Position numbers and translations under genes: made by a program
In this document: piece by piece, positions 1 to 37,124 of the stretch
Position numbering within the stretch: the first letter of the stretch is position 1
Layout: each line of letters begins with the position of its first letter
The notes under the pieces: generated by a model
Told to the model about the DNA's origin: nothing
Databases searched by the model: none
Seen by the model: the letters and a program-made list of their open reading frames with translations, nothing else
IMG/VR virus record: IMGVR_UViG_3300025889_000038
Span: 1 to 37,124 of that record
Source of the DNA: a virus
DNA length: 37,124 nucleotides
Strand: one strand, 5' to 3'

Positions 1-127
1 TGACGGCTTAGAGTGTCCCCAGCTTCAGCTCGACTTAGAGAACCAATACCGCTACGACCAGCAGCAACATCAACCAGCTCACCAAGAGAACGAGTGACCG
101 AGCCAACACCGTCAAGGTCCACTCGAA
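1..127. repeat. Left copy of 127-bp terminal direct repeat (assembly circle overlap)
   Basis: The first 127 bases are identical to the last 127 bases of the window. An exact overlap of 127 is the signature of a circular contig assembled with k=127, not a biological terminal repeat. The primase-helicase reading frame continues across the join without a shift, which supports a circular or circularly permuted molecule of 36,997 bp. Confidence 0.95.
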
Positions 128-2459
128 CCTGGCGCTGTAGAATCACGTTCAAGCAGTTCGTCTCGTCGCTCACCTCCTCAGCTTCCGTTGCCTCGTTGAA
201 GTCTAGCCCAGCTACCATCTCACGCGCTTCGTCTAGTGTGTATTCCTCCATGCGCTCAAGGCTGAATGCGCCTGCCAACAGCGTGCCCACCTGGTCACCC
301 ATACGTTGAGAACCAAGCATCTCCGCAACCGCTTGAGCCAGCACTTTAGCGTTACGACGGATAACAGGGATACCATGGTATGTGCGAGCACGAATAGAAG
401 CGCAGAAGCTAGGCGTCATGGTAGCGATCACGTCCCGCTCGAACTGTGCGAACCGTTCAGCCTCTGCCTTACCCTTGTCAGGTCTAGCCAGTGCGACAAC
501 TGAGAAGCGGCTCTCGTCTGCTGCCTGCTTCAGCCCTACGTTGATAGAGCCCAGAAGGAACATAGAACGAACGTTGAAGCTCATACCGTCACCGTTGGCC
601 GTGCCCTTCACGATCTCAGCTCCAGTGTCGCTAGAGGACTGCCTAGCCAGTTCAAGAACAGACTGCATACGACGGGCTGCGCTTGCGTCCTCGCTCTCTG
701 CTTCGTCGAACATGACCGGGCGAGCGTCACGCTTCAAGGCTTGGCGGATGCCGGCTTCAGTTGTACCGCCTTGGCAGTATATAAGCGACTCCTCTCCCAC
801 CACAGGCTTCATGATGTAAGACTGAAACCACGACTTACCCGCACCACGCTGAGCGGTCAGCCACAAATGAGGCCGCCAGTTCAACGCACCACAAACAGGC
901 GCTAACACAGACCAACCGAGCGCTAACAGGCCGTGTTCTGGTTTGATCCAGTTCACTTGCTTGAAGATATGGCCTAGTTTAGCCGCTTCTGTGTCCGTTG
1001 CTGGAGTGGCGTTGAATGCGTTCTCTAGGGTCGCCTGCTTGGTGTAAATGTACTTGCTTTGATGCTCGTTAATGCGTCGCTGCTTGCCGTCCACGATCAG
1101 AGAACCGCCTAAGTGCAACACTGGTTGCCCGTTGTCGTACCATGCGCCACGGCCACGCTCGTTACGCGGGTCGTAGATGCCCTTGGCCTCACACCAGCGT
1201 AGTAAGGCGTTCATGGCTAGCTCCCAGTCCACGCCCTCTTTCTTAGGGAAGAACGCGCCCCACCATTCAAGGCTTGCGATCTGTAGAAGGGCAGACTTAG
1301 TTAGCGAGCCGTACGCCAACCGCGTTACCTGCTCAGAGCGGCGCGGCAGAACGTATATGCTGTTAGCGTTGTAACCTAGACACAGGAACTCCGTTGCCGG
1401 TTGGTCGTCCTGTACCGGTTCGCTCACTGGCTGCTCTTGTTCTGGCGCTACAGATTGTGCCTGCTGTACCGGCATAGGAGGCGGTGGCGCTTGGCGCTTG
1501 CTCTTGATGCCTAGCAGTTCAGCAGCAGCCTTAACAGCCTTGCTTATGTCACCGTTATGCTCGTAATAGCAGAACAGGTCGAAGCAGTTCACAGGTTGGT
1601 TAGTGTCAGCACTGCACAACGGGTCCGAAGCGTGGTGGATGTAACAGCGGTCGCCGTCTGGCAGTATGTGCACACCAGGTATGCCTGTTCCAGAGTGTGG
1701 GCTTAACCAGCGATTGCCTTTGCGCTTGTAACCGTAGTTGCTAAGCGTACTCAGCAGGTCGTGCGCCTTGATGAACTCGTCGATTACGTTAACGCCCTGA
1801 GTATCGCCGCTTGGCTTTGTCACTGTCTTGTGCGCTACAGGCTCAGGCTTAGGACCCCATGGGCATGCGTCGATGAACTGGGGCTTGAACTTGTCCCACG
1901 CAGTCCAGAACGACAACACCCAGTCTGGCACGGTTGGCCACTCGCCCTGCTTAGGTGGTTGCACTAGCCACTCGTATGGCTTGCCTGTGCTTGGGTGAAT
2001 GGTTGGTGGTAACACGTCTTGGCGCTGTTGGCCTTCACCAGAGACACGCAGCTCCACAACGGTGTACTTCTTCTTTGGGTCGCCTTCAGTTGGCCAGTTC
2101 AGCTTGCAGTACTTAAGATCAACACCGTCAGGTACACGGAACGTGATACGACGACCACGGCCCTTGATGCATGGGTAGTTGTCTAGGTCTTCAGCAGGTA
2201 GGCCGAACTCAGCCAGCAACGCTTGGAATGATTCCTCGCAGTCGATGTCGATGCTGCACATCTTAGACTTGCCCAGCACAAGGCCGACGCCCCAGTCTGG
2301 ATTTGCAGTGTAGAATGCCTCCGCCTGTTCTGGTGTCTTGATTGTATTCTCGCCCCAGTTGTTAGCAGTCGGGAACTTCTGGCCAGGGTTAATCGGAACT
2401 AGTTCCCAGTTGAAGCGATTGGTGTATTGCTTTGCGTACCATTCGACAGTTTTAGACAT
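1..2459 (-). CDS. Primase-polymerase/helicase, N-terminal ~820 residues (gene wraps round the circle)
   Basis: Open from an ATG at 2459 to the window edge with no stop. Joined in frame to 36808-36997, the whole protein is 882 aa. The N-terminal part resembles bifunctional primase-polymerase (prim-pol) domains, with an acidic SIDID motif whose D71 and D73 fit metal ligands. A Pro/Gln-rich linker lies near residues 320-340. The C-terminal half carries a P-loop (RGAGKSW, G539-S543) and a Walker B-like FDEAE at 584-588, as in primase-fused SF3/D5-like or DUF927-type ATPases. It should prime and unwind DNA at the phage origin. The ATG overlaps the stop of the upstream small gene by 8 bp. Three sampled 60-base lines are 62-67% GC, far above the adjacent helicase gene. 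The prim-pol assignment is by motif and layout; the ATPase part is firm. Confidence 0.85.
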   Translation of the reverse strand, partial: MSKTVEWYAKQYTNRFNWELVPINPGQKFPTANNWGENTIKTPEQAEAFYTANPDWGVGLVLGKSKMCSIDIDCEESFQALLAEFGLPAEDLDNYPCIKGRGRRITFRVPDGVDLKYCKLNWPTEGDPKKKYTVVELRVSGEGQQRQDVLPPTIHPSTGKPYEWLVQPPKQGEWPTVPDWVLSFWTAWDKFKPQFIDACPWGPKPEPVAHKTVTKPSGDTQGVNVIDEFIKAHDLLSTLSNYGYKRKGNRWLSPHSGTGIPGVHILPDGDRCYIHHASDPLCSADTNQPVNCFDLFCYYEHNGDISKAVKAAAELLGIKSKRQAPPPPMPVQQAQSVAPEQEQPVSEPVQDDQPATEFLCLGYNANSIYVLPRRSEQVTRLAYGSLTKSALLQIASLEWWGAFFPKKEGVDWELAMNALLRWCEAKGIYDPRNERGRGAWYDNGQPVLHLGGSLIVDGKQRRINEHQSKYIYTKQATLENAFNATPATDTEAAKLGHIFKQVNWIKPEHGLLALGWSVLAPVCGALNWRPHLWLTAQRGAGKSWFQSYIMKPVVGEESLIYCQGGTTEAGIRQALKRDARPVMFDEAESEDASAARRMQSVLELARQSSSDTGAEIVKGTANGDGMSFNVRSMFLLGSINVGLKQAADESRFSVVALARPDKGKAEAERFAQFERDVIATMTPSFCASIRARTYHGIPVIRRNAKVLAQAVAEMLGSQRMGDQVGTLLAGAFSLERMEEYTLDEAREMVAGLDFNEATEAEEVSDETNCLNVILQRQVRVDLDGVGSVTRSLGELVDVAAGRSGIGSLSRAEAGDTLSR

Positions 2460-2652
2460 TGGCGCGCCCTCCGTTTAAAGCGTGAATGACTTCCCCGCAA
2501 GGGATTTCATAATGCTTTAATAGAAGTTTTCCGCCATGTTTGTTGGTACGGATTAAGCGAAGACATGCTTCGCATTGAATTGCGTAGAAAAAAGCACCAT
2601 CAGCTTTTTCCCCACGTACATAAAGTAGATCAGAATGAGCGCACTCAGACAT
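2452..2652 (-). CDS. Small Cys/His-rich protein, unknown function
   Basis: 66 aa, ATG with a GGAGA Shine-Dalgarno. Cys and His residues (C4, H6, C27, C30, H39, H47, C52) include one CxxC and suggest a small zinc-binding fold, although no standard zinc-finger spacing is complete. It lies between the VRR-NUC nuclease and the primase and overlaps the primase start by 8 bp, so translation is probably coupled. A role as a replication accessory protein is inferred from position only. Confidence 0.7.
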   Translation of the reverse strand: MSECAHSDLLYVRGEKADGAFFYAIQCEACLRLIRTNKHGGKLLLKHYEIPCGEVIHALNGGRANV

Positions 2653-2670
2653 GATTTTCTCCTTGGTTGG

Positions 2671-3030
2671 TTAGTTGTTATTGTTCAATAAATCAAGAGC
2701 TTCCTTTGGGCTTCTTGCGATGCCTGCAATACCTCCCATTTTTTGAACGTGGTCAATATAATTTAATTGTTCTTTTGATGCACGGCCTTTTTTTGTTTTT
2801 ACTTCGATTCCAAAGAAACGGCCAGTCCCCGCTTGAATTCCAATGATGTCACAACTCCCAACACACAATCCGACTGGAATCATCATTGCATTTGCGAGCG
2901 TTACCGTTTGACCGTCTTTGTGTATTGGCTTGCCAGTCCAGAAACGGCCTGTTTCATTTCTGAAAACGCTGTGGCCTTCTTTTGATAGTGCGACCATGAT
3001 TAAGCGCTGTAAGCGAGTTTCTTCGTTCAT
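2671..3030 (-). CDS. VRR-NUC domain nuclease
   Basis: 119 aa. The core matches the VRR-NUC branch of the PD-(D/E)XK nucleases: a GSCDIIG segment with D61, then FFGIEVKTKKG giving E76-x-K78, then Q88 in the following helix. The length is typical for stand-alone phage VRR-NUC proteins, which are thought to cut branched or flapped DNA. Its ATG overlaps the helicase stop (ATGA at 3027-3030), so the helicase and nuclease are translationally coupled. Such SF2 helicase plus VRR-NUC pairs are common in phage replication modules. The role in processing replication or recombination intermediates is inferred. Confidence 0.88.
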   Translation of the reverse strand: MNEETRLQRLIMVALSKEGHSVFRNETGRFWTGKPIHKDGQTVTLANAMMIPVGLCVGSCDIIGIQAGTGRFFGIEVKTKKGRASKEQLNYIDHVQKMGGIAGIARSPKEALDLLNNNN

Positions 3031-4460
3031 GCCTGTAACTCCATTAACACACGTCGTGCTTGAGTGAATTCATCTGTCGTAGGCTTGCGGCCTTCACGGC
3101 TTGCCATCATTATCGCGCCCCATTGTGCTGGCTTCTTCATACCACGGCGCATTCCTAGCGAGATCAGGTCACGAAGCGTACGCGCTTGGCCTTGCTCTTT
3201 CTTACGTTCCAATCGCACTGCGTCAATATCAACTGCTTGAAGCTCACCTTCGGCTTGCTCAATCTTGCGAACTTTCTTCTCAATATGCGCGCCACACATC
3301 GGGCATGAGTCAGGACCTGGAACGAACACGGCATAACAAGAAGTACACTGCTGGACATTAACATCAGGTTCGTCGTCGTCTTTTTTCTTTCGTTTTCCCT
3401 TCTTCTGCCCTTCTAGTGACCATTCGCGGTTTTCGCATGGCAGGCCGTGCCTCATTGCATTCCCAACATGATCAAGAATCAGCAATCTGTCCTTCCCTGA
3501 ATGTGGTCTAAGACCTCGGCCATTTCCCTGCATAAAAACAATAAGGCTTTGTGTTGGCCTAAGCCACTGAACAACCTCAATAGCCGGAATATCGACACCT
3601 TCAACTAGTAACTGAACGTTAGTAATTACTTTTATTTTTCCGTCTGAAAAGTCCTGCAATACTTTTTCTCTTTGCTCTCCGGTCATAGAGCCTTCTATAC
3701 ATGCCGCAGGTATTCCAGCTTCATTGTAGGAGTCAGCCACGTGCTGCGCATGATTAACGGTAACGCACATAACAACACATCTTTTGCCCTGCGCCAGTTT
3801 TTTATAATGCCCTACAGCGTCACCTGTAATGGTTGGTTTGTCAGTAGCTCGCTCAAGGTCACCCTTGTTGAAATCTCCTGCAGTAGTTTTTACTCCAGTA
3901 GTATCAACTCCAATATTTGGCGCATAAAGAACATAGTCACACAAAAAACCCTCTTGTTGTAACCATCTAATAGACGGTCCTGCCACAATCTTATCGTACA
4001 TATCGCCCAAAGCCTTTCCATCAGTTCTTTCTGGCGTAGCACTAAGGCCAACTAATACGGCATTAGGGTATGCTTCAACTACCTTTTTGTAACTGTCAGC
4101 AGTCGACCTATGGGCCTCGTCTATGATTATTAAATCAGGAGGTTCATATTGATGAAGCCTATTAACCAGAGTTTGCACAGACGCAACCTGTACAGGTAGA
4201 AGGCTTGGCCTCTTTCCGCTTGAAATCATTCCATGCGCAAGCTTTTGTTTCCATAAGGCTGCACTTGTTTGTTTAAGCAGTTCATTTTGATGCACCAGAA
4301 AGAACGCCCTCTTTCCGCGTTCCGCCGCTGTCTTCATCATGTGAACAGTAAGTGCTGTTTTTCCCGCACCAGTAGGCGCTTGAATAAGCACTTTCCCTAC
4401 AGCCTTTAGTTCGTTTCTTGTTTTTATAATTATGTCTAATTGGTAGTCTCTAAGCTGCAT
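3027..4460 (-). CDS. DEAH-box SF2 helicase with C-terminal zinc ribbon
   Basis: 477 aa with SF2 motifs in order: motif I PTGAGKT (residues 29-35), motif II DEAH (114-117), motif III SATP (140-143), and a motif VI-like QGNGRGLRP in the second RecA domain. The layout resembles XPB/SSL2-like phage helicases. A CxxC...CxxC pair near residues 373-393, after a Lys/Asp-rich stretch, looks like a zinc ribbon that could touch DNA. It should unwind or remodel DNA during replication or recombination. The ATG overlaps the stop of the HTH gene (TAATG), and its own stop overlaps the VRR-NUC start, giving a tightly coupled operon driven by the leftward promoter at 4656-4684. Confidence 0.92.
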   Translation of the reverse strand: MQLRDYQLDIIIKTRNELKAVGKVLIQAPTGAGKTALTVHMMKTAAERGKRAFFLVHQNELLKQTSAALWKQKLAHGMISSGKRPSLLPVQVASVQTLVNRLHQYEPPDLIIIDEAHRSTADSYKKVVEAYPNAVLVGLSATPERTDGKALGDMYDKIVAGPSIRWLQQEGFLCDYVLYAPNIGVDTTGVKTTAGDFNKGDLERATDKPTITGDAVGHYKKLAQGKRCVVMCVTVNHAQHVADSYNEAGIPAACIEGSMTGEQREKVLQDFSDGKIKVITNVQLLVEGVDIPAIEVVQWLRPTQSLIVFMQGNGRGLRPHSGKDRLLILDHVGNAMRHGLPCENREWSLEGQKKGKRKKKDDDEPDVNVQQCTSCYAVFVPGPDSCPMCGAHIEKKVRKIEQAEGELQAVDIDAVRLERKKEQGQARTLRDLISLGMRRGMKKPAQWGAIMMASREGRKPTTDEFTQARRVLMELQA

Positions 4461-4627
4461 TAGTTCACCTCAAAATATGCTGTTAGTTTTTGCTGCATTG
4501 ATTCTGATAACTTAGTGACCAGACCTGTTTTTATTGCGCTTATGTAAGCACGGGTAACGCCAACGCGCCGCGCCACTTCTGATAGGTTACGGTCGCTTAA
4601 TTTGTTTTTGATTTCATCTAATGACAT
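4460..4627 (-). CDS. Small HTH DNA-binding protein, candidate switch regulator
   Basis: 55 aa from the ATG at 4627, preceded by AAGGAGA. An upstream in-frame TTG at 4651 is less likely because it lies inside the promoter. The segment LSEVARRVGVTRAYISAIKTG is a compact helix-turn-helix of the Cro/XRE kind. It is the first gene of the leftward operon and sits directly beside the overlapping divergent promoters, the classical place for a Cro-like autoregulator. No larger CI-type repressor is seen nearby. Operator binding is inferred. Confidence 0.82.
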   Translation of the reverse strand: MSLDEIKNKLSDRNLSEVARRVGVTRAYISAIKTGLVTKLSESMQQKLTAYFEVN

Positions 4628-4644
4628 TTTTGTCTCTCCTTTGG

Positions 4645-4673
4645 TTGACAAGTGTATAGTAAGCCCTTATATT
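4645..4673 (+). promoter_or_regulatory. Rightward sigma70-like promoter
   Basis: TTGACA at 4645-4650, a 17-base spacer, then TATATT at 4668-4673. This is a perfect -35 and a 5/6 -10 at optimal spacing. It should start near 4680 and drive the RecE-like exonuclease operon, whose ATG at 4704 follows AAAAAGGAGC. It shares almost every base with the leftward promoter on the other strand. Confidence 0.85.
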
Positions 4674-4684
4674 CACATCGTCAA
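4656..4684 (-). promoter_or_regulatory. Leftward sigma70-like promoter overlapping the rightward one
   Basis: On the minus strand, TTGACG (plus 4679-4684), a 17-base spacer, then TACTAT (plus 4656-4661). It should start near 4649 and transcribe the HTH, helicase, nuclease and primase operon. The two promoters interleave, so one polymerase should exclude the other. An inverted repeat GTTGAC/GTCAAC at 4644-4649 and 4680-4685 brackets the region and could be an operator. Confidence 0.8.
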
Positions 4685-4703
4685 CTAAGAAAAAGGAGCA
4701 ATA

Positions 4704-5555
4704 ATGAACATCATCCACCACAAAGACCTAACGCCAGAGCAAGCACAAAAAGGCTGCTTTGTTATTGATATGCCAGAAAGCGAGTACCATTCGCACGACA
4801 GTGTTAGCAAGTCAATGCTTGATCTTGTAAGCCGTAGCCCTGCGCATCTAGCGTATGCCCAAGAGCGCGAAGCAACGCGCAATATGGCTATCGGTTCAGC
4901 CATTCACTGTGCAATATTGGAGCCGCAACGATTCGAACGCGAGTATATGGTCCTTCATGGCATTAACGACCGCCGCAAATCTGAGTATCGCGAAGCAGTA
5001 AAAGCGCGTCATGCGGATTTTGTGCTAACCGGTAACGAAGGCGACAATGTATTGGGCATGCAATCCGCTGTTAATCTAAACCCAACGGCGGCCATGGAGC
5101 TAGGCAAAGCAGGTTACGCAGAGTTAAGCGCTTTTGTTATGTGTCCGGTTACCGGTGTTCAGTTACGCTGCCGTTATGATTGGATAGACATTGAAACAAA
5201 TAGCTGTATTGATTTAAAGAAGACACAAGACGTGCGTTATGAAGCGTTCCAGAAGTCCATTGCGAATTATCGCTATCATGTACAAGACGCGTTCTATAGC
5301 TACATTTACAGCCTTATAACTGGTGATAATCTGCGCTTTCAATTCTTGGCGGTTGAAGAGCAACAGCCGCACTCTAATAAATTGTATCAGCTAGACACAG
5401 AAGCCAAGCAGGTAGGCAAACGTCAGTTCGAGGCCGACCTTGCTGAGTACAACCAGTGTAATCAATCAGGAGATTGGCACGGGATAGCGCAAGAAGATGA
5501 ACTTATTAGCCTTCCAATGTGGGCGCTAGATGATGAATGTGAGGTTGAGCTATGA
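4704..5555 (+). CDS. RecE/exonuclease VIII-like PD-(D/E)XK exonuclease
   Basis: 283 aa. The motif order fits the RecE C-terminal nuclease family: GSAIH with H68, an acidic AGYAELSAF with E140, CRYDW with D159, then CIDLKKT giving D170-x-K172, and the late YHVQDAFY helix with Q and Y. It should degrade one strand of duplex ends processively so that an annealing protein can act. The length matches the stand-alone nuclease form, without the long N-terminal region of E. coli RecE. It is the first gene of the rightward operon and its stop overlaps the next ATG (ATGA). Confidence 0.88.
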   Translation: MNIIHHKDLTPEQAQKGCFVIDMPESEYHSHDSVSKSMLDLVSRSPAHLAYAQEREATRNMAIGSAIHCAILEPQRFEREYMVLHGINDRRKSEYREAVKARHADFVLTGNEGDNVLGMQSAVNLNPTAAMELGKAGYAELSAFVMCPVTGVQLRCRYDWIDIETNSCIDLKKTQDVRYEAFQKSIANYRYHVQDAFYSYIYSLITGDNLRFQFLAVEEQQPHSNKLYQLDTEAKQVGKRQFEADLAEYNQCNQSGDWHGIAQEDELISLPMWALDDECEVEL

Positions 5556-6145
5556 GAATAAATGACTTATCAAAAACAATAAAACCAAAGTCTGACCAGT
5601 TGAATGCAGATGACTTAATCAGCGGACCAATGACCGTTACTGTGCAATCAGTCACTCTTAGCGGACAAGAAGATCAGCCAATTAATGTAAATTTAGGCGG
5701 AGGACTGCAACCATACAAGCCGTGCAAGTCGATGCGCCGATTATTGATTTTTGTATGGGGAAAAGATGGCAACGAATGGGTTGGCCGCAGCATGACGCTA
5801 TACAATGACCCAGCAGTTACATGGGCAGGCCAGAAGGTTGGTGGTATTCGTATCAGCCACCTGAGTGCAATTAGCGAACCGATTAGCATTGCCTTGACTG
5901 CAACCCGTGGCAAGCGCAAGCCGTACACAGTAGAGCCGCTTATTATTCCTGATTATCCTCAATCAGACTTTGATAATAACCTTCCAGCGTGGACAAGTGC
6001 CGTGCAAGCTGGCAAGATGACTACCCAGCAGTTGGTGGCAAAGATTCAACAGAAAGGGCTTCTATCTGCCAGCCAGTTAGATGCAATTAATTCAATAAAC
6101 ACACCGTCAAGCGAACAGCTAGACGACACACTAGAAGACCTATAA
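5552..6145 (+). CDS. Recombination-module protein of unknown function (possible OB-fold/annealing partner)
   Basis: 197 aa, ATGA-coupled to the exonuclease and followed by SSB. Residues ~25-125 are beta-rich with conserved-looking Gly, Trp and aromatic positions (LIFVWGKDGNEWVG, then a repeated AVTWAGQKVGG-like stretch), compatible with a small barrel. The C-terminus is an acidic tail ending in DDTLEDL. It is not a recognisable RecT, Redbeta, Erf or Sak by eye. In phages the gene between a RecE-like exonuclease and SSB is often an annealase or mediator, so that is the best guess, from position only. Confidence 0.75.
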   Translation: MRINDLSKTIKPKSDQLNADDLISGPMTVTVQSVTLSGQEDQPINVNLGGGLQPYKPCKSMRRLLIFVWGKDGNEWVGRSMTLYNDPAVTWAGQKVGGIRISHLSAISEPISIALTATRGKRKPYTVEPLIIPDYPQSDFDNNLPAWTSAVQAGKMTTQQLVAKIQQKGLLSASQLDAINSINTPSSEQLDDTLEDL

Positions 6146-6155
6146 GGGGTATTAC

Positions 6156-6461
6156 ATGGCTAAAATTGGCGTAAATTTAAAAATCGACGTTAGTAAGATT
6201 GATAAAACTCGCATGTTCAAAGGTGAGAAGGGAACTTACCTAGACTGCACAGCTTTTATTGACTTGGATAATCAAGATCAATGGGGCAATAACGGAATGA
6301 TAACTCAATCATGGAAAGATCAGCAGAAAGGTGAAGGCGCTATTTTGGGTAATAGCCGAATTTTTTGGAGTGATGGTAACTCTACGCCTAGTGCTAGCAG
6401 CAAGCCGCCAGCGCAGCAAGGTCAGTCATTTGACGACTTCGACGACGAAGTACCGTTTTAA
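6156..6461 (+). CDS. Phage single-stranded DNA-binding protein
   Basis: 101 aa. The N-terminal ~75 residues match small phage SSB-like proteins, with a MAKIGVNLKIDVSKID opening and a KGTYLDCTAFIDLDN core. A Ser/Pro/Gln-rich linker follows, and the protein ends in DDFDDEVPF. This acidic tip is like the DFDDDIPF tip of bacterial SSB, which docks partner proteins. It should coat ssDNA during replication and annealing. It is the last gene before a strong terminator at 6481, so the exonuclease, unknown protein and SSB form one transcription unit. Confidence 0.87.
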   Translation: MAKIGVNLKIDVSKIDKTRMFKGEKGTYLDCTAFIDLDNQDQWGNNGMITQSWKDQQKGEGAILGNSRIFWSDGNSTPSASSKPPAQQGQSFDDFDDEVPF

Positions 6462-6480
6462 TCAACAACTAAACAACATG

Positions 6481-6502
6481 GCGGCTTAGGCCGCTTTTTT
6501 TT
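6481..6502 (+). terminator. Rho-independent terminator after the recombination operon
   Basis: Stem GCGGC/GCCGC with a TTAG tetraloop (6481-6494), followed by eight T at 6495-6502. It sits 19 bp after the SSB stop. Read-through or a further promoter is needed for the small genes downstream. Confidence 0.9.
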
Positions 6503-6523
6503 GTGAAAAAATAAGGGGATATA

Positions 6524-6736
6524 ATGGAGTACCACAAAATGGACGCTCAGTGGATAAAAAATCAGATTAATAGACTTCCACTGCGTAACAGAAAAACCGC
6601 CCAGCAAGGCTACCAGGTAACATACAAGGCAGCGTATGAAGCAGAGCCAGTGGAGCACATGAAAAGCAACGCAGCTAGGCGAGCGGCAAATACACGTTTG
6701 CGAGAATATGTGAAAAAAGTACTTGCAATGCGCTAA
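6524..6736 (+). CDS. Small basic protein, unknown function
   Basis: 70 aa, ATG after GGGGATATA. The product is highly basic (many Lys and Arg) and predicted alpha-helical, ending in LREYVKKVLAMR. It has no Cys and no TM segment. The charge would suit nucleic-acid contact, but no motif is recognised. It follows the terminator at 6481-6502 and precedes another small gene with a strong SD. An internal Met at residue 6 is an alternative start. Confidence 0.65.
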   Translation: MEYHKMDAQWIKNQINRLPLRNRKTAQQGYQVTYKAAYEAEPVEHMKSNAARRAANTRLREYVKKVLAMR

Positions 6737-6782
6737 GCTGGCGTTTATCTTATACGGACACTAACAAGAAAGGAGAAAAATA

Positions 6783-7106
6783 ATGCCAGCAACAACACTA
6801 ACAATGGAACTTGGCGACTTCTCGCAAGCTATGCGGGACACGTACGGACTTAATCAGCCTAGCTATACAGTGCAAGTTATTACTGAGAAAGAAGGCAACA
6901 AAGAGCATCTAGCAGGCTTTGCGTTCACAGGCACGGGATTTTACATTATGCACTCACAAGAAAACGAGGCCGATATGTTAGCGGCTTTTATGTGCGCACA
7001 GCTACGCGAGAAGCCACAGGCTAAAACAACACGCGAGAACATCGCACTACCTGATAACAATTCGCGCTATAGAAGCAGTGATTCAACTTTGAATAGGTTT
7101 GGTTGA
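6783..7106 (+). CDS. Hypothetical protein
   Basis: 107 aa with an AAGGAGAAAAATA ribosome site and ATG at 6783. The first ~75 residues look like a mixed alpha/beta domain; the tail is Arg/Ser/Asn-rich and probably disordered. There is no TM segment or signal peptide. It is followed one base after its stop by the 28-aa reading frame that precedes the HNH gene. No family recognised. Confidence 0.72.
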   Translation: MPATTLTMELGDFSQAMRDTYGLNQPSYTVQVITEKEGNKEHLAGFAFTGTGFYIMHSQENEADMLAAFMCAQLREKPQAKTTRENIALPDNNSRYRSSDSTLNRFG

Positions 7107-7107
7107 T

Positions 7108-7194
7108 ATGAAAGCTACCCGCATCAACGGAAAATGGACTTACTACATAAACGGCGTGGCTATGTCGCGTGGGGAGTTGGAGCAAATAAAATGA
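7108..7194 (+). CDS. 28-aa ORF, possibly a small gene truncated by HNH insertion
   Basis: The ATG at 7108 gives a 28-residue peptide with a KxxxINGKWTYYINGVAMSRGEL pattern, ending in a TGA that overlaps the HNH start (ATGA at 7191-7194). The pattern of a basic start, NG, a paired aromatic, N/D-G and then a short amphipathic helix is echoed at the start of the 72-aa protein just past the HNH gene. It may be a real micro-gene or the 5' remnant of a gene interrupted by the homing endonuclease. No strong Shine-Dalgarno is visible. Confidence 0.45.
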   Translation: MKATRINGKWTYYINGVAMSRGELEQIK

Positions 7195-7724
7195 CACCAG
7201 AACAAGTAAGCGCGCTAAGCGAAAATGAGCTTAATTTTATAAAAAACTGCATTAGTTACGACCAATATACAGGTATTTTTACTTGGAGAAGCCCTTTATC
7301 AAAAAATGTAAAAGTTGGAGGTATAGCAGGAAGTAAAGAGTCTCAGGGTTACTGGGTCATTAAAATAAAAGGGAAGAGATACAAGGCACACAGGCTTGCT
7401 ATGGCTATTTCTGGCTTTGAAATTGATAATAATCAAGTAGACCATATCAATGGAAAAAGGTCGGACAATCGGCTTTGCAATCTAAGATTGGCATCTCACT
7501 CTAAAAACCAACAAAACCAAGCAATACCAAAAAACAACACTAGCGGTGTTATTGGTGTTTACTGGGCAAAAAATGTACAAAAATGGTACTCCTTGATAAA
7601 GTTAAATGGAAAGACTTTTAATCTTGGGTATTACTCAGATAAAAACGTTGCGATAGAGGTTAGGCAGTTCTCCGAGGAGGTTTGTGGGTTTCATAAAAAC
7701 CATGGAAGATCTGCGAGTGCTTAG
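7191..7724 (+). CDS. HNH homing endonuclease with C-terminal AP2 domain
   Basis: 177 aa from the ATG at 7191; an upstream in-frame ATG at 7134 lies inside the 28-aa ORF and is rejected. The HNH core spans ~64-108: YKAHR with H67, QVDHINGKRSDN with D84-H85 and N87, then NRLCNLR. Residues ~119-165 (GVIGVYWAKNVQKWYSLIKL and onward) form an AP2-like three-strand plus helix DNA-binding module. HNH-AP2 proteins are free-standing homing endonucleases of phages. The gene is more AT-rich than its neighbours and overlaps the next reading frame, both consistent with recent insertion. Confidence 0.9.
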   Translation: MTPEQVSALSENELNFIKNCISYDQYTGIFTWRSPLSKNVKVGGIAGSKESQGYWVIKIKGKRYKAHRLAMAISGFEIDNNQVDHINGKRSDNRLCNLRLASHSKNQQNQAIPKNNTSGVIGVYWAKNVQKWYSLIKLNGKTFNLGYYSDKNVAIEVRQFSEEVCGFHKNHGRSASA

Positions 7725-7746
7725 TATTAATGGGAGTGAACAAAAA

Positions 7747-7965
7747 ATGCTAAAAGTTAGACAAGACAACGGAAGTCCGAAGGCAAAGTTCTATTGGGAT
7801 AATCGCGAGATACCGGCGGAGCGAACAAAAGCCTATATTGATAAATACATGGAAATGCACTTAACTGAGCTAAAGCTATTAAGAAGCGAACTAGAATTAC
7901 ACAAAGCCGCTCTTCTGTTGCGCGAGCATCAAGTTAAGCGGCTACTAAAGGAGCGAACAAAATGA
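7747..7965 (+). CDS. Small protein with C-terminal coiled coil
   Basis: 72 aa from the ATG at 7747, with GGGAG ten bases upstream; in-frame ATGs at 7684 and 7702 would overlap the HNH gene. A short beta-like N-terminus (KVRQDNGSPKAKFYWDN) precedes a long Leu/Lys/Glu heptad helix, so it probably oligomerises. Its start resembles the 28-aa peptide before the HNH gene, hinting at paralogy. Its stop overlaps the next ATG (ATGA at 7962-7965). Function unknown. Confidence 0.65.
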   Translation: MLKVRQDNGSPKAKFYWDNREIPAERTKAYIDKYMEMHLTELKLLRSELELHKAALLLREHQVKRLLKERTK

Positions 7966-8051
7966 ACCTTACCTTGTGGGCATGCGGATTATACACAGCA
8001 GCTTTTGCGCTTGGTTTTACTCTGCTTTGGATAGATGCGAACATAAAATGA
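7962..8051 (+). CDS. 29-aa single-TM micro-protein
   Basis: ATG at 7962 preceded by AAAGGAGCG at good spacing. The peptide is nearly one hydrophobic segment (LTLWACGLYTAAFALGFTLL) ending in IDANIK. It is ATGA-coupled to genes on both sides (7962-7965 and 8048-8051), which is strong evidence that it is translated. It is a membrane micro-protein of unknown role. Confidence 0.7.
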   Translation: MNLTLWACGLYTAAFALGFTLLWIDANIK

Positions 8052-8446
8052 AATTAACGACACGAGAAAAAATCAAAGCTATGCCATCATTAAAGAAAGG
8101 TGATGGCTATCACTGGGTCTCAGCTCGCAACAAGTGGAAGGTGAGTTGTCACATAGAAGGTCATCTATGGTACGGTGGGCTGTATGAGAAAGAGGAGGAC
8201 GCAATGGAACAGGTAAAACTAGCAAGAAGTGGTCACGCGGATTTATGTCTGCGCGGTTTTGAGAACCCAGTCAGTAAGTTGAACGAGAAGCTGGTGTTAA
8301 GCATCCGAGCAGAACACGAAGAAAAAAAGCGCAAGATACAAGCGATCAAAGATGAATCAAGCGTGCCAGCGATGGCCAAGCGATACGGCGTGCACCCTGC
8401 AACTATTCGCGCAGTCTTGTCTCGTAAAACGTGGACGCATGTATGA
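8048..8446 (+). CDS. AP2-like plus HTH DNA-binding protein
   Basis: 132 aa from the ATG at 8048. Residues ~20-55 (GYHWVSARNKWKVSCHIEGH, then WYGGLYEKEEDAMEQV) have the AP2 three-strand pattern with W, K-W-K and GG-x-[YF] positions. The C-terminus (SSVPAMAKRYGVHPATIRAV) is a helix-turn-helix. It carries no nuclease motif, so it is more likely a regulator than a homing enzyme. It is coupled by ATGA overlaps to the TM micro-protein before it and to its AP2 paralogue after it. Confidence 0.8.
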   Translation: MKLTTREKIKAMPSLKKGDGYHWVSARNKWKVSCHIEGHLWYGGLYEKEEDAMEQVKLARSGHADLCLRGFENPVSKLNEKLVLSIRAEHEEKKRKIQAIKDESSVPAMAKRYGVHPATIRAVLSRKTWTHV

Positions 8447-8691
8447 AATTCACAAGCAACGACTTAGCAAAGCTAAAGCCGCAAAGCGACAAACCTAAGC
8501 GAGCAGTGCAGGGTTATTACTGGCATAACCAAACACAGAAGTGGAAAGTTAATTTCCGTATAGATGGTGTTAGCTGGTACGGTGGAGTATTCGAGAACGA
8601 GCAGGATGCTATTGATTGCGTACTGAACAAAAAGGCGCAATGTAAGCTGGTTACGCGGTCAAACCGCCCATCGTATGCAACGGCTTGCTAA
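8443..8691 (+). CDS. AP2-like DNA-binding protein (paralogue of preceding gene)
   Basis: 82 aa from the ATG at 8443, which overlaps the upstream stop (ATGA). Its core, GYYWHNQTQKWKVNFRIDG followed by SWYGGVFENEQDAID, aligns residue by residue with the AP2-like part of the preceding protein, showing a tandem duplication. It lacks the HTH tail. The gene meets the leftward lysis operon tail to tail: its TAA (8689-8691) overlaps the o-spanin stop by 3 bp, with no obvious terminator between. It probably binds phage or host DNA. Confidence 0.78.
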   Translation: MKFTSNDLAKLKPQSDKPKRAVQGYYWHNQTQKWKVNFRIDGVSWYGGVFENEQDAIDCVLNKKAQCKLVTRSNRPSYATAC

Positions 8692-8882
8692 TACCCATAC
8701 TCAAGTTCGATTATGTACTGAAACAAACGAGAAGCGTCAGGGCGAGTGAAACAAGTATTTGTATCAATCTCAAAGGCGCTTATCTGTGGCTTTACTGGCT
8801 TTGTCGGAGTCGTCACGCACCCCGCCAAAGTGGTCATTAAAAGCAGCAATAGGGTCGCTGTTAGCGTTCTTGATTTGCGCAT
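8688..8882 (-). CDS. Outer-membrane spanin lipoprotein (Rz1-like)
   Basis: 64 aa. A short basic N-terminus, a Leu-rich hydrophobic core and the lipobox LAGC (19-22) mark a lipoprotein cleaved before C22. The mature part starts Thr/Pro-rich, as in Rz1, and ends in a YIIELEYGY helix typical of o-spanins. Its start lies inside the neighbouring i-spanin frame, the usual Rz/Rz1 overlap (8770-8882). It should link to the inner spanin across the periplasm and fuse the membranes at the last step of lysis. Confidence 0.88.
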   Translation of the reverse strand: MRKSRTLTATLLLLLMTTLAGCVTTPTKPVKPQISAFEIDTNTCFTRPDASRLFQYIIELEYGY

Positions 8883-8964
8883 CTCGTTTGGCCTGTTTCT
8901 TTTCTGCTATGAACCGCTCCAGAATAGAGAGCAGTTCTAGCAGTATTTGTACTAGGTGGCTCAT
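8770..8964 (-). CDS. Inner-membrane spanin candidate (DUF2681-like)
   Basis: 64 aa. An N-terminal Leu/Ile-rich segment (LVQILLELLSILERFI) could serve as a weak signal anchor; a charged helix and a FNDHFGGVRDDSDKASK tail follow, resembling DUF2681-type phage proteins found in lysis cassettes. It starts at an ATGA overlap with the holin stop, and the lipoprotein spanin is embedded in its second half in another frame. Position argues for i-spanin. The unusually weak TM segment and short length leave some doubt. Confidence 0.7.
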   Translation of the reverse strand: MSHLVQILLELLSILERFIAEKKQAKRDAQIKNANSDPIAAFNDHFGGVRDDSDKASKATDKRL

Positions 8965-9164
8965 TTCTTGATATATGCTTCCGCTTTAATGCGGCCATAC
9001 ACAGCTAGCAAGCCACCAACACCGCCGCCTAGCGTAATGATTGCATCAACTAGGCTCGACTGATCTTCTGGACTAACCGCATAGCCGAATGCACTGGCAA
9101 TAGCCGCCGCCACTGCGATTAAGCCGCCCCATACTGCTTTTGACTGATACCATTTCTTTTCCAT
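8961..9164 (-). CDS. Holin
   Basis: 67 aa with two hydrophobic helices (residues ~10-29, VWGGLIAVAAAIASAFGYAV, and ~40-56, AIITLGGGVGGLLAVYG), a short polar loop and a Lys-rich C-terminus. This is the class II-type holin layout seen beside phage lysis enzymes. It is directly adjacent to the DUF5675-like gene upstream and overlaps the i-spanin start downstream. It should form the lesion in the inner membrane that triggers lysis. Confidence 0.85.
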   Translation of the reverse strand: MEKKWYQSKAVWGGLIAVAAAIASAFGYAVSPEDQSSLVDAIITLGGGVGGLLAVYGRIKAEAYIKK

Positions 9165-9617
9165 TCAGATTTCCTCGTCTTTGATTGTGATATAAACGTC
9201 TTCGTCGTCCTTCATTGCTTCAATGGCCAATAAATACAGGTCTTTGTAGCATTCGAAGCTATTCTCGCCGCCCATGTTCTCAGCGTCGGCTTTGTAATTT
9301 GGCAGAATGCAGCCTTCCGTGTCGTCGTCGTCATTGCCCGGGTGAATATAAATGCAGTCAAAACCATCCACGTCCTGTAGCTCAAGCATCCCTTTATGCC
9401 ATGGATACTTAGCATAACGCGCATTCATGCCGCCAGACCTGTTAAGCTCAATCTTATAGCGGCCAGCTGGGATGCGGGTTTCGCCTTTAACCTTGATGGC
9501 GCGGCGCTCATCCTCGACCGTGAAGCAGAACAAATACCCTGCCACGCCTTGGTTGATATAAAGCGCGCCAAGGGTGGCCTCGCTGTTGTTTCCAATTCTT
9601 TTTATTAGTAAGTCCAT
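9165..9617 (-). CDS. DUF5675-like protein, probable peptidoglycan-acting lysis enzyme
   Basis: 150 aa. Features of the DUF5675 family are visible: an early beta-rich domain, ETRIPAGRYKIELNRSGG, and a conserved IYIHPGNDDDDTEGCILPN block with H and C in an L,D-transpeptidase-like arrangement. There is no signal peptide. No lysozyme, amidase or transglycosylase gene is seen anywhere else in the genome. It sits directly before the holin and spanins, so it is the best endolysin candidate. The activity is inferred from context. Confidence 0.78.
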   Translation of the reverse strand: MDLLIKRIGNNSEATLGALYINQGVAGYLFCFTVEDERRAIKVKGETRIPAGRYKIELNRSGGMNARYAKYPWHKGMLELQDVDGFDCIYIHPGNDDDDTEGCILPNYKADAENMGGENSFECYKDLYLLAIEAMKDDEDVYITIKDEEI

Positions 9618-9689
9618 TTCACACCTGCAAAGCGTTAGCCGTTTCGGTTATAATAACACCAATAGTATAACATTTTTATGGAATTAACC

Positions 9690-9995
9690 ATGACGGCAGA
9701 ACACGTTACACGGACAGAATTTGACTCGCAGCTAATAGTTTTGCATGAGACGATTAAAAACAGTAATGAACGAAATGATTATAAGCACAATGCATTATTA
9801 GAACGATTGGACACAGTAGCAGAACAGAACCGCTCAGTATTAAGTATTGTAACAAATGACCTTGGCGAGCTTAAAACACATAAGACAAAAACAGAAATCT
9901 ATTGGAAAATGGCTATTTTCTTTTCGTCATCCGCTTGGCTCGTAATTCTAAGCCGTATCGCATATTTGCTATTCTCCGACCTAGTCGGTAAATAA
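9690..9995 (+). CDS. Lone rightward coiled-coil and TM protein
   Basis: 101 aa from the ATG at 9690 (GGAA eight bases upstream); an ATG at 9678 would add four residues but has no SD. The first ~70 residues form a charged heptad-rich helix (RTEFDSQLIVLHETIKNSNE and onward), followed by a TM helix (MAIFFSSSAWLVILSRIAYLLF). It is the only rightward gene within the late block and is divergent from the lysis enzyme. A TATAAT at 9649-9654 may be its -10, but no good -35 is visible. Its 3' end overlaps an opposing membrane-protein ORF by 83 bp. Role unknown; superinfection exclusion or lysis control is possible. Confidence 0.6.
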   Translation: MTAEHVTRTEFDSQLIVLHETIKNSNERNDYKHNALLERLDTVAEQNRSVLSIVTNDLGELKTHKTKTEIYWKMAIFFSSSAWLVILSRIAYLLFSDLVGK

Positions 9996-10089
9996 TAAAA
10001 GAAACACCCAAGCCGATGATAAGCGCCACGAATAGCGCAATCTCAACGGCTCGGATGATTTTGACCACTATTTTTACTGCTTCATCCAT
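9913..10089 (-). CDS. Small single-TM protein, antisense-overlapping the rightward gene
   Basis: 58 aa from the ATG at 10089; the longer frame to 10131 is rejected because it would lie deep inside the fibre gene. One TM segment (IALFVALIIGLGVSFIIY) precedes a very basic tail (RRIANMRYGLELRAKRMTKRK), a positive-inside topology. Its start overlaps the end of the fibre gene by 16 bp. Position between fibre and lysis genes suggests a holin-like or antiholin-like role, but this is inference. Confidence 0.6.
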   Translation of the reverse strand: MDEAVKIVVKIIRAVEIALFVALIIGLGVSFIIYRLGRRIANMRYGLELRAKRMTKRK

Positions 10090-10643
10090 GTTGTCCAGCT
10101 GGTATTTGTAACAGTGGTGGACGCTCTCCATGTTCCAGTTTGCGCCGGTGTAAGATTGCTTCCGTCAGTAGTTGCACCGCCGTTAATAGTTGCTCCGCTT
10201 GTATTCTGAGCCTGTATGAAATTCGCCCCAGTATAGACGGGTTGCCATGTTGACCAAGTTGCGCTTGATTTTTGTGTGCGATACCAAATCTCATCTGTAT
10301 TTACGGGGTACGCGAATTGACTTCCGCGCCCACCGCCGACAGTTGATGGGAATGTGAAAAATTTTGTCGTGCCAACGGACGGCCCGTTAACAGGATTGAT
10401 TACATAATTCCAACCAAGTACTGATATGGTATTTACATCAAGCCCAGTTTGGTCTGGTGAATTTGCAGCACCCAAACCAAACGCCCCAACCGCCATCAGC
10501 TTGCCCGCTGTCGCATCCGTGGGGGATGATTGCACAAGGCGAGAGGCTGCGTTCTCAGTGTCCGTGAAGTTAGCGTTCAGCTTTTCAGCTCCGCCCTTAA
10601 GCCCGACTTGCGGCGTTGCTATGTCTATTAGTTGTATGGCCAT
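10074..10643 (-). CDS. Tail fibre-like protein with pyocin-knob-type C-terminus
   Basis: 189 aa. The N-terminus (MAIQLIDIATPQVGLKGGA and onward) resembles the start of small tail-fibre subunits. The centre and C-terminus (DEIWYRTQKSSATWSTWQPVYTG) match the knob repeat seen in pyocin and phage fibres, where W-x-x-W contributes to the sugar-binding fold. It is rich in Gly, Thr, Asn and Ser. It is probably a receptor-binding component; the tandem fibre genes follow the J-like hub. Confidence 0.8.
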   Translation of the reverse strand: MAIQLIDIATPQVGLKGGAEKLNANFTDTENAASRLVQSSPTDATAGKLMAVGAFGLGAANSPDQTGLDVNTISVLGWNYVINPVNGPSVGTTKFFTFPSTVGGGRGSQFAYPVNTDEIWYRTQKSSATWSTWQPVYTGANFIQAQNTSGATINGGATTDGSNLTPAQTGTWRASTTVTNTSWTTWMKQ

Positions 10644-10652
10644 TATTTTTCC

Positions 10653-11507
10653 TTATGCTCCGAACGTGTAAGATATTGTGAAGCCAGATGTGGTTGAGGA
10701 TGCTGCATCATAAGAGAATGAAAGTATCCCCGAAATCGAAACATTAACTTCAAACGTATCTCCGATGCTTGTTATAGAATAAATGTTAGAAACATTATTT
10801 ACTGGTCTCGCCCATACTGGAATATATCCAGAAAGAGAACCTCTACTCGTTGATGCAGTATGATTGAAACTCCCTGAGATAACTATCATCTCTCCTACTC
10901 TTACAACCTTACAGCTTCCGCTCGTTAGTGTATTACTAGGGCCAAGCGTTTCTGAGTTGTAATAACCAACGTCGGTTATACCAGCTATAGTGTCATTCAA
11001 CACCTTCCCCTGCGCCGCTGTTAGTGCAGTACTAGTAGAAGTTGATGTAAGCGTATTGTTTAGCTGAACAGCGCCTTTTTGCGCTGTTGTAGCATCTTGG
11101 ATAGTCAGTGTTAAATCACCGTCAAGCGCACCTCCACCAGCTAATGGTGAGGTAGTGCCAACCGTTCGCGTTTGCTGAACAAAGTGCCCATCGTTCTGAG
11201 TATTGCTTCTTGCCTCTGCTCCATCAGTGCCAGCCTTCAACACTTCAAGCGTTCCACGCGCACCCTCCGCGCTTGTTGAACCAGTGCCGCCACCAGCTAA
11301 GCTAAGAACAAACACCTCGTCCGTTCCGCTCTGTCTGCGTCGTAGCAGTTTCTGGCTGTTATCGGCTTTCATGGTGCCGTTTGGTAAATCAGTGTAAACC
11401 GTGGACGTCTGCCCCATGGTTAGGGCGTAGGCGTCTTTATCTGCCAAGTCCTGCAACACCTCGACGTGACTTGGATTGCTATTTGTTGGGTCGTTCCAGC
11501 TTGGCAT
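10653..11507 (-). CDS. Tail fibre protein
   Basis: 284 aa. N-terminal ~60 residues look like an attachment domain (SHVEVLQDLADKDAYALTMG). The middle is low-complexity, Gly/Thr/Ser-rich, with GGTGSTSAEGARGTL and LTLTIQDATTAQKGAVQL motifs common in phage fibre shafts. The C-terminus is an all-beta tip. It starts immediately after the hub stop. It should form a trimeric shaft carrying a host-recognition tip. Confidence 0.85.
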   Translation of the reverse strand: MPSWNDPTNSNPSHVEVLQDLADKDAYALTMGQTSTVYTDLPNGTMKADNSQKLLRRRQSGTDEVFVLSLAGGGTGSTSAEGARGTLEVLKAGTDGAEARSNTQNDGHFVQQTRTVGTTSPLAGGGALDGDLTLTIQDATTAQKGAVQLNNTLTSTSTSTALTAAQGKVLNDTIAGITDVGYYNSETLGPSNTLTSGSCKVVRVGEMIVISGSFNHTASTSRGSLSGYIPVWARPVNNVSNIYSITSIGDTFEVNVSISGILSFSYDAASSTTSGFTISYTFGA

Positions 11508-14500
11508 CTATGAACCTCGTACTATCCAGCTTATTATTGCGTCAACTCTAACACCTGTTGCGCGATCAAACGCACGCACAACAAAACGGTCCTGGTTGCC
11601 AACATCTTCAAAAGTTACTGCTAATATTTTACCAGTTTCGTCGCGCGGTGTCGCTACGACAGAATCTATGTCAATAAAAGCCTTGTTCAAAAACACTTCT
11701 GTACCACTGGCATCTGCTGCAAAGATTGGTGCTTGCCCTTGGTCTGTCTTCTGCTTAACGTCCAATCTAAAGCGAACGCTTGTTATCAGTGTTAAGTCAT
11801 TTTCAAACAAATGATTGATTTTTAAATAGCGGAAATTCGCGCTATTAATGTCTAATTGATTGGCAGGGAAATCATCCCAGCTAATGCCATCCGCAGATGT
11901 GCTTAGAGTGGTTGTTAGCGTGGCCGCTGGCCGCAGCGCTTCGCTTTCCACGATTACAGTTATGCGCGTATTAGGGATTAACGCCTCAAAATCAATTATG
12001 CGCTCTGCTACTCCGCTGCTAACTGGCGGGTCAAGGAAGTGATCAAAGCCATTAGCCAGCTTCTGGCCGTAAGGGTCGCCGCCTATGTTGTCCCACGCTA
12101 GCGTTTCATCGTCCCATGGCTGCGTTTCATCGTCCCAGTATAAAGCGGGGTCTGAAGTTAAACCGCTGCGAGCCATGTTCTCAATAAATGTTTCCGTATT
12201 GTTTACCGGTCCGATTAAATCGAAGCTAGGACCATCATCCCAACGCAATGTCTCGTCATCCCATGCAAGCGTTTCGTCATCCCACTTAAATCCACCGCCG
12301 CCAGCACCTAGCGCGACATTGGTCAGCGTGTCCATAAGCTCAAAATTAACGTAATCATCGCGGCGTAGAATGTAATCTTGCGCAGAGTCCACGCTTGCTA
12401 GAGAGGATTTAGGAGCGCCAACCGCACCGGATGCGTCCACCGGCTGCACCCAGTAGGTATAAACGCCAGCTTCTTCTTCTTTGGTTAAGTGGAATGTACC
12501 CGTGACTTCACCAAGTAGAGTTGCAGTGTTGAAATCTGTGCCCTTGCGCAGGCTATAATAAGCTATCGGGTAGATTGATTCAGAGGTCGCCCAGCGCAAC
12601 TCAATATAGTTATCCTGCGACGTTACATTAAGAAAGCCGACTTGCGCAGGTGGTTGAATGTTCGGGTTGAACATAACGCTATTCAATGAATAGTTGCCCG
12701 TCGTATCCAGTGCCTTGATGTAATAAACCGTTCCCTCTGTCCTGCGAATATCTGCAAAGCGCAATTGCCGCCCAGTGTATATTGCGCCAGCTTGCCCAAA
12801 GTTTTCGTCGATGCGTAGCTCGTACTCTTGTAAATCTGCATCTGGGACGGCTTGCCAAGAAATATCGATACCATAGCTTTTTTGCACCGCTGTTAAGCTA
12901 GGCACATCAGCAGGTGGGGCGCTCTTTCCAGCGACTGTATAAGAGCCGCTAAGCCAATCAGAAACTGCCCCAATAGAATTAACCGCGCGCACCCTAAACA
13001 CCCACTCGCCAGGCTTTACGTCTTCAATACGGGTAGACGTTGCGCGAACGTAATCACTAAAAACGACAAACTCACCGCCTTGATATGAGCCTTGGACTTG
13101 ATATTTCTCGGTTGAGAAATCAACCTCAGACCAGCTAATCAGCGCACGTGTCTTAATATTGCTCGCCACGTTGGTCGCATACAGTTCTTCGGATATAACA
13201 ATGCTTTCAGGCGGTAAAACAAAACGAGGATCAGGCAAATTCAAAGGCGCGGGAATAATCGTGGCCAGCGCATCGCCTTCTTCCCAAGAATAAATCTCTG
13301 GCGAGTCCTCACGCAGAACCATAGAGACACCAGCAATTGGGTCGATGTCGCGTTCAACTATCATCATCACCTTATTCTCGATGCCAATCTCTGGCAGGTT
13401 TAGCGTTACCCTGTCGCCAACTTTATAATCAAGCATCGTAAAATTAAACTGACCAACAACAGTAAAACCACGGCGCGACTGCTCAAGCATTATTTTTGCA
13501 ATTCGTCGGCATTGCGTACCAGAACTAACTAAAGAGAAATCGACCGACTTCTCTAGAGGCTCTTTGTCTTCTTGTAAGAATGTTGGCGTCTGAATAGATG
13601 GGAACTCAATCACTTCATAGTTATTATTGGCGTCTATGTAAGTGCCCGTAATTGTGTTGATCTTGCTGCTTTTTTCTTCGCCAACCTTTATCTGCAAACC
13701 AGAAATAAAGTCCTTTGACGTAATCACCGCATCGACCGCTGGCTCCTGATAAACGCTAGGTACTAAAAACCATTCGCCAGACGCTTTATCATTAACTGGC
13801 TGAATACCGCAGTTAGCGGCCATCTTTGTAATTGCAGATACTTTCGAACCTTCTAACACAATAGTGCCATTCAGTGCGAACCGTGGCTCAGTTGCACCGT
13901 CAGCAGCAGCCACCAGTTCATCCGACACATTAGCAGCAGCAATTACTGAGTCTGTATTGTAGTCAGTTAGCGCGCCGCCAATGTAATTAGTTAGCCAATC
14001 CAGTTCGCACAATGCCGCATTGTTTGTGTATTTGTACTGCCCGTCGCGCGGGTCGAAAATATCGTTTTTACCACGGATTACAGCCGTAACTTGTGGCTGC
14101 CCTTGAAATGCATCTTCATTATATTTGAATTTAATATAAACGTATGTTTTGCCTTTATAAAAGTAATTCGACTTGCCCAACGAGTCGAGATAAGTACGAA
14201 GCTGTATCGGCACATCGCCAAGGCCATCTGTTGATTTCTCAATAGCAAGCAAGCCCTTGAATTTTTTGTCAGTGCTTAGAGTGTTATCAATATAAATATC
14301 TATAATTTCATCGCAAGGATGCGCGGCGAATATATAAACCATATGGAGGTATCGGCTGTCGTTACCATTGGAACCAAGCGGAATTACTTGTGCACCAACT
14401 TTTGCAGTGCCGTAAATAATCCGCTGCGCGGTCGCAGGGTTTCGCGTGTTGATCTTGCGGTCTGCGTAGTCTAATGATGGTGTAAGCGCTTCGATTAACT

Positions 14501-14636
14501 TATTGCCAACCCACTCGAAAGCATCCACGCTAATAGATACAAGCGGATTAATAAGGTAATCAGCGCCACCCTGAACCAGCTTCCCCGCTGCGCCTTTGCT
14601 GTACGTTGGGTCTAAATCGCTTAAACTAAATCCCAT
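11508..14636 (-). CDS. J-like central tail hub / host specificity protein
   Basis: 1042 aa. The N-terminal ~460 residues have hub-type segments (TQCRRIAKIMLEQSRRGFTV, then DYKVGDRVTLNLPEIGIENK) typical of lambda J and gp27-like hub domains. Residues ~480-740 contain fibronectin type III-like modules (for example YQVQGSYQGGEFVVFSDY and WVFRVRAVNSIGAVSDWLSG). Two clusters of WDDET heptads lie at 785-802 and 834-850. The protein should close the tail tip, contact the tape measure and project fibres. It is the largest gene in the genome and is followed directly by fibre genes. Confidence 0.9.
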   Translation of the reverse strand: MGFSLSDLDPTYSKGAAGKLVQGGADYLINPLVSISVDAFEWVGNKLIEALTPSLDYADRKINTRNPATAQRIIYGTAKVGAQVIPLGSNGNDSRYLHMVYIFAAHPCDEIIDIYIDNTLSTDKKFKGLLAIEKSTDGLGDVPIQLRTYLDSLGKSNYFYKGKTYVYIKFKYNEDAFQGQPQVTAVIRGKNDIFDPRDGQYKYTNNAALCELDWLTNYIGGALTDYNTDSVIAAANVSDELVAAADGATEPRFALNGTIVLEGSKVSAITKMAANCGIQPVNDKASGEWFLVPSVYQEPAVDAVITSKDFISGLQIKVGEEKSSKINTITGTYIDANNNYEVIEFPSIQTPTFLQEDKEPLEKSVDFSLVSSGTQCRRIAKIMLEQSRRGFTVVGQFNFTMLDYKVGDRVTLNLPEIGIENKVMMIVERDIDPIAGVSMVLREDSPEIYSWEEGDALATIIPAPLNLPDPRFVLPPESIVISEELYATNVASNIKTRALISWSEVDFSTEKYQVQGSYQGGEFVVFSDYVRATSTRIEDVKPGEWVFRVRAVNSIGAVSDWLSGSYTVAGKSAPPADVPSLTAVQKSYGIDISWQAVPDADLQEYELRIDENFGQAGAIYTGRQLRFADIRRTEGTVYYIKALDTTGNYSLNSVMFNPNIQPPAQVGFLNVTSQDNYIELRWATSESIYPIAYYSLRKGTDFNTATLLGEVTGTFHLTKEEEAGVYTYWVQPVDASGAVGAPKSSLASVDSAQDYILRRDDYVNFELMDTLTNVALGAGGGGFKWDDETLAWDDETLRWDDGPSFDLIGPVNNTETFIENMARSGLTSDPALYWDDETQPWDDETLAWDNIGGDPYGQKLANGFDHFLDPPVSSGVAERIIDFEALIPNTRITVIVESEALRPAATLTTTLSTSADGISWDDFPANQLDINSANFRYLKINHLFENDLTLITSVRFRLDVKQKTDQGQAPIFAADASGTEVFLNKAFIDIDSVVATPRDETGKILAVTFEDVGNQDRFVVRAFDRATGVRVDAIISWIVRGS

Positions 14637-14640
14637 TCAT

Positions 14641-15207
14641 CTAATCCCAGTAGCTACTTGCTGGCCATATAATAATTAATTCCGCGCTAGACGAAATATC
14701 AGCAAAGCAGAAATCACCCGGGTAATCTCTGATCTGTTGTTCGTGCGTGTATAGCGTTCTAATGTCTCTGTCCCAGTCTGCAAGTATATCACGAACTGGA
14801 ATTCTAATAACGGACGATTCGCCAAAATTTAGCTCAGGCGGCTGCAATAATCCACGAAATAAAAGCACAGGGTCTGGAATCACAACACCGTTTTCATCTA
14901 ACAGCACCCAATGAACCGAACACGTTCGATTAATAATCGGCTGATTCAGGAATAAAGAAATCAGCGCCTTATCTATACCGCCGATGACTAGCTCATAATC
15001 AGCAGGGTCTAGCTTGTTTGTTTCTTTTACATTGCTAACTGAACCAATATCACCAAGATAATTAAATGTTTTTCCATCGAAAACAATCGGGCTTGAATTC
15101 GTCGTGAAGTACAAATTCCCGCTATCAAGGTTTAGCTCAACTAACAACGCAATGCGCCCTATGTGCCGCTGTGCTAGAGCGGCTTTAAGTTCTGTTGTTA
15201 TCGCCAT
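14641..15207 (-). CDS. Tail tip assembly protein (hub-associated)
   Basis: 188 aa. The fold is suggested by ALLVELNLDSGNLYFTTNSS, FNYLGDIGSVSNVKET and LDPADYELVIGGIDKAL, a pattern found in siphophage minor tail proteins between the distal tail protein and hub. No Cys-rich or peptidase (NlpC/P60) motif is seen, so it is not the lambda K homologue. Its start overlaps the preceding stop (TAATG). It probably links the distal tail ring to the J-like hub. Confidence 0.75.
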   Translation of the reverse strand: MAITTELKAALAQRHIGRIALLVELNLDSGNLYFTTNSSPIVFDGKTFNYLGDIGSVSNVKETNKLDPADYELVIGGIDKALISLFLNQPIINRTCSVHWVLLDENGVVIPDPVLLFRGLLQPPELNFGESSVIRIPVRDILADWDRDIRTLYTHEQQIRDYPGDFCFADISSSAELIIIWPASSYWD

Positions 15208-16919
15208 TAGAAATCCTCTAACAGAGAAAACGACGCATTGTAAATAAGCGGGCCTTGTACCTGGAATTGCGCTTGGTCGTCATTCTCAAGCCTAAAAGTC
15301 GCGCTCGGTTTGTCCGTGATAATGCTAGAGCCATCTGGCGGCGCGTTGCGCAGCTTTGGCGCAATTGGTATTAGAGCAGTGCCTTCTACTAGTGCTGGGA
15401 ATTGATTAGGGTCAGCAGGTAGCACTACTGCTGGGTAGTCGGTTGCCTTACCGAAGTAGGCGGCTTGTAGTTTTAATGCTTCTCCTGCTTGAACTAAACC
15501 AGTCAATCCTTGCATCCAAAGTACGCACCGGTAATCGCTATTTAATGCACCTGTCGCTAATGACTGAACCAAAAAATAACCATTGTCCAGCTCTGTGATT
15601 TTTGTTGTAAAGTCTAGTGATCCGCTAGGACTCTCAACCTCGCCAGATGTTAGATTTACATAGAAACTAACAGCATTCGTGCCAGATGGCCTTTCTTGCA
15701 CTGTAGCCCTTATATAGTTAAATCCATCAGGCTTTACAATAAAACAAAAAGCTATGTTATCACCAGATAAAAACGGCGTATCATCACCTATTAATATGTT
15801 TGCCGTGCCAGGCCCAACATACTCAAACCTACCAACAAAACTTTCCCCGCTCGGGTTTGCCTCTACAACGCTAGAGTAAGACAAATCGACATCACTCACC
15901 CCGCTCCATCCACTCGGGTCAAACGGACTTGGCATTAAGTTCGTCCCAGTGTAAGAAACAGAACCAGGGAACTTGCCAGACTTACCAAAAAAAGCGGCTT
16001 GTGCTTTTATCTTGTCGCCTACATTTGGCGGATTAAAAAAGAAATCACTATCGCAATATACAACCCCTCGATATGGCAAGCTTTCTTGAACAGTATATTT
16101 TACTTGTACAAGGTAATATCCATTAGATAGCTGTTCTACCATTACCTCGTCAGGATCTGTTGTTCCAGAGATAAAATCACCAGTTTCACCGTTGATCGTG
16201 GTTAGCTCTTCTGTTGTCGGTGTTCCTCCTACATTTTTTTGCAAAAATAATCGCATGTACTTAATTGGATTTGGCTTAAATATAAAACAAATAAAAGCTG
16301 TTTCACCCAAAGTGAAGTTTTGATAATTTGATTGAAATATAGACATGGAGGCTGGACCAACATATTCAAACTCACCCACAAAACTTTCCCCGCTCGGGTT
16401 TGCCTCTACAACGCTTGTGTACAATATATCTGGGTCGCCAGCTCCAAGCCACCCTTCAGGGTCGAACGGACTTGGAACTGAATTAGTCGCATCTGGATAA
16501 CTAACCAAACTAGACGTCGCAACATCGCCAGTAACTATTTTAAGCTCGCCATTTGCCTCAATGTAATCACCAGCTGAGAACAACAGCTCTTGACCGTCAT
16601 CCCAGCCTTTGGTGGATAACACGCTGCCCGTCTGACCTGCACCATTAACAACGCCTGCACCGCTTGCAGTGCCTATATTGCTAATTGATTCTGGCGAGTA
16701 TTTAAAACGGGTACGCGAACCGCCAAGGCTAAACAACCATGCGCGCAGCTTCGCAGCGTCTGAGCCGTGTCGGTTACTGAATTGCAAAGTAGCCGCCCAT
16801 TTATCGCCGCTTAGTTCTGCTGTTTTTTTGTCGCCAGTTAGCACTGACTCATAACTTTGGTTAGATGAAATTAAGCGTAGGTTTTCATCATTTGGTTTAA
16901 CGTCTGGAAAGTCTGCCAT
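15207..16919 (-). CDS. Distal tail protein with duplicated inserted module
   Basis: 570 aa, about 350 longer than the ~200-aa core expected. The outer parts look like a standard distal tail protein: residues ~1-135 (KLRAWLFSLGGSRTRFKYSP and AGDYIEANGELKIVTGD) and ~510-570 (RLENDDQAQFQVQGPLIYN). Between them are two related modules starting at residues 149 and 330, exactly 181 residues apart. Each begins PSPFDPxGW, contains SSVVEANPSGESFVG-like text, then an all-beta domain ending with FFGK/YFGK. These look like carbohydrate-binding or receptor-binding domains grafted onto the tail tip. The insert is much more AT-rich than the flanking core. Confidence 0.82.
   Translation of the reverse strand: MADFPDVKPNDENLRLISSNQSYESVLTGDKKTAELSGDKWAATLQFSNRHGSDAAKLRAWLFSLGGSRTRFKYSPESISNIGTASGAGVVNGAGQTGSVLSTKGWDDGQELLFSAGDYIEANGELKIVTGDVATSSLVSYPDATNSVPSPFDPEGWLGAGDPDILYTSVVEANPSGESFVGEFEYVGPASMSIFQSNYQNFTLGETAFICFIFKPNPIKYMRLFLQKNVGGTPTTEELTTINGETGDFISGTTDPDEVMVEQLSNGYYLVQVKYTVQESLPYRGVVYCDSDFFFNPPNVGDKIKAQAAFFGKSGKFPGSVSYTGTNLMPSPFDPSGWSGVSDVDLSYSSVVEANPSGESFVGRFEYVGPGTANILIGDDTPFLSGDNIAFCFIVKPDGFNYIRATVQERPSGTNAVSFYVNLTSGEVESPSGSLDFTTKITELDNGYFLVQSLATGALNSDYRCVLWMQGLTGLVQAGEALKLQAAYFGKATDYPAVVLPADPNQFPALVEGTALIPIAPKLRNAPPDGSSIITDKPSATFRLENDDQAQFQVQGPLIYNASFSLLEDF
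15420..16475 (-). repeat. Tandem 543-bp module repeat inside the distal tail gene
   Basis: Two copies with a period of 543 bp: the CGGACTTGG block recurs at 15924-15932 and 16467-16475. A stretch of at least 35 identical bases recurs at 15838-15872 and 16381-16415. The remainder is diverged at the DNA level but recognisably similar in protein, so the duplication is not recent throughout. The right border is set by the first PSPFD and the left border (~15420) is approximate. Confidence 0.85.
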
Positions 16920-18571
16920 TATCTTAATTGTCCTTTGCGTCTTGCTTCATTATACGCTGAAATGGCCGCCTTTTTCATCAATGGCACAGCACTCATTATT
17001 TCAGCTTGGACTGTGCCTTGTATTCCTGGCGATATTTGGAAGACATTTGTTATCTGCGGAGACGAGCCGCCTAAATTGTGATTAGCTTGCACACTGCCGT
17101 TGCCGTTCATGTGGACAATTTCTGGCCCGTTCTCGCCTACTAGATAGCTGTTTCCGCTCGATACTTGCCCACCCATTGCGCGTGCGCCTTGGTATTCTTG
17201 GGACTGGATTTTTGCTATCTGAACGGCAGCTAATGCGCCGATAGTTACAGCAAGCCCAGGGCCGATCACTGGAACAGCTAGAGCGTTGTTGATAGCAAGC
17301 GCGGCAGAAATTGCAGCCTGCGCACTAGCGAACATTTTATACTCGTCAAACTGTTCCTTTCCGCCCTCGCTCGCAATGCTGGCAAGGTTTCCAAATAGCT
17401 GGCTAGTGGCAGACAACGCGTTTTGTTGCCCTGCTGTTAGCATCATTTGCTTCTGTTCGTTCGTGCGCTTCTCAATCGCAATCAAGTCAGCACTTAACTT
17501 TTCAGCATTAGCAACGCGCAACGCGTCGTATTTCGCTTGGTTATCTTTGTCTTGTTCGTTTGCCGCATTGATAATTTCAAGTCTACGCTCAGCAGCATTA
17601 ATAACAGACTGATTAGGGTCTGCCACTTGCTGCTCAACCGTTGCGAGTTGGCTAGCTAACGCAGCTCGCGCGGTCTCTTGGTCTTTTAATGCTTTTGTTT
17701 CAGCTTCTATCTTGTCGATGCTGGCTTGCATGTGCAAAGCACTAGCAATCTCTGCTTCTGTTGCGCCATTTAAAAGCAATTCGCGTTTCAGTAGTTCGGA
17801 ATTGTTTAGCGTCAATGCCGCAAGCTGATCAACTAATTCAAGTTGCGCCTGCTGTATCGCTGTCGCTCTTTCTGTTTCTGATTTTGTCTGGCCATTGAGA
17901 ATAGCCTCACGCTGCTTAAGAGTATTATTGTTTTCTTCAATAGTCTGTTTGCTTTCAGCAATAACTAAATTTAAGCGAGCTTGTTCTTCTTGGTATTCAA
18001 GAATACCTATGCGCCCTTTCTCATAGCTTGAGATAAGACGATCAAGTTTAAAGACTGCAGTATCATATTGCCCAGTTGCTTCTCGGGTTTCTTTGTTTAG
18101 TCTTTTCTGATCTTCTGCTAGATTTATTCGCAAAAGCTCTTTTTGTGCATTGCCTAATTCTTCAAACTTAGTAACTAAGTTATCAAGTTCTTCTCTGGTG
18201 TCAGCTGTTTGTGATTCTGTATCGCTTAACGCAGTCAGCAACGGCCCAGCCATAACACCAGCTGCAGCACCAACAAGGATTCCAAGAGTACCAAAGCTCA
18301 GCAACATATCAGGAAGCTGGATAGCCAACGCGCCAAGGTAGTTGCCAGTAACAGCGCCTTGCTGCGCAACTTGGTTAAGCTGGAATGAAAGGTTGCGGGT
18401 AGCACCGCCAAAGTTATTGCTGGCCTTTTCGGCTTTGCCACTTTCAGCCGCCATGGACTTGGTTGATTTCTCAGCCTTACCAGCAGACGTGCTCAGTTTA
18501 TCAAGCTGTGCCTGCGCTTGTGTTACGCCCTTGGTTTCTGCTTGTATTGCGAGCTTGGCTATATCTGTCAT
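16919..18571 (-). CDS. Tail tape measure protein
   Basis: 550 aa. A Lys/Ser/Ala-rich N-terminal helix (QAQLDKLSTSAGKAEKSTKS) precedes a hydrophobic stretch around residues 80-120 (LLSFGTLGILVGAAAGVMAG). Long coiled coils (~120-400) and a second apolar region near 425-455 follow, then a Gly-rich tail (GGQVSSGNSYLVGENGPEIV), a segment common near tape-measure C-termini. At 550 residues it predicts a rather short tail. Position between chaperones and distal tail protein confirms the role: it sets tail length and is ejected ahead of DNA. Confidence 0.92.
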   Translation of the reverse strand: MTDIAKLAIQAETKGVTQAQAQLDKLSTSAGKAEKSTKSMAAESGKAEKASNNFGGATRNLSFQLNQVAQQGAVTGNYLGALAIQLPDMLLSFGTLGILVGAAAGVMAGPLLTALSDTESQTADTREELDNLVTKFEELGNAQKELLRINLAEDQKRLNKETREATGQYDTAVFKLDRLISSYEKGRIGILEYQEEQARLNLVIAESKQTIEENNNTLKQREAILNGQTKSETERATAIQQAQLELVDQLAALTLNNSELLKRELLLNGATEAEIASALHMQASIDKIEAETKALKDQETARAALASQLATVEQQVADPNQSVINAAERRLEIINAANEQDKDNQAKYDALRVANAEKLSADLIAIEKRTNEQKQMMLTAGQQNALSATSQLFGNLASIASEGGKEQFDEYKMFASAQAAISAALAINNALAVPVIGPGLAVTIGALAAVQIAKIQSQEYQGARAMGGQVSSGNSYLVGENGPEIVHMNGNGSVQANHNLGGSSPQITNVFQISPGIQGTVQAEIMSAVPLMKKAAISAYNEARRKGQLR

Positions 18572-18910
18572 TTAATCACCTGCCCAATGTGGCGTTTCGT
18601 GTTTGCCGTGGCCTCGGTTACGTTCATTAAGCCAAGCGTTTGATAGTTGAACGAGTGCGAACGCCTCGTCTTTGGTTGGTTTGATGCCAGTTATGTCTGA
18701 CCATGCTTTAATTTCTTGCCACGTTACAGCAGTGCCTAAACCAATCTCGCAAAGCCAATCCCAGATATAAGACAACTCGCCTTTGTCTGGGAATCCAAGC
18801 ATCCACTGCTTTAGGCGCGGGGTCTTCTGCCCTTCTTGTGTAGCAGACAGAAACCCCATAAGTTTTACGAAGGTTTTAATCTGCTCATAAGCATCTGAAA
18901 ATAGCCTTTT
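18572..18910 (-). CDS. Tail assembly chaperone T domain, made by -1 frameshift
   Basis: This frame is open from the A9 slippery run (18907-18915) to a stop at 18572, giving 112 residues after the shift. A free ATG at 18859 could make 95 aa alone, but translation as a fusion fits the lambda gpG-gpGT pattern better. The shifted frame reads KRLFSDAYEQIKTF, then KLMGFLSATQEG, with no stop between. Together with the 110 upstream residues the fusion is about 222 aa. It should bind the tape measure while the G domain recruits major tail protein. It ends adjacent to the tape-measure ATG. Confidence 0.8.
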   Translation of the reverse strand, partial: KRLFSDAYEQIKTFVKLMGFLSATQEGQKTPRLKQWMLGFPDKGELSYIWDWLCEIGLGTAVTWQEIKAWSDITGIKPTKDEAFALVQLSNAWLNERNRGHGKHETPHWAGD

Positions 18911-19239
18911 TTTTTGCCTAGGTGCGCATCAACGCAGGAGGCCATCCAAAAATAGCATGGGTCTTTCAGCAATTTTTCGCATTCTTCTTTTGTGAATGGT
19001 ATTTGCTCACCATTTTCGTCTTCAATGCCAGACCAACCAACAACCGCCGCGATGGATTGATTAACAATCCAAGAAGCAAGCGGCTCATTATCCGTGCTAG
19101 ATTGAACTAGCCGTGAACTGTTCACAGTGAATTCACGGCTCATAGGTGAGCAAACTACAAACTGAATACCGACATCGCCATGTTCAGGATGGAGAATGGC
19201 AATTGATTCGTTTTCTGTTTTAAGTTCGCTTAACTTCAT
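18865..19239 (-). CDS. Tail assembly chaperone G
   Basis: 124 aa, between the major tail protein and the tape measure. It is an acidic-to-neutral alpha/beta protein with no membrane segment, the expected size of a gpG-type chaperone. K109-K111 are encoded by nine consecutive A, containing the A AAA AAA slippery heptamer; most ribosomes continue to the TAA at 18865, and a minority should shift -1 into the T frame. Its start overlaps the major tail protein stop (TAATG). Confidence 0.82.
   Translation of the reverse strand: MKLSELKTENESIAILHPEHGDVGIQFVVCSPMSREFTVNSSRLVQSSTDNEPLASWIVNQSIAAVVGWSGIEDENGEQIPFTKEECEKLLKDPCYFWMASCVDAHLGKKKGYFQMLMSRLKPS
18907..18915 (-). promoter_or_regulatory. Slippery site for -1 programmed ribosomal frameshift
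   Basis: Nine A on the coding strand (T9 on the plus strand) decode as Lys-Lys-Lys in the G frame. A -1 slip moves ribosomes into a frame that stays open through the whole downstream T ORF, whereas the zero frame stops at 18865. Location in the chaperone gene is as in most siphophages. Confidence 0.82.
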
Positions 19240-19685
19240 TAAGCCGCCACTTTCACGATTGAAGAAGTCAGTGCCAAGTTGCTAGATTTCATGTAAGTGG
19301 CAGAACTTGAACCTTCAGAGGTTGGCGCGCTTGTTACAAGTGTTTGAGCATACTCAATAAGACCAGAAGCACGTTGCACCTTCAAACTAATAGTTGCGCG
19401 TGTGGTTAAGGCGGTTTCAATAATTCCTTGGCCTGCGTCAGCTTCAACAATACGATACTGTAAAGCAGGGTCGCCGTAGTTTAGCGCGCCATGGGCTTTT
19501 TGTGTGATACCGTCTTTAAGGTCAACGTGGTTTATAATCTCATAAACTGGGCCAAACTCACCAATCGTGGCAACGCCTGTTACTTCTGAGAATGAAAGCG
19601 CCTCATAACCAGCTTGGTCGAATGTGGCAGGGACAGCAGCAGACACAGAAACAACGGTGCCTATGTTTGTTAATGTATCGGTCAT
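19239..19685 (-). CDS. Major tail protein
   Basis: 148 aa, all-beta in character with Thr/Ser/Ala/Val-rich strands (TDTLTNIGTVVSVSAAVPAT, EVTGVATIGEFGPVYEIINH). It is the right size for a compact tail-tube subunit. It lies between tail terminator and frameshifted chaperone, the invariant position of the tail tube gene. A 43-bp AT-rich gap before it might hold a promoter or leader. It polymerises into the hexameric tube around the tape measure. Confidence 0.87.
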   Translation of the reverse strand: MTDTLTNIGTVVSVSAAVPATFDQAGYEALSFSEVTGVATIGEFGPVYEIINHVDLKDGITQKAHGALNYGDPALQYRIVEADAGQGIIETALTTRATISLKVQRASGLIEYAQTLVTSAPTSEGSSSATYMKSSNLALTSSIVKVAA

Positions 19686-19728
19686 TGTTTTTTCCTATCA
19701 TCTAACGGTTTTTAATAGCTGTATTTTA

Positions 19729-20121
19729 TCACTCTGAATACTCAAATGATAGCGGCAACACAAACACGCCACCCCGCTGGAATGGCTCCATTGTCTGTGG
19801 GCTTGTTGTAATGCGTATAGCGTCCACCAATACTGTGCCAAGTGCGAACTCGGCTTCTAGCAATCCAGCAATATCCGTTAGCTGCTTAATACCGTTGTTC
19901 TTCTTGTTGCACACATTGACTTGACCAATGCCGCGGCGAAATACTTTTGTGTCGTTAAGGCCAAAATCACGGTCGTTCGGCGCAATAGATAGTTCAAGCC
20001 ATGCTCCGCTAGCTGGCTCTGTGAAGTCGAAGCCGATGTTGTTAATCGGCAGACTGTTAGCCGTGGCAAACGCCTTGGCCTTGTCCATTAGTGCTATGTG
20101 TAGCTGGGATAGTGTTGTCAT
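19729..20121 (-). CDS. Tail terminator protein (DUF4128-like)
   Basis: 130 aa. Pattern MTTLSQLHIALMDKAKAFAT, then a beta-rich centre with FRRGIGQVNVCNKKNNG and a C-terminal FVLPLSFEYSE, as in lambda U/DUF4128-type terminators. ATGA overlap with the upstream neck gene (20118-20121). It should cap the tail tube and join it to the connector. Confidence 0.8.
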   Translation of the reverse strand: MTTLSQLHIALMDKAKAFATANSLPINNIGFDFTEPASGAWLELSIAPNDRDFGLNDTKVFRRGIGQVNVCNKKNNGIKQLTDIAGLLEAEFALGTVLVDAIRITTSPQTMEPFQRGGVFVLPLSFEYSE

Positions 20122-20537
20122 TCTCTTAGCGTCCTACTCATTAATAATCCTGCATTCTTTGCCACTGTGTACTGCCAATTCTGCGCAGCCTTTCGCATAA
20201 ATTTAAACCGGTTTTCCATTGGCTTGGCATAGTTAGCAGTCCACCCGAAATACAAAGTCTCACCAACTCGCCATCGATTAATAGTTGTTACCGTCTCGCC
20301 CGGGTTCCAATCGCGAGGCGTGTATCCTTCTGGTTGTTCATCTGGCCCAATAGGCAGATTGCCAATGGCAGCTTGCCCTGAGTTGATCAAGAAGCTGGTA
20401 TCAATCGGAGTGTTGCCGCCTTTGTTATAGTCGGTTTGCGCTTCTCGGATTATCTCCTGCGCGGACTGTTTGAACACAGCCTCGATGCGGTCATTACTTT
20501 CAGATATGAATTTGTTAATGTCGGCGGTGAATGTCAT
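20118..20537 (-). CDS. Tail completion / neck protein (HK97 gp10-like)
   Basis: 139 aa. The N-terminal helix plus INKFISESNDRIEAVFKQSA, a Pro/Thr loop and GWTANYAKPMENRFKFMRKA (the xxYAxxxExG/F region of gp10-like proteins) support the assignment. It overlaps the terminator gene (ATGA) and the minor head gene (ATGA at 20534-20537). It should lie at the head-tail junction. Confidence 0.8.
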   Translation of the reverse strand: MTFTADINKFISESNDRIEAVFKQSAQEIIREAQTDYNKGGNTPIDTSFLINSGQAAIGNLPIGPDEQPEGYTPRDWNPGETVTTINRWRVGETLYFGWTANYAKPMENRFKFMRKAAQNWQYTVAKNAGLLMSRTLRE

Positions 20538-21571
20538 TTAAACCCCTCCATTCTGACCTGACGGCCAATAAAATCTATCACAGTAACAAGTCTACATCTG
20601 CACTGTATCACTTGCTTGGCTGGTGCGCCCAAACTGTTATCGCCTGGGTACATAACCTCGGAGCCGTCTATATACTTAAATGGCTGATCAATTGGTATTC
20701 CATCCTTATATCTAGCCTCTGCTTCTAAGTGATCAAGCCTTGTTCTTTTGTCACCTGTCGCGTCGTATATTTTTTTAGCATCCTGCGAATCAATCTCACC
20801 CTTAGCCATAGCCTGCTCAACAGCTTGGAACTGACCAGCACGCAGCGCATTGATAGATTCAGTTCGTGCAATAACATCGCCACGGTACTTTAACGCTCGG
20901 CTCTGCATCTGTGTGATAGCGTTATCAATCTGTGCCTTGGTTAATGGCTTGCCATCCTCAATAGCTTTACGGATTATCGAATCAAATCGCTTGTCGCGTA
21001 GCTCTCGTGTTAAGTATTTTTTGTCTAATTGCAGCAACTCACTGCGAGCGTTATTAATCCAGCCTGATTGCTGCTCGGTCAAACCAACAAATCCGCCAAC
21101 CCGTTTACCGGTTGCTGGATTGTATCGGCCAACCAAATCAAGTGCAGTTGTGCGCGGGTTATTGCCAAGCTCTAAGCCGTTGATTAGTTGCGCCTTTATC
21201 ATAGCAACTTGGTCATCAACCATTTCAGTGATCAGCTCGCTAGACTGTTTTTCAATCCACTGCACAGCACTCGGCGCGGCCATATCGAAGCGGAAAGCAA
21301 TCCCGCCAAGCGGTGTTGGTATGCGCCCGATCTGCTCAACGCCAGTTAAGCCGCCCACTCTATAAGCTTGGTATATTTCATCATCAACGCTTTCGAAGGC
21401 TGTTCTGTCTATGCCTAGCAAGCGGACAACTGCATCCGAGTCTTGGCTAGCAATGGCAGCCTCCAGCTCTTTCAACTTAACGCTGTTTTTTATATCGGAC
21501 ACAGCAGACGCAAAGGCGCGTAGCATGTCGCGCTCTTTTTGTTGTGCGATTAGATCAAGATTGATAGACAT
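20534..21571 (-). CDS. Minor head protein (Mu gpF-like / SPP1 gp7-like)
   Basis: 345 aa. The C-terminal half has the head-morphogenesis signature: RALKYRGDVIARTESINALR, then DKRTRLDHLEAEA, YPGDNSLGAPAKQV and the closing QCRCRL. It should enter the procapsid on the portal and may assist DNA ejection. It usually sits next to the portal; here it lies after the neck genes, an unusual order. Its SD (AGGGG) is buried in a hairpin at 21578-21594 that ends seven bases before the ATG. Confidence 0.88.
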   Translation of the reverse strand: MSINLDLIAQQKERDMLRAFASAVSDIKNSVKLKELEAAIASQDSDAVVRLLGIDRTAFESVDDEIYQAYRVGGLTGVEQIGRIPTPLGGIAFRFDMAAPSAVQWIEKQSSELITEMVDDQVAMIKAQLINGLELGNNPRTTALDLVGRYNPATGKRVGGFVGLTEQQSGWINNARSELLQLDKKYLTRELRDKRFDSIIRKAIEDGKPLTKAQIDNAITQMQSRALKYRGDVIARTESINALRAGQFQAVEQAMAKGEIDSQDAKKIYDATGDKRTRLDHLEAEARYKDGIPIDQPFKYIDGSEVMYPGDNSLGAPAKQVIQCRCRLVTVIDFIGRQVRMEGFK

Positions 21572-21577
21572 AAAAAA

Positions 21578-21594
21578 GCCCCTAATAATGGGGC
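21578..21594 (-). promoter_or_regulatory. Hairpin with U tract that sequesters the minor head gene SD
   Basis: Minus-strand GCCCC-ATTATTA-GGGGC followed by six T and then ATG. It has the form of a weak rho-independent terminator and also hides the AGGGG Shine-Dalgarno of the next gene. It may therefore reduce both transcription and translation of the minor head gene. Confidence 0.65.
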
Positions 21595-21627
21595 ATTATA
21601 TCAAGAATGGTAGGCGTGGGCTATTTA

Positions 21628-21975
21628 TCAACCCTTAACAAATATCATCCACGCGACAGGCTCACCCGCTGCAGGTATTTGCTTAATACGGATAATCTCA
21701 CGCGCTACACCGTCTATGGTTATGCGTCCCTGCATAGTTGGTGTCGCTCCAAACACTGCCGCTGTGATCATGGTATCGGACGCGCTCACTAGATCATCAA
21801 CATATTCACTTGTAACACCCCGCGCCGTTGCATCCAACGGTATTGGCGTGCCTTCGGTCATCGGGTCGTATTCAGTGGCGCCAGCTACTAGCGGGACGTA
21901 TTCGATAACGCCTTGCTTGAACTTAGCCAACAGCTTACTAGCCGTTGCGATCATGCGTGGGTAGAAGTCAGCCAT
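21628..21975 (-). CDS. Head closure / neck protein
   Basis: 115 aa with a long N-terminal helix (MIATASKLLAKFKQGVIEYV) followed by a beta-rich domain (TEGTPIPLDATARGVTSEYV, then PTMQGRITIDGVAREIIRIK). This matches the head-closure proteins of siphophages (HK97 gp9-like, SPP1 gp16-like). It lies after the head-tail connector and before the hairpin preceding the minor head gene. Confidence 0.72.
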   Translation of the reverse strand: MADFYPRMIATASKLLAKFKQGVIEYVPLVAGATEYDPMTEGTPIPLDATARGVTSEYVDDLVSASDTMITAAVFGATPTMQGRITIDGVAREIIRIKQIPAAGEPVAWMIFVKG

Positions 21976-21980
21976 AATTA

Positions 21981-22409
21981 TTACCCGTGCGATACATAGA
22001 AGTTACTGGAACCATAACCGCCGATAGCTAAGAATGGTGCAAGCGTAGCGCTCAATTTGCGATATATGGTTGTCTGGTTGCCGGTGTCTGAATACGAAAC
22101 TGACACAGCACCTACAACGGTTTCTTGTGTGACACGTTGGCCAATACTTCCGAGCGGGTCTTCGCCGCGGTCGTAAATTAATGCGGCTTCCATTTGGGCG
22201 TTCTTAATACCTTGCGGTATTTCTGTGCTGCCATCGCGTGGGAATGCTAGCTCTTGGCTTTCGTCGGTCTTAATGCCTTTGTATGTCTGCGCCTCGATGT
22301 AATCAAGCGCAAGCGTGAGCGTCACTGCCTCACTTAGTTGCAGTGTGATTCCCCGCGCCGTTGCGTAGGCCGTGAAGTCTGTCTCTTCTACATATCCGAT
22401 TATTGCCAT
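21981..22409 (-). CDS. Head-tail connector (DnaT-like / gp6-like adaptor)
   Basis: 142 aa. Starts IIGYVEETDFTAYATARGIT, then a helical bundle with LALDYIEAQTYKGIKTD and FPRDG, a pattern typical of phage adaptor proteins annotated as DnaT-like. It should form the ring under the portal. Its stop is followed at five bases by the head-closure gene. Confidence 0.8.
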   Translation of the reverse strand: MAIIGYVEETDFTAYATARGITLQLSEAVTLTLALDYIEAQTYKGIKTDESQELAFPRDGSTEIPQGIKNAQMEAALIYDRGEDPLGSIGQRVTQETVVGAVSVSYSDTGNQTTIYRKLSATLAPFLAIGGYGSSNFYVSHG

Positions 22410-23096
22410 TTATAAAAGCCCCAGCATTGTCGGCACATCTTCTGCCGCTATCTCTGAAAAAAAGAAGTTTGTCGTAATGTTTGCATTGCCTAATGCATCG
22501 CCTGATGTGATTGATTTAATCAGCACGGTGGAGTTAGGCGCTATTAATATCTGCCTACCTTTAGCAAAGAAGTCGCTCCCTGATTGGCTCACAGTGTTTC
22601 GATTACCGCCAGTATCGATATAGAACGTGGTCTCGAATAGGTTATATTCAGGGTTTCCTGTGGTGCTTGCGACTACGCCAAGATCAATAGTGGACAATGG
22701 GAAACCGTTAATAAACTCAGTGCTTAAGGCTCGACCTGCTGGCAATGGGTTATTGGGTGTGTAAGTGAATGAGCTTGTTGCGCTTCCCAACACATATCCT
22801 TGCAGCTTGTGATTATATCGACCATCACTAACCGATGAAAAATCTAGGGCTTGAGTTACATCTTCGACCACTGCGTATCTGTCGGCAGTTTTAAACACTG
22901 CGAAATATTCTGTCCCTGTTGGCGTTGCGGCAACATTAAGCCGTTGGCTAAACCCTGTGAAAAACTCACCTTGGGCAATTTGCGTTTCTTGCCGCGTGGC
23001 TGTTGATACTTTAAAGCGACGAACGCCAACATTATTGCCACCCGAAAACATATCGGACATTAATATCTGCTTAGTTGGCGCTGTCGATTGGCTCAT
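22410..23096 (-). CDS. Capsid-proximal structural protein, unknown
   Basis: 228 aa, beta-rich, without signal peptide or TM segment. Segments such as QGEFFTGFSQRLNVAATPTG and FETTFYIDTGGNRNTVSQSG look like virion structural protein. It lies between the 42-aa post-capsid gene and the connector, a place where decoration or head-stabilising proteins are found. No specific family recognised. Its start overlaps the preceding stop (TAATG). Confidence 0.7.
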   Translation of the reverse strand: MSQSTAPTKQILMSDMFSGGNNVGVRRFKVSTATRQETQIAQGEFFTGFSQRLNVAATPTGTEYFAVFKTADRYAVVEDVTQALDFSSVSDGRYNHKLQGYVLGSATSSFTYTPNNPLPAGRALSTEFINGFPLSTIDLGVVASTTGNPEYNLFETTFYIDTGGNRNTVSQSGSDFFAKGRQILIAPNSTVLIKSITSGDALGNANITTNFFFSEIAAEDVPTMLGLL

Positions 23097-23224
23097 TATT
23101 TAGCGTCTGCTTTTTTTTGTTCTTCCGGCTTAAACTTAATGTCTAAGATTTTTTTACCTGCATTAACATGCTTAGCCTTTTCTTGTGGGCTAACAGGATG
23201 CTTTAAGTACACAACTTCTTTCAT
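23096..23224 (-). CDS. 42-aa basic protein downstream of the capsid gene
   Basis: ATG at 23224 with AAGGTGA seven bases upstream; the TAA overlaps the next ATG (TAATG at 23094-23098). The product is Lys-rich (KEVVYLKHPVSPQEKAKHVN, then GKKILDIKFKPEEQKK), with no TM segment. Perfect SD and coupling show it is a real gene. It resembles the small proteins often found between capsid and connector genes, perhaps head-stabilising. Confidence 0.75.
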   Translation of the reverse strand: MKEVVYLKHPVSPQEKAKHVNAGKKILDIKFKPEEQKKADAK

Positions 23225-23246
23225 GGTATCACCTTAAATTAAAAGT

Positions 23247-23262
23247 GGGGCTTTGCAGCCCC
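23247..23262 (-). terminator. Post-capsid hairpin, possible attenuator
   Basis: Minus-strand stem GGGGCT-GCAA-AGCCCC starting eight bases after the capsid stop, followed by ACTTTTAATTT. The U tract is interrupted, so it may be a partial terminator that lowers transcription after the capsid gene, or a 3' stabiliser of capsid mRNA. Confidence 0.65.
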
Positions 23263-23269
23263 TTAGTTA

Positions 23270-24226
23270 TTATTGAGAAATCAACATAACGCCAGCTGTA
23301 TCTTTGATGCTTGAAGCGATCAAATCCCAGTTGGAGCCAGTTGCAAGCTCTGCGTCGGTAGGAGACTTGCCACCGTTCGCAGTATCCCAAGAGTAACCCT
23401 TAAGACCAACCACAAACGAGCTTTCGCCCTTCCAGATTGTGCCCATGTTCTCTTTACCCGCTACAGGCTGAGTCATGGTTAATAACGCAGAGGTTTCCAC
23501 CATTGCGCCACCAGGTACAAGGCCGATAGAGTTAAACTTATCAGGAGAACCAGCAACAGTAAGCGAAGGCGCATCTGTTACAACGTAGCGACGACCTAAC
23601 CCGTCCTGCATAACTTGGATGTTACCAATGTTATATAGCTGGCTAGTGTTAGTGATAGCTTCGTTGGTCAAATCGGTAAACACTTTAGAGTGCATTAACC
23701 ATGCAACCAAAGATTGTTGACGGTCGCCAAACTTGCCAGCAGCTTTGTTAAGCTCAACTAGCTTAGCTGTACCGGTTGCAGAGTAGTCATTAACCAAGGC
23801 TGCTTGGTTGCCGATAGCTGCAACAAGAGCCGCCGCGGTAGTATTCAAGTAATCTTGAATCATCGCTTCTGCTGCTTGTTCACCGATAATTAAACCGGCT
23901 TCTTCCTCGTTCTTCATTAAGCGAGCGAACTGTTCAACAGTCCATTCAACTGGACCAATTGATTGGTCAATCTTAACGCTAACGTCATTAAGTTGCTGAA
24001 TTTGCTTAGGTGTTAAATCGCCAGTGCCATAAGCATCACGGCGTGTAACTAAGCCAGAGATAGCTTTATAGCTAGCTTCTTCAACGTAATCGCCAAGCGT
24101 GGAGCGTGAGCCTAAAAGTAAACCGCCGCCAGAAGCTGCATTGAATGCCGCTAATGCCTGTGCAACTGTTTCAGTCGCAACGGTTTGTGTTTGTTCGTTA
24201 AAAATAATCATATCTGAGGTAGCCAT
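23270..24226 (-). CDS. Major capsid protein
   Basis: 318 aa, no Cys, moderately acidic, with a long helical spine (EAGLIIGEQAAEAMIQDYLN) and a beta-rich P-domain-like C-terminal half. Features such as LIIGEQAAEAMIQDYLNTTA and RRYVVTDAPSLTV are like the coat proteins of phages with DUF4055-type portals. HK97 fold is assumed. It sits between scaffold and connector genes, with a candidate promoter upstream at 24924-24952 and a hairpin just after the stop, consistent with high expression. Confidence 0.9.
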   Translation of the reverse strand: MATSDMIIFNEQTQTVATETVAQALAAFNAASGGGLLLGSRSTLGDYVEEASYKAISGLVTRRDAYGTGDLTPKQIQQLNDVSVKIDQSIGPVEWTVEQFARLMKNEEEAGLIIGEQAAEAMIQDYLNTTAAALVAAIGNQAALVNDYSATGTAKLVELNKAAGKFGDRQQSLVAWLMHSKVFTDLTNEAITNTSQLYNIGNIQVMQDGLGRRYVVTDAPSLTVAGSPDKFNSIGLVPGGAMVETSALLTMTQPVAGKENMGTIWKGESSFVVGLKGYSWDTANGGKSPTDAELATGSNWDLIASSIKDTAGVMLISQ

Positions 24227-24232
24227 TGGGCG

Positions 24233-24880
24233 TTATCCTTCTCGTTTGTTTCGGTAGTATTCGATTTTTTCTGCTTTTGTCATTTTCGACAAGTCTTTAC
24301 CTGAAAAACTAGCACTACCAGTTTTTCCACCAATGGCCCCGCCACCTATTGAACCCACGCCCTTTAGTAATGCATCAAAGCGGCCTGACGTTTCAAATTC
24401 TTTTTTCAAGTCTTTAACGGTTTGGATAGTTGGACTACCATCTGCGTTAAGTACTTGCAGCTTGCCATCTTCGCCAATGTCTAAACGGCGGGAGATGAAC
24501 TCGCTCAATAATTCTATGTTCGCACCTTCTGCCATTTCACTAGCTAGTTTGTACGCTTCGTGGTTTCGCTTTTCAGCACGAATAGAACTTCGGAATGTAT
24601 TATATTCGTTTTCAATCTCGTTGCGCTTGCTCTCGCTAGACTCGTATAGACTTCTAAAGTCTTCCGCCTCTTTAGCTCGTTTAATGCGTTCGTTTTCTGC
24701 TTGCTCGGTAGCCTCTCTCGCTTTCTGAGATGCGCTCTTTTTTTCGCCTAGCAGTTCATCAACTTTTGATTTTAAGCCTGCCGTTTCTTTCTCAAGCATC
24801 GCTTTCAAATCGGCTTCGCTATACTGTTTAACCTCAGTATTCGGCGCGCCTGTTTCTTGTTCTTGGTTTAACTCTTCCAT
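24233..24880 (-). CDS. Scaffolding protein
   Basis: 215 aa from the ATG at 24880, with GGGG eight bases upstream. A start at 24925 would overlap the candidate -10 box, so it is rejected. The protein is strongly charged, with a continuous coiled coil (~20-110, ASQKAREATEQAENERIKRA) and a basic C-terminal helix (KMTKAEKIEYYRNKREG) able to bind capsid protein. Position directly before the major capsid gene is classic for a scaffold, which guides procapsid assembly and then leaves. Confidence 0.88.
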   Translation of the reverse strand: MEELNQEQETGAPNTEVKQYSEADLKAMLEKETAGLKSKVDELLGEKKSASQKAREATEQAENERIKRAKEAEDFRSLYESSESKRNEIENEYNTFRSSIRAEKRNHEAYKLASEMAEGANIELLSEFISRRLDIGEDGKLQVLNADGSPTIQTVKDLKKEFETSGRFDALLKGVGSIGGGAIGGKTGSASFSGKDLSKMTKAEKIEYYRNKREG

Positions 24881-24923
24881 TTTGCACCCCATGCAATTAT
24901 TGGTTCGCGCTCTGCGCTTGGCC

Positions 24924-24952
24924 ATTATAGCAATTAACTATCAAGTGTTAAA
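24924..24952 (-). promoter_or_regulatory. Candidate internal promoter for scaffold and capsid genes
   Basis: On the minus strand a perfect TATAAT (plus 24924-24929) lies 17 bases from TTTAAC (plus 24947-24952), which is only a moderate -35. A transcript would begin near 24917, upstream of the scaffold ATG at 24880, and would give extra scaffold and capsid message. Confidence 0.55.
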
Positions 24953-26337
24953 CCGCTATTGTCATTAGCTATGGATGCATCTATCTCGTCATCTGTTCGA
25001 CCTTCCTCGAACGCGATTTGCTTAGTTCTGATCATGTGTCTAACGTCTTGTTTTGAAACGATAGCTCTGTCAGTTAACCCAGTTATTGCATTTAATACTT
25101 GCGGGTCAAGCGACGTCTCCCAGAACTCAGTGTTCAATCGGTAGGTAACTTCGGTTTCAACACCAAGGAAGCGGAGGAAATCTTCAAGCGCTTTTTCTAA
25201 TACGTCTGATAAATTGTTAACTGCAATGTCCAGGGCACTAGCTTCACCGCTTGCATTGATTCGTGCCGCCTCTGCCGTTTCGTTTTGGCCGCTCTTGGTC
25301 ACAAGTTTCGCGCCAAGCTCTTTCATGCGCTCGATCTTGTTTTCCATTTGAGATGCGCCAAGGTTTGATTCGCTGGCTTGTACCATCTCAATGGTGCCAC
25401 CCTTGGTCTGCAGCCCTTGGCGAGCGCCAACCTTAACGCCTGCTGGGTTAGCTGCTGCGAACTCTTCAACGCCCATTTCGCCAATATCAATATGCAGAGT
25501 AGGGCACCCCAACAGATAAGCTGCTTCTTCTACGTTAGCTGTGGATTGGTAATGGCTAATGTTCATATTGGCAAGATCAAGCAGCAAAGGCGCGTCTATC
25601 GCTGGCGTGTTGTCTTCTGTGCCAGCAATGTAGAACGGAATATGATCAAGCGGTTGGCCGCTAGCTAAGACCACCATCTCCTCGCCTTTAGGCTCGCCAC
25701 CGTCATCATAAAGCTGCATTGTGTATTGGCCTTGCTCATTCATGCGCAACACACGGTACTGGCATTCAGTCTCATGGTCGAATTCATCAAGGCTTGTTTC
25801 TAATTCTTCACGCAACACAACAAGTGTTAGCATGGAACGGCCACGAACTACGCCAGTTTTCCAGTTCACTATTGACTCAAACACGTAAGGCAATAACACT
25901 GGCCGCGCACCTGATAGGCGCTCGTCTAGCTTAGTCAATCCGCCTTGGTCGTTAGTGTAATCAGCTAGTACGCCAATGCGGCCTGCTTCTTCTAACTCAG
26001 TAAAGCCGAACTTGGCCAACTGTTCAAGGCTTTTGCCGCTGCCATCAATGTTGTACAAGTATTCGTCAAGCTGTGCTGGCGCACCTTCTTCGCCCCAGCT
26101 AGGCGATTTGCGGAATACCATACCGCTGTAAGACTTAGCAGCCTGGCGAGTTGCGCCAAGGAAGTACGCGCGCTCTTTATATACCGTGTAGCGTTCTGCG
26201 TCCGCTTTTGCAAAGTCGGCAGGCAAGTATAGCGTACCCTTATTTTTAATGGTTCGCTGGCCCTTTACGCTGTCTCGCGTGCGCGTAACGTCGGGCAGGT
26301 TTACGATGTAATCAGGATGTAGAGTTGTAACGCCCAT
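24934..26337 (-). CDS. Portal protein (DUF4055-like)
   Basis: 467 aa. The N-terminal TLHPDYIVNLPDVTRTRDSV, YLPADFAKADAERYTVYKER and AYFLGATRQAAKSYSGMVFR segments, and later HYQSTANVEEAAYLLGCPTL, are the pattern of DUF4055-family portals. It lies between large terminase and scaffold. It forms the dodecameric ring through which DNA is packaged and ejected. An SD is weak in the short gap after the terminase gene. Confidence 0.9.
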   Translation of the reverse strand: MGVTTLHPDYIVNLPDVTRTRDSVKGQRTIKNKGTLYLPADFAKADAERYTVYKERAYFLGATRQAAKSYSGMVFRKSPSWGEEGAPAQLDEYLYNIDGSGKSLEQLAKFGFTELEEAGRIGVLADYTNDQGGLTKLDERLSGARPVLLPYVFESIVNWKTGVVRGRSMLTLVVLREELETSLDEFDHETECQYRVLRMNEQGQYTMQLYDDGGEPKGEEMVVLASGQPLDHIPFYIAGTEDNTPAIDAPLLLDLANMNISHYQSTANVEEAAYLLGCPTLHIDIGEMGVEEFAAANPAGVKVGARQGLQTKGGTIEMVQASESNLGASQMENKIERMKELGAKLVTKSGQNETAEAARINASGEASALDIAVNNLSDVLEKALEDFLRFLGVETEVTYRLNTEFWETSLDPQVLNAITGLTDRAIVSKQDVRHMIRTKQIAFEEGRTDDEIDASIANDNSGLTLDS

Positions 26338-26377
26338 TTTTCGGCCCTATAGTTTTTCGTTATTATAACACTTATGT

Positions 26378-27619
26378 TTAGTTAATAAACGATATGGAAA
26401 TTGGCTTGAATTTGCGCGCTTTCATAAGCGGCTGCAATGCGTAGCGAATCGCGTCTATGTAGTGGTTCCATGCGTCCACTGGTACTGGCAAAACGTCTTG
26501 CGTGAGTCGGTCGACCTTGTAACTATACAAGCTAAACTCTTTAGCCACTTCTTTACAGCGAGTATGGATAACCACTTCTTTAAAGCTCTTTATAAACTCA
26601 ATGCCATCTTCAACGCTGCCCTTGCCTTTTTCTACGCCTACTATGCGAGGCATACCGAAGCGCTTTAGATAGCTAATCGACTCAGGACGAGCACTGTCCG
26701 CACGAATAACATATTGACCATAGTTAGGTATTAACCGCTCAATATATTCGCTAGTGTCATCCAGCTCTAGTCCAACCTTTCCAGCTTCGTACTCAATGAA
26801 CAACGTATCTCTGTGCACCCAGCACTTTACCGCTGCTGTTGGGTCTTGAGCAAAGCCAAAGTCCAAACCGTTATATGGACCATCCCAATCAGGCTGTGGA
26901 GTAAAATCAGCGACGCGATATTTGTTAGCGAATATCTGTGAATCTGAATGCTCATGGTATGCGCCTTCCCATATCCAGCGGTAATCCGACTCGTTCATGA
27001 TGCGCTTATCTTCTAACCGCGCACGCTCAAGCACCTTCGGGAACCATGGATTGTCCGTGTAGTTCATTTCAACGATCTTGGCATCGCTAGCAGCTTTAAG
27101 CCTGAATCTAATATCTGTCGGGCTTTCCTTCTTCTCTGGGTTCCATGTCACCCATAACTCAGCTTCTTCAATGCCTCGGATGGTTGGTATTAGCTTAGAC
27201 CATGCAACGTCGCTAACCGATTCGGCCTCGTCCACCCAAGCTAACAGGATGCGAGCCTTGGATTTAATGCTGTCTAGGTTATGGCGAAGACCGGCAAACA
27301 CAAACGACACTCGCCTGCACTTGGTGCGTATGTAGTTCTCGCCCATGTCGTACTGTTCTAACAGCCATGGCGTTTCTTTAATAGCCTGTTTGATTTCTTC
27401 CATTGATGAATCGGAAAGCGAGTTCATGTATTCACGGCCACATAGAATGACGCCGCTTATCCCTTCGCTTGCAAGCATGTAGCCACGAACCGCAGCCATT
27501 AGCGCAAAGCTGCGAGTCTTAGCGCTACCCCTGCCACCGTGAGCGCCCCGAACAGGCGCTTTACCACTGAAAACAGGTATTAGCTTTGGCGGTAGCTCAA
27601 TCTTTGCTGTCGTCATCAT
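26378..27619 (-). CDS. terL: Terminase large subunit
   Basis: 413 aa. The ATPase domain has a Walker A GGRGSAKT (28-35) and a Walker B LLAWVDEAE with D130-E131. The C-terminal nuclease domain begins at YNGLDFGFAQDPTA, whose D is a likely metal ligand, and contains further acidic positions (IRADSARPESI). The length and motifs fit the Terminase_3/PBSX-type group. It powers DNA packaging and cuts the concatemer. Two tandem ATGs (27619, 27616) are possible; the gene overlaps terS by 23 bp. Confidence 0.95.
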   Translation of the reverse strand: MMTTAKIELPPKLIPVFSGKAPVRGAHGGRGSAKTRSFALMAAVRGYMLASEGISGVILCGREYMNSLSDSSMEEIKQAIKETPWLLEQYDMGENYIRTKCRRVSFVFAGLRHNLDSIKSKARILLAWVDEAESVSDVAWSKLIPTIRGIEEAELWVTWNPEKKESPTDIRFRLKAASDAKIVEMNYTDNPWFPKVLERARLEDKRIMNESDYRWIWEGAYHEHSDSQIFANKYRVADFTPQPDWDGPYNGLDFGFAQDPTAAVKCWVHRDTLFIEYEAGKVGLELDDTSEYIERLIPNYGQYVIRADSARPESISYLKRFGMPRIVGVEKGKGSVEDGIEFIKSFKEVVIHTRCKEVAKEFSLYSYKVDRLTQDVLPVPVDAWNHYIDAIRYALQPLMKARKFKPISISFIN

Positions 27620-28076
27620 CTACCGTTGGCGCGATTAATTCGATTCTAGTTGGCGCTTTTAGCGAGCCATCAGAGCTGGTGTGGTCGATCTTATCCCCAA
27701 GCTGCAAATTACGAATAACAATCGGCGCGTTATATTTGCCGATCATAGCGCCCTCCAGTTGGGAGGCTTCGCACTGGGTTTTAATCTTAGCCATTACATC
27801 AGCGAAAATATGCTCAGGTTTTGACCAGTTTGTGAGAGTTACACTGCTGACACCAATCCATGCGGCTAAGCCTTGTAGTGTTAATGGCAGACTCTTCCGT
27901 GTTGTTTGCTTGGGATTCGAAGCGGTTGGAGTGTGGATATACTCAGGGTTTTCGTGCTTGTACTTAGCATAAGCATTGAACTCTTTGATTAAGTCCTCGG
28001 GCATATCCAGTTTGTATGATTTTGGCGGTTCTTTTTCGCGTAGCTTGTAAAGCTGATTGCCTTTCTCGAATGGCAT
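27597..28076 (-). CDS. terS: Terminase small subunit
   Basis: 159 aa, directly upstream of and overlapping the large subunit. The centre contains an HTH (LTLQGLAAWIGVSSVTLTNW, residues ~65-85), followed by a helical oligomerisation region and an acidic C-terminus (DDDDSKD) that may contact the motor. It should recognise the pac or cos site and load TerL. Confidence 0.85.
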   Translation of the reverse strand: MPFEKGNQLYKLREKEPPKSYKLDMPEDLIKEFNAYAKYKHENPEYIHTPTASNPKQTTRKSLPLTLQGLAAWIGVSSVTLTNWSKPEHIFADVMAKIKTQCEASQLEGAMIGKYNAPIVIRNLQLGDKIDHTSSDGSLKAPTRIELIAPTVDDDDSKD

Positions 28077-28109
28077 AAATAGTCCCCTATAAATGCCTCG
28101 ATTGTATCA

Positions 28110-28352
28110 CTAGCTAGCCGTGTATACCACTTTGCCACCATCTTTCCAATCTAAGTGATCTTGGCCGTACCTGCTTCTTAGTCCGCCTTCCTTGCACAGT
28201 ACTGGTTCTCCGAATAGACGAACCTCGTAATCATGATGGTGATCTCCATCCTCCATGAACAATCTATCAGCCTCTTTGATAGCGTCATCTTTGTTTTCGC
28301 CGATCCACATCACACCGTGGTCGTAAACTGCCGTCTTAACTATATAGTACAT
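28110..28352 (-). CDS. Small hypothetical protein
   Basis: 80 aa from the ATG at 28352, five bases after GGAG; a GTG at 28358 overlapping the previous stop is the alternative. It begins MYYIVKTAVYDHGVMWIGEN and includes a DGDHHHDYEVRLF stretch, where His residues could bind metal. The fold is probably a small alpha/beta domain. It is the last gene of the accessory block before terS. No family recognised. Confidence 0.68.
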   Translation of the reverse strand: MYYIVKTAVYDHGVMWIGENKDDAIKEADRLFMEDGDHHHDYEVRLFGEPVLCKEGGLRSRYGQDHLDWKDGGKVVYTAS

Positions 28353-28354
28353 AA

Positions 28355-28597
28355 TCACTCCAAATGCTTACAATCACTAGCCAAGCACAGCAAAGCGTCT
28401 ATCTTTTCGTGCGCATCTGGTACTAAGTCCACAAGCGTGGCGATCTTAGCTCGCAACACTGCATTGCGTGCCGTTAGGTTTCGCACGTTGTTGGCTAGTG
28501 ATTTGTTATCGCCTTTGATTGCGTTGAAGTCGCCCTTAATGCGCTCAATGAGGCGGTCTTTGCTTGCTAGTCGGTCGAGCAGGTTTTGTTCTGTCAT
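28355..28597 (-). CDS. Small coiled-coil protein
   Basis: 80 aa, mostly one amphipathic helix with heptad Leu/Ile/Val (LLDRLASKDRLIERIKGDFN and onward), so probably a dimer or trimer. Two Cys near the C-terminus. ATGA-coupled to the preceding 79-aa gene (28594-28597). No TM segment. Function unknown. Confidence 0.7.
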   Translation of the reverse strand: MTEQNLLDRLASKDRLIERIKGDFNAIKGDNKSLANNVRNLTARNAVLRAKIATLVDLVPDAHEKIDALLCLASDCKHLE

Positions 28598-28833
28598 ACT
28601 AGCCCCTCCTTAATCAATATCTGCATTAGGTTTACTGCTGTTTGGATGTCTTCAAAAAAGATTGCTGTCGATTCCATTGGTATTATTGCTAGATCAGTTC
28701 TTACTAGTATCTCTGCTTGAGCGTACTCATAAAGAGGATGCGGGAAACCGCGAACCTTATCCATATTAAGTTCTTCGCCAGTTAATTCATTTTCAAACAC
28801 AAACGTATTGCCGCGCTGTTCTTTGAATTTCAC
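28594..28833 (-). CDS. Small hypothetical protein with GTG start
   Basis: 79 aa starting at GTG 28833, seven bases after AGGAGG. No in-frame ATG is nearby, so the SD decides the start. The protein is acidic and alpha/beta, with FVFENELTGEELNMDKVRGF and AIFFEDIQTAVNLMQIL. A 14-aa ORF upstream ends across this start codon, suggesting coupled translation. Function unknown. Confidence 0.7.
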   Translation of the reverse strand: MKFKEQRGNTFVFENELTGEELNMDKVRGFPHPLYEYAQAEILVRTDLAIIPMESTAIFFEDIQTAVNLMQILIKEGLV

Positions 28834-28874
28834 ATCAAGCCTCCTGTGTTGGTGGCAATCTTCTGCTTACTCAT
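28830..28874 (-). CDS. 14-aa coupling leader ORF
   Basis: The ATG at 28874 overlaps the stop of the 99-aa gene (ATGA), and its TGA at 28830-28832 overlaps the GTG start of the 79-aa gene. The AGGAGG that serves the 79-aa gene lies inside it. It is too short for a functional call and probably carries ribosomes from one cistron to the next. Confidence 0.35.
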   Translation of the reverse strand: MSKQKIATNTGGLM

Positions 28875-29170
28875 TCGCCTTGCTCCAGTTTGGTTGCATA
28901 GTCCAGTAAATCCCCATAATACGCGGTTGCATCCTCGCTGCTAATGTATAAACCACAGCTTTCAGCCGCTTCACGCACAGCCTCCGCCCGCACATTTGGC
29001 AAGCTGGCTTTGAGTTCGGCTAGTTCTTGTTTTGCTGCTTCCAGCTCTGTGTGTAGCTTTTCAGCCATTCTTGTGTATTCATCCATTGACCATTCGTCAG
29101 GCCTATCTGTGCGCCTATCTTGAAGTTTTATACCTAATAAACTTCTAGGCTCTTGTACTAGTGTTGTCAT
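28871..29170 (-). CDS. Hypothetical helical protein
   Basis: 99 aa. The middle is a long coiled-coil helix (TRMAEKLHTELEAAKQELAE). The C-terminus carries the RAEAVREAAESCGLYI-like segment that recurs in many small phage proteins of unknown role. No TM or catalytic motif. It lies between the exported beta-barrel-like protein and the 79-aa gene. Confidence 0.7.
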   Translation of the reverse strand: MTTLVQEPRSLLGIKLQDRRTDRPDEWSMDEYTRMAEKLHTELEAAKQELAELKASLPNVRAEAVREAAESCGLYISSEDATAYYGDLLDYATKLEQGE

Positions 29171-29180
29171 AACTCACTAC

Positions 29181-29621
29181 CTAAAACCCATAACTAAACC
29201 CAGCGTTATAAACCGCTGGCATTACCAACACCTTAAAGCTAATGCGCTTCGCAATGTTGAACTGATAATATAAACCAGGTGACACTAAGACACCATAGCC
29301 TAGCGTATGAATGTAACCCTCATAGCCATAAATCGCACTCGCCCCCACTCCTAATTCGTGCCGTCCATACTTCCAAGACTCGCCAATGCCTAGCTGATAG
29401 CTGCGCACATAATGCGAATTAACGAACGTCCCAGCGTTATAGAAGCGGCCGTCATCGCCCCATTGAATCTGTATTACTTCGTTATCTTCGTTTAAATGGC
29501 TTCTCGGTTTAAAGTGCTTCGTATAGCGCCCACTGTAAATAGACGCCTCTGCATTCGCCTCCGGCATTATCGTGTAAGCTAGCGCCAAGATTAAAACGGC
29601 CATGGTTATTTTTGTTGTCAT
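29181..29621 (-). CDS. Exported beta-barrel-like phage protein (possible host-surface modifier)
   Basis: 146 aa. A Sec signal peptide is visible (MTTKITMAVLILALAYTIMP, cleavage after EANA, ~24). The mature part has alternating aromatic/Gly strands, including YNAGTFVNSHYVRSYQLGIG and VGASAIYGYEGYIHTLGYG, and ends with AVYNAGFSYGF; the terminal Phe is typical of outer-membrane barrels. Similar small exported proteins are scattered through phages of Gram-negative bacteria with unknown function. It could alter lipid A, block a receptor or exclude other phages; all of that is inference. Confidence 0.75.
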   Translation of the reverse strand: MTTKITMAVLILALAYTIMPEANAEASIYSGRYTKHFKPRSHLNEDNEVIQIQWGDDGRFYNAGTFVNSHYVRSYQLGIGESWKYGRHELGVGASAIYGYEGYIHTLGYGVLVSPGLYYQFNIAKRISFKVLVMPAVYNAGFSYGF

Positions 29622-29669
29622 GTTAAGTCCTTTTATTGTTATTGTTCGCTTGCGCCCTGTATTGTGTTG

Positions 29670-29909
29670 TTATGTGTACACACCAGTTAAAGCACGTAAC
29701 TCATAGTTCATTTCATCACCCAAACTGACTTTTCCACGCAATACCATTCGCTCTAACTGGCACAGAAAGCCGCGCATTTCGCTATTGCTATTTTTAAGCA
29801 TTGCTACAATACGGTCTGTCTCTTCTTTATCGTACCCTGCAAGCAGTCCTGAGCAGTCGTTGTGCTGGTACTGCCGTAAAGCAGGTAAAAAAATATCTGG
29901 TGTCATCAT
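29670..29909 (-). CDS. Small hypothetical protein
   Basis: 79 aa, mainly helical, with two Cys and a CSGLLAGYDKEETDRIVAML segment. The ATG at 29909 or 29906 follows GGGGGAG; the second gives better spacing. No TM or known motif. A 145-bp gap with an unusual SD-like sequence lies upstream. Confidence 0.68.
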   Translation of the reverse strand: MMTPDIFLPALRQYQHNDCSGLLAGYDKEETDRIVAMLKNSNSEMRGFLCQLERMVLRGKVSLGDEMNYELRALTGVYT

Positions 29910-30054
29910 TCTCCCCCAATTAATTACATAACAACCAATTCAAAAGGACACGAAAAGCTGTGTCGTTTAATAAAATGGTTAAAAACCGCCAGCGCTATAT
30001 CTCTACAGTGCATTGACGGGTACTGCTATCACCTCCTTCGAGTGGATTATTCGT
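29910..30054. other. Intergenic region with orphan SD-like 11-mer
   Basis: No convincing gene. On the minus strand AAGGAGGTGAT (plus 30028-30038) is an 11-base match to the full anti-Shine-Dalgarno complement, but no ATG, GTG or TTG lies at normal spacing. A 29-aa ORF (29924-30013) begins 18 bases after it, too far for normal initiation, and looks unlike a protein. It may be a leader or an untranslated element. Confidence 0.45.
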
Positions 30055-30231
30055 TCAATCTACACGATCAATAAACGCTAAGCAAGCGCTTTTTAATTGA
30101 ACTTTTGCGTTATATTTAGCCTGCAACTGCTCCGGCTTTATCTCGTCCTGAAATGCCATCTCATGGCCAATCCCAAACAGGCCAAATAGGATTGCAACCA
30201 GTAAAATTGCGTTTATGTCAGCTAATCTCAT
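30055..30231 (-). CDS. Small single-TM protein
   Basis: 58 aa from the ATG at 30231; the in-frame TTG at 30249 is less likely. A hydrophobic helix (INAILLVAILFGLFGIGHEM) is followed by a polar helical tail with one Cys. The start lies within the end of the preceding gene (14-bp overlap). Unknown function; probably an inner-membrane protein with a short N-terminal tail. Confidence 0.65.
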   Translation of the reverse strand: MRLADINAILLVAILFGLFGIGHEMAFQDEIKPEQLQAKYNAKVQLKSACLAFIDRVD

Positions 30232-30382
30232 GCTCTTGAATCCATTCAATTAATTGTCCTTTGTGATTATCGCACACGCTGTCAAAGCGACATAGCACAG
30301 GATTAAACACCCTGTTATCTGCTATATCGTCGCAGCTAATAAAGCAGCACTCTGTTTGCTCTTCGTGATCTGTCGCGCTCAT
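30218..30382 (-). CDS. Small Cys-rich acidic protein
   Basis: 54 aa from the ATG at 30382, overlapping the previous stop (ATGA). Five Cys, in the ECCFISCDD and VLCRFDSVCDNH stretches, plus His could bind a metal ion, although no standard zinc-finger spacing is evident. The C-terminus is helical (QLIEWIQEHEIS). Function unknown. Confidence 0.65.
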   Translation of the reverse strand: MSATDHEEQTECCFISCDDIADNRVFNPVLCRFDSVCDNHKGQLIEWIQEHEIS

Positions 30383-30630
30383 TGCTGCACTTCCATGAGA
30401 TACCATTCGCAAAGCTCAATCGGACTGTCGATTGTGCTAGGCACCTCTACTCCGTCTATCTCAAGATACAGCAGGCCAATGGTGTTGCGCTCAATAGTTT
30501 GTGCAAAGTCGCGGCTTGACGCTATCAGTAGCATAGCATGCTGGAATTCAATCGGGCTAGGCTTGTACATGCTGCCGGTGTCCAGCAGCGTGATTGAGTC
30601 GGTTTTGTTTCGTCTTAGTTCGAGTTTCAT
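30379..30630 (-). CDS. Small hypothetical protein
   Basis: 83 aa with a strong AAAGGAGC SD and ATG at 30630. Sequence is alpha/beta, starting MKLELRRNKTDSITLLDTGS and containing YLEIDGVEVPSTIDSPIEL. No TM or known motif. It lies just downstream of a GC hairpin (30662-30676) and is ATGA-coupled to the next gene. Confidence 0.7.
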   Translation of the reverse strand: MKLELRRNKTDSITLLDTGSMYKPSPIEFQHAMLLIASSRDFAQTIERNTIGLLYLEIDGVEVPSTIDSPIELCEWYLMEVQQ

Positions 30631-30661
30631 TTTTGCTCCTTTGCGGCATTGGCCTTTGATG

Positions 30662-30676
30662 GCCCCTTGCGGGGGC
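30662..30676 (-). other. GC-rich hairpin between two small genes
   Basis: GCCCC-(5)-GGGGC with no U tract on either strand. Its stem is like those of the hairpins at 21578 and 23247. It could be an mRNA-stability or processing element. Confidence 0.4.
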
Positions 30677-30683
30677 TGGTTAG

Positions 30684-30893
30684 TTATGATTTAACGCTGC
30701 AACCGTCATTGTCTTTTGTAACTATAAAGAGTGGCTTGATGCCATCGTTGCAATCCCTATCTAATTCTACAGTCGCAACCGTTCCTGAAGGCTCCCCGTC
30801 CAGCAGATATACAGCCTCATTTACAACCAGATTTAATGAATTTGATGTAAATTTCTCAACTTCATTGTTAATCGTTATTTTGTAATAACACAT
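30684..30893 (-). CDS. Small hypothetical protein, first gene after a strong promoter
   Basis: 69 aa, ATG at 30893 with GGAGTGAAGG upstream. It appears to be a beta-rich small domain (CYYKITINNEVEKFTSNSLN, then SGTVATVELDRD). It follows the best promoter in the accessory block (30928-30955) and three upstream terminators, so it heads its own transcription unit. Function unknown. Confidence 0.7.
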   Translation of the reverse strand: MCYYKITINNEVEKFTSNSLNLVVNEAVYLLDGEPSGTVATVELDRDCNDGIKPLFIVTKDNDGCSVKS

Positions 30894-30927
30894 TTGCCTT
30901 CACTCCGTTGTGTTTTGGTATGTGTTA

Positions 30928-30955
30928 AATATACGCTAGTTAGGAGTTTAATCAA
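30928..30955 (-). promoter_or_regulatory. Leftward sigma70-like promoter
   Basis: On the minus strand TTGATT (plus 30950-30955), a 16-base spacer and TATATT (plus 30928-30933). It lies just past the three tandem terminators and about 30 bp upstream of the 69-aa gene, which makes it functionally plausible. Confidence 0.65.
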
Positions 30956-31029
30956 TTCAAGTTTTAGATATGTTCGCGGTGGTATGTATAGAAAAAGCCG
31001 ATATGTGCACATGACAGGGGGGTGTGTAT

Positions 31030-31060
31030 AAAAAATCCCCGAACATATACATGAACGGGG
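31030..31060 (-). terminator. Tandem terminator 3 of 3
   Basis: Minus-strand stem CCCCG/CGGGG (plus 31037-31041 and 31056-31060) with a further three paired bases inside, then ATTTTTT. It closely resembles the neighbouring copy at 31066-31100. A degenerate fourth unit may lie at ~30985-31015. Confidence 0.75.
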
Positions 31061-31065
31061 CGAAT

Positions 31066-31100
31066 AAAAAAACCCCGAAGCGCACAAAGTACGAACGGGG
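31066..31100 (-). terminator. Tandem terminator 2 of 3
   Basis: Minus-strand CCCCG/CGGGG stem (plus 31073-31077 and 31096-31100) with an 18-base loop, followed by seven T. Shares stem and tract with terminator 3, as if duplicated. Confidence 0.75.
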
Positions 31101-31111
31101 CCGTGTTACCT

Positions 31112-31144
31112 AAAAAGCCCGCTTGGCAGGAGTGACCAAGCAGG
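31112..31144 (-). terminator. Tandem terminator 1 of 3
   Basis: Minus-strand CCTGCTTGG/CCAAGCGGG, nine pairs with one mismatch and a 9-base loop, then CTTTTTA. It is the first terminator after the metallophosphoesterase gene. GGCCCC at 31161-31166 can also pair with GGGGCC at 31097-31102, allowing an alternative fold. Confidence 0.85.
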
Positions 31145-31183
31145 CTAACGGGGAAGGAGTGGCCCCGTGTTGTTATAGTAACA

Positions 31184-32335
31184 CTAAACCATCTGCAAGT
31201 TAATAGTGTGCCGTTCAATCTCTCCATATTCTTTGTGCAAGATTATTGCTTTGCTATCCTGGCCAGCACGATAGCCTCCCCAAGCAGCGTAAGCGTCTTT
31301 AGCAGCTAGTGTTCGGAAGCTCTCGACCTTGCAGCCTGCATACTCCTTCATGCTGTCGTGGTGAATGTGCCCCGTCAACCAATAGCGGTGCAAACACTCG
31401 CCCCACATTTGCGGCCTATCCGTTGCCATGACACCAGGTAACGCTGGCATCTTAGTGCTGTGTCCATGGTGAACGCCGAAGCAGGTCTTACCAAACTGCA
31501 CGTAATGATAAGGCGTCGGGCTTTCGTCAACAGTTACCCGTTTTTCTTTCTCATAGATATTAGCTAACGCAACATTTAAAAACATTGAACTTGTATCGTC
31601 ATGGTTGCCAGTTGCGTTAATGATGCGCACCTTCTTGTGATGGTCCAGTGCACTCTCAATCATACGGCGCATTATGCGTATCCCAATTTTAACCATCTTG
31701 GCGTATCGACTATCAACGTCAAGGCTGTGGCCGCTTCGGGTGGTAACACCCTCCATGTTGTCATAGTGGAAGTAATCACCAAGGTTCACAATGCAACACT
31801 CATCGCAACGCGGCGCTGTCTTAACCAGGCGATCAAACACGGCTGTGAACTTATCCTCTGCAATCATCAAATCCCAATCTTGACCGGTTTCATCTGCCCA
31901 GCTCAACATCCCGATGTGCGGGTCACCAAGTGGATATACTGCCAACGTATCTTTTGAATAGCCCTTGTCAGCTTTGCGCGGCTTGATTGGCTTAACCTCT
32001 TGGCATAGTGCCTCGACAGCTTCGCGCATTAACTGCTCTTTAATATCCCAATCTTGCGCAGTCTTCACCCACTGCATACGTGGAAGGCCGTCTTCTCCGT
32101 AGAGCGTGGACGTGCCTTTAACTTGGTAGCCAGTTGGCACTTGGTGCGTCATATCATGCTCAGGCGATTCTCCGCGCTTGGCACACTTCGCTTTTAGCAT
32201 CGTTAGCGACTTGGCAATAGTCGAGCGGTCAATACCTAGAGCGGTCGCTGCCTTGTTTTGACTGCCGTGTGTATCAATCGCCTCAAGGAATTCAAGTTGG
32301 CGAGCTGTTGCTAGTTCTTTTTGTAAAGGTGTCAT
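31184..32335 (-). CDS. HTH-metallophosphoesterase fusion protein
   Basis: 383 aa. The N-terminal HTH (SQNKAATALGIDRSTIAKSL, residues ~25-45) is joined by a ~90-aa linker domain to a calcineurin-like phosphoesterase. All five metal motifs are present: GDPH (137-140), GDYFHYD (186-192), GNHDD (243-247), GVHHGH (287-292) and TGHIHH (321-326). It should hydrolyse phosphoester bonds with two metal ions; the HTH suggests a DNA-linked role, such as a nuclease or regulator. Homologues with this layout occur in other phages without a settled function. It is ATGA-coupled to a 52-aa membrane protein and followed by three terminators. Confidence 0.88.
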   Translation of the reverse strand: MTPLQKELATARQLEFLEAIDTHGSQNKAATALGIDRSTIAKSLTMLKAKCAKRGESPEHDMTHQVPTGYQVKGTSTLYGEDGLPRMQWVKTAQDWDIKEQLMREAVEALCQEVKPIKPRKADKGYSKDTLAVYPLGDPHIGMLSWADETGQDWDLMIAEDKFTAVFDRLVKTAPRCDECCIVNLGDYFHYDNMEGVTTRSGHSLDVDSRYAKMVKIGIRIMRRMIESALDHHKKVRIINATGNHDDTSSMFLNVALANIYEKEKRVTVDESPTPYHYVQFGKTCFGVHHGHSTKMPALPGVMATDRPQMWGECLHRYWLTGHIHHDSMKEYAGCKVESFRTLAAKDAYAAWGGYRAGQDSKAIILHKEYGEIERHTINLQMV

Positions 32336-32490
32336 AGTCCATTCCCCTTCTCAGGCACAGCTATCAAAATGCAATTTTCAGAGCGTGGACGCTCAGCCTC
32401 GCATCGTTCCAACACTTCGTAGTATGCAGTACCCCATCCAATCATTAATCCTGCTACCACCCCAAATATTAAACCCATTAAAGTATCCAT
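32332..32490 (-). CDS. 52-aa single-TM protein
   Basis: ATG at 32490; the stop overlaps the metallophosphoesterase start (ATGA at 32332-32335). An N-terminal TM helix (LIFGVVAGLMIGWGTAYYEV) is followed by a short polar region with two Cys (LERCEAERPRSENC). Tight coupling supports a real gene. Upstream it is one base from the 75-aa gene's stop. Function unknown. Confidence 0.7.
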   Translation of the reverse strand: MDTLMGLIFGVVAGLMIGWGTAYYEVLERCEAERPRSENCILIAVPEKGNGL

Positions 32491-32491
32491 A

Positions 32492-32719
32492 TTAATTCCC
32501 CATCATCCGTTTAATTGCAACATGAGCCTCTTCTTGCGCACTCACTACGCAGGAGTCGTATTCATAATCAGAAAGCGCAAGCACTTTATCGAACTCGCTG
32601 TTGCTTAGATCGTCGCAATAATCCATTGGCGCTCCAAACTTAAAGTAAGGCTCGTTGCCATCTCGGTTTAGGAAGTTGCGACGTTTATCAGTTTCGTGAA
32701 TGTTGTTATTGTTTTCCAT
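32492..32719 (-). CDS. Small acidic hypothetical protein
   Basis: 75 aa with an Asn-rich start (MENNNNIHETDKRRNF) and an acidic, Tyr/Asp-rich body (DYCDDLSNSEFDKVLALSDY). Two Cys. Highly negative overall, a feature also seen in DNA-mimic proteins such as anti-restriction factors, but that is only a composition remark. No TM segment. Confidence 0.68.
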   Translation of the reverse strand: MENNNNIHETDKRRNFLNRDGNEPYFKFGAPMDYCDDLSNSEFDKVLALSDYEYDSCVVSAQEEAHVAIKRMMGN

Positions 32720-32742
32720 AACAATCCTTTATGTTTGTTGGC

Positions 32743-33363
32743 CTAGTTTTTCGTTTGTGCAAGTTTAGACGCAGCCTCACCCATCAACCCAGAGTACGCA
32801 GCCATATCTTCAAAGTTATCAAGCTTAAAGTTACCCTGACTTGTTCGCACTAATTTCAAGATGGCCATAAACGCCCAGCCTTGCTCCTCTGTTAACTCTA
32901 GCCCGTAAAGCGTATTAAACATTCCAACGGTTTTACCCATTGAGCGTTCACCTTGTGGGCTATCGTAGGTAACTGCTCGGTCTTGCATATGGCCTAAGCC
33001 TGCCTCTAGTATGCTTACTGCGGTTGAACCGTCGCTGCGTTGTTTTTCATTTAACTGATGTTCAGGTACATCAACCTTAGGGCAAGATTCTAATGGGATG
33101 AACAACTCCTTGTCCGAATTCGCATGGCTTTTTTCGGACAGCTTTGGTCTTGTATGGCCGTGGAAATATGGGTTTTTGCCTTCATGAATAAGAAGCCAAA
33201 AGTTTCCACCTTGTGGTGTACAGCCCCAAATAAAACCAAAGATTAATCTTTCTTCATATTCATAGTGCTCACAATCAATCACCCTTTGCAACTCATAATC
33301 TGCATAAGCCTCGCCGATTACTGCAACTACTTGTTTGTAGCACTTTAGGTCGGTTGGTTTCAT
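32743..33363 (-). CDS. DUF6378-like protein
   Basis: 206 aa. Residues ~105-200 match DUF6378-type phage proteins: LEAGLGHMQDRAVTYDSPQG, ERSMGKTVGMFN and WAFMAILKLVRTSQGNFKLD followed by DNFEDMAAYSGL, an all-alpha fold rather like MazG-type helices. Residues 1-100 form a separate beta-rich domain with FIWGCTPQGGNFWLLIHEGK. Function of the family is unknown; a nucleotide-related role is possible. ATGA-coupled to the 69-aa gene before it. Confidence 0.8.
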   Translation of the reverse strand: MKPTDLKCYKQVVAVIGEAYADYELQRVIDCEHYEYEERLIFGFIWGCTPQGGNFWLLIHEGKNPYFHGHTRPKLSEKSHANSDKELFIPLESCPKVDVPEHQLNEKQRSDGSTAVSILEAGLGHMQDRAVTYDSPQGERSMGKTVGMFNTLYGLELTEEQGWAFMAILKLVRTSQGNFKLDNFEDMAAYSGLMGEAASKLAQTKN

Positions 33364-33569
33364 TTGTTTAGCTCCTTAATAGAACTCACTAAAAAATCAA
33401 GTTGCTTCTGATCGAGATCTCTCAGCGCTTCCAGTAGTAAGTCGTTTAGCATCTTTGCTACATCGTAGTCACTGCCCATGAAATCTAAACACACATTGTG
33501 CTCCTCCATAACATCTGAAAGGTTATGGATTTGACTTGATGTAAAATTAATTATATCTGCGTTATTCAT
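33360..33569 (-). CDS. Small helical protein
   Basis: 69 aa, acidic, predicted all alpha (LSDVMEEHNVCLDFMGSDYD, then LNDLLLEALRDLDQKQLDFL). One Cys. No TM. ATGA-coupled to the DUF6378-like gene. Function unknown. Confidence 0.7.
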   Translation of the reverse strand: MNNADIINFTSSQIHNLSDVMEEHNVCLDFMGSDYDVAKMLNDLLLEALRDLDQKQLDFLVSSIKELNK

Positions 33570-33845
33570 TTACTTTCTCCCTTTGGCTTTGGCGATAGCT
33601 GCATGACAACGATCAATAGCAAGGCCATCCCCGTCATCGTTGAAATCTTCTTGGCGCTCAACCATTGCTGCAAGCTCCTCCAAAGCCTCAAACAGATCTG
33701 GCGCGGCTGCTATTAGGTTTGCGTTGGCTATTGACTCCTTATCCTTTCTACCGATTAATATCCCATAGCCCTTGCTAAACAGAACGCCAATCATTCCGTA
33801 TCCGTCGTCCTGAATTTTCCAAGGCCATTCAGTATGCTTTGCCAT
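33570..33845 (-). CDS. Small phage protein with ANANLIAAAPDLFEAL motif
   Basis: 91 aa from the ATG at 33845 after AAAGGAGAG; a longer frame to 33890 overlaps the preceding gene. The N-terminus (HTEWPWKIQDDGYG) and the ANANLIAAAPDLFEALEELA helix are shared by a widespread group of small phage proteins whose function is unknown. The C-terminus is basic (AKAKGRK). Confidence 0.75.
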   Translation of the reverse strand: MAKHTEWPWKIQDDGYGMIGVLFSKGYGILIGRKDKESIANANLIAAAPDLFEALEELAAMVERQEDFNDDGDGLAIDRCHAAIAKAKGRK

Positions 33846-33889
33846 CTTTTTCTCTCCTTTCATTAAACACCAACTAAGCGTATCACACA

Positions 33890-34051
33890 TTAAGCGGATA
33901 GCAAAGCAACACAGCCAGCAATTACAGCTTTGAACAGCTCTTGCTTGTGCTTGTGCCAGTTGCTAAGCGTTTGCAGGCTAACACCTGTCATCTCGGTTAC
34001 TTGCGACAGGCTCTTAAGACCTGCCGCTTTTGCTTGTTGGGATGGGGTCAT
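33890..34051 (-). CDS. 53-aa HTH protein, TerS-like DNA-binding domain
   Basis: ATG at 34051 overlapping the previous stop (TAATG). The peptide is almost entirely an HTH: SLSQVTEMTGVSLQTLSNWH, then KQELFKAVIAGC. The arrangement L-x5-GVS-x2-TL-x-NW-x-K-x4-F matches the HTH of this phage's own small terminase closely. It may be a regulator or compete for the packaging site; the first is more likely. Confidence 0.72.
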   Translation of the reverse strand: MTPSQQAKAAGLKSLSQVTEMTGVSLQTLSNWHKHKQELFKAVIAGCVALLSA

Positions 34052-34260
34052 TATACTATCCAGTCGTCGACATCGCTGATAATTAAGCTAACATCATCAC
34101 GTTCAAAATAAACAACACCTTCGTCGCACTTAAGCATACAACCAGTGTCTCTATTCTTAAAATGCGTCACGTTATGAAAAACCATTGGTTTCCCTGGCTG
34201 ACTTTTTAAATATATTTTACGAGTCTTTTCTGTGTTTACTTCTACCCAGCTATTTTTCAT
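34051..34260 (-). CDS. Small hypothetical protein
   Basis: 69 aa, predicted beta-rich, starting MKNSWVEVNTEKTRKIYLKS and ending in SLIISDVDDWIV. Two Cys near the middle. The ATG lies within the end of the preceding zinc-like gene (11-bp overlap). No TM. Function unknown. Confidence 0.7.
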   Translation of the reverse strand: MKNSWVEVNTEKTRKIYLKSQPGKPMVFHNVTHFKNRDTGCMLKCDEGVVYFERDDVSLIISDVDDWIV

Positions 34261-34516
34261 TATAGTAATCCTCTAGTAGTTTTTTTGACTGTTTAAACTG
34301 AGACGTTACCCTATTTAATGTGAACCTTGATTCGCATGAATCGCACCGATAACCAAGACCAAAAAGTTGATCTTTTGTGCACTGGCATGATCTCTTAGCA
34401 GATAAATACATATCTTGGGTGATTAATGAGGAGTAATGAGCAAGACAGAAAAGCTCCTGAACCAAAGAGTCTGCATCAGGCTCCAACTCTGTCTTGCCAA
34501 TAAAAAAGAAGGCCAT
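34250..34516 (-). CDS. Small putative zinc-binding protein
   Basis: 88 aa. C44-x-C46 and C58-xx-C61 (RSCQCTKDQLFGLGYRCDSC) form a treble-clef or zinc-ribbon-like site; basic residues follow. The N-terminal half is helical. Its start overlaps the upstream stop (TAATG at 34514-34518). It may bind nucleic acid. Confidence 0.72.
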   Translation of the reverse strand: MAFFFIGKTELEPDADSLVQELFCLAHYSSLITQDMYLSAKRSCQCTKDQLFGLGYRCDSCESRFTLNRVTSQFKQSKKLLEDYYNEK

Positions 34517-34674
34517 TATCGGCCAACCTTTTTATTATGCTCCATGTAGTCCTTTTCTGCTTCTGCCATTTGGGCAAAAGCATCTACTAGATTTTGGTTT
34601 GGATTGCTGTTTTTTAGCTTTTTCAAGCCATCCAAGTAATCCTGTTCAAATGTTTGGTTGGTTTGGTTGTTCAT
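34516..34674 (-). CDS. 52-aa Asn/Gln-rich small protein
   Basis: ATG at 34674 with a strong AGGAGG SD. The N-terminus is Asn/Gln-rich (MNNQTNQTFEQDYLDGLKKL), the rest helical and charged. The stop overlaps the zinc-like gene's start. It heads the operon after a candidate promoter at 34713-34740. Function unknown. Confidence 0.72.
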   Translation of the reverse strand: MNNQTNQTFEQDYLDGLKKLKNSNPNQNLVDAFAQMAEAEKDYMEHNKKVGR

Positions 34675-34712
34675 GCTACCCTCCTAGGGCGTGTGTGTTT
34701 GTCTATGTAGTA

Positions 34713-34740
34713 ATAATAGCAAACTATTTGATTGATGCAA
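34713..34740 (-). promoter_or_regulatory. Candidate leftward promoter
   Basis: Minus-strand TTGCAT (plus 34735-34740), 16-base spacer, TATTAT (plus 34713-34718). The -10 is close to consensus; the -35 is weak. It lies ~40 bp before the AGGAGG and ATG at 34674. GCAAAC and GCAAGC repeats flank it and may be operator half-sites. A 7-codon ORF with a GAGGAGG SD at ~34751-34774 lies just upstream of it. Confidence 0.45.
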
Positions 34741-34798
34741 GCATTATCGTTCGAATATTTTAAATTATTTTACAATTAACCATTGAGAGCACCTCCTC

Positions 34799-34981
34799 TT
34801 ATTGGCCGCACTTCAACAGATCTTTAATCTGCTCCAACTTCTCAACCTGCCACTGCTCAAGCGCCCTGGCATAGCGCCCCTGCTGGTGGTTCTTCATCAC
34901 GTCGATGCTAACGCCAATCGCCTTGGCTTGTTGTGTTGTTGAGAAGCCTAGTTTTACTAGGTCGTTTACTAGGTTTGTCAT
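34799..34981 (-). CDS. Small HTH protein
   Basis: 60 aa, ATG at 34981 with GGGGTGA upstream. Residues ~10-35 (LGFSTTQQAKAIGVSIDVMK) form an HTH; a C-terminal helix (QWQVEKLEQIKDLLKC) follows. It sits between the PP-loop gene's terminator and a candidate promoter, in the position of a local regulator of the accessory genes. Confidence 0.72.
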   Translation of the reverse strand: MTNLVNDLVKLGFSTTQQAKAIGVSIDVMKNHQQGRYARALEQWQVEKLEQIKDLLKCGQ

Positions 34982-35000
34982 TATTCACCCCGCTTATGTG

Positions 35001-35031
35001 TAAAAACTTTCCCATTCATGCTGTGAATGGG
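35001..35031 (-). terminator. Terminator after the PP-loop gene
   Basis: Minus-strand CCCATTC-(7)-GAATGGG (plus 35011-35031), seven perfect pairs, then AAAGTTTTTA. It begins 18 bases past the stop of the PP-loop gene. Confidence 0.72.
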
Positions 35032-35048
35032 GCGTGTTAGTCTATGAG

Positions 35049-35879
35049 TTACCCGAACAAGTCGCACGACTCTGAACAGCCGTTTGCATTGTCGCTGATT
35101 GACTCATAGTATTTGTCGTTAAATCTATCAAACACAGATTTAGCCGCTTCTAGCATTTGCTGCGTGTTTCGGTTCTTTCTAAAGAAATTACCTTTATTGT
35201 TTTCTGCGTTAAACCCACCATCCTTAGCTATAATCTCCATATTATTGAAATGGTCAAACAAAGCTGGATTGTCATTTGCCAAAGTTAGCAGCTTTCTATC
35301 TGATTTTTTCCAGCATGTAACGCAGTTCCCGTAATGCTCTGGCACATCAAGATCAAAAGCCTGACGACTCCACCACCCCAAAACATCCCCCTTTCTGGTT
35401 GGGAATTTTGTTATTAGCGGGTAAATTATCCGCATTTCATCCATATTAGCCGCCATTCTATCAATCTCGTCACACCTGATGCCTACAGCCCTATAAGCAT
35501 CTTGGCAAGTATCGGCAAGCCATGCGTTGAAAGGTTGTAGTTTCAGCTCCCGATTGCAGTGTGGGTAGCTCTGGTTTGGTATGCCGTATTTTTTCACAAC
35601 TTCATAGAATGGTTCGCACTGTCTGCTAGCTGTTTCATAATTAACAATTTTGTATTTTGTACCTACTCGCTCACCGTGTTTCACATCAGCCTCAAGCCAC
35701 ACTAGGTTAAGTCCCCATTCACGATCGCAGCGGTCAACAAAATCCAAAGTCCTTTCATCTTCTGCGCCAGTGTTCATGAATACAAAATATTGGTTGCTTG
35801 CCAAGGGCTTTAACTGCAACTGTCTAGCCATGTAAGCTGACGTTCTCCCTCCTGAAAAGCTGATCACTAGGTTTTCCAT
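35049..35879 (-). CDS. PP-loop ATP pyrophosphatase (PAPS reductase-like)
   Basis: 276 aa. The PP-loop is SFSGGRTSAYM (7-17) and a second motif GIRCDE lies at 133-138. Cys residues C88, C108 (PHCNRELK), C186 and C189 (GNCVTCWKK) and a GCSESC tail could bind an iron-sulfur cluster. It should activate a substrate with ATP as PAPS reductases, DndC and tRNA-thiolation enzymes do. Phage versions are widespread and their substrate is unclear: sulfur metabolism, nucleic-acid thiolation and defence escape are all possible. The SD is GGAGAGG and the gene ends at a terminator. Confidence 0.88.
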   Translation of the reverse strand: MENLVISFSGGRTSAYMARQLQLKPLASNQYFVFMNTGAEDERTLDFVDRCDREWGLNLVWLEADVKHGERVGTKYKIVNYETASRQCEPFYEVVKKYGIPNQSYPHCNRELKLQPFNAWLADTCQDAYRAVGIRCDEIDRMAANMDEMRIIYPLITKFPTRKGDVLGWWSRQAFDLDVPEHYGNCVTCWKKSDRKLLTLANDNPALFDHFNNMEIIAKDGGFNAENNKGNFFRKNRNTQQMLEAAKSVFDRFNDKYYESISDNANGCSESCDLFG

Positions 35880-35904
35880 GTCCTCTCCTATTGCCTATGG
35901 TGTG

Positions 35905-36102
35905 TTAATTTAACAGTTTAAGAAAAACCACCCCAGCGGATGTTAAGCAAATCGACCAAGATAAATAAAAAATACGCCCCAACGAATCCCAATCAAACAG
36001 ATTAAGAGAAGCCTCTCCTGCCGATATGAACCAAACCGCTGCCATCATCGTCAATTGCACAGCTACCAGAATAAATACTATTTGAATTATGTGTTTTACC
36101 AT
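35905..36102 (-). CDS. Small two-TM protein
   Basis: 65 aa. Two hydrophobic helices, IIQIVFILVAVQLTMMAAVW and ~GRIFYLSWSICLTSAGVVF, joined by an acidic loop. ATG at 36102. Lies just before the PP-loop gene. Holin-like topology, but it is far from the lysis cassette, so a membrane-modifying early role is as likely. Confidence 0.7.
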   Translation of the reverse strand: MVKHIIQIVFILVAVQLTMMAAVWFISAGEASLNLFDWDSLGRIFYLSWSICLTSAGVVFLKLLN

Positions 36103-36158
36103 TCTCTAAAGCTCCCTATCGCCACTCACGGCGTTTTCTGTTCTTGTTGATATGCTGG

Positions 36159-36284
36159 CTAGGCTTTTGCAGTTGCGGCCCATACGTTGCAGCAGACTGC
36201 CATTGCAAGCATGGCGTCTTCATTTCCAATATACGAAAACCATAACATTGCCATGAAGCATGTTCCCGCCATTATAAAATGCAT
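36159..36284 (-). CDS. Small membrane protein, first gene of the accessory block
   Basis: 41 aa from the ATG at 36284 with AAGGAGA at ideal spacing; a longer frame would need a TTG at 36344 and overlap the promoter. Hydrophobic helices MHFIMAGTCFMAMLWFSYIG and AMLAMAVCCNVWAA. The three Cys are unusual for its size. It is the first gene after the putative origin region. Confidence 0.68.
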   Translation of the reverse strand: MHFIMAGTCFMAMLWFSYIGNEDAMLAMAVCCNVWAATAKA

Positions 36285-36315
36285 TCTTTTCTCCTTAGTT
36301 GTTAAACGCTTAGCT

Positions 36316-36344
36316 AGTGTATTGCATAGAACAGCGCGGTGCAA
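36316..36344 (-). promoter_or_regulatory. Candidate promoter for the accessory block
   Basis: Minus-strand TTGCAC (plus 36339-36344), a 17-base spacer and TACACT (plus 36316-36321), 32 bases before the 41-aa gene. Both boxes are moderate. It abuts the iteron cluster, so origin-binding proteins may affect it. Confidence 0.4.
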
Positions 36345-36368
36345 GCCTAATCGACTAGTAGAAACCGC

Positions 36369-36807
36369 TGTTACGCTAGTGTTACGCTAGCCAAAAAAAA
36401 CGTAACAAAACAAACCCAGTGTTTATGCGGCCTGTAACCCGATCTGTTACGCTTGTTACGATTTGAAAAATTAGCGTAACAGGCTGTAACCCGCATGGTT
36501 ACTGGTTTTGGCCCTAATAATAAATAAAATGTTACAAAAATAGATATATATAGAGCCCCCTATAGTAAAAAGTCTATCAATACATATAAATACCTATACA
36601 TGTTCTCTATAGTGTCTCTCTTAATATTTAGCGTAACATTGTACAAAACCACCCTAAAAACACCATGAGCCCAGTAATGGCGCGGCCTGCAGCCGTGTTA
36701 CAGTTCTGTACACTTTGTTACGCTGCGTTCGTAGCGTAACAGTGTATTGCCAAAAGGCATAAAAAAACCGCCTCTAGGACGGTTTTAGTTATAAGCTAAT
36801 TGTTACA
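36369..36807. other. Putative iteron-type replication origin
   Basis: No gene in 36345-36807. Seven exact copies of the 9-mer TGTTACGCT occur: forward at 36369, 36380, 36445 and 36716, reverse (AGCGTAACA) at 36473, 36630 and 36733. Partial copies (TGTTACG, CGTAACA, TGTTACA) lie at 36401, 36454, 36530, 36696 and 36801. The 36369 and 36380 copies are tandem 11-mers TGTTACGCTAG; 36716-36741 is a perfect inverted pair with an 8-base spacer. An AT-rich stretch (~36520-36630) lies between clusters. Iterons, an AT-rich unwinding region and an adjacent primase-helicase gene fit a replication origin. Confidence 0.72.
36761..36785 (-). terminator. Terminator of the replication operon
   Basis: Minus-strand AAACCG-(9)-CGGTTT (plus 36765-36770 and 36780-36785), then four more T at 36761-36764. 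It lies 23 bases past the primase stop, so leftward transcription should end before it crosses most of the iteron cluster. Confidence 0.8.
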
Positions 36808-37124
36808 CTAAATCGGCATTGATACATACCTACTGAGCGAACCTGCGAACCGAATTGGCCTTTGTCCTGCCTCAGAACCGTCTACCCGTAACAGCATCCG
36901 GCGATGTCCAGAAGACCAAGGCGTATCTCGAAGTGTCTTAGCAAGCTCTGCGTGAGTGTTAGCAACACATAGGCGGTCGTCGATAACCTGCAAGCCGTGA
37001 CGGCTTAGAGTGTCCCCAGCTTCAGCTCGACTTAGAGAACCAATACCGCTACGACCAGCAGCAACATCAACCAGCTCACCAAGAGAACGAGTGACCGAGC
37101 CAACACCGTCAAGGTCCACTCGAA
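36808..37124 (-). CDS. Primase-helicase, C-terminal part (continues from base 1)
   Basis: This is the in-frame continuation of the leftward frame from 2459-1. The last 127 bases duplicate the contig start. It supplies the final residues of the 882-aa primase-helicase and ends in a TAG at 36808-36810. The segment is rich in Arg and Gly and contains no separate recognisable domain. A TGTTAC repeat abuts the stop codon, and a leftward terminator hairpin follows at 36761-36785. An apparent ATG within this piece is an internal methionine, not a separate gene. Confidence 0.88.
   Translation of the reverse strand, partial: RVDLDGVGSVTRSLGELVDVAAGRSGIGSLSRAEAGDTLSRHGLQVIDDRLCVANTHAELAKTLRDTPWSSGHRRMLLRVDGSEAGQRPIRFAGSLSRYVSMPI
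36998..37124. repeat. Right copy of 127-bp terminal direct repeat
   Basis: Exact copy of bases 1-127. Position p in the first copy corresponds to p+36997 here. The leftward codon phase is preserved across the join, so the two ends should be merged when the genome is annotated as a circle. Confidence 0.95.

Follow-up and report, generated by a model that had tools for sequence, protein, structure and literature searches.

The window analysed here, a 37,124-bp stretch of viral DNA taken as a whole, contains a 76-bp gap between two divergent genes, both with their own AAAGGAG ribosome-binding site, and a compact block of predicted promoter elements lies within this gap (Table 1). The leftward operon begins with the gene for a 55-amino-acid helix-turn-helix (HTH) protein, which we call mini-XRE. 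It also includes helicase and VRR-NUC nuclease genes and, further along the arm, a primase-like open reading frame assigned from sequence only. The rightward operon is headed by the gene for a RecE-like exonuclease, and HNH endonucleases are also encoded on this side. These annotations agree with an earlier sequence-only reading, in which the HTH protein and replication genes were proposed to be transcribed in one direction and a RecE-like recombination operon in the other. Positions 1-127 of the window recur exactly at 36998-37124, and this 127-bp terminal repeat suggests a complete genome that is circularly closed or terminally redundant.

Table 1. Predicted features at and around the divergent promoter block (positions in the window).
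Feature	Position	Strand	Basis or remark
VRR-NUC nuclease, leftward operon	2671..3030	-	PF08774 over cut-off
DEAD/ResIII helicase, second gene of leftward operon	3027..4460	-	phrog_16 E 9e-100; PF04851
55-aa mini-XRE (Cro/CI-type HTH), first gene of leftward operon	4460..4627	-	HTH_3 PF01381 25.4 bits, cut-off 23
Ribosome-binding site of HTH gene (AAAGGAG)	4636..4642	-	sequence
Core block with both sigma70-type promoters, divergent and interleaved	4644..4685	.	-35 to -35 span 40 bp
Rightward promoter TTGACA-17-TATATT, RecE-like operon	4645..4673	+	11/12, top score in window
Leftward promoter TTGACG-17-TACTAT, HTH/replication operon	4656..4684	-	9/12; interleaved position kept in relatives
Ribosome-binding site of exonuclease gene (AAAGGAG)	4692..4698	+	sequence
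RecE-like (exonuclease VIII), first gene of rightward operon	4704..5555	+	phrog_412 E 2e-78; PF12684 E 3e-33
Second gene of rightward operon, family phrog_11517 without assigned function	5552..6145	+	E 5e-57
Third gene of rightward operon, possibly single-strand-binding-like	6156..6461	+	only a weak hit to NCBIfam SSB, E 0.014

The rightward promoter has a -35 box at 4645-4650 (TTGACA) and a -10 box at 4668-4673 (TATATT), and the leftward promoter has a -35 box at 4684-4679 (TTGACG) and a -10 box at 4661-4656 (TACTAT), with a spacer of 17 bp in each. That these promoters interleave within 40 bp, each -10 box lying in the spacer of the other, had been proposed from the sequence. Both were found as placed, the arrangement in relatives agrees, and the coordinates bear out the nesting: the leftward -10 box falls inside the rightward spacer (4651-4667) and the rightward -10 box inside the leftward spacer (4662-4678). 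With opposed -35 and -10 elements on the same DNA, the block is placed by its sequence among putative overlapping divergent sigma70 promoters. It is not a bidirectional promoter of the kind built on a shared -10 element, as the boxes at 4656-4661 and 4668-4673 are separate. Transcription is predicted to start at about 4680 rightward and about 4649 leftward, some 31 bp apart, compared to the 10-23 bp typical of bidirectional promoters with a shared -10 element.

Within the whole window, the rightward promoter is the sole match scoring at least 11/12, whereas shuffled windows gave 0.28 such matches on average, and the interleaved pair is the sole one scoring at least 20/24, with 0.08 expected in shuffles. 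When the rightward promoter was held fixed, an equally good leftward promoter arose in 9% of permutations (p = 0.09 for the window alone). Given this frequency, the window by itself is no proof of the leftward promoter, and it is the relatives that supply it. Our distant set consisted of viral contigs from exonuclease searches in which diverse HTH proteins of 54-66 amino acids are encoded divergently just upstream. Removal of near-duplicates left 24 non-redundant intergenic regions, each separating an HTH gene from the gene transcribed away from it. The mean best interleaved score in these 24 regions was 18.1 of 24, compared to 14.4 in dinucleotide shuffles (Z = 10.7). With the rightward promoter fixed, the leftward promoter was above chance across the family (Fisher p = 6e-12, a value that is indicative, the rows being related). 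For example, L009 has the exact geometry of the window (span 40 bp, both spacers 17 bp) with a spacer sequence that is almost wholly different; no interleaved pair was found in L143. Because the same layout occurs in dozens of distantly related phages whose sequences otherwise differ, it is very likely that the predicted layout is a real control node for the early genes of a phage.

The distances between the two -35 boxes are restricted. Spans of 33-35 bp were found in 13 of 21 cases, compared to 12.5% expected from shuffles (p = 1e-7). Others measured 40-41 or 45-46 bp, and the ranges 36-39 and 43-44 bp were empty. A half-turn relationship might underlie the spans of about 34, 40, and 45 bp. 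At a spacing of 34 bp, the last A:T pair of each -35 box can serve as the final base of the opposing -10 box. A pair with a span of 34 bp that is weaker than most (p = 0.07) is present in L152, where a mini-XRE gene (1487-1675) is divergent from a helicase-like gene and not from an exonuclease gene.

The layout extends to isolated phages that lie outside the discovery set and were identified by HTH searches. Interleaved pairs scored 21/24 in Alcaligenes phage CASP1, 20/24 in Idiomarinaceae phage 1N2-2, and 19.5/24 in Pseudoalteromonas phage H103, and none of these scores was matched in 300 shuffles. In all three, the HTH gene is followed by a large gene whose annotation is primase-helicase, primase, or hypothetical. 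On the divergent side, the first gene of the operon codes for an AAA ATPase or for a protein lacking annotation, not for an exonuclease. Conversely, 51 exonuclease loci lacking the HTH gene had no excess of interleaving (Z = 1.5). The single high scorer among them, L123, has a gene for a P22_Cro protein (PF14549, E 2e-15) that is transcribed away from the exonuclease gene. Since isolated phages have the pair and HTH-less loci have no excess, the layout tracks the Cro-type gene and not the exonuclease. Taken at the level of sequence, these comparisons establish predicted promoter pairs, their conserved position and spacing, a near-constant small-HTH neighbor, and the replacement of that neighbor by a P22-Cro protein in one relative.

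In two close relatives of the window, L002 and L003, the block is unchanged and the HTH proteins are 93% and 82% identical, respectively. The 46 bp at 4642-4687 are 100% identical between L003 and the window, no other identical run in the alignment of about 4.6 kb being as long, compared to identities of 79% in the HTH gene, 47% in the HTH leader, and 75% in the exonuclease gene; in L003, an additional gene separates the block from the exonuclease gene. The spacer bases outside the hexamers are as well kept as the boxes in this group, judging from the L003 comparison, as expected if the DNA of the block has another reader; recent exchange would be an alternative explanation. A search of phage DNA with the region returned no match.

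Exchange between relatives provides some information on whether HTH protein and promoter DNA belong together. L008 and L012 share every base from the block's right arm into the start of the exonuclease gene, yet their HTH genes and cores differ. In L012, the HTH gene and most of the core are L005-like, which looks like a cassette swap in which the HTH gene and the core can travel together. Counting against such travel, L149 combines an L136-like block with an HTH reading frame that is different and frameshifted. In addition, near-identical HTH proteins are found with divergent inner spacers (L131 and L139, HTH 95% and spacer 42% identical; L132 and L145, 85% and 25%). The inner spacer tended only weakly to co-vary with the HTH protein (partial r = 0.25, p = 0.003), and this tendency was set aside because these two cases contradict it. 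Pairing of the HTH protein to its DNA is suggestive but not settled by these sequence comparisons.

We searched the block for an operator. The inverted repeat GTTGAC/GTCAAC, described in the sequence-only reading as bracketing the promoter pair, is present at 4644-4649 and 4680-4685, but as a separate element it does not stand: each arm consists of a -35 box and one adjoining G, so the repeat adds no evidence of its own. As an independent operator it was rejected for this reason and since its span shifts (42, 47, and 36-37 bp) with the promoter geometry. Across the full set of -35 arms, TTGAC follows directly on a G in most of the plus arms and most of the minus arms, which exceeds what a plain -35 box needs. 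In L112 (about 3905-3970), GTTGAC-N31-GTCAAC is kept where the helicase gene itself is divergent, no HTH gene is present, and the promoter boxes look degenerate. A palindromic operator inside the block gained no support, as dyad symmetry beyond the promoter boxes was not significant in the window (p = 0.61) or across the family (Z = 2.2). Copies of the candidate half-site AWGTGWATAKWAAG and of a further candidate, AGTGTATA, were no more frequent in the window than expected by chance. A good candidate operator is seen in the branch formed by L153, L154, and L155, in which long inverted arms, TTGACGTTATGCA ... TGCATAACGTCAA, surround two promoters in the intergenic region.

The AlphaFold2 model of the 55-amino-acid HTH protein has four helices and a pLDDT of 89.5, and in this model residues 26-34 are likely the recognition helix. 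The closest solved folds are the SinR HTH and other XRE domains, and the protein belongs to the XRE, or Cro/CI-type, HTH group both by its HTH_3 match over the curated cut-off and by its Cro-like fold. It does not match the P22_Cro family (PF14549), to which its counterpart in L123 belongs. Because the protein has neither an effector nor a protease domain, no induction signal is evident. The claim that a large CI-type repressor is absent was upheld: no S24/CI-type repressor (PF00717) was found in the window or in 15 related records, and the HTH_3 domain was found once in the window. A tyrosine integrase (PF00589) was also not found in the window or these 15 records. By these searches, the window lacks both the S24 CI-type repressor and the tyrosine integrase that would characterize a lambda-type CI/Cro immunity switch.

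We favor the interpretation, to which we assign a probability of roughly 0.6, that the block is a Cro-like autoregulated early promoter node onto which polymerase loads in one direction at a time and which mini-XRE turns down. The node would be the main site of early transcription in a phage without a CI-type repressor. On entry, host sigma70 RNA polymerase could fire it in either direction, leftward loading yielding mini-XRE and the replication genes and rightward loading the RecE-like recombination operon. Judging from the geometry, the two promoter sites would never be occupied together, since they share the same 40 bp and simultaneous loading should be impossible. As mini-XRE accumulates, it would bind at or beside the block and lower early transcription, including its own, in the manner of Cro. 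Repression of the node by the HTH protein is suggested by its Cro-like size, fold, and position and by its replacement by a P22-Cro protein. Weighing against this interpretation are the failed operator search, the divergent inner spacers beside near-identical HTH proteins, the frameshifted HTH frame of L149, the missing pair in L143, and phiHSIC, where a related HTH protein goes with promoters that do not interleave.

An alternative that we regard as unlikely is that polymerase exclusion by the interleaved promoters is sufficient to fix the ratio of leftward to rightward transcription and that the HTH protein acts elsewhere. Such competition would account for the conservation of boxes and spans alongside spacers that vary even between near-identical HTH proteins, and for the failure to detect an operator dyad. 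However, a mini-XRE (or P22-Cro) gene adjoins the pair almost always and loci without the gene lack the pair, and in the window group the spacer bases do not vary. Furthermore, the E. coli bidirectional promoters that have been tested lack the strength for basal competition (PMC12825309), although the boxes here are nearer consensus.

The sequence-only reading had described the promoters as a switch. As a bistable developmental switch, in which the HTH protein would silence one direction and be antagonized by the other arm, the locus resembles lambda-type immunity regions in its divergent arrangement, and phage phiHSIC, which has a related HTH protein, has been described as pseudotemperate. 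Bistability requires an antagonist of the HTH protein, but none is visible: we recognized no second repressor or antirepressor in the rightward arm. The lack of S24 and tyrosine integrase proteins in the window and its 15 relatives also argues against such a switch, as does the common core, which would place both arms under the same repressor, and we consider this explanation improbable. Least probable is that the rightward promoter alone is real, with the leftward match a by-product of composition, as the 9% permutation frequency in the window would allow, given the family-wide conditional test, the clustering of spans at 33-35 bp, and the pairs in phages outside the discovery set.

The block shares features with several known regulatory regions. 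As in the lambdoid immunity region (lambda OR, PR/PRM, and Cro), a small Cro-type gene, of the P22-Cro family in L123, lies beside divergent early promoters. Unlike that region, the phage block has no CI partner and no operator was found in it. The lambda promoters are back to back and their boxes are not interleaved; the block was correctly described as tighter than PR/PRM, though precedents exist in Pr/Pc of plasmid pLS20 and in E. coli bidirectional promoters. In Tn10, the tetR and tetA promoters overlap, and the regulator autoregulates and controls the divergent operon through them; TetR is of a different family from mini-XRE and has mapped palindromic operators and an inducer.

Divergent promoters on common DNA are known, and polymerase competition between them counts only under strong transcription (PMC4207663, PMC12825309). 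In the Bacillus subtilis plasmid pLS20, promoters Pr and Pc have been proposed to have exactly coinciding -35 and -10 boxes, whereas the phage boxes interleave at set spans; as here, a regulator gene lies in one direction and a large operon in the other (PMC4207663). That system differs in belonging to a Gram-positive plasmid with mapped starts and in its tetrameric regulator, Rco, which forms a loop between two operators (PMC4207663). Bidirectional promoters in E. coli have one common -10 element and starts about 10-23 bp apart, and their steric exclusion of two polymerases on a short stretch is also expected of the block; the -10 boxes here are distinct, each with its own -35 box (PMC12825309). 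Small Cro proteins act at divergent promoters in PY54, where Cro has a single operator (PMC4488713), and in dicA/dicC (PMC10448788).

The novelty lies in an interleaving that is conserved at set spans among phages with a mini-XRE gene but no CI. The open-access literature yielded no description of this cassette, most subscription journals lying outside that search. We tentatively speculate, with the odds somewhat against it, that a widespread and previously undescribed cassette of CI-less phages combines a Cro-like protein of 55-60 amino acids with a two-way promoter at spans of about 34, 40, or 45 bp, is swapped between phages as one unit like an immunity region, and is the sole early regulator of replication and recombination genes. 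If the favored interpretation is right, many environmental phages would run their early program from a single element of about 40 bp, replication and recombination genes would compete for one polymerase site, and a single tiny repressor would replace the CI/Cro pair. The node could provide a compact natural system for examining the part that promoter spacing and the exclusion of polymerases play in setting gene ratios, and the restricted spans pose a direct question for promoter structure. Interleaved boxes beside a mini-XRE gene could also serve as a signature for annotating early regulators that have been missed or called hypothetical, as in phiHSIC and CASP1.

In Listonella phage phiHSIC (L109), the HTH relative is unannotated (AY772740, 34447-34620, plus strand), as are those in Vibrio phages L110 and L111. 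In phiHSIC, the two best promoters stand back to back, their -35 boxes abutting, and do not interleave. Ten loci (L004, L005, L012, L125, L129, L132, L135, L142, L145, and L146) carry a short stem-loop, CTGGCAA-NNN-TTGCCAG or a variant such as CTAGTC-N6-GACTAG in L012, just outside the minus -35 box. The stem-loop, which is absent from the window, includes some co-varying pairs, and its position corresponds to the predicted 5' end of the exonuclease mRNA.

Follow-up and report, generated by a model that had tools for sequence, protein, structure and literature searches.

The question raised by this locus is how a distal tail protein came to carry two related domains inside its core, and what these domains might do for the virion. 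The window, by which we mean the whole 37,124-nucleotide stretch analyzed (IMG/VR record IMGVR_UViG_3300025889_000038), contains a cluster of tail genes in which the distal tail protein (DTP) gene directly follows the tape measure protein (TMP) gene in transcription (Table 1). The gene order, TMP-DTP-tail protein-J, is the tail-tip cluster setting that is also seen for evolved distal tail proteins (evolved Dits). A megablast comparison of 25 kb of the window with cultured phages gave no match, and a close-relative search with the whole 570-aa protein gave 0 relatives among 6 pattern hits.

Table 1. Features of the distal tail locus, in window coordinates
Feature	Position	Strand	Basis
Distal tail protein gene, 570 aa, double insertion	15207..16919	-	phrog_1302 'distal tail protein', E 2e-29 (match covers residues 2-136; E value counts the whole 570-aa protein)
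Tape measure protein gene, upstream neighbor	16919..18571	-	phrog_1538, E 2.1e-33
Tail protein gene, downstream neighbor	14641..15207	-	phrog_2048, E 3.2e-36
Central tail fiber (J-like) gene	11508..14636	-	phrog_31, E 1.2e-60
N-terminal core, residues 1-140	16500..16919	-	aligns with 7 insert-free distal tail proteins
C-terminal core, residues 511-570	15210..15389	-	aligns with C-terminal part of insert-free relatives
Module 1, residues 141-321, predicted CBM-like beta-sandwich	15957..16499	-	module HMM; AlphaFold2 mean pLDDT 85.4, pTM 0.81
Module 2, residues 322-499, related predicted CBM-like beta-sandwich	15423..15956	-	module HMM; full-length model
38-bp block inside module 1, identical to module 2 block	16378..16415	-	sequence identity
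38-bp block inside module 2, identical to module 1 block	15835..15872	-	sequence identity

The core of the window protein is split. All seven of the distal tail proteins aligned with it, from cultured phages of Vibrio, Escherichia, and Serratia (183-202 aa by annotation), are free of inserts and continuous across the junction. The window protein is colinear with them at both ends and has ~365 extra residues, with junctions near residues 138-147 and 510-513. An eighth relative, from Salmonella phage SE1, was excluded from the alignment because the deposited gene is interrupted and split over two reading frames. The first-pass annotation had described a ~200-aa distal tail core split by two related modules with a 543-bp period, and the open reading frame, the repeats, and the alignment bear this out; relatives without the repeats are ~200 aa long and not 570 aa. 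It had placed the insert at 15420-16475, which is the correct location, although the extent is slightly wider (15423-16499, residues 141-499).

The two modules are identical at 73 of 178 aligned residues (~41-42%). Direct repeats at an offset of 543 bp cover 138 nt at 75% identity and 37 nt at 73%, a period to which Tandem Repeats Finder is blind (its longest period is 500), and self-alignment of the protein scored 325, compared with 34 +/- 6 (maximum, 68) in 500 shuffles. The insert had also been called AT rich. The GC contents of the two sampled lines are as given (26.7% for 16261-16320 and 60% for 16741-16800), but the strong contrast is not maintained over the whole insert, which has 42.2% GC versus 46.1% for the window; GC was lower in 8% of 361 equally long stretches. 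A strong AT-rich foreign origin of the insert was rejected on these values.

A model of the single module, built with a 28-row alignment, is nearly all beta, and in a model of the full-length protein both modules are separate domains, mostly with pLDDT of 70-92 by ten-residue block, rather than a fold continuous with the core. Among the structure matches listed, the best was residues 198-385 of a 500-residue baseplate chain from the Pseudomonas phages Pa193 and E217 (VIA-align Z of 16.0 and 14.7, respectively). The size of this chain, together with the text of the E217 paper, suggests that it is E217 gp45, and that text points to the chain being probably a structural subunit. The next matches listed were carbohydrate-binding modules (CBMs), namely, an alginate-binding CBM, CBM22, CBM4, and CBM16, with Z of about 9-11 over 128-151 residues (VIA-align; Foldseek). 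Named matches among predicted viral structures were mostly tail fibers and other phage proteins. A fold search with the full-length model returned mostly antibodies with poor superposition and was not used, except for repeated hits to Pa193 and E217.

By sequence, the family is poorly covered by existing collections. Pfam searches with 28 module members gave chance-level matches only (E of 0.036 or more) and no CBM model at E up to 1, and the only PHROG matches were weak one- or two-member matches (best E, 0.0012). The nearest PDB sequences were also weak matches, to a tail fiber (E 0.027) and to the head spike fiber of RcGTA (PDB 6tb9; E 0.039). On the predicted structures, the modules share a carbohydrate-binding-type beta-sandwich fold with CBM4, CBM16, and CBM22, and together with the split core and the separate predicted domains this supports the earlier proposal of grafted beta modules of carbohydrate-binding type. 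A CBM-like fold is by itself no proof of sugar binding; the modules may bind glycans and thereby have a role in adsorption and an effect on host range. Because the core is poorly modeled (pLDDT below 50 at residues 81-150 and 501-536) and a search with the distal tail alignment gave no PDB sequence match to it, we can only infer where on the tail the modules lie: the phrog_1302 core would form a ring at the tail tip, with the modules displayed outside.

The module is found in a wide range of genes. In two scans of viral contigs, 28 of 67 and 35 of 71 pattern hits, respectively, proved to be relatives. Of 36 whole records searched, 34 carry the module, in 42 copies and at least seven gene contexts; several of these records are near-copies of each other and so are not independent events, and all carriers are metagenomic contigs, often fragments. 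The largest context is the phrog_1302-type distal tail gene (17 records, the majority recognized by their resemblance to the window core), followed by a head-region gene of ~206-228 aa (9 records), which, if its neighbors are present on the contig, has a scaffold- or capsid-side gene on one side and head-completion genes on the other. A phrog_11633 protein (4 records), a phrog_5939 tail protein (3 records), a phrog_11439 tail fiber, a phrog_384 virion structural protein, and a phrog_4920 protein with additional matches to baseplate wedge subunits (1 record each) make up the remainder. Two records, G020 and G027, carry the module in both a distal tail and a head-region gene, giving 36 placements in 34 records. 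Among 50,697 records of cultured phages, no relative of either window module was found at the sensitivity used; module 1 had no matches, and the only two for module 2, both at E 5, were to a gene of a Mycobacterium phage. Plasmids gave no match to module 2, and the module search of bacterial genomes gave 0 relatives among 22 pattern hits.

In a tree of 29 module sequences, the sister of module 1 is a module in the phrog_5939 gene of contig L010 (support, 100/99). Module 1 is identical to it at 118 of 181 residues (~66%), versus 73 of 178 for its tandem neighbor. The two-module genes of L013, L017, and L029 behave likewise, as their own copies are not sisters. Residence in a DTP required 10 changes on the tree, versus a mean of 9.5 with shuffled labels (394 of 500 shuffles were as low), and is thus no more clustered than chance. 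Of the 43 domain hits, 29 went into this tree, after removal of 12 exact duplicates, of a weak match over 145 residues (L016), and of a fragment of 26 residues (L030).

Modules are also decoupled from their cores. Among 91 pairs from 14 distal tail genes (L044 is without a module of the same family), near-identical cores carry divergent modules (L022/L037, 0.97 identity in the core and 0.45 in the module; L023/L029, 0.96 and 0.43), and divergent cores carry similar modules (L018/L019, 0.47 and 0.85; L017/L020, 0.46 and 0.84). In the six pairs read position by position, identity breaks near the motifs PFDPSGW and QAA(F/Y)FGK, and breaks at these end motifs are also seen in the phrog_5939 and head-region genes. 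The identity of the N-terminal module end was 0.86 within contexts and 0.76 across them, and that of the C-terminal end was 0.82 and 0.65, with 0 of 5,000 label shuffles as high in either case, although part of this within-context gain reflects shared flanking ancestry. Module interiors were no more alike within contexts than across them (0.28 versus 0.29; 3,186 of 5,000 shuffles as high). This pattern indicates that the module ends stay with the gene and that the interior moves. The comparison covered 23 of the 29 modules in seven contexts (those of L011, L012, L023, L027, L033, and L034 were not placed); in its two "tandem" contexts, genes of the distal tail and phrog_11633 types are pooled.

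Taken together, we think it probable that the window protein is best explained as an evolved distal tail protein with CBM-type cassettes exchanged by recombination. The phrog_1302 core ring would display two tandem CBM-type beta-sandwiches outward from the tail tip, and the modules would act as cassettes, in which the gene-specific ends are retained and the interior between PFDPSGW and QAA(F/Y)FGK is replaced. During co-infection, homologous recombination could bring in the replacement from modules of another phage, carried in its distal tail gene or in other virion genes; recombination at the conserved ends would be the simplest mechanism. The window encodes an exonuclease VIII-like protein, for which no annealing partner was recognized among the neighbors searched. 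It is more tentative to suggest that these genes draw on a common stock, the gene-specific ends serving as recombination sockets and glycan-binding interiors being swapped among tail-tip, fiber, baseplate, and capsid-region genes. If this were true, one specificity could reach both the head and the tail of one virion, and a single virion could combine several specificities.

Tandem copies in one frame would also be expected from a simple duplication within the gene, in which the copies diverged and the identical block was kept by selection or gene conversion, with no exchange between genes. This block, first noted as at least 35 bp of identity and measured here at 38 bp, fits such an account in several respects: 12 of 13 same-residue codons in it are identical between the modules versus 25 of 60 outside it, a run of this length was reached in only 72 of 20,000 shuffles, and an exact 35-mer of it was found in no contig of the viral_contigs set, which may lack the record of the window itself. 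The duplication account does not explain why module 1 groups with a module from a different gene, nor why the copies of three other two-module genes are not sisters. The module tree thus largely refutes it, leaving only a short local conversion tract, and we consider it quite unlikely; the two modules are related, as the first-pass annotation held, but they are not a simple duplicated pair. As for the block itself, both explanations offered earlier, constrained residues and gene conversion, appear to apply. Its protein motif, around NPSGESFVG, recurs across the module family, which argues for constraint at the protein level. The codon identity, the rarity in shuffles, and the low codon sharing of L010 (only 4 of 11 same-residue codons shared with module 1 in the block, despite closer overall likeness) make a short conversion tract within the distal tail gene likely on top of this constraint, as a codon-level local homogenization.

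Two other accounts bear on the interiors and on function. The ends might be required by the fold and the interiors might diversify fast in place under selection, with no replacement at all; the ends are indeed conserved in all contexts, even across them, and at several positions in the ends the 28-row alignment shows no variation. This would leave unexplained how 85% identical modules come to lie in 47% identical cores, how a module identical at 118 of 181 residues comes to lie in a different gene, and why the ends track the host gene while the interiors do not, and it is therefore improbable. Alternatively, the modules might be structural spacers or domains for virion assembly or stability, like the domain of the E217 baseplate chain, and not receptor binders. 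That the best structure match is to this chain, probably a structural subunit according to the text of the E217 paper, is in keeping with such a role. However, the next matches are carbohydrate-binding modules, and neither such variation in near-identical cores nor presence in head and tail genes alike is expected of a structural part, which leads us to doubt this reading strongly and to retain exchanged cassettes of carbohydrate-binding type.

Because its core is split by predicted CBM-like modules that are absent from insert-free relatives, the window protein is an evolved Dit, a known kind of protein, here with a core of the phrog_1302 type found in phages that infect Gram-negative hosts. 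In Gram-positive (lactococcal, streptococcal, and Lactobacillus) siphophages, evolved Dits are described in which one or two CBMs are inserted (PMC7291167), and a skunavirus evolved Dit is reported to restore full infection of exopolysaccharide-bearing lactococci (PMC10688798). The window protein resembles these in carrying inserted modules that are of CBM type by predicted fold. It differs in its phrog_1302 core and in a module family distinct in sequence; the evolved Dits described have galectin domains at the periphery of the core and in many cases carry modules like BppA. The insertion site expected in an evolved Dit is a loop of a galectin-like domain; in the window protein, the core was modeled at low confidence. 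In 936 phages, BppA-type CBMs are reported in the Dit, a major tail protein extension, and the neck passage structure (PMC6669499), so that there, as here, several virion proteins share one module type, whose junction stretch is better conserved than its other parts. Unlike in that account, the carriers here include a tail fiber and a gene close to that for the major capsid protein, and exchange in near-identical cores is directly visible. The PDB sequence search gave 4 matches with an E value of 10 or less, none of them BppA of Tuc2009 (PDB 5e7t); BppA was also not among the 50 structure matches listed, which excludes nothing.

Other parallels are looser. Marine roseophage R4C has an insertion domain on its distal tail protein for which host polysaccharide binding is proposed (PMC10276861). 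It too is an extra domain on a siphophage distal tail protein, but it is a single domain, described as resembling the outermost T7 fiber domain, with no cassette exchange in the account given, whereas the window protein has two modules. The RcGTA head spike fiber Rcc01080 is capsid anchored, and its cell binding is raised by the capsule (PMC10218006). Its profile match to the module (150 positions, E 0.039) is not significant as homology, and as described it is neither tandem nor in a distal tail protein. In Alishewanella phage LSH1, a sea surface siphophage of a Gram-negative host, the distal tail protein is reported to be homologous to lambda gpM (PMC13243795); its decoration is described as lectin- or galectin-like and is apparently not a window-type module. 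Shuffling of fragments between phage proteins is reported to be ongoing and strongest in tail fibers and spikes (PMC10684548). The main text of that study is without the term "distal tail," and in the present case a single cassette family can be followed through tail-tip, fiber, and head genes.

In open-licence papers we found no description of this module family. What goes beyond the known kind is a family without a Pfam or PHROG entry, on a phrog_1302 core, with probable exchange across several virion genes, and this carries the evolved-Dit idea beyond dairy phages, to tails of the phrog_1302 type. Module swapping is in line with one of the known means by which phages alter the surface they stick to. 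If near-identical cores do freely exchange their modules, host-surface recognition would be decoupled from phage phylogeny in this uncultured group, and the module interior, not the genome or the distal tail core, would predict a virion's attachment. Pairs with near-identical cores and different modules would be a natural swap set for the effect of one domain on adsorption.

The head-region module gene overlaps another gene. It has an ATG of its own, which lies within a conserved 68-aa gene but in another frame (L068 11702-12470; L064 13148-13916), and its N terminus is rich in Arg and Lys. The 68-aa gene lies directly downstream of the major capsid gene, a neighbor identified by PHROG in L068 only (phrog_247, E 3.8e-100). 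L066 has a relative of the 68-aa gene, and the module gene is absent there. Expression of the module gene by translational frameshifting out of the 68-aa gene was set aside, though not conclusively, as the module frame has its own ATG with GAGG nine bases upstream; the conservation of its overlapped N terminus between L068 and L065 (67%) also counts against a frameshift. A diversity-generating retroelement was rejected as the diversifier of the modules, as no reverse transcriptase (RVT_1) was found in 12 records, which may be fragments; the control search was positive in 3 of 14 genomes.

Some other variable segments and neighbors were seen. The phrog_11633 gene, of unknown function, follows directly after a tape-measure-like gene in two contigs (L071 7267-8919 and 5926-7263; L073 1903-3693 and 3697-5055), which is the position of a distal tail protein. 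In the phrog_5939 genes of L010 (3568-5022) and L026 (5098-6804), a second internal segment upstream of the module, of the TNL...YIPT type and at about residues 66-225 of L026, differs inside near-identical flanks. A second, unrelated-looking cassette occurs at the distal tail site, starting near YNEF/YNEW and ending near WWPA or similar. It is alone in L044 (2708-3793), follows the first module in L023 (1553-3226) and L027 (3231-4862), and also follows it in the L033 tail fiber (5824-9372). In the window, the J-like fiber gene contains two short arrays of 21-bp tandem repeats (12090-12284), and a DUF5675 protein with a weak Tlde1 match (9165-9617) adjoins the tail genes and has relatives in L067, L073, and L075 (73-81% identical). 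The window also has two host-type genes, for a PagP-like protein and a phosphoadenosine phosphosulfate reductase (29181-29621 and 35049-35879).

Follow-up and report, generated by a model that had tools for sequence, protein, structure and literature searches.

The stretch of DNA analysed here (hereinafter, the window) comprises all 37,124 nucleotides of IMG/VR virus record IMGVR_UViG_3300025889_000038 and raises the question of where this virus starts its replication, and which of its proteins recognises the site. The window corresponded to a circular genome of 36,997 bp with a terminal repeat of 127 bp, and terminase, portal, scaffold, head, and tail genes were present, as in a complete tailed phage. 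A non-coding gap of 523 bp (36285..36807, assigned to no strand) extended from the stop codon of a primase-helicase gene to the start of the next gene (ATG at 36284-36282 on the minus strand, with AGGAG upstream). An earlier note on this DNA had proposed an iteron-type replication origin adjoining a primase-helicase gene, and the gap indeed begins at the stop codon of that gene. The gene was encoded on the minus strand across the circle junction; its 3' end (36808..36997) contained the last 62 codons and the stop, including the codon for residue 869 discussed below, and the remainder was located at 1..2459, giving a product of 882 aa. From the sequence comparisons described below, the gap is very probably the replication origin of the phage, with the product of the gene ending beside it as the initiator.

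Seven exact copies of the 9-mer TGTTACGCT, as counted in the earlier note, were identified in the gap at 36369..36377 (+), 36380..36388 (+), 36445..36453 (+), 36473..36481 (-), 36630..36638 (-), 36716 (+), and 36733 (-). The last two formed an inverted pair on both strands (TGTTACGCT-8 nt-AGCGTAACA; 36716..36741), with all 9+9 bases matching around an 8-base spacer, as had been claimed. The partial copies that had also been suspected were recovered with a weight matrix, which gave four good sites and one weak site in the cluster: TGTTACGTT (36399..36407, -) and TGTTACGAT (36454..36462, +), each with one mismatch, the iteron-like TGTTACAGT (36696..36704, +), TGTTACACT (36801..36809, +), which overlapped the stop codon of the primase-helicase gene, and a weak iteron-like TGTAACATT (36528..36536, -). 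In the genome-wide count that the note had suggested, the 9-mer was not common elsewhere, with zero exact copies outside the cluster on the circle. Allowing up to one mismatch, 19 matches were found, 10 in the cluster and 9 scattered; since whole-window shuffles gave 10.2, the one-mismatch copies outside the cluster were at chance level. The region had a motif score of 182, a value matched or exceeded in zero of 312 shuffles and in approximately 4 of the 983 control windows taken from related loci.

The AT-rich core was likewise confirmed within the cluster: the 120-bp stretch with the highest AT content in the genome (76%; 36515..36634, no strand) contained the weak site TGTAACATT and is presumed to be the unwinding element. 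A hairpin followed by a T-run (AAAACCGTCCTAGAGGCGGTTTTTTT; 36763..36787, -) was read from the sequence as the probable terminator of the primase-helicase gene; it was missed by a consensus scan, and a GC-rich hairpin with a T-run was found at the equivalent place in three related loci (L003, L004, and L006). GTWAC was also central in the AT cores of the same three loci. No DnaA box was detected in the gap at up to one mismatch, and an Rfam search returned no match. The detrended cumulative GC skew had its minimum at 917 and its maximum at 10727, with an amplitude (p 0.08) that is confounded by gene orientation.

In addition, a second motif (class II, CCCAGTAACCATGSGGCCTGTAGC) was found in the gap at 36415..36438 (+, five mismatches), 36483-36506 (-), and 36670-36693 (+). 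These three were the only copies at up to five mismatches in the genome, and none was found at up to six mismatches in 10 genome shuffles. One or two copies were present in L018, L019, and L045, and the motif was absent from the other loci checked. It was rejected as a general feature, being confined to the closest relatives, with 29 IMG/VR matches estimated at chance level.

For comparison, approximately 156 usable loci encoding the helicase half of the protein (phrog_35358) were collected from two wider scans and from phage records. The nearest relatives, L003 (86%), L004 (70%), and L006 (72%), had a terminator, iterons, an AT core, and further iterons after the stop codon, in the same order as in the window and with different repeat letters. 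Within 700 bp past the stop codon, one 8-mer occurred at least four times in 67 of the 156 loci and at least six times in 31, while the 8-mer count in other windows of the same loci mostly peaked at 3-4. A motif-finder score of 140 was reached in 76 of the 156 loci, in 16 of the 983 control windows, and in none of the 312 shuffles. An array thus lies directly after the primase-helicase gene in roughly half of these relatives. Together with the iterons, the AT core, and the position after an initiator-like primase-helicase gene, this shared anatomy supports the reading of the region as a replication origin.

Some phages lacking an array after the gene had one elsewhere nearby (e.g., L013, L015, L100, and L133). 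On inspection, most of the high-scoring control windows were in-gene or tandem repeats, and those of L100, L013, L015, L126, L133, and L134 resemble displaced iteron arrays. A strong AAAGAAACCGA array was observed in L132 (12300-13050), about 4.7 kb past the primase-helicase stop codon, and is possibly a displaced origin with another core. In L051 (about 293-575), a 15-bp unit (GTAGGTTTGCGT...) was repeated in tandem approximately 20 times, far from the primase gene, and the same array was seen in L020 and L021.

Repeats were aligned across phages by profile, with L103, L144, and L037 as ambiguous cases and the alignment of L018 and L045 remaining ambiguous. In their common orientation the repeats read T-G-T-n-A-C-G-n-T, with phage-specific letters and a T-G-T-n-A-C-like core. 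A flipped central base noticed in relatives (GTTACGC vs GTAACGC) was dropped as unneeded after all repeats had been aligned. Iteron spacing peaked at 8-12 bp, and neighbouring iterons were in the same versus opposite orientation at 318:60. The AT-richest gap was bordered by convergent iterons in 40 of 56 arrays, an orientation kept only partly in the window's own array.

The N-terminus of the primase-helicase was a Prim-Pol domain (PF09250; residues 9-180, E 9e-22), and its helicase half (residues 350-882) matched the phrog_35358 (DNA primase) profile at E 2.9e-125. The helicase half had no Pfam family of its own; no DUF927, D5_N, or Primase_Cterm match was found in the window protein and 45 relatives, and weak DUF5906 matches occurred in 4. 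Comparison of N-termini (L018, L011, L012, L017, L137, and L150) revealed that the helicase half is common to phages with TOPRIM or zinc-ribbon N-termini. Of these loci, L017 belongs to phi1422, a cultured Bdellovibrio phage. In the window's clade, this helicase half and type of origin were preceded by Prim-Pol, and in others by TOPRIM or zinc-ribbon primases; it therefore seems that the primase module was exchanged without replacement of the helicase and the origin. The helicase half of L018 (93% identical) was modelled with AlphaFold2 at a mean pLDDT of 90. In Foldseek comparisons with the PDB, the helicase fold matched NrS-1, Cch, E5/D5, and SaPI5 at E 2e-7 to 6e-6, with whole-chain TM of about 0.3-0.4; the best folds were the NrS-1 C-terminal region, SCCmec Cch (second), poxvirus E5/D5, ASFV PrimPol, and the SaPI5 primase-helicase. 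A sequence search of the PDB gave P-loop noise only. The succession of elements beyond residue 766 would agree with a winged helix and, after it, short strands, including 869-871 and 874-876.

The earlier note had left the iteron binder open between the prim-pol protein and one of the small HTH proteins. Two approaches, a sliding-window correlation of protein and repeat distances and a comparison of close pairs, were rejected because kinship confounded them too strongly for any domain to stand out, and residue-level tests were used instead. Residue 869 (window numbering; R in the window), which precedes a conserved F near the C-terminus, was the best of approximately 530 columns for base 2 of the repeat (0.98; next column, 0.70). 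Among 68 non-redundant loci, TGT-type repeats nearly always went with R or K, TCT with Y (8/8), and CCT with W (3/3). On a helicase-core tree built without the C-terminal domain, base 2 had changed at least seven times, and residue 869 followed in about six of six independent pairs (p 0.031).

Because residue 869 had been chosen as the best of many columns, newly fetched loci provided a cleaner test; 230 such loci yielded 126 non-redundant ones, 40 of them with an array. Where the repeat alignment was clear, R occurred with G in 26 of 26 loci and Y or W with C in 7 of 8. The sole exception, L307, reads QYRF, with R directly before the conserved F, and the rule holds in this locus too when that R is taken as the residue. 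Held-out loci with less than 80% identity to the first set agreed in 13 of 13 cases for R and 3 of 4 for Y/H (Fisher p 0.006), the latter consisting of three Y cases and one H case only. In the pooled 92 loci, residue 869 reached a z of 31.7 (next column, 10.6), although these co-variation statistics, the tree test aside, count loci as more independent than they really are. An alignment-free count gave C at base 2 with Y 14, W 4, and H 1 times, and G with R 58, K 3, and other residues 7 times. Residue 874, five positions past 869, ranked first for bases 1 and 4 in the pooled loci. The last hairpin held the top column for bases 1, 2, and 4 only, and bases 7-9 had no favourite C-terminal column and mostly tracked kinship.

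Since residue 869 co-varies with base 2, the C-terminal domain of the primase-helicase is most likely the reader of the iterons; of the two candidates in the note, the prim-pol protein was thus favoured and the small HTH protein was not. An origin at which a small HTH protein (e.g., that of 4460-4651 or 34799-34981) binds the iterons and recruits the primase-helicase was considered improbable. The product of 4460-4651 does carry an HTH_3 domain (E 2e-5), separate proteins often serve as iteron binders, and lambda O recruits the host helicase. However, base 2 tracks a primase-helicase residue across deep lineages and in the newly fetched loci, and the array usually lies directly after the primase-helicase gene. 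Iteron plasmids with a separate Rep initiator have a Rep_3/RepA-type gene beside the iterons; among the replication-region proteins scanned, which covered part of the ORFs, none was found.

An operator array, through which the primase-helicase or another protein would control the leftward neighbour genes with no replication start, was also considered improbable; we gave it marginally lower weight than a separate binder. The array sits between the terminator and the next leftward gene and therefore holds or borders the promoter of that gene. However, the dozen or so sites that surround an AT-rich core behind a primase-helicase gene match known origins, the relatives with arrays have differing following genes, and an autoregulatory site would be expected at the opposite, upstream end of the gene. 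Transcription control could be an additional role of the array. A partition or packaging site, suggested by the ability of inverted-repeat clusters to act as centromere-like sites, is extremely unlikely, given that no sign of a ParA/ParB gene was noticed in the scanned part of the ORFs, that the terminase small-subunit gene (27597-28076) is 9 kb from the array, and that the array co-varies with the primase-helicase.

For an origin recognised by the primase-helicase itself, we infer the following course, from binding through hexamer loading and melting to use as an origin. The C-terminal winged-helix-like domain of the 882-aa protein would bind the TGTTACGCT iterons flanking the AT-rich core, probably largely via the last beta-hairpin (residues about 866-876). 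Bound copies would assemble into helicase hexamers at the core, which would melt it and then load on single strands, and the Prim-Pol domain would synthesize primers. Loading of two helicase rings at the core would be in keeping with convergent iteron blocks, and has been discussed for the SaPI and Cch2 initiators.

The closest parallels were found in the pri-rep-ori modules of SaPI/PICI elements. SaPI Rep uses its C-terminal domain to bind the iterons that immediately follow its own gene (PMC7581432), and in the SaPI origin an AT-rich region lies between two iteron sets (PMC6092414). The array in the window is likewise immediately 3' of an initiator-like gene, as a putative origin, with two iteron sets around an AT-rich region; the fold of the helicase half matches the SaPI5 primase-helicase (7ola/7pds), and strong residue co-variation suggests that the C-terminal domain may read the iterons. 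Unlike the window, which is a complete tailed phage, SaPI/PICI elements are helper-dependent satellites without full structural genes, and their Rep belongs to the DUF927 or D5_N/Primase_Cterm families, to which the window helicase had no match. The window origin would work like a SaPI/PICI or P4-alpha origin, yet it is not a SaPI/PICI member.

The P4 origin is an iteron origin, and P4 requires a second cis site, crr, whereas the window has one array and no exact 9-mer outside the cluster. The P4 alpha protein combines primase and helicase parts in one initiator (PMC7145576), a combination also present in the window protein as the putative initiator. In SCCmec, whose Cch was the second best fold match to the helicase half, the C-terminal domain of Cch2 binds repeats downstream of its own gene; unlike the window, SCCmec encodes its primase separately and has only three short iterons, and the element is not a phage. 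The pRN1 protein ORF904 is a Prim-Pol/helicase fusion whose gene is immediately followed by a non-coding stretch containing the origin (PMC4234260), an arrangement resembling the fusion and putative downstream origin of the window, although the pRN1 origin has a stem-loop and no recognisable iterons. In lambda-type origins the iterons lie within the initiator gene, whereas the window array follows the stop codon, with one copy overlapping it.

On balance, we favour the view that a large unnamed group of autonomous tailed phages, with loci from cyanobacteria to Burkholderiales, starts replication at self-recognised downstream origins following a C-terminal-hairpin code, in which residue 869 would set base 2 (R/K for G, Y/W for C) and residue 874 would influence bases 1 and 4, and that the origins have been repeatedly re-spelled and the primase half swapped between TOPRIM and Prim-Pol. 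The downstream iteron arrangement is seen here in a complete phage, and also in many related loci, in combination with a different helicase family; either it is older and more widespread than thought, or it arose more than once. From protein sequence alone, the co-variation offers a testable prediction of the origin position, and partly of the repeat spelling, for a large number of uncultured phages. The repeated re-spelling of origins is also relevant to conflict among genetic elements; the phage nuclease Odn mimics the iteron specificity of an initiator and cuts the origin of a satellite (PMC8263062). No description of these phage origins was found in openly licensed papers, which is weak evidence of novelty.

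Other genes were also observed in the window. A PAPS-reductase-like gene (PF01507, phrog_424; 35049-35879) was located to the left of the putative origin. At 7134-8691, an HNH endonuclease gene in the plus-strand block (7134-7724; phrog_99, E 1e-58) was followed by two small ORFs (7976-8446 and 8431-8691), both with a GYxWxxxxxKWKVxxxIxG stretch.
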